From Neelides folsomi (lineage: Eukaryota > Arthropoda > Collembola > Neelipleona > Neelidae), in contig JAQGBZ010000127.1 in assembly GCA_034687125.1 (NCBI GenBank), positions 1 through 64,000 of the forward strand: DNA of 64,000 bases. Reading direction: 5' to 3'. The translations under genes and the position numbers were made by a program. Positions 1-64,000 of the stretch are shown piece after piece. Under the pieces are notes generated by a model, which was not told where the DNA came from, did not search any database, and saw only the letters and a list, made by a program, of their open reading frames with translations. How positions within the stretch are numbered: the first letter of the stretch is position 1; every line of letters starts with the position of its first letter.

Positions 1-2317
1 TTCAAATTCTCTAAATCGAACCTGTTCTTCTGAAGTCCTTAACGCAGCTTCACTTTCGAGTAAGGCTGATTTTGATGTTTCTTCATCTTTAATGAACTTT
101 TGAAGTTTCTCATTAAATTCAAATTCTCTAACACGAGTCTGCTCTGCTTGTCTTAAATTTTCTTCTTTCCATTTATCTTCTTTTTCTGTCATTCTTTTAA
201 TCATTTTTGTTTTTAATCCTTCAATTCGATTTTCATAGTCCAATGATATTTCTTTAGTTCTATTTATATAAATTTTAATCTCATCTTCCAATTCAGCAAT
301 TTTAGCTTGAGCCTCGCGTAACTGAAGATCGATAACAACAGAACCCATATCTAAAAATAAAAAAATTTCATTGTTCATTTAGCACTATATTGTTAGAATT
401 GATTTTTTGGCATAATTATTTTATTTTTTGGCTAAATTTTATTTTTGAATTTTATAAACCATCAAAAATTAAATTATATAATTTATTTCACAAACTTCAT
501 ATATTAATTTATCAAAGCTTACTATCTCCTTGAAATGAATAATTTGAAGATTTGCTCAAATCAGATGAGTCAGACATATTCATTTCTCCCCGAGTATTAT
601 TTTTGTTTTCCAATATTTGTTCCAAGTCCTGAATATGATTACGAAGGGATTCAAATTCCAATTCTCTCTTTTGCATCTCCCTTTCATATCCATCACACAT
701 TTCCGTGATTGAAATAATTTCAATATCCATCTTTGCGATCGTCTTGTCCAAAACGTCGATTTTATTGACTTTTTTGGCCAATTGGTCCTGTGTGTCCTTT
801 AATGCAGCTTCTAGGTCAAATTCTTTATTGACTAAAATGTTGATTTGTTTCTGCAATTGCTTTAATTTAATTATTTCAGTGTCATTTGTGTGAGTTTCCT
901 TTTCGTCAGGAACATTTTCGAGAAATTCGATCTTATCTTTTAACATTTTGACTTGACTCTGAAGGCTTAAAATGAGTTTTTGATTGTCAGAAATGACCTT
1001 TTCATGGTTTGCATTGATAGTGTTGAGCTTCTCAAGTTCCTCAGCGAAATCTTCTTGTAAATGATTTTTGCTTGATAACCGCTTCCTCAAACTTGTAATC
1101 TCATGGTTTTTCTCTGATAAGACGTTGTGTAATTTCTTTAATTAGGAAAAAAATTCATATGAGATATTAATCTTAAAATATCAATATATTAATCGTCAAA
1201 TAATATAATTTATAAAGGTGTATTATTTATATAAAAACAGATAAAATACTATTTGCATGCACAGAATGTCATATAATCTGTTAAATAACTTACAATTTGC
1301 CTTTGAGGTAATGGAGTGTTAACAGGACTTGGTGATGGCGAATCTTCGAATTCCGTCTCAACTTTGGAGTCTTTCTTTGGAAACAATTCTTTCTTTGGAA
1401 GACTTTTAATCACTGGTTCATTGAGGTTTTTACAGATGAGAAATGTGGGAATGCATGATGCATCTACAACTATTTTGGAACCGTCGCGTTTATCGTTAAC
1501 TTCTTTTAAAAACCCACAAATTAACTCTCCAGATTTCGATGTCAGTTTACTTATAGGCCTCGTCTTAAAAATGTCGTGTTTTTCCTAAAATAAAAACGGC
1601 ATCAAAATCAAACAATGAAATAAACTTTGGGATTATTTAAGGTAAAAATAATTTTATTAAATAATTTTAAATCTTTAAAGGCATTACTCTTAAAGAGGCA
1701 ACAGCAATAATGACAGAAAGAATCTTCGAGATATGTGTAGTGTTTCCAGAATAAGCTGCATTAAAATCGATCCATTCAACAGGAGTAAAATGACCTGAAT
1801 GAACAATTTATTTATTTATAGAATATTATTGCTTATCAAATTAACATTTATATTAAAAAGAACTTAATTTTAATGATCTTTAATAAGGCGACATTATATA
1901 TAATGTTATTATTGCTATAATTCAAGTATTCAGAATACCAACCTTTGAGCTTTATTTTCAATTCTTTGTATACCAAATCAGGTTTGTCATCAATATCCTT
2001 ACGAAACCTAATAAAACATATATGAAATGCTGAACTCTTTGTTATAAATAATGTCTTATGTAAGTTTAATTGAATTATAATTTATATTAGGTCATAAAAT
2101 CGTAGAGCTTTACTTACAGGTAGAATATAATTTTGCTGAAAACTCCAAGCAGAAGAGGATCATTCAACTTTGTAATCAATTGCTCAGAAAGTTCAAGGGT
2201 GTTAACCTTTAAAATAAACAAAAACAATTTAGGATAATTAGAAATGCTTAAACTATCGTTATGCAAAGTGTTTTTTTATTTTCATACCCATTCAATCATA
2301 ATCTGATCCCACTCCAT
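1..2317 (-). CDS. Hook/NuMA-type N-terminal domain, coiled-coil protein (partial, runs off left edge)
   Basis: Seven coding exons on the minus strand: 2317-2288, 2206-2118, 2007-1943, 1794-1688, 1584-1294, 1135-523 and 350-1, the last open at the window edge. All junctions are GT-AG and in phase. The start is the ATG of MEWDQIMIEWVNTLEL. This matches where Hook/NuMA folds begin (a Trp-Val-Asn helix) and is followed by about 100 residues ending in a hydrophobic helix (SKILSVIIAVASLR). A Ser/Pro linker (DSPSPSPVNTPLP) follows, then more than 300 residues of Lys/Glu/Leu-rich coiled coil. Exon 6 could read on to a stop at 512, but a donor at 522 joins in frame to the coiled-coil exon at 350, so a long isoform is likely. 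By family, such proteins link microtubule motors to cargo or the cortex. The family call rests on fold pattern only; a different coiled-coil protein is possible. Confidence 0.55.
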
Positions 2318-3343
2318 CGTCACGTATGAAAGGAATGAAAGCTGTAATAAATAGACACATTATAACGATCATTTAGGCGATTAGAAGTTAAAAAACATTC
2401 CTGTCTATGCATTTTTAATGTTGATCCAAATTTGTAATTATATATTTAGCAAATGTAAATACCTACCTTATTTGACCAAGTAATCAAATCGGCATTAATG
2501 ACAATGACATTTCTTGGGTCATCTGTATTGTAACAATACACGGATCACATTGAAACTTTACCTTAATTGATAATATTTTAAATTATCATGTTTGAACACA
2601 ATAATTGAAGTAATTTTAAGAAATAATTGCACGTTAAAAGTAAAAGTCTAAATTTTCGTCAACCGAATGGCGAATGGTCGTTGGCTTAAGTTGGCTATTC
2701 TGTTGAGGAAGAAAGTTTGTCGGTTGATAATTTGGTAATGCAAAGCAATGCAAAGTTAAGCCCGCCTCCTTTATGGGGCAAACAGCAACTTTTAGAAAAA
2801 TGAGTTTATAACTTTACAATTAATTATTTTAACAGATACCATGGAGGAAATCATAAAAATCAATAGTTTTAACTCACATATAATGAAACTACTTGACTTT
2901 ATTATCTCCATGGTCCCCATTCGTGATTAAAGTCATTAAAATAAAATTTTAATATATTAAGAAGACAAAAAAGAAAACATTAGGATAAAATCGCGGTATA
3001 TATTTTGAATATAACCACGGGATTTCCTTTTGTCCACTCCTATTCCACTTTCAACCTCATACTTGGACTCTAGCGGCCGCCATTGAATAGAGAATCGAAA
3101 ATATTTCAATTGGTAAAATATTTTAATTTTTAACTTTATCCATCGTTGTTTTATAAGGAAAATAATTTAATAAGGGTTAAGAAATATATATAGTTTAAAG
3201 AATCCTTTTGGAATCATTAATATATAAGAGGCATGGAGTATCGTTAATTTGGTACATATTTTACTAGATCAAAGTTCGGCTCGATTTTTGGCCCATTTGA
3301 AGCAATGTTTAATTTCTTAATTTTTTATTTTTGCAGGCATAAA
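2318..3343. promoter_or_regulatory. Shared head-to-head 5' region between coiled-coil gene and COX4
   Basis: This region holds the 5' ends of two divergent genes. A probable untranslated exon of the minus-strand gene lies near 2521-2467 (acceptor and donor visible, in phase with the first coding exon but lacking an ATG). A probable COX4 leader exon ends at a donor near 3112. A GCGGCCGCCATT run at 3073-3084 resembles a YY1-type core site, common in housekeeping mitochondrial gene promoters. No other gene is seen. Confidence 0.5.
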
Positions 3344-4121
3344 ATGGTCGGCCAGCTGATGGGTGCCTCGCGGAAGCTGCGAGCATGTACCCCACTTATG
3401 CAACAAATCGCTGGCGGTCACAGCTCAGCCGTTCACGAGTACGTTCCTCCTTATTATGCGAAAATTGGAAAGAGAGAAGTAGTCGGATGGGGAATAAATG
3501 GGAAATACACTTATGTCGATCACCTTAATTTCCCAATGCCTGGCATTAGATTCAGGGAATACTCCCCAGACGTTCAGGTACTTTAACTATTACTTATTTT
3601 TCAATATATAATAAATTTAATTTCCTCAATATAACAAGTCATTGGCCCTCATAAATATGTTAACTAACTGTGATTCTTCGGCTTATATAGGCCATTCGTG
3701 AAAAGGAAAAGGGCGATTGGAAAAAGATGAGCATTGAAGATAAGAAAACGCTTTACAGAACATCTTTTTGTCAAACATTTGCCGAAATGGATGCTCCTAA
3801 TGGACAATGGAAGCAAACCCTTGCTGGTGTTCTTTTCTTTTCTTCCCTAGCCCTTTGGGCGTACTTGTGGGAAAAGAAATTCGGTAATTAAATATTGCTA
3901 ACAAAAATTGCAAATATCTCAATAATTATGATTGAATTTCAGTTGGATTGTGCCCTTTACTTATTGGATTCTATTTGATTTTAGTATATCCACCTGAACC
4001 AGCATCAGTGTTGTTGGAGAATCGGCAGGCTCAGTTGAAGCATATGATTGACCTTCGTGTTGATCGAATTGAGGGACTCGCGTCGAAATGGGATTACGAG
4101 AACAATCGATGGAAGAAGTAA
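3344..4121 (+). CDS. COX4: Cytochrome c oxidase subunit 4, mitochondrial
   Basis: Three exons (3344-3577, 3691-3883, 3943-4121) give 201 aa. The ATG lies 7 bases after an acceptor, so the leader is in an upstream exon. The first ~35 residues (MVGQLMGASRKLRACTPL) are basic and hydroxylated like a mitochondrial presequence. Family hallmarks follow: FPMPGIRFREYSP, AIREKEKGDWKKMS and YRTSFCQTFAEMDAPNGQWK, then one transmembrane helix around residues 122-150 and a C-terminal tail rich in Arg/Lys. COX4 is a nuclear-encoded subunit of respiratory complex IV in the inner membrane and helps set its response to ATP. Length and motif order are normal. A polyadenylation signal sits at 4285-4290. Identification is firm. 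Confidence 0.96.
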
Positions 4122-4624
4122 ATCCCTTCGACAATTGTAAATGATTAAAATCAAATTATAAATACGATTCTTGCGCCACCCTGTTAGTCTCTTTAATTGT
4201 AAAAGCTCTTAATAATAATCGTATGAGTAGTCAGTGTCAATTGGCTATGTAATATTGTACTTTATTTCGAGCTCCAAATCCATGAATAAAAGTTTATTTA
4301 ATATTCACATTCTCTTTATTTCACATTCCATTCTTTTCAACATTCACTCTTTAATTAACATTTGTATATAAATATTAGTAATATAAAAATGCGAAAACGA
4401 TCGAGTTAGCATCAGCGCTGTATACTGATCACAATTTAAAATATTTGCAGAAAGTATGTAGGTAGATAAAATAAACCACTTTCCTATACCATACACAATA
4501 GCTCATATATTAAATATTAAAATAGTAGATATAAAGATGATATTTTAAAAATTTTGTAGTTTTCACCGAACCATCATATAACATTGTTGTAAGTATAAAT
4601 TTTTATATATCAAATTATCAAATA
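4122..4624. other. Shared tail-to-tail 3' region of COX4 and DONSON
   Basis: AT-rich sequence between two converging stop codons. It holds the COX4 polyadenylation signal AATAAA at 4285-4290 and, on the minus strand, an AATAAA (TTTATT at 4293-4298) that could serve DONSON, so the two 3' UTRs may overlap. No coding potential seen. Confidence 0.6.
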
Positions 4625-6585
4625 TTAATTCCATTGAAATAACGAGTTGCAACATTCAAATTCATTTTTGATGGTGTCGCAATTATCACAACAACAAAAG
4701 GTTTCCAGAATGTCTTTTTTGAGACCACAATCGCTCAGGTTCTCAAGCTCAAACGCACTCGGCTTGGCACGAAACGCAAATTCTCGACCCCTATAATTGA
4801 AATGAAAATAATTGATTAAAATGATTTTCAATTTTCAATCATGATCTTCAATACAAAAACATTAGGTACTTATGTCTGAATACTTACGATTTGATATTGA
4901 ATGGAATTGACGAATTAAAGGTTTTAAGGACTATTTTAAAATTTTGGACATTTTTGTTGAGCAGCGAGCTAAGCATATGGATCACATGTGGAAGGATTGG
5001 TCCTGTCATTTCAATTGAATGATTTGACTCGTTATTATCTTCATTACGAACTTTTGTTTGTGTCACCTATTATTATTATTGAGAAAGATTTAATATATTT
5101 CAAATTGTAATTTTTCTTTCAAAATTTCAATAGAGAAATAATTTACCACTAGTGACTTCAAAGAAGCTCCATGAAAAGTTACAGGGGCAATGATTGTAGG
5201 GGGTATACCAGCAAACGCCCCAATTGGAGATACCAAGAAATTTTTAGAATTTACAAGGAAGTTAAAAAACGATAATGTATCTGATCCTGTTATCATAACT
5301 AGAGTAGATTTACTTTTCTCCTCGTCAACATCGTTTGCCCTATGAAGAATGAAACATTTTTATTATGGTTTTATGATTAATTGTAAATATAATATATATT
5401 TTGTAAAATAAAGAAAAATGCGCATTACTGTTTATTGCTTGAATAGCTAATATCTTGTGAAATTCCAATTTCATCTAGCCATTTGTCTGCTTCTTCGTCA
5501 CTCTCTTGATGTTCTTGGTCTTTAACTTTGGGAGACTTTTCAAGCTCTCCACCTTCAGCTGAAGAGTTTTGTGAATCTCCATTGATATGGTACGGAAGTG
5601 TAAAGTTAATTCCTGAATATCAATAAGGTTAATTGTAAGTGGTTATGTTTGAACGAAATAGATTAAAGTGAAAATAATGGAATTAAGTAAATAGTCAAGT
5701 ACCTTCTGATTTGAGAGCTTCCCTAAAACCTCTTGTCGAAGGAGTTACGTATGCCTGGATCTGTTCATTCCCTTGAATTCCAGCAGCACAAAAAAGTATA
5801 GTTAAATTATTCCCACAAACATAGAAATACGGACACTGGCGAGCACGAAGCAATTGGAATATGGATCTTAGAGCTTCAATCCTGCAAATTAAATAAATTC
5901 CAAATAAATCATTGACCATATAAAATAATTGACCACGAATGAAATGAAATTTAACAGAAAATTGTAATAAAGTATACGACTTTAAAATTAAAAATACTAA
6001 CCATTCAAGATGCATGTCATTGAAGAAGGCCGAATCTGCTTTTAACAAAAACGACCCTTTATTCACTCGGGCTCTATCAGTTCTTGGAAATAAGGAAGTC
6101 CCGGGTAAATTAGGATGTTGCCAATAAAGACAACATTGGTGGAACTGAGCTCCCAGCGAAGTGTCCAGAGCTGAATTTTGAGGGAAACCGTGAAATGACA
6201 CTTGTGGTTCAATATTGATACATCGAACAAAAGCTGAAACTCCGGACGATTCTTCTGATGTTTTTAAATGATTTGCCCATCCGAAGGGCTTTGACGAAAC
6301 AACTCTTAAGGAATTCTTTAGAGACCAATCGAGACACAAGCGGGTTTGCCATTTGGGTTGATCTTTCTTTAATTCAATTTCAGAGAAACAGGCGGAGTAT
6401 GACCTCTTAGCCAAACGGCGGTCTTGAGTAGGTGAAGCGGGACTTCTCTCTAAGGCTAATCTCTTCTTTTGCTTAATTTTCTTAATTTTAATTACATCTT
6501 GCGGTCTCTGCCAGAGAGCTGACTTACAAGGCGAAAATGGATCCATTTTAAAGTTTTCTAATCGGTCTGATTTTCTCTGATTCAT
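4625..6585 (-). CDS. DONSON: DONSON (downstream neighbour of Son; humpty dumpty homolog)
   Basis: Six exons on the minus strand: 6585-6002, 5881-5703, 5612-5429, 5339-5147, 5066-4888 and 4790-4625, giving 494 aa with consistent phases. Family-diagnostic stretches include RCINIEPQVSFHGFPQNS, FHQCCLYWQHPNLPGTSLFP, CPYFYVCGNNLTILFCAAG and AYVTPSTRGFREALKSEG. The N-terminal 60 residues are basic and probably disordered (KIKKIKQKKRL). An acidic low-complexity insert (DQEHQESDEEADKWLDEIG) follows. DONSON is a nuclear replication factor that helps deliver GINS to MCM to assemble the replicative helicase, and it supports fork stability. The length is a little below the vertebrate protein. The gene is head-to-head with ARMC2. 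Start chosen as the first ATG of the open first exon. Confidence 0.93.
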
Positions 6586-8017
6586 GCTATTTTCTTATAA
6601 TAGTTGATGAGAGTAATAAATAACAATCAAACCGCCGAATGGCCCATAAACTGAACCGGGCCATTGGGATATAAAAGTGAAACTCTAGAGTCAAGAGGAC
6701 TCGAGCTCGACTCAAAGTCAGATCTGACTCGGTTGGCTATTGGGATTTTGAATAAAAGAAAGGTTCGACTCTGAGCTCTGGCTCGGCTCTTTGAATGGCT
6801 CTTTCCAGCTCATTGTGGCCGAAATAAGTATATACAAAATCACATATTATTGAGACATTATCAATAGAATTAATAGTATAAAATGCCCAAAATGTCCTTT
6901 TAATTCAATTTAATTTACATAATGGATTTCATATATCTTCTATCGTCTTCTTCAATTGTACAAACTCTTCAATTCTTCAATTTTACGTAGTACTTTACAC
7001 ATATTATAGGAACACAGGAACACCCACACTAATAAAGTACTAACTACTAAATAAAGATAATTTTAATTGGACCCAATAACAGCCGTTACTCTTTAAAATT
7101 CGAAAGTTTTCAGTTAAGGTTTGGCTTAATGTTTAACGATTTTCATTCTTTAAGCTGCCATTCACATTCAAGCATAACACGATGTTTCATATTTATATGA
7201 AACAAAGATAATTTCAAGATTATGCGTGAATCTCATTCTGTTATCTGTTATAGAGGAATTAACTATTTTTTATAATACATATTTGGAGTCTTAATTTACG
7301 TTAACTGATGCTCTTAAATTGGTTTGGGCCTAATGCATATATTTACCAATGGTATTATGCCTACCTATTCGAATTCTATTGGAAGTTTGGAAGTGGTAGT
7401 GGAAGTGTAGTGGAAGAGATTAACATACAAAAATTCGTAATTTGGAGGGTATTTATCGTTAATTTTTTAAATATGGCATCAAAATAACTTATCGCGATGA
7501 TGCTGAATCTTTCCAACAAACTCTAATTTCTCATGTAACTATTTATTTACAAATATGAATTGGGATTTGGTGAGAGTCCTTGAGTTGATGGCAGTGGGAG
7601 CCTGGCAGTTGACTTGTGGAGCAAATAGTGAAAATGAATCCTCAATGTTGTGATCGGTTGTGCTGGGATACGTTGTGAAATATAAATCCCTTTCCTCAGT
7701 CAAAAGCGTTCAGTCCTCAATGTTTCTCTCCTTATTTCACATCACTCCAATTTTTATCAATCAACATAGAGTTTACCTTTGATTATAAAACGTTCCAAAG
7801 CATTATTAAATCATTTTGATATGTAAGTAGAATTATTTGACTGACGTTTAAAAATTAACATTATTGCTAAAAAGAATTATTCATGTTAAAGTTAAACTAT
7901 CATATATTAAAGTTTAAAATGTTTTTTAAATCATATCTACTCGTTATCTCTAATTTGAATTTTACTCGTATAAATTTTTATTTTCGCTTACTTTAGTTTA
8001 TCAACGTTAAGAGAACC
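6586..8017. promoter_or_regulatory. Head-to-head 5' region between DONSON and ARMC2
   Basis: About 1.4 kb with no gene. A cluster of GAGCTC/GACTC/GGCTC words lies at 6690-6810 next to the DONSON start. A candidate untranslated first exon for ARMC2 sits before 7820, ending at a donor (ATATGTAAGT) near 7820; the coding exon follows at 8018 after an acceptor around 7995. Nothing else recognisable. Confidence 0.4.
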
Positions 8018-11000
8018 ATGGAAGAAAAGACGGGTCGACGATTTTACGAACTTCCTCCTCATATCAAACCATGTTCAAAGATCATCGAAGAAACCCGGGT
8101 TGCCCTTCGAGAGTCGGGAAGAAGGTTTGGAAGCTCCGACTCCCTCAGCTCTTCGCTTTCCAGCCCCGGAAGGAGTTTGATGAACCGAAGCAACTCTTAT
8201 CAGTCCGTTGATGAAATGGACATTTGTGATGGGAGCGAAAGAAGGGAAAATGGGCTCTTTGGAGGAATTCGTCCAGTCAATACCCAAAGACCTTTCACTC
8301 CGAGAAATGCTGGATTTTGGGGGTCATCGGCAAAGAAAAGGCCACCGAGTGCAATCACGTAAGAAATGCATAATCATGTTTAATCCTAAATTATTATTTA
8401 ATGACCCTTTTTCTTTCTTACAAACTGGAGCATTTTATACTTGTGTTTTGATATGAAAACGATATTAAGATATATAAACGATATGTAAAAATAAAGTAGA
8501 AATTCTTATCTTAAAATTTTGTTATCCTTGGCTATTTTGTCAATTCAAAAGCTTTATTACTTTAATAGATTTTAGAATTTTAGACATTTCAATGCCTCAG
8601 CCTAATTTCATTTATCTTTAATCTTAATGCATTATTATTGAATTTTTCCAATTTCAAGCCTATCGAGACTTTCTCTTGAAGATTTTGAGGAAAAGAGGCC
8701 AAAGTCTCGAATGAAATTGAAGTCGTTCAGCCCCAGCCCAAGTCATCAAGGTTCAGTTCTTCATAACAGTGTCAGTTTCGACTCTTCAGCAAATCATCCA
8801 ATTCTTGCAACACGTAATTTTTTCAATTCCCAAGATGGTGAGAAATATTTGAGAAAGGAAATTGAAAAAGGAAGACTTAAAATCAAATCACTTTCTCTCA
8901 CGAATTCAAAAGGTAAATTTTTTTTTACATTTACACAATAATAAATTGTTTAATTTCATTTATTTTGTCATTTAAATAAATACTAAATTGAGTAAACCTG
9001 TAATTTTATTTTGGACAGCAATGACTTCTGATACACAAGGTTTGAATGTAAATGACGAGAAAATGAGAAAAATTGATCATCATTCAGATCAACCAGAATT
9101 TGATGGGGATGGAGATAATTCTTTTGTTGGTTCTTTGAAAAGCAAGAAACTTAATTCAGTTATGGAATCATTGGATGCTTACACCAATAATTCAGGTTAT
9201 TTTCATATTTTATTAACCCAATACTAACTATCAGCGTTATGCATTTGGTTCGCAGCATTTCCCCTGTCCCTTTGGGGAAGCGGGCTCATAAGAACCCAGA
9301 CACCCATACTATTACATAAACCCATGCATGATCAGTATTTTTTAATATGCATAATGCTTGCTCTTTCTAAAATCTATAAGTAATTATCGTTTAAAGATGA
9401 ATGAATTTTCAAATGTTTATAAATTGATGTCAACACAAAGGACTTTTCACACGCATACAATTCATCATGCCAAGATTTTTCTATAATACCTAACATTGAT
9501 TTCTATTGTGATTTGCAGATAAATGTTCGAAGGTTGACCTGATTTCTCTTCTTAAAGAGATTCGCCGAGACCTTGACGCCATTGATTTGCTGGAAAAGAA
9601 GCAGCTCCTCAAACTCATTTTCAAATTGGTTGAGAAGAACCAAAACGACGACGATATTTTGTTTTGGAGCTCGTTTCTCCTACTTCATGTAATTAACAAT
9701 TAATCTTAATTCCTGCATCTGTCAGTTTTAAGGTCTTAGCCATTTCTTAAACATCGATTTTATCGATTTAATATATTCTTTATTAATTGCTAAATTGTTA
9801 CATATCAAACAAAATTACTTAATAAGATACAAATATATAGATTCTTTGTTTCACAATATTGTTCTCTGTTGCATTAGGATATGAAAACTTGAATGATTTA
9901 ATATGATGTATTTACATGTGTTCTTACTTAAAGTTAGTTAGCTAAATTATTTTGCTTCCCACAGTGCAAGGTTTCTGGAAATAATTTAACGACTGTCTTC
10001 AAGTTAATATTCAGAGCGAGCCGTTCGATGGAATATTTAAACACGATAAAGAACACTGAATATCTATGTAATTTTTTTTAAAAGAAAGTACTTTCTTTTA
10101 TATAGTATACAATATGTGTATTAAACAAACGATGTTTTCTCTAATAATAATTTTAAAATGACTTTCAGATATTTTTATGGAGTCTCTTGCTTTAATTTGT
10201 CCTCTAACTCAGACTGATTCAATGATTTATGGATATGGGACTTTAAAATTTATTTGTACAGAAATTCCAGTCCTTCACAAAGCTCTAGAACTTAATCTCA
10301 TTCCAATTATGACCGTTCATCTAAAGCTTCTTAACATTGAAGTAAATATAAACTTACATTCTATTTTCTATGCATTTCATTCTAGTTTTACATAATCCAG
10401 TCAGAGTTATGATGGATAGCCAATTGCAATGCAACAATTCATACTGATTATTATTTATTTCTTGAAATGTTTATAGGTCCTAAAAATGGAGAAAGTTCCA
10501 GAAAAATTGTTCAATGCGTGCTTCCAATTAACCTCAATTTTTAGAAATGTCGTTGGGGAAGAAAAAAGTATCTCAGGAGTTATTGAGAATGGCTCGTTAG
10601 ATGAGCTTTGTGACTCCTTCCAGTGGACAATTGAAGATATTGATCTTGTATCGAACACTGTAAGAATCCTAAGGTCAGTTGTCAATTTAGGTCAAAGCGA
10701 TTCTTTAATCGCTCCATTGATCATTTTTATGTCAATATCAAATCATATGTATAAATAACGTAAAATAGAAATTACTTTTACACCAACATATTTATTTTCT
10801 GATTATTTATTGAAATAACATTTTTGTGTATTTTCAGTGTCGTGTCAAGTTACGATTCGTGTTGCAATGTCATTATGGGGAATAAATTATTTCATTTGGC
10901 AGTCGTCAAAATCTTCCAAGAATGGTTTAACAAAGACGACGTTGTCGTCCGACTCACTTACTGTCTTGGGAATCTCTTAGCTCGGGACGAAGAATTTAGA

Positions 11001-12959
11001 GTGAAAGTTAGCTTTCATCTTTTATTAACACCTTTCCACAATTTACTAATCACACCAATACAATGTAAATTCCTAATAAACATCTAATAATTTGGGCTGT
11101 TAATTTTTGTTTTATAGCTATTTGAAGAAGATGCTTTTGAAATGATTCTCAAAATAATTGATATTTACCTTGATAAAGATACGCCAATATCACAGGACAT
11201 CCTTATTAAAGTTTGAAACCACCATTCTTGTTTTTACATATATTTTATATTATTGATTGAGATTAACTTTTATTGATAGTAGTTCACTCATAAATGTTAC
11301 CTTTGCAAATTAAATATTTTAATTTGCTTTTAGTCAATAAGGGTAATTGCAAACTGGAGCCTGAGTCCTATGATAGGAACCGAGATATGCGATAACGTGA
11401 AGCTAGAAGAAATCTTCAAGAGGATTCTTAAATCAAACGCCTCTGAAGAGCTTATAATTTGCGTCATATCCACATTAAATAACACAAGTTTTTACAAAAA
11501 CTATCGAGTTGATGATAATTTATCCATTGAAATGGTCGAAAGTGAGTAGTTATTTAAATAATTCTCATTGCATTCCAAATAATTTGACAGTCTAATTCAA
11601 ATTCTATCAAATTCTATATTCCTAGGTTTGTGTCCATATTTGAGTCATAAAAATATGGATATAAGAAATGAAACAATGAAGGTTCTGGGAAATCTCACTC
11701 GAAGCTTTTTAGTTCGAGAGTGCTCCAATAAATGTAAGTTAAATATTTATAATATTTATATTAATTTAAGTATTATAAATATATTTATAAAGTAGTTAAA
11801 TAATTAAAGTATAACATTTGGATTGTTAATTTATTTAGACTATCGATTTCTTTCTTTGTTTTTTCTTTATAAATATCTTATATGAATTTTAGATGTGCAA
11901 ACAATGCTGTCTTCATTGAAAGAATTTGAGAATGAAGAACTCGTTTATTCAACAATTGGTGTTTTCATTAATATTATTGTTAATGAAAAAACAAGACATG
12001 AATTTATACAAAACGACGGACTAGAAATGTATATCTTGGACATATTTGCTTTATCAAGTCAATGATGTTTTGCATATGTGGGTTTGCAATATAAACTGGG
12101 GTATCTCGAAATTTTAAATCGTTATTTAAGTTATATTTAAATTGAATTTTAGAAAAATTTAATTAATAGTTGTTATTCGGATACTAAACCAAATATGGAC
12201 TTAATGAGTTAATTGCGGATGTGTAAAAATTACAAAATGCGATACTCTTTGTTTAGCTCTCGATGAGAAAAATTTCAATTTTCACATCTTTTATTTCCCA
12301 TTCTCATCCTTTTTAATACATGTTAAATATTCAACTATTAAACTAATCAAATGGTTTTTCAACGTTTAATGAGTATATAGGGCTAAAGATAAATGTAAAT
12401 CCTATAAATATGCAGTTTATATGTTCTAAAAGATTGGCAAATTGATAATAATTGGGTTTAAACACATCATTAAATTGCTGTACTATTATAGTATTTAATA
12501 AAAATATAACTTTAGTAAAATTCAAATCGTTAGTAACTAAAAATAAATTCTAATTTTGAGATTGAGACCCCTTTTTAAATTGCAAACCAATTTTAAAAGC
12601 TATTGTTATTTATATATATATACAAATATGATATATGTAAATGCCTACTTATTTGTTTCCCCGTTAGACTGATGGACTTGATGATGAAAAAAGAAGATGT
12701 TGTTTTAAGTCTCATGATTTGTCAAACATTATGGAATCTTATTTTATCAGGTGATGGAAGTGACAATTCAGAAAACGACCAAAGTGTGGGTTATGGAATA
12801 CGCAATGAACAAAAATTGGAACTCTTGAAGATTTTAAAACATAAACTTGCCAATAATTTGAGTGGAAACGGAAGTTATGCAAGCGACGATATGACAGAAT
12901 TTCAAAATAACTTCCAAATGGTAGCGAAAAATTTAGAAGAAAGACTTATGATAAATTGA
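8018..12959 (+). CDS. ARMC2: Armadillo repeat-containing protein 2
   Basis: Thirteen exons: 8018-8358, 8659-8912, 9019-9195, 9519-9688, 9965-10067, 10169-10341, 10477-10673, 10838-11006, 11118-11210, 11334-11541, 11626-11733, 11893-12028 and 12668-12959. They give 806 aa, near the usual length. The N-terminus carries the ARMC2 signature: SKIIEETRVALRESGRR followed by RPFTPRNAGF and KKRPPSA. From about residue 250 the protein is an armadillo-type helical solenoid (for example SIRVIANWSLSPMIG and MKVLGNLTRSF). In animals ARMC2 is needed for assembly of the axonemal central pair and radial-spoke region in sperm and other motile cilia. Its presence implies flagellated sperm or motile cilia. The last intron (12029-12667) is the longest. 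Retaining it would end the protein at 12065. Confidence 0.9.
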
Positions 12960-13261
12960 AACAATAAATATTTAATTTTGCTAAGAGTGTAATATGTAAA
13001 AACTTGAATTAACTATTACTGGTATAAAATAACTCTTCTCACATATGCTTATTATTTTTTATATTACATTAAACACGTGTATTTTGGTTAATATGCTATT
13101 TATACTAATATTCACAACTAGATCATTATTAAAATTTTACAACTATTTATTTCGATGTATTTATTCAATCACTCTCAATACAATTTAAGCGTACTGTACA
13201 TACAGATGTAGAGTAATGTAATAAATATTTATACATTAAATGTGCACAATAGGTTTATTCC
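12960..13261. other. Shared tail-to-tail 3' region of ARMC2 and GSAP
   Basis: 300 bases between converging stop codons, very AT-rich. AATAAA signals for ARMC2 occur at 12963-12968 and about 13220-13225. On the minus strand, AATAAA (TTTATT at 13146-13151 and 13253-13258) can serve GSAP. No coding potential seen. Confidence 0.55.
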
Positions 13262-16200
13262 TTATGAATCTTCTTCGATGACCAATGAATTGATAGTTGC
13301 TTCTCTTAATAGATCCATATCAATGTCAGATGGATTTGCTATAAAGAAAAAGAATAAAATAGATACATAATTAATATTTTGTCATTACTAAAAACAATAG
13401 TTCAACTTGTAATATAGGGCAAACAAATTAAACCATTTTTATTGGTCGATCTTTAATTGAATACAAAACTTATATCCTCTGCTCTACGCTGGTCCTTAAA
13501 TCTCTTAAACAAAGGAGACATCGCGAATGAAATACTACAAGCTTTAATAATAGTTATGGTATACTAGAGTAATAAAAGCAAAGTAAAAGTTGTTCGAACC
13601 TTTTGCTTTCAATAGTTGAAAGAATGTGTCCAAGGGCGAAGCTCGTTCTTTCACTTCAGGGCTTGGCTCTTTCCCTTAATGAAATCATTAATGAAAATCA
13701 ATTTTTCTTTGATAATATATTTCATGAACTTCATTATTTTAATTGAGAGAATGAGAGAACAAATGGAGAATTGATTACACAACCAATTATTGCTAAAAAC
13801 TTATATTTGTCAACGTAAACATTACATGTTAGAACATTCTTTGCCATATCCAATTCTATTTTTAATGCATAATTGCTATTATAATTTACCTACCTATTCT
13901 TACCTACATATGTCTACTGTCTACCTATATTTTATTGACTATTTTGAGTGATATAATTGATATAAATACTAATAGAGTTAATTATAGGAGCATTGAGTAT
14001 TTTCCTTTTAAAAGTAAAGTAATTACCTTTTTTCTTTCGTTGTGTTATGAATACATTTTTCCTCATTTGCGAAGAAGCAGTTCCACTCAAAAGGTCACTA
14101 CTATGCTGTCTAGCTCTTATACAAATTGCTTTTGGATGAGACCATCCATTGAGAACACGATTGGCACGAGATTTTGGTAAAAGAGAAATGAGATGAAATT
14201 TTTTTGCAACATTGTCGTCCGAATCACTCAAATCTAAAGAACAACGAATGTGTTAAAATTATACCCAAACAGTAAAATCTTCAAAACTTACCCGACATGA
14301 TCATTTTGACTAGGTCGATTTGTAACTCAAACGTCCCCGATCTCACATGCCATAAATATTGCTCAAAGTTGAGAACCCTGTAGCCCAAATAAGCGAAAAA
14401 TGGAGCATATCCTTGTGGCAGTGGACAAGCCAATGATCCAAGGGCTAATGAATAATGTTCCAAAAGCATGAATAATTTCACTTTAGTTGACCACTCCAAA
14501 GAGTCTCTGAAACCAATTAAACGACCACTTAATTGTGCTCCAATCAAATTTTAACTGAGAATTCCAATCTTCAATAATTTTAGTCTTACATTAGCCTGAA
14601 TCCTCTATTAGTCTTAGATGGTTGGAGATTGACAGTCAGACAAGCCAAGTGACAAAGAAGCCTTGCAGATTCAACGAGTGAAGATACATACTTCCCTGCT
14701 ACTGTGTGCCCATGAAGCGGCCAATCCTTCCGCTCTTTCAAAAGGTACATGCTGAGTTCTCGAAGGTTCTGTTAATTGGAGTAAATAGAGCAAAATTAGA
14801 ATTTAATATATTTAGTTATGTACTCCCTCACCCAGTTAGAGGATAGACAATCTTTGAGGAAAGCAATGCAAGCCCAAACCAAATTTGTCTATTCTCTAAC
14901 TTGGTGAGGGAGTACTCTATTTAAATATACTGTGCTAATGGTAAGTAAAAGCTGATAATAGTGGTCGAGGTTTTACGCACTATTGAAAAGACGTATTCTT
15001 GTTTATTTGCAGTGCATGACTCATGTTCAACAAAAGGTAATTGTAGTTCTTGAGTCCGTCTTAAGAAAAGCGTTGCTATTTCAGTCATTGTTGAACAGAT
15101 CATAGGAGAAGAGGGAGACATGGGTGTGCTTGCCCTTGATAATGCTTCAGGCTATTCAAATTTTTGGATATTAGAATTTCCACCCTTAAGTCAATGTCAA
15201 TGTCAAATCTCAGTAAGGTGTTCAAATATATAGATTGTTATTAAATAGTTCATTTCATTTACAATATATTTAAAGTTATAAGACCTTGTAACATTGAAGA
15301 GACAAAATGAGTTTTTCTGCAATGATATTGTGACTAAATCTCTTGACTTTTGCAAACTCATGGAGAAACTCCCAAAGTGAAGTCCAAATGTCTGTAACAT
15401 TATGTGGGAAAACTCGTTGACTCCGGGAAAGGAGAACGGTCAGAACTTCTCCGTTGTTCTCTTCAAGTTTTATCGAGACCTTTAAGGATCAATATCAACA
15501 CAGTTAAGGCATTGTAATATTCGAGTTAAATGACACTAATTGTATTCATATATTACTGTATTCTACTATAATACTGTATTCACCTTGAGTGAGCTCCAAT
15601 CCAAATCAGAATAAGGAGAATAGGGAATGAAATAAAGAAAGTCTTCCATGTTCGACATTAACTGCTTTCTTGTATGCATAAATGCAGAGGCAATGAGAAA
15701 TTCTTGAAAAAGATTCTTTAAATGAATATTTTCACCACTTCTTTTACCAGAGTCGTAAATTAACTGTATAGAAAATTTAAAATGAGTAAATATTTATCTG
15801 TATAACAATTACATTAAACATATTTAGTGTAAAAATATAATTACAAAATATAATTCCTTTTATGACTAAACTCTTTTTGCAGCATTGATTTCATTTTGAT
15901 GATAAAGTAAATAATGTAAAGTTGAAAGCTTGAAGGGTAATTTGGCAGAAAATTTTGAACAAAGTTGAATGAGCAGGGAAGAAGTCAAGTTTAACTTCTT
16001 TGAAGAATTATCGTCAAAAACGAAATACAATTGAGAGTTTAAATCTTTAGGTGGACATGTTGAACAAAGAAAATGAAGCTTCGAGATTTCAGGATTTGGC
16101 ATGAGATCTGTCCATTCGAATAGAAGATGATGACTTGGTTCATGACTGGTCCCAACATCATGAATATTGATGAATAGAGGCCAACCCACAACGACAACAA

Positions 16201-17562
16201 ATTGACCTAATGAACCAAATTTCATTAGTCATCATTGTTATAAAATATTTTATCTTTACTTTAGGCATGTGCTTATAGGTACTATAACATATGAGTCTTT
16301 CCATTAGTTTTTCTAACCATTTTGAAACATTGCGACATCAACGTTTACTGGACTTGTTTTAGGATATTGACCTAAAGATACTTTTGCTGTCAAAGTTTTA
16401 TTTCTGTGCAAAAGGTTGAGACTATAAGTGAACGAAGAGTTGTCCCATGCAGTAATGACTTGTGGGTGAATTCTGAAAAGAACAACTGCACCTGACGAAT
16501 GAGCCAAGACCCTTAGCTGAATTGAACTTGGGCAGAGGACCATCGGATTGGAATTTAATTTAGCTCTGAAGATGGGTATTTCCCCTCGATGAATTTTAGG
16601 AAAATCGACGTCAAGAGGTAAATTGAGCTATAAGAAATTTAAAAGATTAATGCCGTTTATTATATGAAAAATATATTAAAATAAAAAAACGTTCGATTAG
16701 ATTAAAAGATATTTTAAATCTTCAGTTTAACTTACAACTGATTCTCGAGGAAGTTGTTCGTGAAATTGTAATACTGATAACATTGGCTTGAGGAATAATT
16801 TTTGAGGAAGATGATCCTCATCTTCAAAATTCGATTGATGTCTCTTTTTTGTATGGGCATAAGCAAGATAATTATAATTGGGAGACCATTGGCTAAACCA
16901 AAATTTTGATTTTACAATACATTCAGATTCAGAAAGAATTTCGATTTTGGCACTGTTCGGTTTGTACGGAGTCACTTTGGCTTCCAGGACCATGATGCCT
17001 GAAAAAGACAATTCTTTTAATTAGTCTTATCATCAATCATTACCATTAAATAGATTATCGTAGTATAAAAGTTAATTGACTCACATTCTTGTAAGCTGAG
17101 AAGTAAAATTCGACTTTTAAAGGAGGCAATAGGATTTAAAATGTTGTTATCTCCATCTCCATTTCTCCCAGCTTTGTTGTTGAATGGGAGAAAAAAAAGC
17201 CGCGGTTCTTGTGATTGGCTTTGAACAATTTCAATCTCGTCGAGAACATCCATTTTCCCTTCCTTGTCCTCCACCAAAATGATGGAGGCCAAATGGATGG
17301 TCTCACAATCTTCAATTGATCTTTGGGAGATTGCAAGGAGGAAAAAATTACTCTTTGCTCCATCGTCGTAAAGGAGGTTTTGCAGAGCAACGTGGGTGAC
17401 TTCAACATTGACGTGAGCTTCCAATTCAGAGAGATTGAGAAACAACCGAGGTTTTCCGACTTCTTCAGGTAAAGGATGGAGAGAAAGGTGGAGATTCCCT
17501 TCTTGGGTTTTTCTGGTAACGAGAAGATCTTTATTTTCTTCGGTTAGTCCAACAACTCTCAT
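13262..17562 (-). CDS. GSAP: Gamma-secretase activating protein (pigeon/linotte homolog)
   Basis: Twelve exons on the minus strand: 17562-17085, 16998-16736, 16627-16318, 16206-15872, 15763-15584, 15479-15285, 15151-14981, 14768-14590, 14506-14292, 14233-14027, 13674-13600 and 13338-13262. They give 894 aa with consistent phases. Family landmarks in order: a beta-rich N-terminal half with FWFSQWSPNYNYLAY and LPLDVDF, then LFQEFLIASAFM. The conserved C-terminal domain (residues 704-894) has ALGSLACPLPQGYAPFFAYL, LISLLPKSRANRVLNGW, SPLDTFFQLLKAK and a final LLREAT. In vertebrates this C-terminal part is released and modulates gamma-secretase cleavage of APP. The fly homolog pigeon/linotte affects learning. 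The donors after exon 4 (GTTTAG) and exon 11 (GTTCGA) are weak, so those two boundaries are less certain. Confidence 0.9.
14820..14915. mobile_element. Short MITE with terminal inverted repeats (Stowaway/Tc1-mariner-like)
   Basis: Within GSAP intron 7, arms at 14820-14849 and 14886-14915 are inverted copies with about 3 mismatches in 30 bases. Each arm begins TACTCCCTCACC. The element is bounded by TA on both sides, the target-site duplication of Tc1/mariner elements, and the CTCCCTC terminus resembles Stowaway MITE ends. The 36-base centre codes for nothing, so the element would need a transposase in trans. Confidence 0.65.
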
Positions 17563-19650
17563 TGCTCTTCATTGTCCTCCTGAATCCTGCTCCATGTGAA
17601 ATGATCCCGAAGAGTGAAATGAGTAAAGAATTTTTACGCATGGATTAAATAATCGCTTACTCGAATTATAAGGATTTTAATCTTTTATCATTCCAATTAC
17701 AAATTAAATAGACAACTGATAAAATTAAAAGATAACTATAGGGGTCGATCAAATCAATATTTCATTCATTTTCTATTTGCCTTCGCCTTCGGTCAATGAT
17801 AAAAAAATTAGGCATTATTGATTGATTGGTGATATTTTTGTTTCAATAGCCGCAATTGTTATTTTCACAAAAATGTGCTATTTATTAAACTTATAACGTT
17901 ATTTTGTCACATGTTAATATTTCATACGATAATTTATTTTACATGTATGGTAAAGAAAATTACCAAATCATTGTTTTAAAAGATATTCAACTTATGATAA
18001 TTGAATAGTAACCTATGTTGCTACAAACTTTTGGCGATTTATGGATCGATTAAAGATTCTTATCGATTGTTGATTGGCGCTCAACAAGTCTCATTGCAAA
18101 TGTGATTATAACCACGACATATCTTAGAATGAAAGAAATTGACAATAAAATTTATCTCAATCTCTACATGCTTTCTGAAAAAACTTAAAGAACGTTTAGC
18201 TTAAGATTTTAAGCTATGGTACATTAACCCCTCAAATATAAGTCCTTTATGACATATAGATTCTTAAAAAAGGAAAGAAACACGAGATTTACCTGGAATT
18301 GTGAAGAAAACGACCGCTCGGCAGTCATGATGTTTCGATTCCCTCCGCAGCTTTCACTCCGTATAAATCGATAATTCGAAGAGAGAGAATTGCAGAGAAA
18401 GCTCAAGCCGGGTCTTAAAACTCCCAACCAAAAGTAAGATCAAACTTATTTTCCCATCCCCAAATTCATCCACAATTCCACATCTCTGTTCCTGCATTAA
18501 TTCCAAGGACTTCCATTAGTTGATCATTCAGTTATTCAGTTATTGAGAGCTTGGAACAATGTAATGTCTGTAAAGTTGTAATGTCTAATACATAATATAC
18601 TTTATAGTATACTATTATGATATTCATAATTGCTAATTTTACTATGCTTTAGAGAGCATTGTTAAATCATTTTAACGTTAAGTAAGCATTTAGCTATATA
18701 ACTATATTTATTTTATTAACAAAGTCGCCTGTCATAATTTTATAAAAAGTTTGGTTTGTGGTTCTTTGCTTATATTTATATCAATCTATTTAGGTAATAT
18801 AGCTTGTTATAAATTATAATTATAAGAATGTGTATAAAGGTTATTCATGTATAATTTATATTCAATTACTCAACGTTAATTTTTTTCATTGATTACTTAT
18901 CTTTTACTCTTATTCTACAGTAGTTTAGTAAACTATATATATATATCAAAATAGTTTAATCTTTTAGCAATAGAACGCCGTTTAAAACAAAGGATTAAAA
19001 AATAATTTTTAACTATTCTAAATATGGCCATGCAGACTAAAATGGTTTGCTTCCCACTACCCCTAAACATTGATTAATTAAAGCTAGAGTAAAAATCATC
19101 TCATCAATCATGTCCATCTATTGCCAATCTCTCAATGAGTCATCCGCAGATGCCTGATGGGGCCGGTACTTGATGTTCGTCATCAACCCCAACTCGAAAT
19201 TCACGCGGCACAATGTAGGTGAGTGAGAGGTGAATTTGCAGAAATTGAGGAAGGGGATGAGAAAAATGACTCGAGGACTCCGCGTAATTGAACAATTAAA
19301 TAGAAGGCAAAGTACAATGGGAATGTGTGGAGGTTGGCTCATCGTTTTTTGCCAAATTGGCAGGTGAAGAGGAGCAAGCGCCGCCTTTCGAAGTCTCCCA
19401 CTCTTGGATATAGGCAGCGCTGCAGACCGCACGAGCACCCATCACAAGTGTGTGTAGGAAGATCCTCCGTAGAAGGCCTTTTGTCCTCCCATTCACATTT
19501 CAACCCTTCTTAGGAGAGGACATTGGTAGGGTCAAGGTATCTTGTGCGTTTGAACTGCATTGGCCCTTTAACTACCAGGCAGGGATCGACCAGGAACTTT
19601 ACCCGACTCGGCAGGGGTCAAGTAGAATGCACACTCTAGTTGAGGTAAGC
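17563..19650. promoter_or_regulatory. Head-to-head 5' region between GSAP and HSF
   Basis: About 2.1 kb. The part from 17.6 to 19.0 kb is AT-rich with no recognisable feature apart from an AT microsatellite near 18938. From about 19.1 to 19.65 kb base composition becomes markedly GC-richer, which fits the HSF promoter and leader. Small ORFs there (for example 19325-19513) show no family resemblance. No clear heat shock element (three alternating GAA/TTC units) was seen. Confidence 0.4.
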
Positions 19651-22514
19651 ATGGGGCCGACGAACAATTCCCACGTTCCTGCTTTCCTCGTCAAATTATG
19701 GAAATTGGTCGAGGACGAAGCCACGAACGATCTCATCTCATGGAGCGAAGGATCCAACGGGGTAAGATCATTTTATTTTAATTACTTCAAGGGGGAGATT
19801 GTGATCGAAATTAATCACAATCACATCTACATCCGCATTTAATTACTATTGTTGGGACTGAGCCAGCGGAAGATCAGATAAATTGATAGATTGTTTTTAA
19901 AAATTACGATCAAAACAATATATAAACCTTGTATAGAAAGTAGAGATGATTCATAAAGATCAATAAAATAAATTATTGACTGATAGTTGGATCAATAAAG
20001 AACAATAGAGATCTATGCATTTGTTCATCAAAATTTTATAAAAAATGAGTCCTTCAATTGGAATTGGGGCTCGCAAATAATTGTTTTATTGTCAAATATG
20101 TTAGTCAATGTTATTTTATTTTTAATTGAATTTTATTGTTCAATTTTTAGCTATCAAGCAGCTTCATCATCAAGAACCAAGCTAAATTTGCCCGAGAACT
20201 CCTTCCACTGTACTACAAGCACAATAACATGGCCAGTTTCGTTCGCCAGCTAAACATGTGTAAGAAATCAATTTATATCTTGATTGGAAGTTTAATCTTA
20301 TTATTTATATTAGCGTTTTAATCATTTGAAATTTCTGTAGACGGGTTTCACAAGAAGGTTTCTGTCGAACAAGGAGGACTACGTGTAGATAAGGACGAGA
20401 TTGAATTTGCTCATCCTTTCTTTTTGCAAGGGCATGAAGGAACCCTTGAGCTCATTAAACGAAAGGTACAAGAACCTAAACTTTGATATAAACTTTCTTT
20501 TGGAGTTGTAAATAATAGCATTCTTTGTATTTGAAGATCCCTGCAACCAAACAAGATGAAGCTAAAGCACTGGAACTTCCTGACTTTAATAAGGTACAAA
20601 AATAGATTCAACTCACTTGAAAATATTATGAGTTTATTAGCAATGTTTATGTTCCTGATAAAAAACTAACACATTTGCTTATTCAAGGTGTTACTGGACG
20701 TCCGTGTGATGAAAGGACGGCAGGAAACGATGGACCATAAGCTTCTTTCAATGAAGCGAGAAAACGAAGCTCTTTGGAGAGAACTCTCCACTTTGAGACA
20801 AAAACATGCAAAACAACAACAGATTGTGACAAAGGTTAGCATAGCTATTGTTTACACTATGAGATGAATGATTTTTCATTTTAACTTAAAGTAATTTTTA
20901 ACATTTTCTTTAAAGCTCCTTCAATTCTTGGTCAACATGATGTCATCACAAACTCGTCGTATCGGATTTAAACGAAGGGTTCCACTCATGCTGAACGATA
21001 TTGATGCAAAGAAGTTTAAAAGGAGCAAAACCGTAAGTGGATTTAATTTTTTTTATTCCAAATAATATTTTTGTTTAACCGGTATCTAACTATAAGGAAT
21101 AATAGGGTTCGCAACTATTTAGCTCTTATATATTTATATATCATCAGTTGTCTGTCATCATTGTATTATTAAAAAAATTCTCAATTTTTCAAATTATAGA
21201 TTGGGCCAGTAATTCACGATGTAACAGAAATAATGGGTCCCAAGAATTTGATGCTTATGGCAAATAACACAGGAGTGTCTGAAGAAGCACAAACATCGAC
21301 AGTTCCCTATGATGGGATTAATTTTGGCGGCTCTGCATCTGATGACCATCCAGATCATCTTATTGCTGTTGATCCAAAATCAAATAATCCAGTTAGTCCA
21401 AGTGCCGATCCAATAATTGAATCGGTTTCAAGACCAGTGGACACAAGCCCGGTAAGTTATTCAAATTGCATTAATTTAATTTAATGAAAATGCCTTGTTT
21501 CAGCAATTGTTTCATATTAAATTGTTTCCTTTAGGCGGGACCAGTTATTCATGATGTGACGGAAGATCATGAAATGGAAAGCGCTAATGCAGACTCGAGC
21601 CTTACAGACGCAGAAAACTTGGCCGCAACTGCTTTTTCAATAATTGACCCCTATACCGATGATGAAGTTGGCGACGACGATGAACAAAATGACCCAATAA
21701 CGGACCTTCTACAGTTTAATTTATCACAGACGTCTCAAGTTCCTGCATCACAAAACAAAACTTCAGATAACTCAAATTCCATTGTGTAAGAAATTTTAAC
21801 TGACTACAATATTTAGTTTAATATTTAATTTAATGGGACGTTAACCAAGTTATCGTAGCTCCCAATGTTCCGCAGCGACTTCAATTTTGGAGATCAATGC
21901 AAGCATGTTAAATTATTTATTTTTCTTAATGGTGAAAAACAATTTATATATTTGTCGTTGTGCCCTTAAGGCGGCAGCATGCCTTGTCTGATTCTAGCGA
22001 CAACTTTGATGGACACTTGGATGAGATTCAGGCCGGGCTGGACAGTTTTCGTGATCTTCTTCAATCGGATCTCAAAATTGATTCATCAACACTTCTTGGG
22101 GTAAGACGACTAACAAGCTCTGTATGAAAACACTAATCAAATATAACAATTAAATTAACCGAACCTGAATATAACATTAACATCATCAAAGGTATTTTGG
22201 CTAACTTTAAATTTTTTGTGCAGCTTTTCGGACAAGAAATGGACTTTGACCTAGGACTTGGTTTGCCAATTGACAAGGATGGTGAACAGGGAAACCAAGG
22301 TGGGTCTGACTATTTGAATATTAACTTGAATCGAACAATGTAATTCAATTGTTTTTAAATAGGAGGAAGTGGACTTGGAAGTTTGGACATTGGAGGGGAT
22401 CTTCAGGAAAATCAACTCGTTTCTTACAATCCGAGTCTCTTTGAATTGACAGAAACAGAGGAACCAGACTACTTGGACGAGTCATCAGACCAAGCTTTCT
22501 TTAATGATCTTTAA
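19651..22514 (+). CDS. HSF1: Heat shock transcription factor
   Basis: Eleven exons: 19651-19761, 20151-20259, 20341-20465, 20537-20593, 20688-20834, 20916-21032, 21200-21451, 21535-21785, 21971-22100, 22224-22299 and 22363-22514, giving 508 aa. The winged-helix DNA-binding domain (about residues 8-115) has [45 protein letters not shown] and [16 protein letters not shown]. Exons 5-6 (135-222) form the leucine-zipper trimerisation region (HR-A/B). Exons 7 and 8 each open with a GPVIHDVTE regulatory motif. Exon 9 carries an HR-C-like helix ([16 protein letters not shown]), and the acidic C-terminus fits a transactivation domain. It trimerises on stress and binds heat shock elements. An in-frame ATG at 19627 would add 8 residues. 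The turn after SWSEGSNG is about 4 residues longer than usual. It appears to be the only HSF here. Confidence 0.93.
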
Positions 22515-23155
22515 ATTACAGTTTTGGAGAATAGTTAATTAACCTTCTAACGTCTGTTATTTCAATGTGAAATCCCTTCTCTATTTTATTCAATGTTTAC
22601 TTAAAACTAATATTAAAAATATAAATAACCTAATAACGTTTGCATTACAATATACAATAACGAATTCAAAAGAAGAAAGAAAATCAACCAAGAAAAGAAA
22701 ATACTTTATTGTATTAGGATAGTTTAATGACTTTTTTAAAAAATAAATTAAGGAAGTAGCTAAAATCATTCATCGATTTATTTCAAATAAGCATTCATAA
22801 AATCATTTTCAAAATTAATATTTATTTCATATACTTGAGTAAGAAATAAACTATTTACTACAAAATATTTAAATTACACGCAACGCATTCAAAAGTTAAT
22901 AATTCATGAGTATCTCTGTAATTAAAAGGTGTAATATAATTAAATAATTACATTTTATTCTTTTCTCATACTGTAAAAGGAGTACGGATTAAATGAGGAA
23001 TTCTTATAGATAAAAAATTGATTTAAATGGGTATATTCGTAACTATAAAATGTAAATAATAAAAAATAGATTTAGGTACAAATACAGTTGATGTAAATAT
23101 TTTCAAATGATCAATCACGGAGTTGGAATCAATGGGAAAATCGCCATGCCGATGT
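22515..23155. other. Shared tail-to-tail 3' region of HSF and SSRP1
   Basis: 640 bases of AT-rich 3' untranslated or spacer sequence between converging stops, with several AATAAA or near-AATAAA words on the plus strand (for example around 22740). No coding potential seen. Confidence 0.5.
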
Positions 23156-25999
23156 TTAACTAGAAGATGAGTCTTCATCAGAGATGAATTCTTTGCTGAT
23201 ATAATGTTTGTTCTCTTCGGCCTTTTTCTTCGGAGATGCTTTCTTTTTGGATGAAGGTTCTTTCTTAACTTTCGGCTTCGACTCGGCCTTTTTCTTTGAT
23301 TCTTTTTTCTAATAAGCGCAAATATAATTAGAAAACATTCGTGATTTGAACTTTGAGATGGAAATTCGAAAATTTATAAAAAAATATTTACCTTTTTGGG
23401 TTCATCGTCGCCGCTTCCCTTTCTTTTTTTTGCTTCCTAAAATAGAGTTTAAATATTTAATATATGGAGATGTTTATTATGCAGTTTTTATAATTTGAAT
23501 TTGAGTTCAAGATTCTATATTACCTTTTTCTTCGGTTTTTCTTTTTCTTTCTCCTTCGTTTTATCTTTCTTCGTTTTAGCTCCATCTTCGTCGTCTGAAC
23601 CTTCACTTGCACTCGAAGATGCATCGCTATCAAATCTATTGAAATATAATTCACGATTAAAACATTTTAAAACATGTTTTGCTGATTTTAGAATAATTTT
23701 ATATGCATATGAAATTAAAAACGTATAGTGTTGTAAATTAAAATTGTAATTATAGTAGGTATAAAGATTTTTAAAAAAACTTACTCTTCAGCTACGTCAC
23801 TGAGCTCCATATTGGGTTTGAAATCTTCATCATCTTCTGAATCTTCATCGCTAACTTCGTCTTCACTTCTTTCTCGAGCTTCTGCCTTCACACGAGCCAA
23901 GTATGCATCTGGTTCTTCCTCGGCATCACTATTGTCAAAGTCTCCAACGAAGCTTGGTTTATCCTAAAATTATAAATTAATGAATTATAATCAATACATA
24001 ACTAGATTAATACTTAATTGATACACATACTTATCATATTCACATATTAACTTATTCAATCATTGATACCCAAATTCATCAGTGTATTTAATTACCATCT
24101 TTCCTCTGTTCTTCACACGAAGGTTCTTAGCGGTAATGAAATCAAATAACTTGGGATATTCTTCCTTTTCAATGCTGCTAAAAGTGTGAACAATCCCAGA
24201 TTTCGTTTCAACTTCAAAGTCGAATGATCTGAATAAAAAAATTTATTTAGGATTAATGAGATATCACGGTTTTATTAAAATGTTTATTTCTATAAGAATC
24301 TATGAGATATTGGTTAAAATTATTTGGACACTAACCTTGTGCTTCCCCCACTTCGAGCAAAGTTGACACTCGTAATCTCTTCGAATCTGATATGAAGAGG
24401 AGGCTTGTGGACATATATGAAGCCTCGTTCGAGAGGATACATGTAACCGGCCGTGGCTTTGTGAGAACAACTCACTGCAGGAGTTCCAGAATTTCTGAAG
24501 ACAAAAACAAAATTTAAAAACATTAACAATTTTAAATGTTTAAATCGATGAATTTAAATGAAACATGTCACAAATAATAGTGTAATACACACCCAACGAA
24601 TGATCCAGGAACAGTGAGTTTTCTGTTGACCATCGCTTTCATTACCCTACTAACGACATCGTACATCGGTCCAGTAATTTCTCTTGACAATTTTCCACCA
24701 TACTTTGTAGCTAACTCCTCACTATAAGAAATAATAAAAATTGTTTCAAGTTTTAAAATTCATTATTCACTTTTACATGATGAAGATGACCCAATGTATG
24801 ATTTATATAAAAATTTTCGTATTCAACTCACTCAGACATAGGAAGTTCAATCGTAGTTTCTTCTTCCTGGCCAAAGAGAAAAGTTAAGTAGTGATACCGA
24901 GTTTGTCCCTGTTTAATCGGAGGGTCGAGACTGATAACGTAGAACATTTGACGCCCATCTTTGTGAGGAAGAAGGAAGAGTCGAAGAACAGTCGACATTG
25001 GAATTTTATAATCGTAAGTCTTTCCGTGAAGTTGGAAAAATGTCTGGAAGACTTTGATGTCGTAACGTCCTCTGTAATAAAAAAAATTAGTTTCAATTCG
25101 GAATACTAAAATGTGAATTCGAAATCTTACCTAGGTGTGAGACAGTAAACTTCTCGGAAAATGGCAATGGCATCTCCAACAGCGCTGATAATGCTAGCTT
25201 TTCCATGAACTTGTTGCTTGAACGAATCAACTGGATCGTCTCCGGCAAGTTCACTTGATGGAATATGAAAACGTAATTCCATAAGACTCACTGGTGCATC
25301 GTCATTCTAATTAAAATTATAAAATAAGTTTCCACATTAGATTAGATAGAAAAAATCTTAATAGAAAATGTCAATGAATAAATTAAAAGAATTACCTGAT
25401 GAAACTCAAGAGTGACTTCGTTTTTCCCTGTCATGCATTGAGAAACATATGAGAGAGGAACTTCAAAGTCCAAGCTGTTTGACACATCGAATGAGAGGAC
25501 CGATCCGGAGAATTTAGCTGTTCCCCAATTCCATCCTTTGAGACATGGCTCTGTTTCCAACATTTTATTGTCGTATTGGGAAGAGAAAAATTTCGCAACT
25601 TTCTCCTTGTCGGACTCTCGAAATCCGCCAAATCGATGAAGAGCACCTCCTTTGCTAAATATCCGCAACCCCCAGTTTCCGGCAAATCTCATCCATGTAA
25701 TGTTCTCAATGTCATTTCCGGTCAATTGCTCAACCTTTCCAGTTTTACTGTTCTTGAAGCTGATATGCGATTGAGTGAACTTCAACCTTCCATTTGCCTA
25801 AATTATAAAAACCATGTTATAATAAATCATCTTTGACATTATGATGAACTTATCTTATTTATGTAAATCGTTTTATAATAAGAATACAGAATAATAACCA
25901 AATAACCAACAAAGAACAAAGTTATAAAATTCATGTGCTTTTACTTACCATTGCTCCCCGGCTTTCAAAAAGCATGTCAGGAAAATCCAAAGTGTCCAT
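23156..25999 (-). CDS. SSRP1: SSRP1, FACT histone chaperone subunit, lacking the HMG box
   Basis: Eleven exons on the minus strand: 25999-25949, 25797-25396, 25306-25131, 25071-24832, 24721-24593, 24494-24336, 24228-24096, 23963-23785, 23635-23524, 23436-23392 and 23308-23156, giving 592 aa. Conserved family runs include [53 protein letters not shown] and [15 protein letters not shown]. These make up the N-terminal and middle PH-like domains that bind SPT16 and H3-H4. An acidic stretch (about 431-505) and a Lys/Glu-rich tail follow. The tail ends [13 protein letters not shown], like the end of animal SSRP1. The HMG box usually found between these parts (about 75 residues starting PKRPMSAY-like) is absent, and the introns there (42-150 bases) are too short to hide it. 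FACT removes and rebuilds nucleosomes during transcription and replication. Confidence 0.94.
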
Positions 26000-28210
26000 T
26001 TTCAGGTCTTCGAAATTCTCACGCTGCTTGATCAAAATATACTCCTTTTGTTTTGATCTAATTGCTTAAATCGATTAAAACGGATTAAAAAGAACAAAGA
26101 GCCGGAGCGATTGTTCTCTATCCAAGATCCCGGGTTGTCTGAGGAAGAGGAAAAGGGTGCGAGGAGGTGCTGCCACCAGTATTCGGTTTAGCAAGATATT
26201 GGTGGTGAGAGTGGCGGGCCCGGGAAGGAACGAGTGGTTTGAAAAACTTAGAGGTTGTTGAAATCCTCGTTCCTGGTTGGCTAGAAGAGATCACCGGGCG
26301 CAGGAGCATCTTCATCCGGATGTGGCTGCCAGGCATTGGAATCCGACTCGATGCTCATAAAAGGGAAGCCCAGTCACCTCAGGGGGTTGGGTGGCCATGT
26401 TGCCAGGCTAGGACTCGATCCCGATTTCCGAATCTCTTTTTGAGAGGATCTTCATCATCCCATATTACCCGGATTCCCGTATAACCTCATTACAGACATA
26501 AGCTCATCATTCCTCCAGCCAAGATCATCCTATTGTTTATCTCTCCTTGGCAGCTCCGCGAAGAGACGCGTCCTCGGGAGTCAAGATTAAAAAAGCCCGT
26601 GAGTGGCCGACCGAGAGCAGGAAGACTGTTTAAGCGTCCCTTGAGCGCCCGAGTAGAGTGAAGTGTCCTGGGCCGAGGTCGAGGTCGGGGAGTTGGAGGA
26701 GATCTCGAGAGGAGAGTCTCCAGCTGAGCGTGGCGACCGACTGAGGTGGTTTGTCAACGAGGCAGGGGCGGGGGGCGAGAGGAGGTGGGAGTTCCGTCTC
26801 CGTTCCTCGAACGAAGGGAGTTGTCGGGGCCGACGAGTCGGGTGGGAGTCTTGTGACCCTCTCTGTGCTGTGCAGTGAAATGTCCCTCTCCTGCCTGCTC
26901 CAAGAAGGAGGAAAATATTTATTTCGGGGACCAAGCCTTCCACGCCATACACCTTCGCCCACGAACCCACTCGGGAGCCCCTCTTGACACAAGAGGAGCA
27001 ACAGAGGTCCCAATCTCCTGCTCCCGCTACCGGACATTCGAGCCGAGGGTCCCGGCCATGAATGACATAAACAGGAGGACGTCTTTCCCGCCCAGAGGCG
27101 GCGGATGACCCCTCTCCCGCCCCAAGAGAGAAGCCACGGGGCCCGCCAAGGAACCCGCACCCTCCCCGAGACCTCCCTATGGTGAGTTCCGAGTCGAGAG
27201 ATTCCGAACTCGATTCAATCTCCGAATTCCCATGCTTCCTCAGGCACTTGTTCCTTATCGGGACATCACCCACATGGAGTCTTCCATCTCTCTTGCCCTG
27301 AACCGATTTATACCAGGGAGCATACGGAGACTTAATAAGGAGAATGAAACATTTCTCAGGAAGGGATGAACTATGAGAATTGAGTGAGATGGAGGCCGTT
27401 AGCTTTCATCCACTCTGGCCATTGAACCTATTTGATATCTCAGGTTGACTTGGACGAGAAACTCTCCCTGTCAGCCTTTCCCATCTCCTTTTACTTATTT
27501 ATAATAATTTAATCCTTTTTTAATCCTTTTCAATTGCAATACCTTCTTACTTTTTAACCACCATATTGAACCCGATTCAAATTTTAATAAAGTTATTTAA
27601 TTATCAGTCAAGTATCCATCTTCATTTTGAACTTCATCAAAAATTACTTTTTACTCCCATTTTATTGAATTTCTTGAGATTTATAAATATTACCGATTTG
27701 TTGAACATTTTATGAATTCTAGTGAGAGCTAAGAAAGATTTAATAATAATAAATAATTATTAGTTAAATGTTTATAAGTTTGATTAATTCGATATCACGA
27801 TAATAACTCAATGTTTTTGCTCCACCCTAGCTTCATAAAACTTGAATCGTAGGCATCGTGAAGCCGTGCAGTTCGTTTTTACGAGTATCTTGTTATTTAT
27901 AAACATTGTAAAAGTGAAACGGAAATGCCTACTAAATAAATAGTGTTGCTTTCAAATATCGATTCTGATGAAAGAAAATACAAACGGTGGAGATGGAGTT
28001 TAATAGACGATGGTCCATATTAATCATTACCAATACAATTTAGAGCCCAATTTGATAGAAAAATTAAAAATCTGGATCCTATCTTCCCTTCCATTTATCC
28101 CTACAATTTTCATTCTTTGGATTCAACATTTTGGAATATTTCAGGTGCCTTTTTAAAAGTACGAGTTGTTTACTTAAATTCAACGGGAGGTGTTCCAAGA
28201 CTCCAGCCTC
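26000..28210. promoter_or_regulatory. Head-to-head 5' region SSRP1/zinc-finger gene with GC-rich block
   Basis: 2.2 kb between divergent genes. The part 26100-27310 is strikingly GC-rich against an AT-rich background. It contains overlapping ORFs on both strands (the longest, minus 26587-27273, is Arg/Ser/Gly-rich), none resembling a known family. The likely roles are promoter and leader sequence. From 27.5 kb to 28.2 kb the DNA returns to AT-rich with nothing recognisable until an acceptor TTTCAG near 28144 before the zinc-finger start. Confidence 0.4.
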
Positions 28211-31200
28211 ATGGAGTGCTACGAGGACATGTTCAAGGAGATCACGAAGAAGCTCTACGGCGACGGCGGTCTCGCCGAAGTCATGGAAGCTCAGCAGTCT
28301 GGCCATCCAAATATCGTTGCCTACGACCCGGAGGCGTTTCGGCCAGACGGGACAGGTATCACTCTCGTTACCACGAATGTTAATGGAACCATCGTCGTTC
28401 AAAGACCAAACGAGAAGCCGACTGAAGGTGAACCACCAATCAAACATAAAATTATAAATTCGGAATTCGCATACTCGTTCCTCCGCTCTTTGTCTGTCAA
28501 CCGCCCATTTTATACAATTGAAATAGTCTCCAGATAGCATACGTATCTAGAAATCAATTTTATAAGTTTTATAACCATTTTTTAAATTATATAATTTAAA
28601 CTAGATTATAATATGGGTAGATAGTAGATGGTCAACTATAATTTTAACGAACAAACATTTTGTTTATTATTTGATTAGTTTGCAGTTTTAATTTAGCAAA
28701 ATTACTAAAAGTAGTAGTTGAAAGCAGTTCTTGATGTCTTGCATAATAAGTTTTTAGAATGAAATTAAAAGCATCTTTATTTTCATTCATTATCTTTAGG
28801 CTTTCCCTGTTTTGTTAGGGGTTAGGAGATAACTCGTCATAAAAGTCACTCATTGTTTTATAGTCTCTTCATGTAGCAATGTATGTAAATGAATAATACA
28901 TAATGGAGATTGGAGATATCGTTAGTTAATTATTGACTCTGGGCTTTAGGATATAAATATAAAATATGGATGACGGGATAGGAATGATTGGGATAGGAAA
29001 TAGCATATAGAAAATAAATAGAATACATGGACTTGCACTTGAACATTTTTGAGGGCAAAATGAAAGATTAGACTAATTATATGCCTATATTCTAAAACTC
29101 AAAACCGGATAGTACAAATAGTGTTTATAAGCGGGACACATCGACACTTGTTTTAGTTGTTTTATTTATTTTCCTATTTTTATTATTTAAATATACGACC
29201 TCGATTCGAATCGTGAATTGTCAAACATGAGTACTTTATATTTATATAACGGAAAGCCGTTGGAAATTCATAGTCTTCTAAATGGAATTTTAAGTGACAA
29301 TAATTGTTTTGAATTGGAAGGTGTTATGGTCGGAGAAGTTGGACCTCCGCCATCATCCCTTGAAGAACGATGGTTTGAGAGCGAAGAAGTTTTGTCCTGG
29401 ACGACGTCGAAGATTGCCAGGTTCAACCCGAGCCAGAAGGTATTCCGATGCGTCGACTGCGACTTTGTCGGCTTCCTCTCCCGCGTGGCCGAGCATTGGC
29501 TCGGAAACCATGCGTCCCTTAGAGTCTTTCAGTGTCCGAGATGTCCGTACACGAGCGCCTGGGCTCGATGTGTCCGGATGCATCTGACACGTCAACATGG
29601 TGAAACCCTCACCGACAATTCCCTGTGGAAAGAGAATCCCGTCCTTGAAGAGGTACACACGCATTTCTTAAATTAACAGATTATTACAATGATTATTCAT
29701 ATCGCACTTGTACTCGCTAGCTAATTGTTTTTTAGATAGTTAATAACATAATTATATAATTTTAATCTTTGCTTTACTCAATTTCCTAATATTGTGATCA
29801 ATGTTTATGTTTCAAAATTATTATTCATTATTTTATAATTTTTATTAATGTTGCGAGTTTAACGTATTGCTTAATTCTTTTAAAAAATAGTTTAATTTCA
29901 TTTAAAAAGAATTGTTTTATTATTTCTCTATAAGATATTATTTAAAGTCAAGAGAGTTGAATTTTAACGATTCTGTTGGCGAAATTTAATGTCGATGTGG
30001 AATAGCTTTAAATGTATGGATGAATGAATTTAGGAATTTATTGAGTATTCTATGCAGAGTCATGAAATGTAGTTTTAGTAGTTTAGAATGTAAGATAAGG
30101 CTTGCGTATCGCTTTATAGATAACGGGTCCGTGTTTTATGTCAGTACAAACTGCAGGTGACGAAGTTTCTGAACAACCTTAAGACTAAGGTTGAGCAGAA
30201 AGGAGAAACGACGACGCCAGGAGAGAAGCGCTACACTTGCCCTTACTGCCCCTACGCGACCGATCGCCGTGACCTCTTCAACCGCCATGAAAATATCCAC
30301 AGAGATGAGAAACCGTTCCAGTGCTACGTCTGCGATAAGCAGTTTAACCGGGCCGACCATGTGAAGAAACACTTTATGAGGATGCACAGGGATCACCCTT
30401 ATGATATCAATAAGATAAGAAAATATTTCCCCAAAGCTGCCGGCTCCTCGGCTCCCTTCTTCTCCTCCAATTCGAAGGCCAAACCGCCACCGCCTGATGA
30501 AGAAGATGATCTGGACGACGAATCCGCCCTGTCCGACTCTCTCATGTTGGAACAATCCCAAGAGAACCTCAACCAGATCCCCCATATCGCCTACTTCAAC
30601 CCGCCTGCTGCTCCAGGTCAGACAGGTCCCCTCCAAGGAATCCCTGGCGTCGGTGGAACCAAAAAAGAATGTGAGCACCATATGTCTCCCATCAACAATT
30701 CGACACTCAAATTTCAAAGTAAACAATGCAATATCGTTCGGTCTTTGTTATTTTTTTATTATTTTTTTGTCCAAAGACCATTTTATTTTATTTGTTTGAT
30801 TATTGATATTAAGCATTGGGGGGGAATCGGAGTGGAGTATTTATTTTAAATATTTTTTATAACAATTGTTTATTATTTTGTTCGTTTATTTAATGTTATT
30901 GTACATTTTTATTTGTAATTTTCGAGAATTCTCATAAACAATTTTAATATGGATTTGGAATGATTTTATAGCCAAGTCAAAGGGAAGCAAGAAAAAGAAA
31001 TCTGGAGAGAAAATGTACACATGTTCTTACTGTCCATGGCAAGGTGTGGACAATTGGTGTCTTAAACGTCATCTCAACACACACATCAAGCCTTTCCTTT
31101 GTGCCCTCTGTGACTACAAGGCTGCTAGGAGCGAGCGACTTGCCACACATGTCCTCAAAGTCCACAACAAAAGGGTTTGCCACAAATGTTCTTTCCTCGC

Positions 31201-33102
31201 GGACGACACGGACGCTCTGAGCCAACATATTCAAGAAAGCCAGTGAGTTTAATAAATGAAACATTAATTACACATAGCACACATATGTATGAGTTCCTTC
31301 AGGCTTCTAACGCAAATTTTTTTTAGTCAAAACCCATTAGTAAAAACTGGGTTCAATTGCAACGTGTGTCAAGAATACTTTGAGCTGAGGGCGGATCTCG
31401 AAGCTCATGCAATCCTTGAGCACCAAAAAGTTATCGTACAATGTGACCTGTGTGATTTTCGAACCACCGATGAGCTGAGTATGGAGTCTCACCTTAGAGA
31501 AAAACATAACCTGCAACCTGGAATGGGAGCTGTCGCAGCTGCTGCTGCTGCTGCCGCAGCTGCTGCTATTACTGTACCAGTAAGATATCTTTAGTCCCAA
31601 AACCACCCTCTTTTTGTACATTTTTTCATAATATTCAATTAACGAGTTGATTTTTTTGTAGGGAGGCGGAGCGAGCAATCCACCTACGATTCAAATTCCT
31701 GAGCCTCCGGTTGAGTCCGGGACCGGAGGAACCGAAACCCTCATAATGCCCGATGTTCTTGGCGGAGCGGTGGAGGATCATCTTTCTTATGGGGATTCTT
31801 CTGGGAAAATGGATGGGAGCGGGGAGGGTGATGGAGACACCGAGCCAGAGACCCTTTGCGAACCATGTGGGTGCGAATTTCTTGATGAACCTTCACTGAG
31901 GATACATGAGAGAAGACATGATCCGAGACGAAGGTCCATAATGGATCCAAATACCTCCAAGGGAATTTCGAGATCTTTCATTTGTGCCGTTTGCTCCTTC
32001 ACGTCCCCAACAAGAAAGCAAATGATGCAACACACGAGAGCCCACCAAAACGTTGAACGATCTTGTTGTGCGGACAATTGCACATTTTCTACACCCTTTG
32101 AAAATTCACTTAAGGAACATGTGCTTCAAGAACATAATGAAGATATTGTCATAAGGTAATATTTAAATTATATATGATTTTTATTTGACAAATATATAAT
32201 TTTTTTATATTATTAACATTTTACAATTTTATTTCACAATATTATAAAGGAGGCAATTATGCAATAATCGTAATGCAATTAAATTAAAGGTTGAACTAAC
32301 AAAAGAAAATATTTTCAGGTGTCCGCATTGTGCTTTACGAATGTTTAGCTTACATGGATTCACGATTCATTGGAGAGCTCATCACTGCACAATCTGCTCT
32401 CTTTGTGTCAATCTCTACAAGATGAAGTATGGGATGAAGGAATCGGATATTCATGAACTCATCACAAAGTCCCCCCTTACCCTCATCAACGGAGAGTTGG
32501 ACGCGGCCAAGACGGCTCCCATTGTCGAACATACTGACAATAACAACGAGGAGCCAGCAATCAAGAAGCCGAGACTCGATCATCTAAATCAACCAAGTCT
32601 TCTGCCGATGATGGGTGCGTTAAGTAGACGAAAGGCAGGACTGCAAAAACGATCTTCCCTCAAGTTCCTCCCAGACCTCACCGACCTCCAAGTGACATCA
32701 CTGTCAAAAGGGCGACGAGCCCGACGACGTGGGCGAACGAAAGGTGAAATCAATGCCAAACGTCGTCTGAAGAGAAACTTCCCCCCTTCCCTTGACCAAT
32801 TTGAGTTTATCCGACTTCAGGAGAATACGAAAAGGGAAGGGGAAGATGTTCGTTGTTGGGCAGCATCTTGTGAAGACAAGCTTTGGAAGAAAATGCGAAC
32901 CAAAGCTGCTGCCGCTCATTACATATGGCACCATCGGGACCGACAACCCTTTCAATGTGATATCTGTGAGAAGAAGTTCTCTTATGCCTACCGGGCATTC
33001 CTTCACAAGATGAAGGAACATCCTCAAAGTCCAGCGCCCACCCACCACAATGAACTCATCACGACTTTTAAGGTCGAAAAGGAATCTTTCATGTTGAAAT
33101 AG
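28211..33102 (+). CDS. Multi-C2H2 zinc-finger protein, likely transcription factor
   Basis: Seven exons: 28211-28427, 29321-29652, 30157-30670, 30972-31242, 31327-31579, 31662-32155 and 32319-33102, giving 954 aa with all phases agreeing. The N-terminus (MECYEDMFKEITKKLYGDG) has no finger. About fifteen C2H2-like fingers follow. Well-formed ones include CPYCPYATDRRDLFNRHENIH, CYVCDKQFNRADHVKKHF and, last, CDICEKKFSYAYRAFLHKM. Some depart from the consensus. Between fingers lie an acidic/Pro region (PPPPDEEDDLDDE), a polyalanine run and a basic KGRRARRRGR stretch that may be a nuclear localisation signal. The finger set looks like a conserved arthropod regulator, but I do not recognise the specific gene. 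Target and pathway are unknown. The canonical HMYGFR-like TGEKP linkers are mostly missing, so some fingers may bind protein or RNA. Confidence 0.85.
29227..29320 (+). other. Candidate alternative first coding exon of the zinc-finger gene
   Basis: The reading frame of exon 29321-29652 stays open upstream through the acceptor (GGAAG at 29320) to an ATG at 29227. It encodes MSTLYLYNGKPLEIHSLLNG and about 11 more residues before joining the shared sequence. A transcript starting in the intron would therefore replace the MECYEDMF N-terminus. Alternatively the upstream acceptor is not used and this is the only start. Confidence 0.45.
31535..31572 (+). repeat. GCT/GCA codon repeat encoding polyalanine in the zinc-finger gene
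   Basis: A near-perfect run of GCx codons within exon 31327-31579 encodes eleven or more consecutive alanines. Such runs are common in repressor-type transcription factors and are length-variable by slippage. Confidence 0.8.
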
Positions 33103-36100
33103 TTTTGATTTTTTACGAAAGTTACTATTTACCGACAACCGGTATTGTTGATTTTCTCCATCATTACTTGTTGGAATGATTAGGATGTTTTAGATTTCAT
33201 TTGTGAAGCTCTCGTGTTAATTTTATATTTATGCTTTCTTGGATCTGAAGCTTCGGATTCTTATGATCACGCGACATCACGAGTTGGATGGAATTAATTC
33301 ATTCAAATGCTTTATAGAAGGCCTAAAAACGAGCCTTGAAATGAACTTGAAAGAGATACAAGAAAATTGCTTTATAATAATAGCAATGATATTTTTATTA
33401 ACTTATATAATGTTAAATAAACAACACTAACCATATTATACATAAATACAATCACGGATTTGAAAAAGAAATTCTTATGAACTACTATTTATTCTACATA
33501 CTTTTGAATTTACAAATTAATGGATTAAATTACTATTCATTGACATACAAAAATAAGTTTAGCTAAAACACTAAAAGAGTTGAGTGTGTCTTTAATAGAA
33601 AAGTTTTAATAGAGTTTTCAAAGGAAATATATTTTTTTACAATGAGAGCTCGTATGACAGGAAATAAATTTTAATGGAGTTTCAATATATAACTGATTTA
33701 TTGACAATTTTCTGATTCACCAATGGACTGTTCCCATTTTTATGCTCGCAAGTATACAGTATATAAATAGTTCATCTTCTCTGAAATCTCTGAAATCTGC
33801 CTTATTAAATTACGATTAGATCTAAAATAATTCAAACTTAAGAACCGCATATCTTACATGAGAGCATCAAATTGTATTAAGAAGTGTTTATTATCGAACT
33901 ACTTCAACTTGGTATCATCATGTATGAAATATAATAACACGTTAAATGTTATTATTATTATTATATTCTGTATGTGAAAAGGCTATCTTGTCTATAATTA
34001 AGGTACTTTTTGAATATTTTACAATACAAATAATGAAATGTTCAATTCATTTGAAATATAATATAGTATATATTAATATTTATTGAAATCATTAAAAATT
34101 ACAAGTAACATACCTAATTGTAATAATACAACTAATTTATATGATAACTTAATATATATAAATTATTCTAAGAAAATGATGACAAACTTTGTAAAAGATC
34201 CATTTATATAAAACAAAGTTATTTTTTCAAAGAGTGTTAAATGTTGAAAGTAGTTTTATGAAATATTTATTGTTCGGACGAGCGAACACAAAAGGGTGGA
34301 AGTGAAATGAATAGTTTATTAGTACGGCAAGGTATGCTATCAAGATAATGTTAATGTTGTCATTTCATCATTCATTGTTAATTTTTAAATACATATTTAT
34401 TCACACTATTTTATTATATTTATTATATAAAAAGTTATAGACATTAGAAGACGTATTTATGCATAACTGAAGTGTCAATTTTTAGATTTTACTTGTTAAA
34501 TATTATTTGAAGCAATTCACACCTAAGGTTTAATTATATGAATTTAGTATAATATACATTAAATTGTGTATATGTTTATTTATTGTTCGGACTGGCGTCT
34601 TCACCTGGTTTGATTAGGAATTTTGTTTTTGCGGGAGCGATTGCTACTGTGTTGATAATGGTTTATAACGCTCGAGTTATTCGTTGAAGGAGACGATGGC
34701 GTGTGTAATCATTCTATCATTGATAGATAATTGTTGAAGGGTTTTGTTTCTTAATCCACTAATTTTTTAGCTCATAGCACACTAATTTGAGTGAACAGTT
34801 AGATTTATTTATTTTAATCAAGAATTAATCCAAGTAGAACACTTTTAAACTGGGCTATTTTGTAATTTGCCTTATATTAAATAAAACCTTATATATAATT
34901 TATAATCATAATGAATAAACAATTTTTCTTATTACATTTTAATTATCTCTTCATTTTTTGACATCGTTCGTGAAGAATTTCATTCCAGTTTAAAATGCCT
35001 TTCAGTTTGATTTGACATGTTGGACCAGATGATTTTCATGCAATGGATTCGCGTGTGACGGGAAAAGTGCAATCTTACGATGTGTTTTTCATGGGAGACG
35101 GCGGAGCTGCGTTTGAGTTTTAATAGAACGAGCGACCACGATTAATAAGTCAATCTCCTTTGTTCCTCTTGCATAAAATTGAGAATGATGGATGGACTTT
35201 GCTTTGCATATTCTTTTTAAGGAAAAGGGAGCAGATGGACAGGGATACAGAGACAATTGAATCGATGGAAGAGCCCGATTCCATTCGATGACATGTTAAT
35301 TAATTGTTTGGAAATGGGCCGAGTCAGAGGTCGACCTTTGGGCGAATCTTAAAAAGAAAGAGATGAATGTGGTGATTAATTTGAAGGATTGTTGGAGAAA
35401 ACAAATGGATGAGCAAGGGATTTAGTCACGAATACTCCCTAGTAGACAGAGACACTGCCCTACTGTCTACCCACCTGGATCATCTCATCAACGACACGTA
35501 TGTATTACAAGTGAAAAGGATGGGACAATATTGGCCAAAAGCTTTTTAACCTTGCCAAGTTCATGATCATCCTTTATCTCGAATCATTTTTGCAAAGGAC
35601 CAACAATTGCCATTTTAAGTCTCATGGTAGACATTTTAACTTTTATGTCTGTTTGAGAGCACATTTTTGTAATGACATGAGAGGATGAAAATGAGAAATC
35701 ATGATTTGAAAAGGAGAACAAGAGAGGTCCAATTTCTGAAATCACGCTATTCAAATTCCCTATGTAGGCATTTGAAGTTTGAAACAATTGACTTTTGAAC
35801 CTTATTCCATCTCAGTTTGCGAAAACTTTAATTTCCATTAGGTACGTTGAAATACACGCAAGATTTCTCATCTTCAAACCATTGTAAATTATATTTATTG
35901 CCAATAAGATAGAATATAAAGTACTTTTCAATCCCGAATAAAGTATTTTAAAGACATTACAAATAATGGTCTTTTATGTGAATATTTTCATAGAGAGGAA
36001 CATATTATGCGAATTTAACCCGTGAGAAACTTTCAACTTATGTGTTTTATATTACTTTTTAGTTTATATCTATAAGGACAAAGACCTTTTCCCAAGAAAA

Positions 36101-36919
36101 AGAACTTTTGTATTTAAGATTAAGGTAATGAATTTGGCTGACATGTGGGGGTTAACATTAGCATACAAATAATGTCCTTTTACAAATGTGTAAAATCTGA
36201 TTACCTATGAATTTTACAAGTCTTGTATTGAAATTGAAGGCAATTAAAACTTTTATATTGTCAGAGTGCATTAGGCATGCATGGTTTGTCGGTCTCGGTT
36301 TGCATAAAGAATGAATCAAGTCTTGGATCTTTTAAAGGTGTTAAGCAATTTTAAATAAACTCTCCTTTGACTAAGGCTGTTAACTAGAAGCTGGTTAATT
36401 CATATAAGGAAATGTTGAGACTTAAAAATTGAAATTTATTTTCACATACAAGTTCTATCAATCCATGTATGAAGCTGACAGGTTCAGACATTTGACTTCG
36501 ACCTATCAGTTTGCACAAGAGAAATAAAAGTTTTTTTATCTCCATATATCATGTCCTTAGAACGATTTCACTTTAAATGTCAATTAAATATTTTTATGTA
36601 GACTGAGCGGTCTGAAGTTAATGAGAGGTAAGTAATTTGTCTCAGGGTAGTGGGTGGTGGGGGCCGTGATTGATCCATCCGTGGCAAGTCAAGACTTCCT
36701 CAACATCCCCCAAGTAGACTTCCTTCACCTACCAGCCGAAGACCTGAAGAGAGTCTGAGTTGATCTCGACACAGTGCGAGGAGCAGAACACTCCTCTCGG
36801 CTTCCACGTTGTTGTGTCACCTGGGATTTGTCCAGGATCCAATTAACGTGTGTGTCAATTATTGACACTCGCCTTTTTTCCTTTTCACCTGCATTCATCC
36901 CTCAAAAGTGGACATTGCA
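33103..36919. other. Non-coding stretch between zinc-finger gene and Kazal gene
   Basis: 3.8 kb with no supportable gene. The first kilobase is very AT-rich and is probably the zinc-finger 3' UTR and downstream spacer (AATAAA words around 33416). A 15-base direct repeat ATTTATTGTTCGGAC occurs at 34265-34279 and 34578-34592. From about 36.6 kb composition becomes more balanced, which fits the promoter and leader of the Kazal gene. Confidence 0.5.
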
Positions 36920-39900
36920 ATGGGGAATGTGCCGACGTTGTTTGTTGTCTTCATTTTTTTCTCATCCGCCGGTCTTCTCCTCAGTAAGATTCCTCGTTTT
37001 TATTATATTTTATTTCAAGTGGTTCTTCATCAATAACTGTCATCTCACATTCAGTTAATGATTAATCATCCCTATGCCCTACCTACATAATTAATCTCTT
37101 ATCATCTGCCATTCATTAAAAATAAACACTAATGGACAGACTTGAAGTGAATTTTAATTCATGGTTCATCACAAGAATAAATCTAAAGTAAGAATTAGAG
37201 AGACCTCAACATTCTAATTATTTTATTTGATAACCTCGATAAAATTCATTTTAATATATCTAATTATCAATAATCAAATGTAATTTTAAATTTGCAACAA
37301 GAATACAAATGTATCATACGTGCTAATTCTATGGACTTTATATGGTACAACTAGTTGTAGTCTCTCTGTTATGTATTGTTATAATCAACAATGTAACATT
37401 AATTAATATTAAAAATGCATTTTCTTTGTATTTTGAGCCTCAATTAGGAAAAAAATAATTAAAATATCTTCATTGTTGACTTATGGATCTTCTTGAGGAA
37501 GAAGAATGTCGGAAGTCCATGAAGGTGTTGAACAAAACTCACACATATAATTTCCTCATCATCAGAAGAATCTCATAATTATAGTTCTTGAGTGATGCCT
37601 GCCTTGGTTTACATTTTGAGTATAAACATCAATCGTCCGATAAAGAGATATCCATTGTTCTTAAGAGCCAATGTCGATACATGAGAAATTTGCATACTAT
37701 ACACATATAGTTTCCAAGCTTAATTTCATTGTTCTTCAAAATACAGTAATACTGATGGGAAAATAGGAGTATAAAGAAAGTGGAATCAACGTGGTTAAAT
37801 TATGAATACATATATTCAAAATGCGGATCTCACAATTGGGAAATGGGAAATAACAAGGTAAAGCAAATATACCGAAAAGAGCATTAGAAAAAGAACGGAC
37901 ATGCTATTGAGCAGGTCTAAGGATCATTAAAGGAATTCGAGTTGAGATGAAGATAATGGACGTGGAGGAAACCCGACAGAGAGATTAAAGAGGAGGTGAA
38001 GTGGGAAAGATATGGGACGTCGATGGGAGTCGCGTTTTCCATGGATAATAAATATCTCTATTATTCCGTATAATCCCTCTAATTGATATGCCTTTCATAA
38101 AGGGAGTCTTGCATGGGACGAAGGAGGGTAATTGTGAGGAACGGTGACGAGGACGCATCACAGCCGCGCCAGGCAGCAGAACGACTTCTCTCACGGATAG
38201 GAATTATAAGCATGTGGACTTTGTAGACTCGTCCTCTCCGATTTAATAACTGAGTTGAACCTCTACCTTACAATTATCATTTCTCGCCCGAGATGAAGCC
38301 AGTCTTTCCCATGTACTTGTAATTGTCCCTCGTGATGGGCCATCCTTGATCAACTAGGGCCAAGACTTTACACTCACGGGGCCTTTGATTTTTAATTCTA
38401 CAGGTAAAGTATAAATTGTGTGTAGTTTTGAGTCTTAATATCTATTAAGCCTCCGTCCATCGGCCTCATGAGGGGAAATTGAAAGATTCGGGGAGATGAC
38501 GAGAACAGGTCTTGTTTTTCATTCGAGGCAAAAAATGGTGGCAATCAATTTGATTGCTCATCAGAGGATAAGCCATAAAGTTTCGGCTGTGTGTTTATAG
38601 GTTTCTATGCATGACCTGGTTCTTCGACGTAGAAACGTGTTTGAACTTCAAATGAGTCAATTGGCTCCCTCCGCCGTCTCTTGAGGAGCACAACAACAAT
38701 CCGCCTATGTTTGCTTTCGTCTCGACTCCCTCAACTTTGCCCGACACCTCGAGTTGGTTCTTGGTCGAGAGATGACGATTGCAGAGTCACACTTCCCTTT
38801 GTTTCTCCTCACACTCGAGAGTGGCGGAGTGACACTCGGGACAAGGGCTGGATGTATTCAAACACTCCTCTGTTCCACTTTGCCAAAATAACCCATCAAA
38901 GGGTCTTTCTCTTTCAAAGAATCCCACTTTAATTGCCTTCCGTCAATTTACATAGTCGTTCAATAGGGTCAGCACAATGGGGGAAATTAACCACTTCTCC
39001 TGCTCGTAATAAAATCTTCATTTACGCATTAAAAATAAGAATGCATGGATCTTTCCCATTTACTTTTTAGGTTAGGGAAAGAGGATGCAATTTTACATAA
39101 GGAGGAATTCACCGGCTGCACAATTTTCCTCAAACTGTCGTTCACCAATTCATAAATCTTCATTTCGAGACCAAAATTGCATAGATTGTTGTTGGAAGGA
39201 GATGAGAGTTATTTATCATTTCAGTGCATTTGCTCCATTTATGGGTCATTTTTGAACATAATAAAATTATATTGCACCCCAAATTGCACCCTCATCATTC
39301 ATCTGCTGCATAAAAGACTATTGTACAATTTGAGGAAACGGAAATAAAATGTGGACTCATTTAAACTCTCAATTGCGATTATCATGGATAAGGGATTGGA
39401 ATGTCAAGGGTCAAATTAAAATCATCAGTTAGTGGATCTTTTCCATCCTCCACGATCGTCGATGGGTTTTCGCAGACATTATTCGCAAATGGAGTTTGTT
39501 GTTTGTGAGATGGTCATCTCCTGACTTAGCTCGAGGATACAGCCAGCTCAATTTCTTTTTTAACCTTCCTTGTCTCGAAGTTATCAAAATGTTTATCGCG
39601 TGTTCCATCATGAATTTCCTCGGAACTCCGTCCCGTTCTAATCTCCATTTTTCTCAGGGCGAACTCAAAGTGAATTTTGTGTGCAATTAAATGAAGTAGC
39701 AGTAAAGAAAGCCGCTGTAGCGTTGTACCTCCCAACCTTTACATGAGTAATGAGCCGTTTGTATTTTAAATATATCTTTTATTACTTCTAATTAGAATCC
39801 TGAATTAATGCTCCTTTTAATGCTCTTTCTCAATTAAGTGAAAAAGAAGTGTTATATGAGTAAATGCCATTACGAGGACGGTTTTAGCTCGCAGAAAGGG

Positions 39901-42900
39901 AATATAATCACTTTAATACTATTACAGCTCCTAGTTAAGAATGAGGGGTAACTGAGCAGGAAATTACGATGCTTTCAGCTCTTTACATTGGACATTGTAG
40001 TATATCTCTCCCTTAATAAATTCCATCGCTAATATCAATTTGATAGAACATAAGCATTTCGTTCCGGTCGTGATTGAGTCCAGAAGAATTAGATTACGAT
40101 GATTCCATAAGGATCATTAGCACTTATCACTCTCTGACAAAAGAGGAATATTTTTGTTTGGGCCCAATGAGGATCGAATTTGAGGAGTTCGAAGGCCCTC
40201 GTTTTTATTCCTTGTCGAGCCGTTTTACACAGATGGCTGGGTTTAGAGAATCCTCCAACGTCGGAACTGGGTGAAATTAAAAAATGAGCCTCACATTACG
40301 ATGAGAAAAAGTTTGAATGCGGAGGACGATGCATGAGATCCACTATTTACCTTCCTCATAGGAGGACGTAAATATAGGAGGCTTCAAAAGAGAAAGAACA
40401 GTTACAAGAAATCAACGCTGGTAAAATTGAAAGAGTCATTCCAATTCCAGTGACAGAGGAATTGGAGACAGAGACCCTCTTACCTTTGTTTCAAGCAGTT
40501 TGAACGAGTGTGTAGATGCAGCCCCAGGCTCCTCTCTCACAGATCACCTCGCCCGCTCAGAAATGGTTTATGTCAGAAGGAGAAGGATCCTGTAAGAGCC
40601 CATTGTATCCTCCACTTGACTCTTTCCCCATTGAGGAGACCCAGCGACCCAATTTGAGTTCTTCAGTACATGGAGCCGTCTTCCTCACTAAAAATGAAAC
40701 TGTCACTCCCTCGATCATCCGTCTGACGATTTGAGTTGAGTAACCATATGCTGACAACACTTGGAAGTAGTTATAAGTAAACCAATTGTGGTTCTAGTGT
40801 ACAAATACTATACATAATATGAAGTGTAGGAGAAACGGATAGGAACAGACGTCCATTATTCCTTCATCTCCCTTAAAGTAAAACACCCACTCAGTCAGTT
40901 CAGACAGACTTTGAAAGATTCCAAAAGAGCGGCCCTACTTTTTTCCAATCCCTTTCTTACTTAAGTGATGATATTCGTAATGGATTTATAGAAAAAGTTC
41001 TTGGTAATTAATTGATGGGGGTGGTGATGAGTGAATGGGGGGAGTGAGTGCTCACTTCAATTCAATTATTCCTGCTAATGACCCAGAGAGGGATAATGAA
41101 GTTAATTAATTGAATCTCTCCCCATTCCTTGCCACATAATAAGCTCGTGAATTGGGAGTAGCGGAACTCGGTCGGGAGATAGGAAGACCTCACCGACTTC
41201 CAAATATTTTTCTCCAAACCTTCTTCTTTTGTGGGATTAGAGCTCAAATTGCAAGTTATGGCCCACCATCGCTCCAAATCATGGGGAGATCTCTGGAAAG
41301 ATTGGGAGGAAAGTAGGACTCTGATTGGAATCTTGCCATTGTGAACATTCCCTCAGACCATTTCCCTTCCTACCGACATGTAATTAATTGATGGTTGAGA
41401 TGTGTAATTGGAAGACCACCAATTTTACTAGACGTTGTAAATACATGAATGCACAAACGCTTTCTCTCTCATTTTGTCAAATGGAAACAACTGCTCGAAT
41501 TAAATATAGATAGAACAAGTCTATGTATTCCTGATGATTCAACATTTTCCCTCTGATTTTAATTTTTATTCAAAATTTATCATTGATGTAATACTCGTAT
41601 TCTCTATGTAAGTATCAGTTTAGGTAGTACATTAAATATGTACGAGAACGAGAAACAATTTATCTGTATCACTATATTATATTCCGTTGTTTTTAAGTCT
41701 CACTAAAATCTAAAGTTAAAGTTTTTCAACCTTGGAATTGGGACAGGCAAAGGAAAAGATACAGTCATTCGTCGGCAAATGATATAAGGATTAATTATGT
41801 TATTATGTATGAGAGGATCAAAATTTGATTGTGTCTGTGCGGCATCATTTTCTTTTTGAGTTAATCGAGAAAAATGAGATTCCACACGAAAGAGGATACA
41901 ATTGCGAAACCTTTCGCAGCATTTTAACCGTAATGATAATGACAATTAGAAGGAAACAAACAAGTGTCCCGGCATTATGCTGTGAATGGGTGAACAATAT
42001 AGATCAAAAGACCGTATATTGCCGACTTTGCAGTAAAGTAGCTTTTATCAACAATGTTTTTTTGAAATTCTCAAGATTCGTATAGTTTCATTCATCTTAT
42101 TAATCTAATTATTTTATACTGTTTAGTAAGATCAATACTGTCTTACTTTGATATTGAGACATTCTTTTTTATTGACACTTACCTACTTATTTTATGTATC
42201 AGATTAATAAATATAATAGCAATGTAATATGGTGCATTACTTTTAATGTAATACTGTAAAACAGTTAGTTATGGTTATGGCTTATGAGTATTGGTCAATT
42301 AGATAACTTGTTACTGTATAGCATCGACAAATTAGCAAAATTATAATCATTAATAATTACATTTCATACGAAAAAATTCACATATCAAAATTGTTTACAT
42401 TTAAACCGTTTATTGTTATTTCGAAACTATATTTTTATAAAATTTTAATACTCTGTCTGTATAGGTATAACCTCGTATGTTTTATCTCTTTTAACATCCT
42501 CATATTGTTTTAGCAAAGTGGGAACAAAATAATGCACGCTATTCAATTTGCAAATTAACATAAAAATAAAACAAGTAAAAGGTAAATTAGAGTATGAATA
42601 AAAATGCTTTGTGAATAATTTACGAGAACCCGACTTTGAATGGAATGCATTTATCGTCTAATGTGTGCACTTATCAAGCAAGTTTAACTATAAAAGTTCA
42701 CATGCACGTATGACATTGAAAGAGAATGAGTAGGTTAGCAATTTTTCAAGCTAAATGACAAGTTTATTTACTTGTCATTAGATTCATTTTTTATGCCTCC
42801 AATGGGACTTTAAACGCTTCTGACTATTTCTTTAAAAAACATTTAATTCTGAATAGAGAGAGTTTTCCAAAAGTACATGTAGAGAGATTACGACTGACCC

Positions 42901-45900
42901 AAATCGTTACGATGTCGGAGAACAATAAGTGGACGAAAGGAGGAATCGTTCCCTCACACTCACCAAATACCTGCATTATTAAAGATGGAAATTTGAGGAC
43001 GGCGAAGAGGGCGTACATGTAAATTGACAGGTAGAGATGTTTAAGATCTAGGAGAAAGATAAAAGGATCTAATGCAATGATGCAGCGTGGGGGCTCGGAT
43101 TGACCATGGAGCTTCAAATGTAATTGGGGTTGCTCCTGTCCGCTCACCAGAGATCGTGGATCCCCAATTGTTATCCAAAAGTGCACCGTGCCTTACAGTT
43201 AGAACTTCCAATAGTTACAACTTATTGTTAGATGCAACTACTAGGAATTTGGCTGCATCTCATTGTCTTGAATCTTTTGCTTCTTCATCGTCGGGACTCT
43301 GATGAGAGTGGCCCAGAGAGCTACATTTAAACTCTTCTCTAATTCTTTCCATTTGTCTTGCAGGTGAAGGGAGCGGACTTCTCTCGTGTCCAAGATCCTG
43401 TCCAAAAGTATCAGATCCTGTCTGTGCCTCCGATTCTGTCATCTACTCAAATGACTGCGAGATGCGACGAAGAACTTGCGGAAGAGGTAAAAGATATTTA
43501 CAGTTGACACTTTACCAAATTAGTTACTAAATGCCTCCTTTGCTCCTCTTCCTCCCCATCAAAGTGAAAAAATTGGATATTTTACCTCAATCGTTTCTCT
43601 AAGTGGTTGGAAAGAGCTCAGAAGATTTTGGGCCTCATTTGTCCCGTAATATAGAATTTAGGAAATGGCGAATATCCCCTATTTTGTGTAATATGTAAAG
43701 TATGTAATGAGAATGACAAATATCATTTAACAGTCTTTCCGTTTTTGTCATATGAGCCCAATCCCCTGGATTGACATTGGGAAGTGTTAAAAAGAGTGTT
43801 TAGGGTTTAAAGAAAAGACGTGCTCTGTCTTTTTCAATTCTGAGTGACAGAAAAAGATAAAGGAGAAGGTAAATGTATGAGGAGGAGATAAATCATGAGG
43901 TTCAGGCTCACGTCGTCGAGTTCACACCTTCTAATCCATTAAGAGAAGAGGCTTTGCCATGATGCCCATTGCGAATCAAGGAGGAAAAAGAAGGGGGATG
44001 GAAATCAAACCCTCATTCCTATCCTTTAACTGTCTCTAATTAAGATGAGAGTTTTCACGCAGAATTACCTCCGCTCACCCTGCCCTACAAATCTCTCAAT
44101 CGATGAAGGGACGAGTGAATTCGTTTAACTTTTATGAGGATTTATGTAGGCTGGGCGAGCGGAGCTTCTGTGTAGCTACCACCTTTTAAATATTAAACCA
44201 ATCTGAATCAAATAATGTTAAATGTTGAATGTATGAATCAAGGTGTGAAAGCAGTCAGTCTGGATCTCTGCACCCGAATGAGCGGCGCTCGTTGTGACCA
44301 CAAATGCAGCAGCGAGTATGACCCGGTTTGCGCCTCCGATGGGCGAACATACCTCAACAGATGCACCCTCCAAGTTGAAATTTGCATGTGAGTGGACCGC
44401 ACCCATATTTCTTTCACTTTTATTCAATTGTGCCCTCAAACTAAAAACACAATTATCCGAACAACCATGTGTGTGTGTATTCTGTCAATACAAACACGTG
44501 TGTTGACGGGGCGAGAAATTTTGTACTTGTTTATGTTCCTTTTACTATGAATATGATATTCATACAGAGTACGTATGAATATGAAACTATGAACATGATC
44601 AAAGAAAGAAATTTCCAAATCTTTCATAGTGAATTGGGATTTAAGGAAAATTATCCATAATTGGCTTTGATCACAATGAGGATACTTTAGATCTCGATTC
44701 TTCAAAGATGCCTCTTATAAGATTTCATTATAAATTCCCTTTTCTCTTTTAAATTGGTCTTCAATTTTTGCTAATAAGACATATATGCAAAACTTTGGTT
44801 CTTTGCTGAGGTCTTTGGAGACTCAAAAACTTCAAGTTGAGTTGAGTTTTTTATATTACTGTTTGTTTGCCGAAGAGTTCGCCGTTTCCTCTTTGTGGAA
44901 GGAGGAGGGGAAGAAAAATGCGGTAAAGTGGTTCAACCACATGAGGGAAAAATTTCCGTATCCAACGATGATTTTCCACATTGGCATCAATAATGGATAG
45001 TTGAGTTATTAAATCAGAGCGGCGGGGCCGGCGGAGTGTCTTTGGCCGCCTCCGCCGCTCCATTTAAGGCTCACCGCCGCGCAGGCTAATTATCAATTTT
45101 CCCCTCACACTTTTCCCATAATTGACCGCATAAATCAGCCTTCGAGGGATTCTCCACAACTCGCCCTGTTGAAAGTGGAAAAGGAAAGGCGTTTGTGGAA
45201 ATTATCCTAATTGTTATTCAGACGCTCGACCAAACTGATCAATGAGAGACTCAATTTCTCATACCATCTGTGCATAGAAGAATGCAAAGGGCCAGATGAT
45301 TCTTGGAAGCCTCGGAATTTGAGAATCTAATAAATATTTCTCATGAATGAACCACTGATGAAATCCCCAACCTGCTTTCCCATTCTCAATAACCAAATGA
45401 GAGATTTTGAGAATACAAATGAGGAATTGGAAGTCATCAATTTCACTAGAGCAATTACAGAAATCGTGTTACTCCCCTTGTTTGCATGATATTTAATGGT
45501 GTTTGTTCAGGCGGGGCATTAAACTGGCCCACACGGGACCTTGCATGAATACAACGGCCACGAGGGAGAATTGTCCAGTTTCATGCAAATTCGCACCTAA
45601 GGATGGACCCATTTGTGGATCAAATGGGAATGTTTACAAATCAACCTGCGAAATGAAATACCAGACCTGTGGGTGAGTTTGAACTTGACCAATAAACAAT
45701 ATCTGTACTTAACTTCTTATATTGATCACATTATGGCTAATATTTTTATTGTTTTTAATATTTTTGCAAAATTTTTCTTTGTAGCTGTTATCTTACTGTA
45801 AAGACAAAAACTATAATTTACTCTCAATACCTTCATATACTACTTGATTGTATTTGTATGTAATACGTTACCTTACTTCTTTAACTTTGTCCTAACATTT

Positions 45901-48900
45901 TTTGCTCTTATTTGAGAAGAGGAAATGAGTAATATGATGCCACAAAGGAAATTTATCCGCTCTCGCGAGATGAAATGAAATAACTATAATGAAATTTATA
46001 TATTGTAATCATAATGGTTATCATAATGAGGCTTCTCCTGGACAGACAAGGTGTGGTTCGCACATCGCTGAAACGGTGTCAGACCACAAAACACTGCGGT
46101 GACCAATGTTGGAGAATCTCAAAGCCAACCTGTGGCTCCGACCTGAGACTCTACCACAATGGGTGCCAGTTGAAGTCAACCAACTGTGGGTGAGTCCATT
46201 CTTTATCATCTTATTTCGCTTTAAAATCCGCCCAACTCTCGTTTGCCTCCTAAAGCAGTTAAGTGACGGCAATTTGACGAATGTCATTAAATGCCTCCTG
46301 CTTCTCAAATCTCAACACCAGAATTGTAATTTAATGCATTGGAGAAACATACCCTTAAATTATCATTATGGTCGTTATTATTAAATTAGCATACTATTAT
46401 GGTCAAAATATATATTCTTATATGGGGATTAAAGACGTATTCTTCTTATACTCTAATTCCTTTAGAGTTTTTTTGATTGTAGTTAAATTGCAATTTTTTT
46501 CGCTTTTGATAGTCTAATTAACGCCTTTTTTTATCCTAGAGCAATAATAAGATAGCATCATGATTAAACGCTTAAGAGATAATGACAATGACATTTAAGC
46601 ATACGAGTTAAAAAAAATTGCAGGAGTTGGACATTAAGGGCGGAAAATGAGTTAGCTTAATTTAATATTTATATACTTTGTCATCAGGTTTTACTCCGTT
46701 TTACAGAAAAGTGAATTCGTGTAAAGCAGGAAAATAATATTTAGATTTTTGATTTGTTAAAAAATTAATGTGTCATGCTAATTTTAGATGAATTTCTCAG
46801 GTCCAGCGAATCGACGTTCTAGTAGTTCACTCGTTTGGAGTAAAAAGTAAATTTAACAATTAGGAATCACGATTTGAGGGAAGGAGGTTATTAAGATAAT
46901 CATCCGCTCCTTTCTTCTTTATTCCCGTTGAGCATATGAAAGTAAATGATAAGGGGATTTAAATTAAATAAATTTGTAATTGATGTGAGGAAAATGAGAT
47001 TAATGGTTCTCTGATTCTCATCATTCCCTTTTTCATACGATTCTCCCCAGACAAACCTGGGCCTTATTAACAGCTCTAATAATTTTAAATTGCCGAGCCG
47101 AGTTAGCATTATTCTTATTATTTGTTTTCTTCCTCTCATAATTGCCAGATTCGCGCAGCTTCCTCTCTCACACAATGTTTTATTGAAAGAAACAGTTTGA
47201 AATAATGGGCGTCAAGTTTCCTCATACTTTTATTATTGCTCATTCAAACGGAGAATTCACTTATCACCATACGTGATGCATGATAAATCTAAACCTTTTA
47301 TATTCTTCCTTTTCAATTCGAAGAGTTTATAATTCTAGGGTCGCAATTTCCAAGTGTAATAAAAGAGAGAAGATGTATCATTACCACCTGGAAATTAAAT
47401 GGTTCAGAGAGAAGCTCGTCCAGAGTCGTAGCGTGAGGCGGTCCGGCCCCTCATTTTAGTAAAAATGTACAGGGTCACACAGAATGGATTAACTTTTATT
47501 ATATCTGTATAATACTATCCAAAACATAGGTATTATGTATATATAGGTACATTTTAAACATTTTATCGCATTTCAGATTCCAATCCCTTATTCCCTAGAC
47601 TATAAAACCCTATTTTCGAGACCTTTAGGTCATGAAAAAATTTTTACCATTTTTAACCAAATTTCACTGGAATTTTTTCTAATAATTTGTGAATGTTTCT
47701 TTATTAGTAATTATTCTTTAATAGTAATCGGGACTTTAATAGGAATTTAGAAGTTCTGACATTTTTTTATATATTTGAATTTACAATGTAAACTCTTTTG
47801 CAATGTGCCCCTATATTTGTTATAATATTTGAAAAACTTCATAATTATTAAAATATTGTAAAAAGTAATTTACAAAAATCTTTAGTAATGGAAAAGTTAA
47901 AATCTAAATCTGAGATAAACGAGTTTAGATTGTAAATTTACATTTGTATTTAGGGGTCAATTGTTATATGGAATTTTAGGCCTGAAGAATATTTTTAAAT
48001 TGACCTTTTTTTAGAAAAATTTTATTACGAAATCAGATTTAGGAAAAAATGAATATTGAAATTGAAAGTTGGGACCTTCAGGTACCAAATTTTTTTAAAA
48101 TTCAGCGCAAATTTTTATTAAGAACAAGTACATAATGCGAAATTTTTTCAATTTTGCTTTAATTTCTATTTAGTCTTAACTTTCAAGCCCCCTTATATAT
48201 TTTATATTTATGTGGATTTTTAACAGGATCTTAATGTCCGAACATTTTTTTTACTATTTGTATCAGAGCAGAAATTTCAAATATTGAATGCATTAGTTAA
48301 ATTAGTGTAAACTTTGTATTATGGCCATATATTATTTAAAATTTTCCCTCAAAGCATAAAAGAGCTATCTAAGACTTATTAAAACTTGATTATTTTTAAT
48401 TAAATCGGCCAAAGTCAATTATATCTAGTGCAAATTGGGTTCGAGGTACGGCCCTCTTGACCGTCCGGCCTGGAGGAGCCTCCTCCTCTGACCTCCCTGG
48501 CGCTACGCTACTGAGCTCATCCAAAGGGAATGCGGTGATCTTACAAAGCACGCCTTTGCAAACTACACTGTGTTTGAGAAACTTCCATCCACGCCGTTAT
48601 TAAATGGTGATAAAAAGGATCATAAAGACCATTCCTATATACTTATTTATAAAGGCGTTTCAATCATCAATGGCACTTGGCACCCAGAAGAAAAAGCAGA
48701 AGCATATAAAATCAAAGTACATTTTTTGGTCATAAAAAATAAGGATGTTTATACTTCCTCATTATTCCTGATATCCTCTCGATCATGAAATTGAAATATC
48801 TAATAAATAGTAAATCTCCTTTTTTGTGAACCTTCAACATTCCTCGGCATGATTCGGCGACCTATCAATCAAATTGACAATTACAGCTTTATTATAATAT

Positions 48901-50472
48901 CAGGGTTTGATTTAATTTCTTATGTTTCAAATTGTTCTAGAAAACACGTGTTTGAAGTCCCTATGTCTTACTGCATGAGTACAAAGAGGGCTGAGCTCGG
49001 ATGTCCCACTGATAATTGTGAAAATGAAGCCATAGGAGAAGTATGCGGTTCAGATGGGAATTTGTACGACAACTTGTGTGAGCTTAACCTTCTAAACTGC
49101 GGGTATGATATTCAAATTCTTTACATCATTATTTTCATTATATGGTATTTTCCTAATTTTTGAAAATGAATGAAAATGCCTGTGAGTCAATGCGATTTCT
49201 TTTTTCCCTTATTTGCCTAATGATGAATTTTTTTAGGCCGCAAAGATCCCAAGTGGTGAAAGTTCCAATGAAAAAATGCTCGGAAAAGTCAAGCAGATGC
49301 AATATCATCAAGTGTGGGACAAGCGCCGACCCCGTTTGCGGAACTGATGGGAAAACTTACAAAAATTGGTGTCTCTTACAGTTGGCCACTTGCAGGTGAA
49401 ATTAATGACCATCTTTTCATTTCTTTTTCATTTTAATCAAACATATGGCTTTTATCTCTCAAAGTATCAGATTCAGAATTTCCAATAAATTGAATTTCTT
49501 TGTCCTTAATAAGCGTTTCATGTTTCAGGAAAGGAATTCAAATGGCCCATTGGGGATCTTGCACGAATCTCACGCATCCTGATCAATGTGTCAAGTCCGC
49601 CTGTCCCGATGACTTTGGCAGCGACTCCCCTGTTTGTGGATCTGATGGGAATGTTTACAGGTTGAACATTTAATTAAAATAGTGACTGAGAGTTAATTCA
49701 ACTGGATTAATATGTACAGGTCGGAGTGCGACATGAAAAGGGACACTTGTGGGCAGCGGGTCGTTGCGGTTCCCTTGGACAGATGCCAGACGACGAAGTT
49801 TTGCAGCTCCGTATGCGAGAGTCGTCGTGAGTTCGTTTGTGGGTCAGATGGGAAATTCTACAGGAACGAGTGCGAGATGAGAAACCTAAATTGCGGGTAA
49901 GAAGGACGTCTCATAACTTACATTTAAAAATTGTTGAATTGGCTTAAATGAGTCACAGTGGTTCATCAGTGGAAGAGTGACAAGTGACACTCAATACGTG
50001 CTTCCACAATATGGCATTTGTTTGTGTGTACTTGCTCCTTGAACTGTACTTTTGTTCAATTACACTCGAACTTAATGGCATATTTGAATGATTCCCTGTG
50101 TTATTATCATTTCCCTCTTGCTAAATCGACATCTTAATTGTGAGTGATTAACAAACGCAGGAAGCACATGTACGTCGTTCCCATGAAGAGATGTCTTGCT
50201 GCATTCCAGTTTCGTGGATGCTCAAAAATGTGCCCAACCGAGTTTGACCCAATCTGTGGCTCCGACAATAAAACATACTCTAATGAGTGCTTCCTCGAAA
50301 TTGAAAACTGTAGATCCAGATCTCTGGTAAGTAAATGGACCATTCATTGAGCTTTTCTTCACATGTTGGCCCTAATTGAAATTTATGTTTTTTTTTCATT
50401 CAGGTCGGGAAGAAGCATCATGGAAAGTGCGGGCAGCCTGTTCTAGAAGCCAAGAATTATTTATACAAATAA
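36920..50472 (+). CDS. Secreted protein with nine Kazal domains
   Basis: Eleven exons: 36920-36983, 43364-43486, 44243-44387, 45511-45672, 46046-46189, 48941-49102, 49237-49395, 49529-49660, 49720-49896, 50161-50326 and 50404-50472, giving 500 aa. The first encodes a signal peptide ([18 protein letters not shown]). Nine atypical Kazal units of about 50-55 residues follow, each with six Cys, a short C1-C2 gap (CPRSC, CDHKC, CPVSC, CGDQC, CPTDNC, CNIIKC, CVKSAC, CSSVC, CSKMC) and a core like VCGSDGKTYxNxC. Most exon ends fall just after the fifth Cys, so each exon holds parts of two units. Only unit 7 is split by an extra intron. Kazal domains inhibit serine proteases or bind matrix and growth factors; the agrin/follistatin-like spacing suggests an extracellular role. 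Linkage of the first exon across 6.4 kb is inferred from phase and signal peptide. No transmembrane or anchor segment is seen. Confidence 0.87.
36984..43363 (+). other. Long first intron of the Kazal gene
   Basis: 6.4 kb between the signal-peptide exon and first Kazal exon. Only short ORFs without family resemblance occur (for example 38681-38932 and 40074-40274). No additional Cys-rich Kazal-like exon was seen on either strand. Long first introns often hold regulatory elements, but none can be named from sequence. Confidence 0.55.
45017..45060. repeat. GC-rich imperfect hairpin in a Kazal-gene intron
   Basis: Arms GAGCGGCGG at 45017-45025 and CCGCCGCTC at 45052-45060 are exact inverted copies. 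The sequence between is also GC-rich and partly complementary, standing out from the AT-rich intron. Confidence 0.6.
46190..48940 (+). other. Long intron of the Kazal gene with an AT-rich insert
   Basis: 2.75 kb without coding potential. A 1-kb very AT-rich segment (about 47460-48420) is flanked by GC-rich edges sharing GTCCGGCC in the same orientation and GTAGCGT as an inverted copy (47431-47457 and 48455-48512). This may be the remnant of an inserted element; no ORF or clear terminal repeat was found. Confidence 0.35.
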
Positions 50473-51430
50473 CCAATTTACTCACTCACAAGCAATTTGA
50501 TTTATAGATAAAAAAATTCCCTGTGTATTTGAATAACTTTCTGTACCACTACTTTTATGTATTTTTTATTATTTTGTATAGCAGATATTAGGAATTGAAA
50601 GGAGGCTATACATGCAAAAACACTACCCATATTCCGTGTTTAAGGGAAAATGAAGTCTGAATGAATCGAGTTTGTAATTTATATTTGTTAACGATACGCC
50701 TATACATATAAATATACAAGTTATTTGTTATCCGTTGTTGTTTGTGAGTATGTGGACGGACTATAGGTTATATTTTGTTATAATCTTTTACATTTTGTAC
50801 GTATTTTGTTACACGGTTATATTCACACTTTTTTTTATTAATTAATATATTTGTGTTAAGTTTAAACTCAATTGACGCTATGTAAAATTTGTGCATTTGA
50901 GATCATTTTCCGTTGATCATTGTTAAAGGTTCTAATTGTTAATAATATTGACGTTAATTTTTAAATGAAAAACTCCCGAATTCCCCTCTTCCCTTTGCAA
51001 TGCTTCATGCCCTTTATAAGTTTTATACAAGACATATTTACAAATATGTTATTCTTTAATTTATAACTTAATCTTGTCACAAATAAACGCAAAACAGCTA
51101 ATCAATTGTCATTAATTTAACTATATTAATTAATCCCGATATTATTGCATTTACAATTAATATTTTTATTAGGAAGCTAGTAAAAACATAAGATGTGTAT
51201 ATTTTGTTACAACCATACACAGCACAAGGATAATTATTATAGTTTTAATCCTTTTATATTTTATAATCCTTGGTTTTAATCAAATAATGACGATAAATAA
51301 TTCAGGTGTCATATGCAGTTTCATATGAGTTTCACAATTGTTAAGTATGGCAAATATTGGACAAATATTATACATATATATATATATATTTTACTATTTA
51401 ATACGTCTTTTTAGATATTTCTTCAAAAAA
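50473..51430. other. Tail-to-tail 3' region of Kazal gene and dipeptidase-like gene
   Basis: About 960 bases of AT-rich DNA between converging stop codons, with a TA microsatellite at about 51372-51390. No coding potential seen. Confidence 0.5.
51372..51390. repeat. TA dinucleotide microsatellite
   Basis: Run of alternating T and A, roughly nine units, just downstream of the dipeptidase-like gene stop. Confidence 0.7.
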
Positions 51431-54400
51431 TTAAGTCGTAATGCACCCAATATTTTTTCCAGGTATAATTTTGTTAAGATCAGTCATATTTATACGGCTC
51501 TGAATTGGAGGAATTTTCTTTTCATCGTCTCGAACCTATACGATTAAGTTAATTACTGATAGCATCTTTTAAATTATATAAGAGTATGTAACATTATATT
51601 GTATTAATTAGGAAAATCAATTAAATTGTAAAAAATATTAAAAAGTAAAAGTACCTTTTCTACTTCCGCAAGAACACGAAGAAAGTTTTTTCCTGCTAAA
51701 AGCTCAAGTTCATCGTCAGTCCATCTTCCAGTTTCAATAAGAGCGCTAAAGAGATTATGGAACTTTGAAACGTCTTCAAGTCCTCTGGGAGTTCTGAGTA
51801 AGTTAAAGTAATGACAGATCAGTTAATACATCAGTAATTATCTTTATCAGAATAATCAGTAAAAGTATTGGAAAAAATATTTCTCAAGCTATCGCCTTCT
51901 TGACAGGGAAGTGAGTTTACTATGAAAGTTGAGATTGCAAGAATGTGTGAACATTCTTAAAACTAGTTTTAGAATAGATAAAAGGATAATGTGGTCATTA
52001 TCACCATTATTCTATCTTCTCCTTTTCATTAGATTTACAACTACAAGTATTGAGGTTTCTTGTCGAAGGTAAGATAGTGAAACAGAACTCACTTGGATCA
52101 AATTCCATCTACCTAGTATATGTAAGATAGAAATATCTTATACCTCTGACCTGACAAACAAGGAACTAATTGCAAAAAATATTTACATAATTTGCGGAAA
52201 GACTTTATGGCACAATTCGTTTACAGTTAATTTCTATTTAAACAAGCAAACTCTATTTGCATTTAATTTTATCAATACTAAAAAATGGAATAATTTTCAA
52301 AGTAATTTTCTTGGCTGGTTATAACCAGCCATAAATTTAACAACTTTATCAATTTACTAACAATCCAGTAAATGCAATTTTGTCTTAAATCTCCTTACTA
52401 TTTTATTATTAAGAAGGAATTTATATTGGAGGCGCTCCATACAAGAACAATGGTATTTTATAAAATATTTGTTCATAAGGAAGTGAAGGTTAGATTTGGT
52501 TATTCGAGCATTAAATGGTTAACCTGCTGATTCCATCAAATGCCGCCCCAATGCCAACGTTCTCCACCGACGTCTTATTCCTAATGTACTCGATATGATC
52601 TAAAAGTAAAGTTCGAAAAAATGAGAGTAAACAAGAAAGAGAACATTTGTAACTGTATTCACGAACCCACAACATCTCGAACGGTCACATTCCCCATCCA
52701 TAGCTCATTCCCACACTTGAGAGATTCTGGGTGGAAGGCGACCATCACCAGACCGTCTCTTTTCCTCTTCACACAACACCCAATTGATACAATTGATACA
52801 TTGACAAAGAAATGCAATTTACACATACTAGTTGTATTTGTATATAAAAGTAGTAATGCTTTTGTAGCATCGTTCTTACGACAAGGTTCAGAACATTGTC
52901 GGGAACATTCCTGCTGTGATCACAAAGCGCCCTCGCCCCCGAATGAGAAAATATGACCGGGGATTTTGAGAGAATGAGAACTTCTTTCATGGTGGCTATT
53001 GAACTCCTCGAAGCGTCCACAATCATCCCAAGTCTGTTCATTTCCAAGATGACGTCCTACGGTGAGAAACTCATTTTACGACATATTTTATTGCCAATCT
53101 CTCCAAACGAGTTCTTATTTTGAGCATCGTTTGTGTGTCTTCTTCGCATTCTATGGACTATATGGATAATGGCCCCATAAATATATTTATTATGAGATGT
53201 ATTTAAAATATTTAGATTCATCTCACTTCACCAAATTGAGAGAGGCCAAAATGATTCGGCTTTGGTCGCTCGGTACCATTTGATGTATGATGATGTCCCG
53301 AGTCCACGTTCCCGCCGTCGGCCCTGAAGCCATCGCGACCAATTGAATAAATGTGAGCAATTAACATGAAAGAGAGGATTATTTGAGTACCACGGAGTGC
53401 TGCAGAAGTTTGTAATGGCAAGAGAGCGGACTCCGAGGTCGTAGTAGAGCCGGAGGACCCCGAGACTCGACTGGATTGAATGACCCCCTCCGATGGAAAT
53501 GAGATTCGCCACGTTGTCGCCCTCCATCGCTCGAACCAGCCCTGGAGCCTCTAATTTTACTTATGATCTTCCTTAATAGGAGAGATTAATTGAAGCTTGA
53601 TGAGAGAAAGAGGAATTTAAAGAGTGAGAAAGTAGGTAATGAAACCGGCAGTTGAATCCACAAACTTCAATTCGTTGCTGAAGTTTCCGATCAACCGCTT
53701 AATCACATCGATTTGCTCCAATGTTAACGATACGGCATCTTTGAATTGACTTGAGCAATCCACGTCGGCCACCCAAATCTATCAATTACCACGCTTGTTA
53801 CATTCGTCACATTCCATCTGATGCTTACAATTTACATATAACTAGTATTTATTCTAATTATTAGTTGTATTCTTAATTCATAAACTTATTTCACCTGTGC
53901 TTTTACTCTTCCGGCTTTCAGTCGAGGAATGTCAGTTTGAGAGTTATTAAAAAGTGACCATGGCTTAACATGTGACAAGTCTTGAGAGAAATTCAATTGA
54001 CTCAGATCATTCTTGAGGTATTTTCTTAAGTTTGAAGGGAATTCATTCCTCCTTAAAATATTCAAATCATTAACTTCATTTGAATATAAATGCATATTTT
54101 ATGTACAACTTAAGTACTAACATTAAGTACATAATTATGCATTACACGTTATTGTTTCATTTATCAGAGTTTACTAATTGAAATAAAATGTATTTGGACT
54201 TTCTAGTGTAATAGGTAAGCAGTGTAAGTTAAGGTATATGTTCCAATAAAAATAGTATTAATATTGACAGGTTATTAATCAAACGGTAGAAATGATTTGC
54301 GACAAAGAGCTTAAACAAAATACCTGAATAATAAACGAGTTCAATCATTCTTTAAGATTGATGTTTGTGAGTGGTTGTAATGGAGTGTGTCCAAGTGTGT

Positions 54401-54724
54401 AACTATCAATAACACCTCATAAAGAATGTATCTAAAATTACCCAACAATGAGCGGGACTTTTGAGAGGAACTCTTCAGCACGTTCCATTGGAGTCATTTC
54501 TCTGACAAAGAAATAATAGTAGATGACGGCCGGCGTTAGGAGGAGAGTTAAACTCAGGATTGAAAATAGAACGAGTCCAAGTGTTCCACATCCTTCAGAA
54601 AAGAAAAGAACAATCAAAATGATATACACACCATTGGCCTTTCATATGGATATTTTAAGCTGAGAGTTAATTGATTAATTAACAACGGTCCGAACATACG
54701 CCATCGGAGCCAATAGCAGGCCAT
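51431..54724 (-). CDS. Membrane (renal) dipeptidase family protein, predicted catalytically inactive
   Basis: Eleven exons on the minus strand: 54724-54700, 54592-54442, 54051-53895, 53778-53646, 53550-53391, 53323-53227, 53056-52880, 52766-52667, 52599-52524, 51793-51655 and 51535-51431, giving 439 aa with matching phases. A hydrophobic helix near residues 12-35 suggests a type II membrane anchor; no C-terminal GPI-type tail is seen. Family sequence is clear: [73 protein letters not shown] and [10 protein letters not shown]. Compared with human DPEP1, the metal and substrate residues are replaced: His20 by Arg60, Asp22 by Glu62, Glu125 by Gly176, His152 by Asn203, His198 by Arg258 and Asp288 by Ala353. 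His219 and Arg230 remain (279 and 290). The intact frame suggests a pseudoenzyme rather than a decaying gene. The start ATG is the first in its exon; the exon itself reaches back to 54775. Confidence 0.88.
52312..52331. repeat. 20-bp perfect palindrome in dipeptidase-like gene intron
   Basis: TGGCTGGTTATAACCAGCCA equals its own reverse complement. It lies in the intron between exons 9 and 10 and could extrude as a cruciform or be a dimeric protein site. Confidence 0.8.
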
Positions 54725-56883
54725 GATCCTCTGAGGGTTCTTAATCAGGAACGCGCCTTGAGGGAATGTAGCACCTGAGAGTTTTAATTAACAAAATATA
54801 CACTTGGTTAGATTTGTAAGGCGAGTGTTGGTCAGTAGATTGAATTCTTTCTCGAGTTAATCCCCCCTATTATCCCGACCGACTGGCTACTCATGAAGAT
54901 AATAACGATAGATTAAAAGAGTGAAGATTGCTTTTTTGTTCATCTAACAGCCTTATGATGGCCATAATGGGAGGATGAGCGAGGGGCTGCAGATTGCAGC
55001 CAGCACAAAATCGCTTTATTAATTTAAATAGGCTCGGGCGCCTGGTAAGACGTTGAAAAGAGACGTTGGACAAAAGTCGCATTAGACTACTGCTAATACC
55101 AAATTAAATAACTTTGAATTGGCCAATTTAAGTTTAAAGTTATTTTAACTTGATGTTATCTGACCATACTTGCAGGCGCAACCATATTTTAATACAACTT
55201 CTTGTTCATACAAGTTTTATTCGTATTCGTTCTTTAAATGTGAGTTAGTGTGAGTTGAGAGAAAATTTAAAGAATTCTATAGCCAGACATTAAAATATTA
55301 TTCGGGTTGATATTTAAGTGTCAGCTTAAACAGATTGAGATGTAATGATTATCGTATATTTAATAAAAACAATTTTTTCTTAACTAGAATGGTCATCAAT
55401 GGACATTTCTGTTGAGAACTGCCATAATAATTTAATTACTGACAAAGCTCGTAAATGTCCATCCTGAAAATAGTTATGGAATTTTTTGCAAAAGAATTTA
55501 TATTGCATTTTAAATTTAAATAACTGGTTTAATTTCATAAGAGCTTCCAATTGTAAAAAGCATAATGCCTTTATGTAGCTACTTATTTCAATAGGAGCAA
55601 AAGCGGATGAGAAATGAACAAGTAATTTGCTTTCTATAAAGCAAAGGAAAAGTTATTCAATTGAAATGGTTTTAACAAAAGAATGAGAAAGTTAACAAGT
55701 TTTTTCAACTTGGTAAAAGGATATTAATTTTAATGTACGCACGAGAAAAAGGCAATGAATGAGAATACAGTTCCGTTTGGAGGAAAATGAAAAGAAGGCA
55801 AAAAACCGCCAGTTGCATTATAAATGATCAAAGAGTCGAAAAGGAGTAAAATTTGGTTATTGGGGTCAGGATAAAGACATCTTCACAGCTCCCGATGAAA
55901 AGTCCGGCTAATACGAAGGAAGAATTAGTCATTGAAAAAGTAATTAAGAGATCCTCCGTGAGAGTGAATGAATGGGGAGATAAGCGATCACCGCTTCACC
56001 TCACTTGACCGGAGGGAGATCCGAAGGAAAGGGCCGATTATTGGGTGAGAGAGTGAGCTACGGCCTGGATATCTTCACAGCTCACAACCTCAACTGGTCA
56101 TCGTTTCCTCTTAGGAAAGAATCGTGTCAGCCGGATGATTAAACCCCCGTGATTGACATCTTCTGTGCCAAATTAACTTGTATTGTCTCGCCCTCTGCGG
56201 ACTTCATTCATTTGGCATTCCATCGCGAGTGTCCGAGTGACCGGGCGGGCGGTTGAGACGCCCTGCTCAAATAAGGGAGCCTGATGAAAGGAGACAATGG
56301 CCCTCGCAGCGGCCGATCAGAGTGATTGATGCGGCTTACGGTACACAACCACGCTCACACATTCTATAATCTCCCTATTAATATACTCTGGCCAGTTAAT
56401 ACTCCTGACCACATGAGCGTCAAGAGTCGGAATGGCCAATCTACGGGGCCTAATTAAACCAAGGATGTTCATCATCCACCTTTGGGAGAACTCGGGGAAG
56501 AAGAGGCGGGAAGGCCGCGAGGCAGGTCCGAAAATAGAATGACATTTTTTGCATCCTTCTTTTTTACGGGGCTAATCATCGATTCTTATTTACGATCCCC
56601 CCACTTGCCACAATTGTAAGGGACCTACATCGAGCAGGAGACCCACTTCCTCCGAGGACCCAGTTCGTCCCATCTTCGTCCTCGTCACCCTCCGCCCCGC
56701 CGGCTCCCATCGTCAATTCCGGCTCGACAATATAAAAGTTGGGTGTTGGGCCATTTGGCCGCCATTCGTCTCTCAAGAGCTTAAACTCCTTCCCGCCTCT
56801 CCCAAGAGCATGACAACTTAACCTCTGCGTGTTAACCACAATTTGTTTATTTTGATTAAGGAGAAATAAGTTAAATTCTAGTA
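54725..56883. promoter_or_regulatory. Head-to-head 5' region of dipeptidase-like gene and secreted-protein gene
   Basis: 2.2 kb. A 5' exon of the minus-strand gene extends to an acceptor at 54775, and its leader lies further right. The interval 55.9-56.8 kb is GC-richer and holds the promoter of the plus-strand gene. No additional gene seen; the minus ORF 56576-56902 has no family resemblance. Confidence 0.4.
56731..56737 (+). promoter_or_regulatory. TATA box of the secreted-protein gene
   Basis: TATAAAA in a GC-rich setting, 150 bases before the start codon at 56884. This spacing leaves room for a transcription start near 56760 and a short leader without an intron. A TATA promoter fits a tissue- or stage-specific secreted product. 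Confidence 0.55.
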
Positions 56884-58040
56884 ATGGAAAAGTCAATTGC
56901 ATTGTTGGGCCTTGGCCTTGTGATCGTTGCTGTTGTGTCAGCCAGTGAGTTCGGAGAAAGCAAGAACCTGGTCAATTCGCCCAACTTTGTGTCTCCCAAC
57001 TTCCAATACCAAGCACAAGCCGTTCATCAAAACTCGTATACAGCTCCTAAAACCATTGGAATTTCCTCAAGAGATTCCTACTCGGACGCTGCAGCGGAGT
57101 CGCCAAGTGCCAACTTTGGAATTCCGACTGCCCAATCTCATGGACAAACTCATCAACACCAAGGAGGAGAAATGGAATACGGAGGACAAAAGTTCCACTA
57201 TCAAATCATGCCAGTTCAATCTTACGACCAAGGATATGGAGTTGGTCAAGAAGGTTAATTTAATTTAATTCTCTTTAAATCGTCAATCTTATTAATTTAA
57301 ATTGATCATAATGATTTTCTCAATTTTCTTGTATTCACTTCCTTCTCAATTTTAACTTTTAGAGGAGGAAGACGATGAAGGAGGTCTTTTCGGTGGAAGC
57401 GGACTCGGCGGAGCCAGTTCAGGAATTGGAGGAGGAATTGCCGGAATCTTGGGGCTTAAAGGTCTTAAGAAGTTGAAGGCAGTGAAAGCCATCAAGGCGG
57501 TCAAAGCAGCCGGTTTATTCCCTCCCATCCTTTTCCCACTTTTGCTCCCATTGTTACTCATTTTCCTCCCCATTCTCCTCATCCCCCTCATTTTGCCGGC
57601 CCTTCTCCTTCTCTTCATCCCAGTCCCGGTCGTCACCATCCCATCAACTGGAAGAACCGGAGGAGAATCAAAAATCGGAGCAACCGCCAGACTTGCCAAG
57701 GACATTCTCACCAGCGAAGAATGTGTAGAGAGAATCTCTTGTGAAATTGGACATTTTGCTCACAAATACTCTGCTGGGCGATGGGTTGACATGTAAGAAA
57801 TATTTAGATGAGAAATTCCATTTTAATTGAGTTCAGCATTAAATAAAACAAATTAGAAATGTTGATTAACTGATTATAAATTAATTTAATGATCTCAATT
57901 TGATTTACAGGGCCTTGGAAAAATCACCAGTAAAGAGTCAAATTGTGAAGAGAATTTCAAGAGCCTTCCAAGCCAAGGAACCTTGCGGAGCATTCAAATG
58001 CAACCCAATGGCTAAGCTCCGAAGATCATTCAATTTTTAA
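56884..58040 (+). CDS. Secreted protein of unknown function with cationic and Leu/Pro-rich hydrophobic block
   Basis: Three exons (56884-57253, 57363-57792, 57911-58040) encode 309 aa. Residues 1-20 form a signal peptide (MEKSIALLGLGLVIVAVVSA). Residues 21-123 are Gln/Ser/Tyr/His-rich and probably disordered. An acidic-Gly stretch is followed by repeated Lys-Ala/Val steps (residues 154-173, KKLKAVKAIKAVKA). A very hydrophobic Leu/Pro/Ile/Phe segment (about 174-216) comes next. The C-terminal domain has four Cys in two pairs (CVERISC and CGAFKC) around conserved-looking HFAHKYSAGRWVD. The basic-then-hydrophobic order recalls arthropod Osiris/DUF1676 proteins, but I cannot confirm that family. 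A cuticle, eggshell or membrane-associated secreted role is a guess. A polyadenylation signal AATAAA is at 58500-58505. Confidence 0.85.
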
Positions 58041-61000
58041 ACCCTGAACAACGAGATTTAAAATCATACCGTTACCATTATTATTAATCAAGTGGTGGAT
58101 TTGAGCAAGCGGCACAGGGAAGGACAAAGGATTTGACTCACTGTCGTATTGACTTCTAACGACGACGTGTCGACGTGTCGGCCCGTGACGGCCCGACAGC
58201 TCAATTGACAACTTGACACAGACTGACCTTGACAAATGACTACGACCTTATTATTTCTAGCGACACTCTTCCTACCTCCAACCTTATACTGTTATTACTA
58301 CTTACATTATTAAGGTTTTACTTTCTATCGGTTTTTGTTACTTAAAATCCTCCTATTTATTATTTATATTTTTATGGACTTGGACTTTCTCTCACTCAGC
58401 GACTCTTCCCTCTGCCTTTGTTTCATTCTTTTCAATTATTATTTAAAAGTGCCATTTTGTTATTAATTTAAAATTGTTTTATTTTGTTATATTTTTATCA
58501 ATAAAGAATTTAGAAAGAATATTTAATTTCATTGTCATTTACACCTACTAAATGTAAGTAAGTCATTTATCCATCTAACTATACAATTAATAATCTTGTA
58601 CGTTAGTAATACTTAACTATTCTATTACATACAATAGAATACCGGAACTTAAACAGTTTAATACCAACGCCTCAGCACAAACTTGGTATCATGTCATTAT
58701 TCATTATTAACTTTATCTTACTCTTGCTGATAAATGTCTTAATGTAATTAGATTACCTTTAGAAAAAAATTCATGATATCGCTGGGTTCATCAAAGGTTA
58801 ATTCCTTTAAAGTTAAACGAGTTATGAATGTTCTACTTCTGTCTCAAACGTTTAGAACAAAATTGTTTTTTTCTTCAAGAGATATTGACAGAGATTGACT
58901 CTAAAAGCCTTCGATGATCACTTGGAAGTCTGTTGATGAGGGATGAGAGCTGGGCCAAGTAATTTAAAAGATCCCAATCGATAAAAAATTAGAAGCTAAA
59001 TATATTTTAAACTCTTGAGGTTGCAAATCTCAGATACTCTCATCATTGTTTCTGGTATTAAATATATCATAGTTGGAATTCAAAACGCAAACTATTCTTC
59101 AAAGCACCAGTTGGAAAAGATGTAAACATAAAGTGGGGAATGTACAGCTTGAACCTCTTATTGTAAATCTATCTGAATGGGTGGAATGATTGAATGCCTT
59201 TATGCTTCCGCATCAGATATTTAGCTTGGCTTCATTTTACAAGCCCATGAAGATGATATTGAATATTCTATTGCCATTATCCATCAAACTAATTTACTGA
59301 CACTGATGCTAAAAACCTGGCCCTGTGTATTGTTGCTACAAATATAGCGTCATTTCAATGAGCTGCACCTCACATTAAGAAATGTCCATTACAATATAAA
59401 TAGAATGAGAGGAATGTTGGGTGGGCAAGGGATGGGAGAATGAAAGCCATAAATTAACAATTAGAGATTTGAGTCGCCGGATAGAGCGATTAAAAGAACA
59501 TGGTTACACTTAGGAATGGGTCAAATATGGAAGTGGAGCAGTCCCATCTTGCTTGTTCTCACACCCTATTACATTGGTTGGGAGAGAGGAATGGACATAA
59601 TTATCCCTTTTAGGGTAACACAAGAAGCCATTCATCTCGCAATAGACACCTGGTAATCTCACCTGAGTTATACCCGACTTCACCTCTTTATTGTCCAATT
59701 ACAGATACATTGCTCATTTCCTCTTTTGTTTTCTAAATTGATTTATTTCCCTTGATCATAATGATGATAGGCCCAGAAGAAGAAGACTTAAGCGGTGAAT
59801 ACAAGTTTGAAGCAGTAAATTTGTTAGTGCATTTCTCCCTTTGAGATGAAAGATATCCTTGCAGTAATTGTGATGTCTTCATACAATTAAATTTTCCATT
59901 TCTAATCCCCCTATATAAGCTAATATAAAAATACTATTTTTTATTCAAATCACTACTTATGCTCAAAGTAAGTATTGATGGATTATATCAAACATGTATA
60001 AAAACTGATATATTGATGGGTATATCCAAATATCTGTATCTGTACTTGAATAATTATTAGCACTCCTTTTATAGACAATTGGCTTAAAAGAAGTTTTCAT
60101 AAAATCTCAAGTTTCAATTGAAAGGATTCGTTTCAACTTTTTGTACCAATATTTATACTTTAGCTATAGAGGCTTACGCATTCGCTATGCGGCTTAAAGA
60201 GGATAGTAAAGTACGAGTATAAAAGACAGAAACGGGCAGATATTCAGAATAATGGCTCACTATTAGCTGTTACATCTCAACAAGGATGAGGGGTATTATC
60301 TCCCTTAAATGTCAAATGAACCTCCATAAACTGTCACACGTCGAAAGAGTAAAAAGGGGTGAGTCGGATTAAAACATTCTTTATCATTTTTTATTTTTTT
60401 ATCTGTGACAATACGCATCTCTCTCAAATACACTTCTTGCATAGTTTTAGGTCGAGACGTGGATTTGCGTAAATATGTATTTATGAGAAACCCACTCATT
60501 TCACTTTTCCTTGTCAACGTCCAAGCACGTCGCTGGGACTTGATTTCGCCTCGTTCATTGCCAACAGGGAAGCTTTTGTGATACCAGAAATGGGTAGCAA
60601 GGAGAGATGAGACGTTCTCTTATCAGATCGTCTGGAGAGAAGATCATTCCATGACTGAGAGAACCCGGCATTCCTCACTCACTCTCTTCCCTTATCTCAC
60701 TGATCCTCCTCTTTTCTCACCTTTGCCTCTTTTATGCCAAATATTGCGGAACTCATTATTCAAGAAATTTTAATATAACATAGAATAAATCAAAATGGAA
60801 ATAAAAGATAGTATAAGAATAAATTCACCTTACATAAATACATTAAATGTAAGATAAGTAATTAATTACCCTTTTATTAATGTTGAAGTGAGGAGGTTTT
60901 TGATAAGGTAAGTGATAAGTTTTTTTTCTTTAAAGAATTTAATTAAAGGATTTTATAATTGTTTTCCAAAGGCCCACTCAACCCCAAAGGAAAGCAGGGG

Positions 61001-63730
61001 GGTCCTTATTTGGGAAATGAAAATAAGAACCAGATTCGGAATTCCGCGATGGATCTTCTATGCATCTCCACTTCAGCTCTGTGACTTCTCTAATGAGAAC
61101 TGAGAGATGAATGTAATGCGAACTTGTCCTATTACTTTTATTAAGTAAATAATTCAACAAAGACTCTCACCGCCCGCGCGGCCCAGTAAATCCATTTCGA
61201 TCGTAATAGGAGACGGTTAATAATTTCTACCCTCATGTGTCTCTTCAGTGTTGTGAAGAGATCTTTTCTTTGCATGAGTGCGAGCCTCGAGGAGGATTCG
61301 GAAAATATAGGGAGGATTTTTAAGGGATGACTCGCTCTTCGTTCCTTCTATGGAATAACGAAGGAAGTTGAACGGAGAGTCGACGGCTTTCCTGCCTTCA
61401 GTAATTTAGGGAACAGGTCCGTAAAAAGGAATGAGACTTTGGAAAATGATGAGGTTCATATTTAGGGTAAATATGTTAAACCTTAAATGAATTCACACAT
61501 CAGTCAAGACGTAATCACCGGCTTCTTCCCATCACTCTCCCAGACTTTGAACTTAATTACTGAATTTGATATTGTCGAGACATTGAACAAGTCTATTGTT
61601 GCAATATTAGAGATTATTATCCTTATATAAACTCTTCGAGTGCCCATTGGATTTTATGTTTGACCATAAGGAAAATAATCATTCTATGTAGTCAACTCAC
61701 TTGTTCTACTTGCATCTTATAATATCTACTTTTATTCAAATCGATCTACAGAGTGTGGTTATTTCTAAATATGTCCCAAGATGATAGCAATTAGTAAAGG
61801 TTGTAATATTAGATTGGCAATGTAATGTTAAGTACTCGTACTTATCATTAAATATGTCAGACCAAAGCAAAGATTTTATATTTTTACATCCTTTTAATGT
61901 AATTTTACTTTACTTTAAATAAGAATGGCATGTGAGCCATAAGTGTTCGCTGGATGCATTCTGCACGAATAAAAGGAAAAAATTATGGAAAAATAACATT
62001 ATTTATAAATTATTAGCTCTAACAAGCTTTCTTCCCAAAGTCAGAGAGAATCATAAATTGAATTGACTGATTGTGAGTGAGTATTATTAAAATTTTCTAT
62101 GCGTAATATCACACACACAATTACACTTTTAATTTTTTAAAAGGAAGGAGAGGGAATTCGCAAGCCTTTTTACGTGAATAAATATCTTGGCACAATATCC
62201 AAGACGAAATTGGCGAGCGTGATTCTTTTCACACTTCTTATCTTCCTACGTAAAGTGGAGAGGAATGAGGTTTTAAATCTCCGAGAATTGCTTTCTTTTC
62301 AAGTAGGAACCCCCATTGGATGTGACAGAGTGTGAGGGACGGTGTGGGAATAACAAGAGCTTCATTTTTACTCCCACTTTTTTGCTTAAATGCTCTCCTT
62401 CTCTGGCTCGCATGATAAATGTCACAGTGCGGCACCGACAAGACGGCGGTCAATATCATCCAAAATCCAAACCATGAAAACAATGGGGATGAATGTCAAG
62501 AGAGATTCAAAATATCCAATTCGACAGGGAACCTTAAAGAGACGAAAGAGTTGAATCCAGAACATTAAATTGGTGCATGTAAATATGCACTAGATACTTT
62601 GTTTAGTAAGAAGCTCTCGTAGACTTGACGCTAATTCCCTCCATTTTTTTCATTTTCAGCTGTAGAGAAAATGAAATAAATAATTGAATAGCTTTTCCAA
62701 CTTTACTCCGTTGAGGTGAATTAATCCCGGTGGTCGTAGGTGCCATGTGTGAGTGTGTGGGACGACGGCGGCGGCTGTTGCGGCTCCTTGACTCCATCGA
62801 CGTCTCCTTCTTGAGTAGTGTTGAAGTGGCAGAGGAACGACGGAGTGTCCTCTTCTCGCCCTGCACCGATCACTCCACCTACTTTGGAATCCCATTAATT
62901 AGAGAGGAGAGAAGAAAAAGGTTCGCATGGAAGACCTCATTTAGCACCAAAGAGTTTGATTTATGAGTACGAACCATTCCAATTTATTAGACGGGTTAAT
63001 GAGAAGCTCATCATTTTTTGGATTTGACTCATTCGAGCACCTTCTTGACTCATCTTGTCTTCCTATGAGTAATAAAATAAAGCCAGACTTCTCTTGAGCC
63101 AAACACTAACAGACTTTCCAAACGTCATCCTTTTCCTTTCGCACTCATGAAATTCAATTTTATTTCCATTATTTAAGGACTGAGGGAGAGTCAACAGTCA
63201 ACCTTATGTTAAACCAAGTCTATTACCCATTCTCCATATAATATGAAAATTTGGCTGGAAAAGGAAAAGTTTAATGTCGACAGCAAAGTCTTTTCATACA
63301 ATGGTAATGTTAGTGTTGTGTTTGGTCAAATGCATGCTGATGTCACATGGCCTACTGTAAACCTCGAACTTGGAGGAGCAATAAAAGCTATTGCATATGG
63401 ACATTTGGAATGACATTTGTCTACCTCTTTTCTTAAAGATATCTTGAGGTGAGTCAATTGAGAAATCTCTCGGCTCTTGTTACGGTCAAAGGATCGCCCA
63501 TCGGATTAATTTGTATTTGGTTGGAAATTGAGGAAATGGTCGGAGTTGGAGAGTTTGGATTGAATTTACACCGCTGGGTGACTGGGCATTGGAGGGTCAT
63601 TACGAGGACATTGCTAGCTAACAATTTACGTTGGCCGGTTGGTAAATGTTTCGGGAGTTTCCCTCGTTGGATCCAGTGGGTTCATTCATTGTGTTCATTC
63701 CATTGGATGAGGAAAAGAGATTGAGATGAG
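58041..63730. other. Long non-coding stretch at the right side
   Basis: After about 460 bases of 3' UTR ending at AATAAA (58500-58505), some 5.2 kb contains only short ORFs in all frames, none resembling a known family. AT-rich runs alternate with more balanced patches (60.5-61.4 kb and 62.7-63.7 kb). It could hold distal regulatory sequence for the gene beginning near the right edge. I see no RNA gene or element with clear ends. Confidence 0.45.
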
Positions 63731-64000
63731 ATGCGTGTGGGTGTAGAGGAAGTGTCACTTGCCTTTTTTCACGAGCCCTCCGACTCCTCACTCGAAGTTC
63801 CCTACATCCTGGCTATACAGCCCAGTTCCTCAACTTCTTCTGGAAGTCCCAAGGAAAACTACAAGTGGAAGAAGAATTTAGTCAAGTGTGCGCCTGGGCT
63901 GAGGGAAACTGTTGAAAAAGAAGAAGATTTTGGTGTGGGGATCTCAGGTTGCTGCTCTGACTCCGATCCTCATCACTTCTTTCCCATCTCCCGTCGACCG
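63731..64000 (+). CDS. Possible first coding exon, open at right edge
   Basis: From ATG 63731 the frame stays open for 90 codons to the window end. It starts MRVGVEEVSLAFFHEPSDSS and contains a Ser-rich patch and a basic YKWKKNLVKC segment. The composition is balanced and codon-like after a long non-coding stretch, suggesting the 5' part of a gene extending right. I recognise no family, and chance openness over 270 bases is possible. Confidence 0.3.
   Translation, partial: MRVGVEEVSLAFFHEPSDSSLEVPYILAIQPSSSTSSGSPKENYKWKKNLVKCAPGLRETVEKEEDFGVGISGCCSDSDPHHFFPISRRP

Follow-up and report, generated by a model that had tools for sequence, protein, structure and literature searches.

The contig of Neelides folsomi analyzed here carries a gene of the M19 dipeptidase family in which other amino acids stand at six of the eight positions for metal binding and catalysis. 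The gene lies in a stretch of 64,000 nucleotides (contig JAQGBZ010000127.1, assembly GCA_034687125.1), referred to as the window, and its predicted product belongs to a known class, the M19 non-peptidase homologs, in which it is unusual for the extent of its site loss. The reading that we favor, at a probability of about 0.7, is that of an extracellular pseudo-dipeptidase, tethered or secreted by means of an N-terminal hydrophobic segment, with a scaffold under selection and a function most likely exerted by binding.

The gene comprises 11 exons (1320 nt with the stop codon) and encodes 439 amino acids (Table 1). The initial annotation had described the frame as open over eleven exons, and its start, stop, and coordinates proved exact. 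All 10 introns are bounded by GT-AG and range from 67 to 730 bases, and there are no in-frame stop codons. The protein matches a single Pfam family, Peptidase_M19 (PF01244), scoring 292.5 bits where the cut-off is 26, over residues 92-401 and profile positions 31-318 of 319, and its membership in the family follows from this curated score over the domain. Spliced alignment returned an identical gene model, which is a consistency test only since the query was the window protein itself.

Table 1. Positions of the M19 gene and its diagnostic residues in the window, and of the split paralog on its own contigs. Codon and segment positions of the window gene were counted by hand; equivalent residues of DPEP1 are in parentheses.
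Feature	Position	Strand	Remarks
Exon 1	54700..54724	-	Start codon ATG at 54724
Exon 2	54442..54592	-	N-terminal hydrophobic segment, residues 14-32, about 54578-54522
Exon 3	53895..54051	-	Arg60 AGG 54050-54048 (His20); Glu62 GAA 54044-54042 (Asp22)
Exon 4	53646..53778	-	Cys119 (Cys71)
Exon 5	53391..53550	-	Gly176 GGA 53491-53489 (Glu125); Asn203 AAC 53410-53408 (His152); Cys205 (Cys154)
Exon 6	53227..53323	-	HHH loop between PWAD and GLSQFG
Exon 7	52880..53056	-	Arg258 AGG 53008-53006 (His198); Cys286 (Cys226)
Exon 7, retained residues	His279 52945-52943 (His219); Arg290 52912-52910 (Arg230)	-	
Exon 8	52667..52766	-	Cys318 (Cys258)
Exon 9	52524..52599	-	Ala353 GCA 52543-52541 (Asp288)
Exon 10	51655..51793	-	Conserved GLEDVSK region
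Exon 11	51431..51535	-	Stop codon, last base 51431; Cys436 close to the C-terminus, common to the active paralogs C402 and C297
Split M19 gene C101b/C810	C101 190408-174286; C810 3017-3849	- (C101); + (C810)	Asp288 replaced by Gly

Other open frames in the window match SSRP1 of the FACT complex (25342-25797, minus strand), C2H2 zinc fingers (30124-30849, plus strand), and a Kazal-type inhibitor domain (48807-49163, plus strand). Two more on the plus strand have no Pfam match: one at 56875-57258, the start of which resembles a signal peptide by eye, and a Gly-, Leu-, and Ile-rich one at 57356-57796.

Aligned to human DPEP1, the window protein has Arg60, Glu62, Gly176, Asn203, Arg258, and Ala353 at the positions of His20, Asp22, Glu125, His152, His198, and Asp288, and keeps only His279 (His219) and Arg290 (Arg230), so that the six losses and two survivals listed initially are right at every position. 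Residue numbers are those of mature DPEP1, which the alignment reproduced, and the precursor numbers are 16 higher. The zinc ligands named for the precursor are H36, D38, E141, H214, and H235, i.e., 20, 22, 125, 198, and 219 in the mature protein (PMC6372189). Four of these five are replaced in the window protein, where His279 alone is left from the HxD pair, the bridging Glu, His198, and His219; from the trio of His152, Arg230, and Asp288 it retains Arg290, with Asn203 and Ala353 at the other two positions. M19 homology, replaced catalytic residues, and an open frame are thus found together, which is the combination that defines a pseudo-dipeptidase. With so much of the site gone, the protein should neither hold two zinc ions nor cleave dipeptides. 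The loss of the binuclear zinc site, as first proposed, is supported at the residue level by the replacements at HxD, Glu125, and His198.

The best solved relatives are DPEP1 (PDB 1itq) and DPEP3 (PDB 6vgo). The homology with human DPEP1 extends over residues 46-407 (E = 1.4×10−74, 43% identity) and includes four cysteines as well as His219 and Arg230, whereas the replaced residues, a longer loop after PWAD, and the lack of a hydrophobic C-terminal tail set the window protein apart. Human DPEP3 is similar in having changed catalytic positions on a kept scaffold (Phe, Tyr, Leu, and Asn for His152, His198, Arg230, and Asp288). However, the two differ in what they retain: DPEP3 has HxD and the bridging Glu but no Arg230, and the window protein shows the reverse. 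DPEP3 reportedly has no dipeptidase activity. It is still listed as an enzyme in one review (PMC7555588). MEROPS recognizes a class of M19 non-peptidase homologs (M19.UNW), and one cluster of this class has been reported from the blowfly Lucilia sericata (PMC4826915); the likeness to this arthropod protein is one of class. Drosophila CG6154, another M19 protein from an arthropod, is about as long (434 aa), but it keeps H71, D73, E184, H257, and H278 and resembles the active paralogs rather than the window gene (PMC6372189).

The assembly (75.1 Mb in 840 contigs, the window gene being on C127) was searched with the M19 profile and with protein queries, and M19 exons were found on contigs C101, C297, C402, and C810 in addition to the window. 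Both searches scored the best candidates only, and the family counts are therefore lower bounds. Three of the genes (C402, C297, and C101a) have all eight catalytic residues, so the second, active paralog that had been suggested as worth seeking is present threefold. The spliced models of the paralogs are partial at one or both ends, with a full start in C402. A further gene, C101b, runs off the end of its contig, and the exons on C810 are probably its beginning, as judged from their complementary coverage; the two parts together hold seven of the eight residues, with Gly at Asp288 (GIGAGFDG). The matches listed outside the window include no near copy of its M19 gene and are paralog exons of at most 66% identity. 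The window protein is 45-46% identical to C402 and C297. Exon lengths of 157, 133, 177, and 76 are common to the window gene and the paralogs at most places, while the first intron is missing from C402 and that between exons 5 and 6 from C297. Third-position GC is 0.28-0.29 in C402 and C297 versus 0.46-0.53 in C101a, C101b, C810, and the window gene. The mitochondrial contig of the same assembly (15,157 bases, 31% GC) has trnL2 between cox1 and cox2, the gene order of Pancrustacea.

Conservation was assessed against the 80 top-ranked among at least 588 bacterial relatives; six of the 80 loci were left out by the requirement for a single open frame holding both QFW and PW. All eight catalytic residues are present in all 74 relatives compared, a set that is biased toward close relatives by the choice of the best 80 and toward conservation at certain motif columns, His152 included, since the search patterns held the motifs G[GA]QFW and [TV]HxCNxPW. 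At columns conserved in at least 95% of the set, the window protein keeps 2 of 8 catalytic residues versus 65 of 82 other residues (P = 0.0031, one-sided Fisher's exact test). The other positions are kept in 35 of 45 cases at the 100% columns (P = 0.0065) and in 74 of 101 at the 90% columns (P = 0.0092). The corresponding catalytic and other counts at 95% are 8/8 and 72/82 for C402, 8/8 and 68/78 for C297 (these two models being 19 and 24 residues short of their stop codons in the alignments), 8/8 and 74/78 for C101a, 5/6 and 58/61 for C101b, 2/2 and 13/17 for C810, 8/8 and 71/82 for DPEP1, and 4/8 and 67/82 for DPEP3. Noncatalytic retention is slightly lower in the window protein than in C402, C297, C101a, DPEP1, and DPEP3, which is compatible with some relaxation. 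All four cysteines shared among animals (DPEP1 71, 154, 226, and 258) are kept and presumably form disulfides; they are not conserved in the bacterial relatives. The description of the scaffold as well kept therefore stands, on the noncatalytic positions and the cysteines alike.

A branch codon model (330 columns, the five M19 genes of this genome) rejected ω = 1 for the branch of the window gene (2ΔlnL = 39.8), a result in which the size of ω carries no meaning because synonymous sites are saturated, and in which selection after the loss is inseparable from selection before it because the branch also covers the time before the loss. An estimate of ω = 0.013 for this branch (one versus free ω, P = 0.013) was discarded as a saturation artefact, the branch length being at its bound (54.6). 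Subject to saturation and to the time before the loss, the retained positions and the rejection of ω = 1 indicate a scaffold kept by selection, and the conservation statistics support that the scaffold and its cysteines are held in this way. The initial annotation had proposed selection for another role; the selection is borne out to this extent, and the role itself may be adhesion, ligand binding, or scaffolding.

The window gene and the four other M19 genes of the genome form one clade against DPEP1 and DPEP3 in a rooted tree with 19 of the 74 bacterial rows (support 98). In a topology test on five trees with hand-made backbones and six bacterial rows, the best placement of the window gene was beside C402 and C297 (AU 0.965 and 0.972). 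Grouping it with the C101 pair, or setting it at the base of the other four genes, was also acceptable (AU 0.06 to 0.10), and a position beside C101a was borderline (0.054 and 0.047). A sister relationship to C101b was rejected at AU 0.025 when the catalytic columns were included and at 0.015 when they were left out, and the Asp288 losses in these two genes are therefore treated as separate, that in the C101b/C810 gene being apparently independent. The codons at His20 and His198 are AGG in the window gene versus CAC or CAT in the paralogs; all three bases differ, and a loss in the very recent past is thereby disfavored. From the tree placements and these codons, the split of the window gene from its paralogs is old, an age that applies to the split and not to the date of the active-site loss.

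The hydrophobic segment at residues 14-32 (19-residue mean 2.29) may either anchor the protein or be cleaved off as a signal peptide. The last 60 residues contain no hydrophobic stretch (best 19-residue mean 0.59), and a C-terminal hydrophobic GPI signal is accordingly absent. DPEP1 carries a GPI anchor. An N-terminal anchor had been proposed to replace the usual GPI anchor in connection with the lost active site, but this connection is not supported because the active paralog C402 has a comparable segment (19-residue mean 2.64) and a hydrophilic end. Past the aligned region C402 extends 19 residues and C297 extends 24, both ends being hydrophilic. As the layout of the termini is shared with an active paralog, it is unrelated to the loss. 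In exon 6, the loop of 18 residues between PWAD and GLSQFG is longer than in DPEP1, DPEP3, and the paralogs, and its HHH-bearing stretch of ten residues after PWAD occurs only in the window gene among the family genes of this genome in which the stretch was read. The same loop has RHHM in DPEP3 and is variable.

In a pseudo-dipeptidase of this kind, the N-terminal segment would lead to a cell-surface or secreted location, and the emptied metal site would bind no zinc and perform no hydrolysis. A ligand may occupy the emptied pocket, in which zinc-binding histidines have given way to Arg60 and Arg258 while Arg290 is still present; alternatively, the protein may bind a partner, possibly an active paralog. 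Enzyme activity could be supplied by the three family genes with complete sites. A bolder and quite unlikely version holds that fixed positive charges took the place of the two zinc ions (Arg60 and Arg258, together with the kept Arg290 and His279), which would make the product a metal-free protein of the cell surface that receives or carries anionic ligands. Along the sequence, the remaining changes show no significant clustering around the catalytic residues (5 of 20 positions near, 12 of 62 far; P = 0.40), and a pocket rebuilt for a new ligand gains no support from this test.

Two explanations would deny the gene its altered function. The altered residues would be an artefact of the gene model if other exons or splice sites restored the active ones, which is scarcely credible: splice sites are canonical throughout, exon lengths match those of the paralogs at most places, and each altered motif sits within a long conserved exon. 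No exon restoring HxD or the bridging Glu of GVEGGH was found in the genomic sequence around the gene; transcripts with such exons were what the initial annotation had named as able to overturn its proposal. In a tblastn search of the exon-masked window with the active paralogs and DPEP1, the best 30 matches listed had E values of 0.30 or worse, and outside the exons a scan of 46001-60000 yielded no string of the HxD, EGGH, or GGD type. Two stray strings from the masked motif scan, THSC at 51948 (intron 9) and one resembling LSH at 58019, are taken as chance matches. Recent inactivation, in which the active site was lost first by chance and the frame is still unbroken on its way to decay, is very unlikely, even though conserved noncatalytic positions have changed somewhat more than in the active paralogs and selection after the loss cannot be told from selection before it. 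It would have to account for six separate site changes, two of which involve codons that differ at all three bases, in a gene free of stops, frameshifts, and splice breaks, and for catalytic sites lost far beyond the remainder. Among 2000 copies of the coding sequence evolved neutrally in simulation, the share still free of stops was 9% after 0.05 substitutions per site, 1.4% after 0.1, and zero after 0.2; the amino-acid branch of the window gene is 0.67 long, which allows a loose comparison only. On these sequence-based grounds, the gene does not look like one in simple decay.

Two others grant it a function of a different kind. The protein may act as a prozyme that pairs with active C402 or C297 through the family dimer interface, perhaps with a cysteine of the C-terminal region, and controls activity, stability, or location. 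DPEP1 forms disulfide-linked dimers, the window protein, C402, and C297 have Cys436 and the residues around it in common (GCITT, QCITS, GCVT), and the best place of the window gene in the tree is beside these two. However, identity to them is only 45-46%, they continue beyond the shared cysteine region where the window protein ends, and the tree test also leaves room for a place with the C101 pair or at the base of the four. Enzyme-pseudoenzyme pairs are known, e.g., the mitochondrial processing peptidase (PMC11266112), and such pairing is unlikely here without being far-fetched. A changed enzyme with a relocated metal site, for example one built from the HHH loop and the kept His279 and acting as another hydrolase or a one-metal enzyme, would draw on the restriction of that ten-residue stretch to the window gene among the family genes read there, and on the migrated catalytic residues known in other pseudoenzymes (PMC10211241). 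With Asp288, the bridging Glu, and HxD all gone, we regard it as highly improbable. The loop is also a variable one, and DPEP3, reportedly inactive, has HH there.

Open-licence literature yielded no recognizable description of an arthropod M19 protein with these replacements, and viral contigs scanned with the window protein contained no relative. M19, dipeptidase, and DPEP are absent from the main text of a 2024 review of pseudo-metallopeptidases (PMC11266112), and on this account the family looks under-studied as a source of pseudoenzymes. In a Drosophila survey, 8% of the genes for enzyme-like proteins were classed as pseudoenzymes (PMC12869072). The family model labels the window protein a peptidase, which is a trap for annotation. 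In the inflammation of mammals, nonenzymatic roles have been described for DPEP1 in neutrophil binding (PMC12128987) and suggested for DPEP2 (PMC12283963), and a part played by the enzyme activity of DPEP1 in its phenotypes could not be excluded (PMC12128987); in a protein that does both, enzymatic and nonenzymatic roles are hard to separate. If fixed charges did take the place of zinc, orthologs with the same arginines would be expected across crustaceans or insects, and an enzyme whose substrates are peptides and leukotriene-like molecules would have turned into a receptor or carrier. A natural homolog without most of the active site but with the scaffold would reveal which surfaces selection keeps after catalysis is lost.
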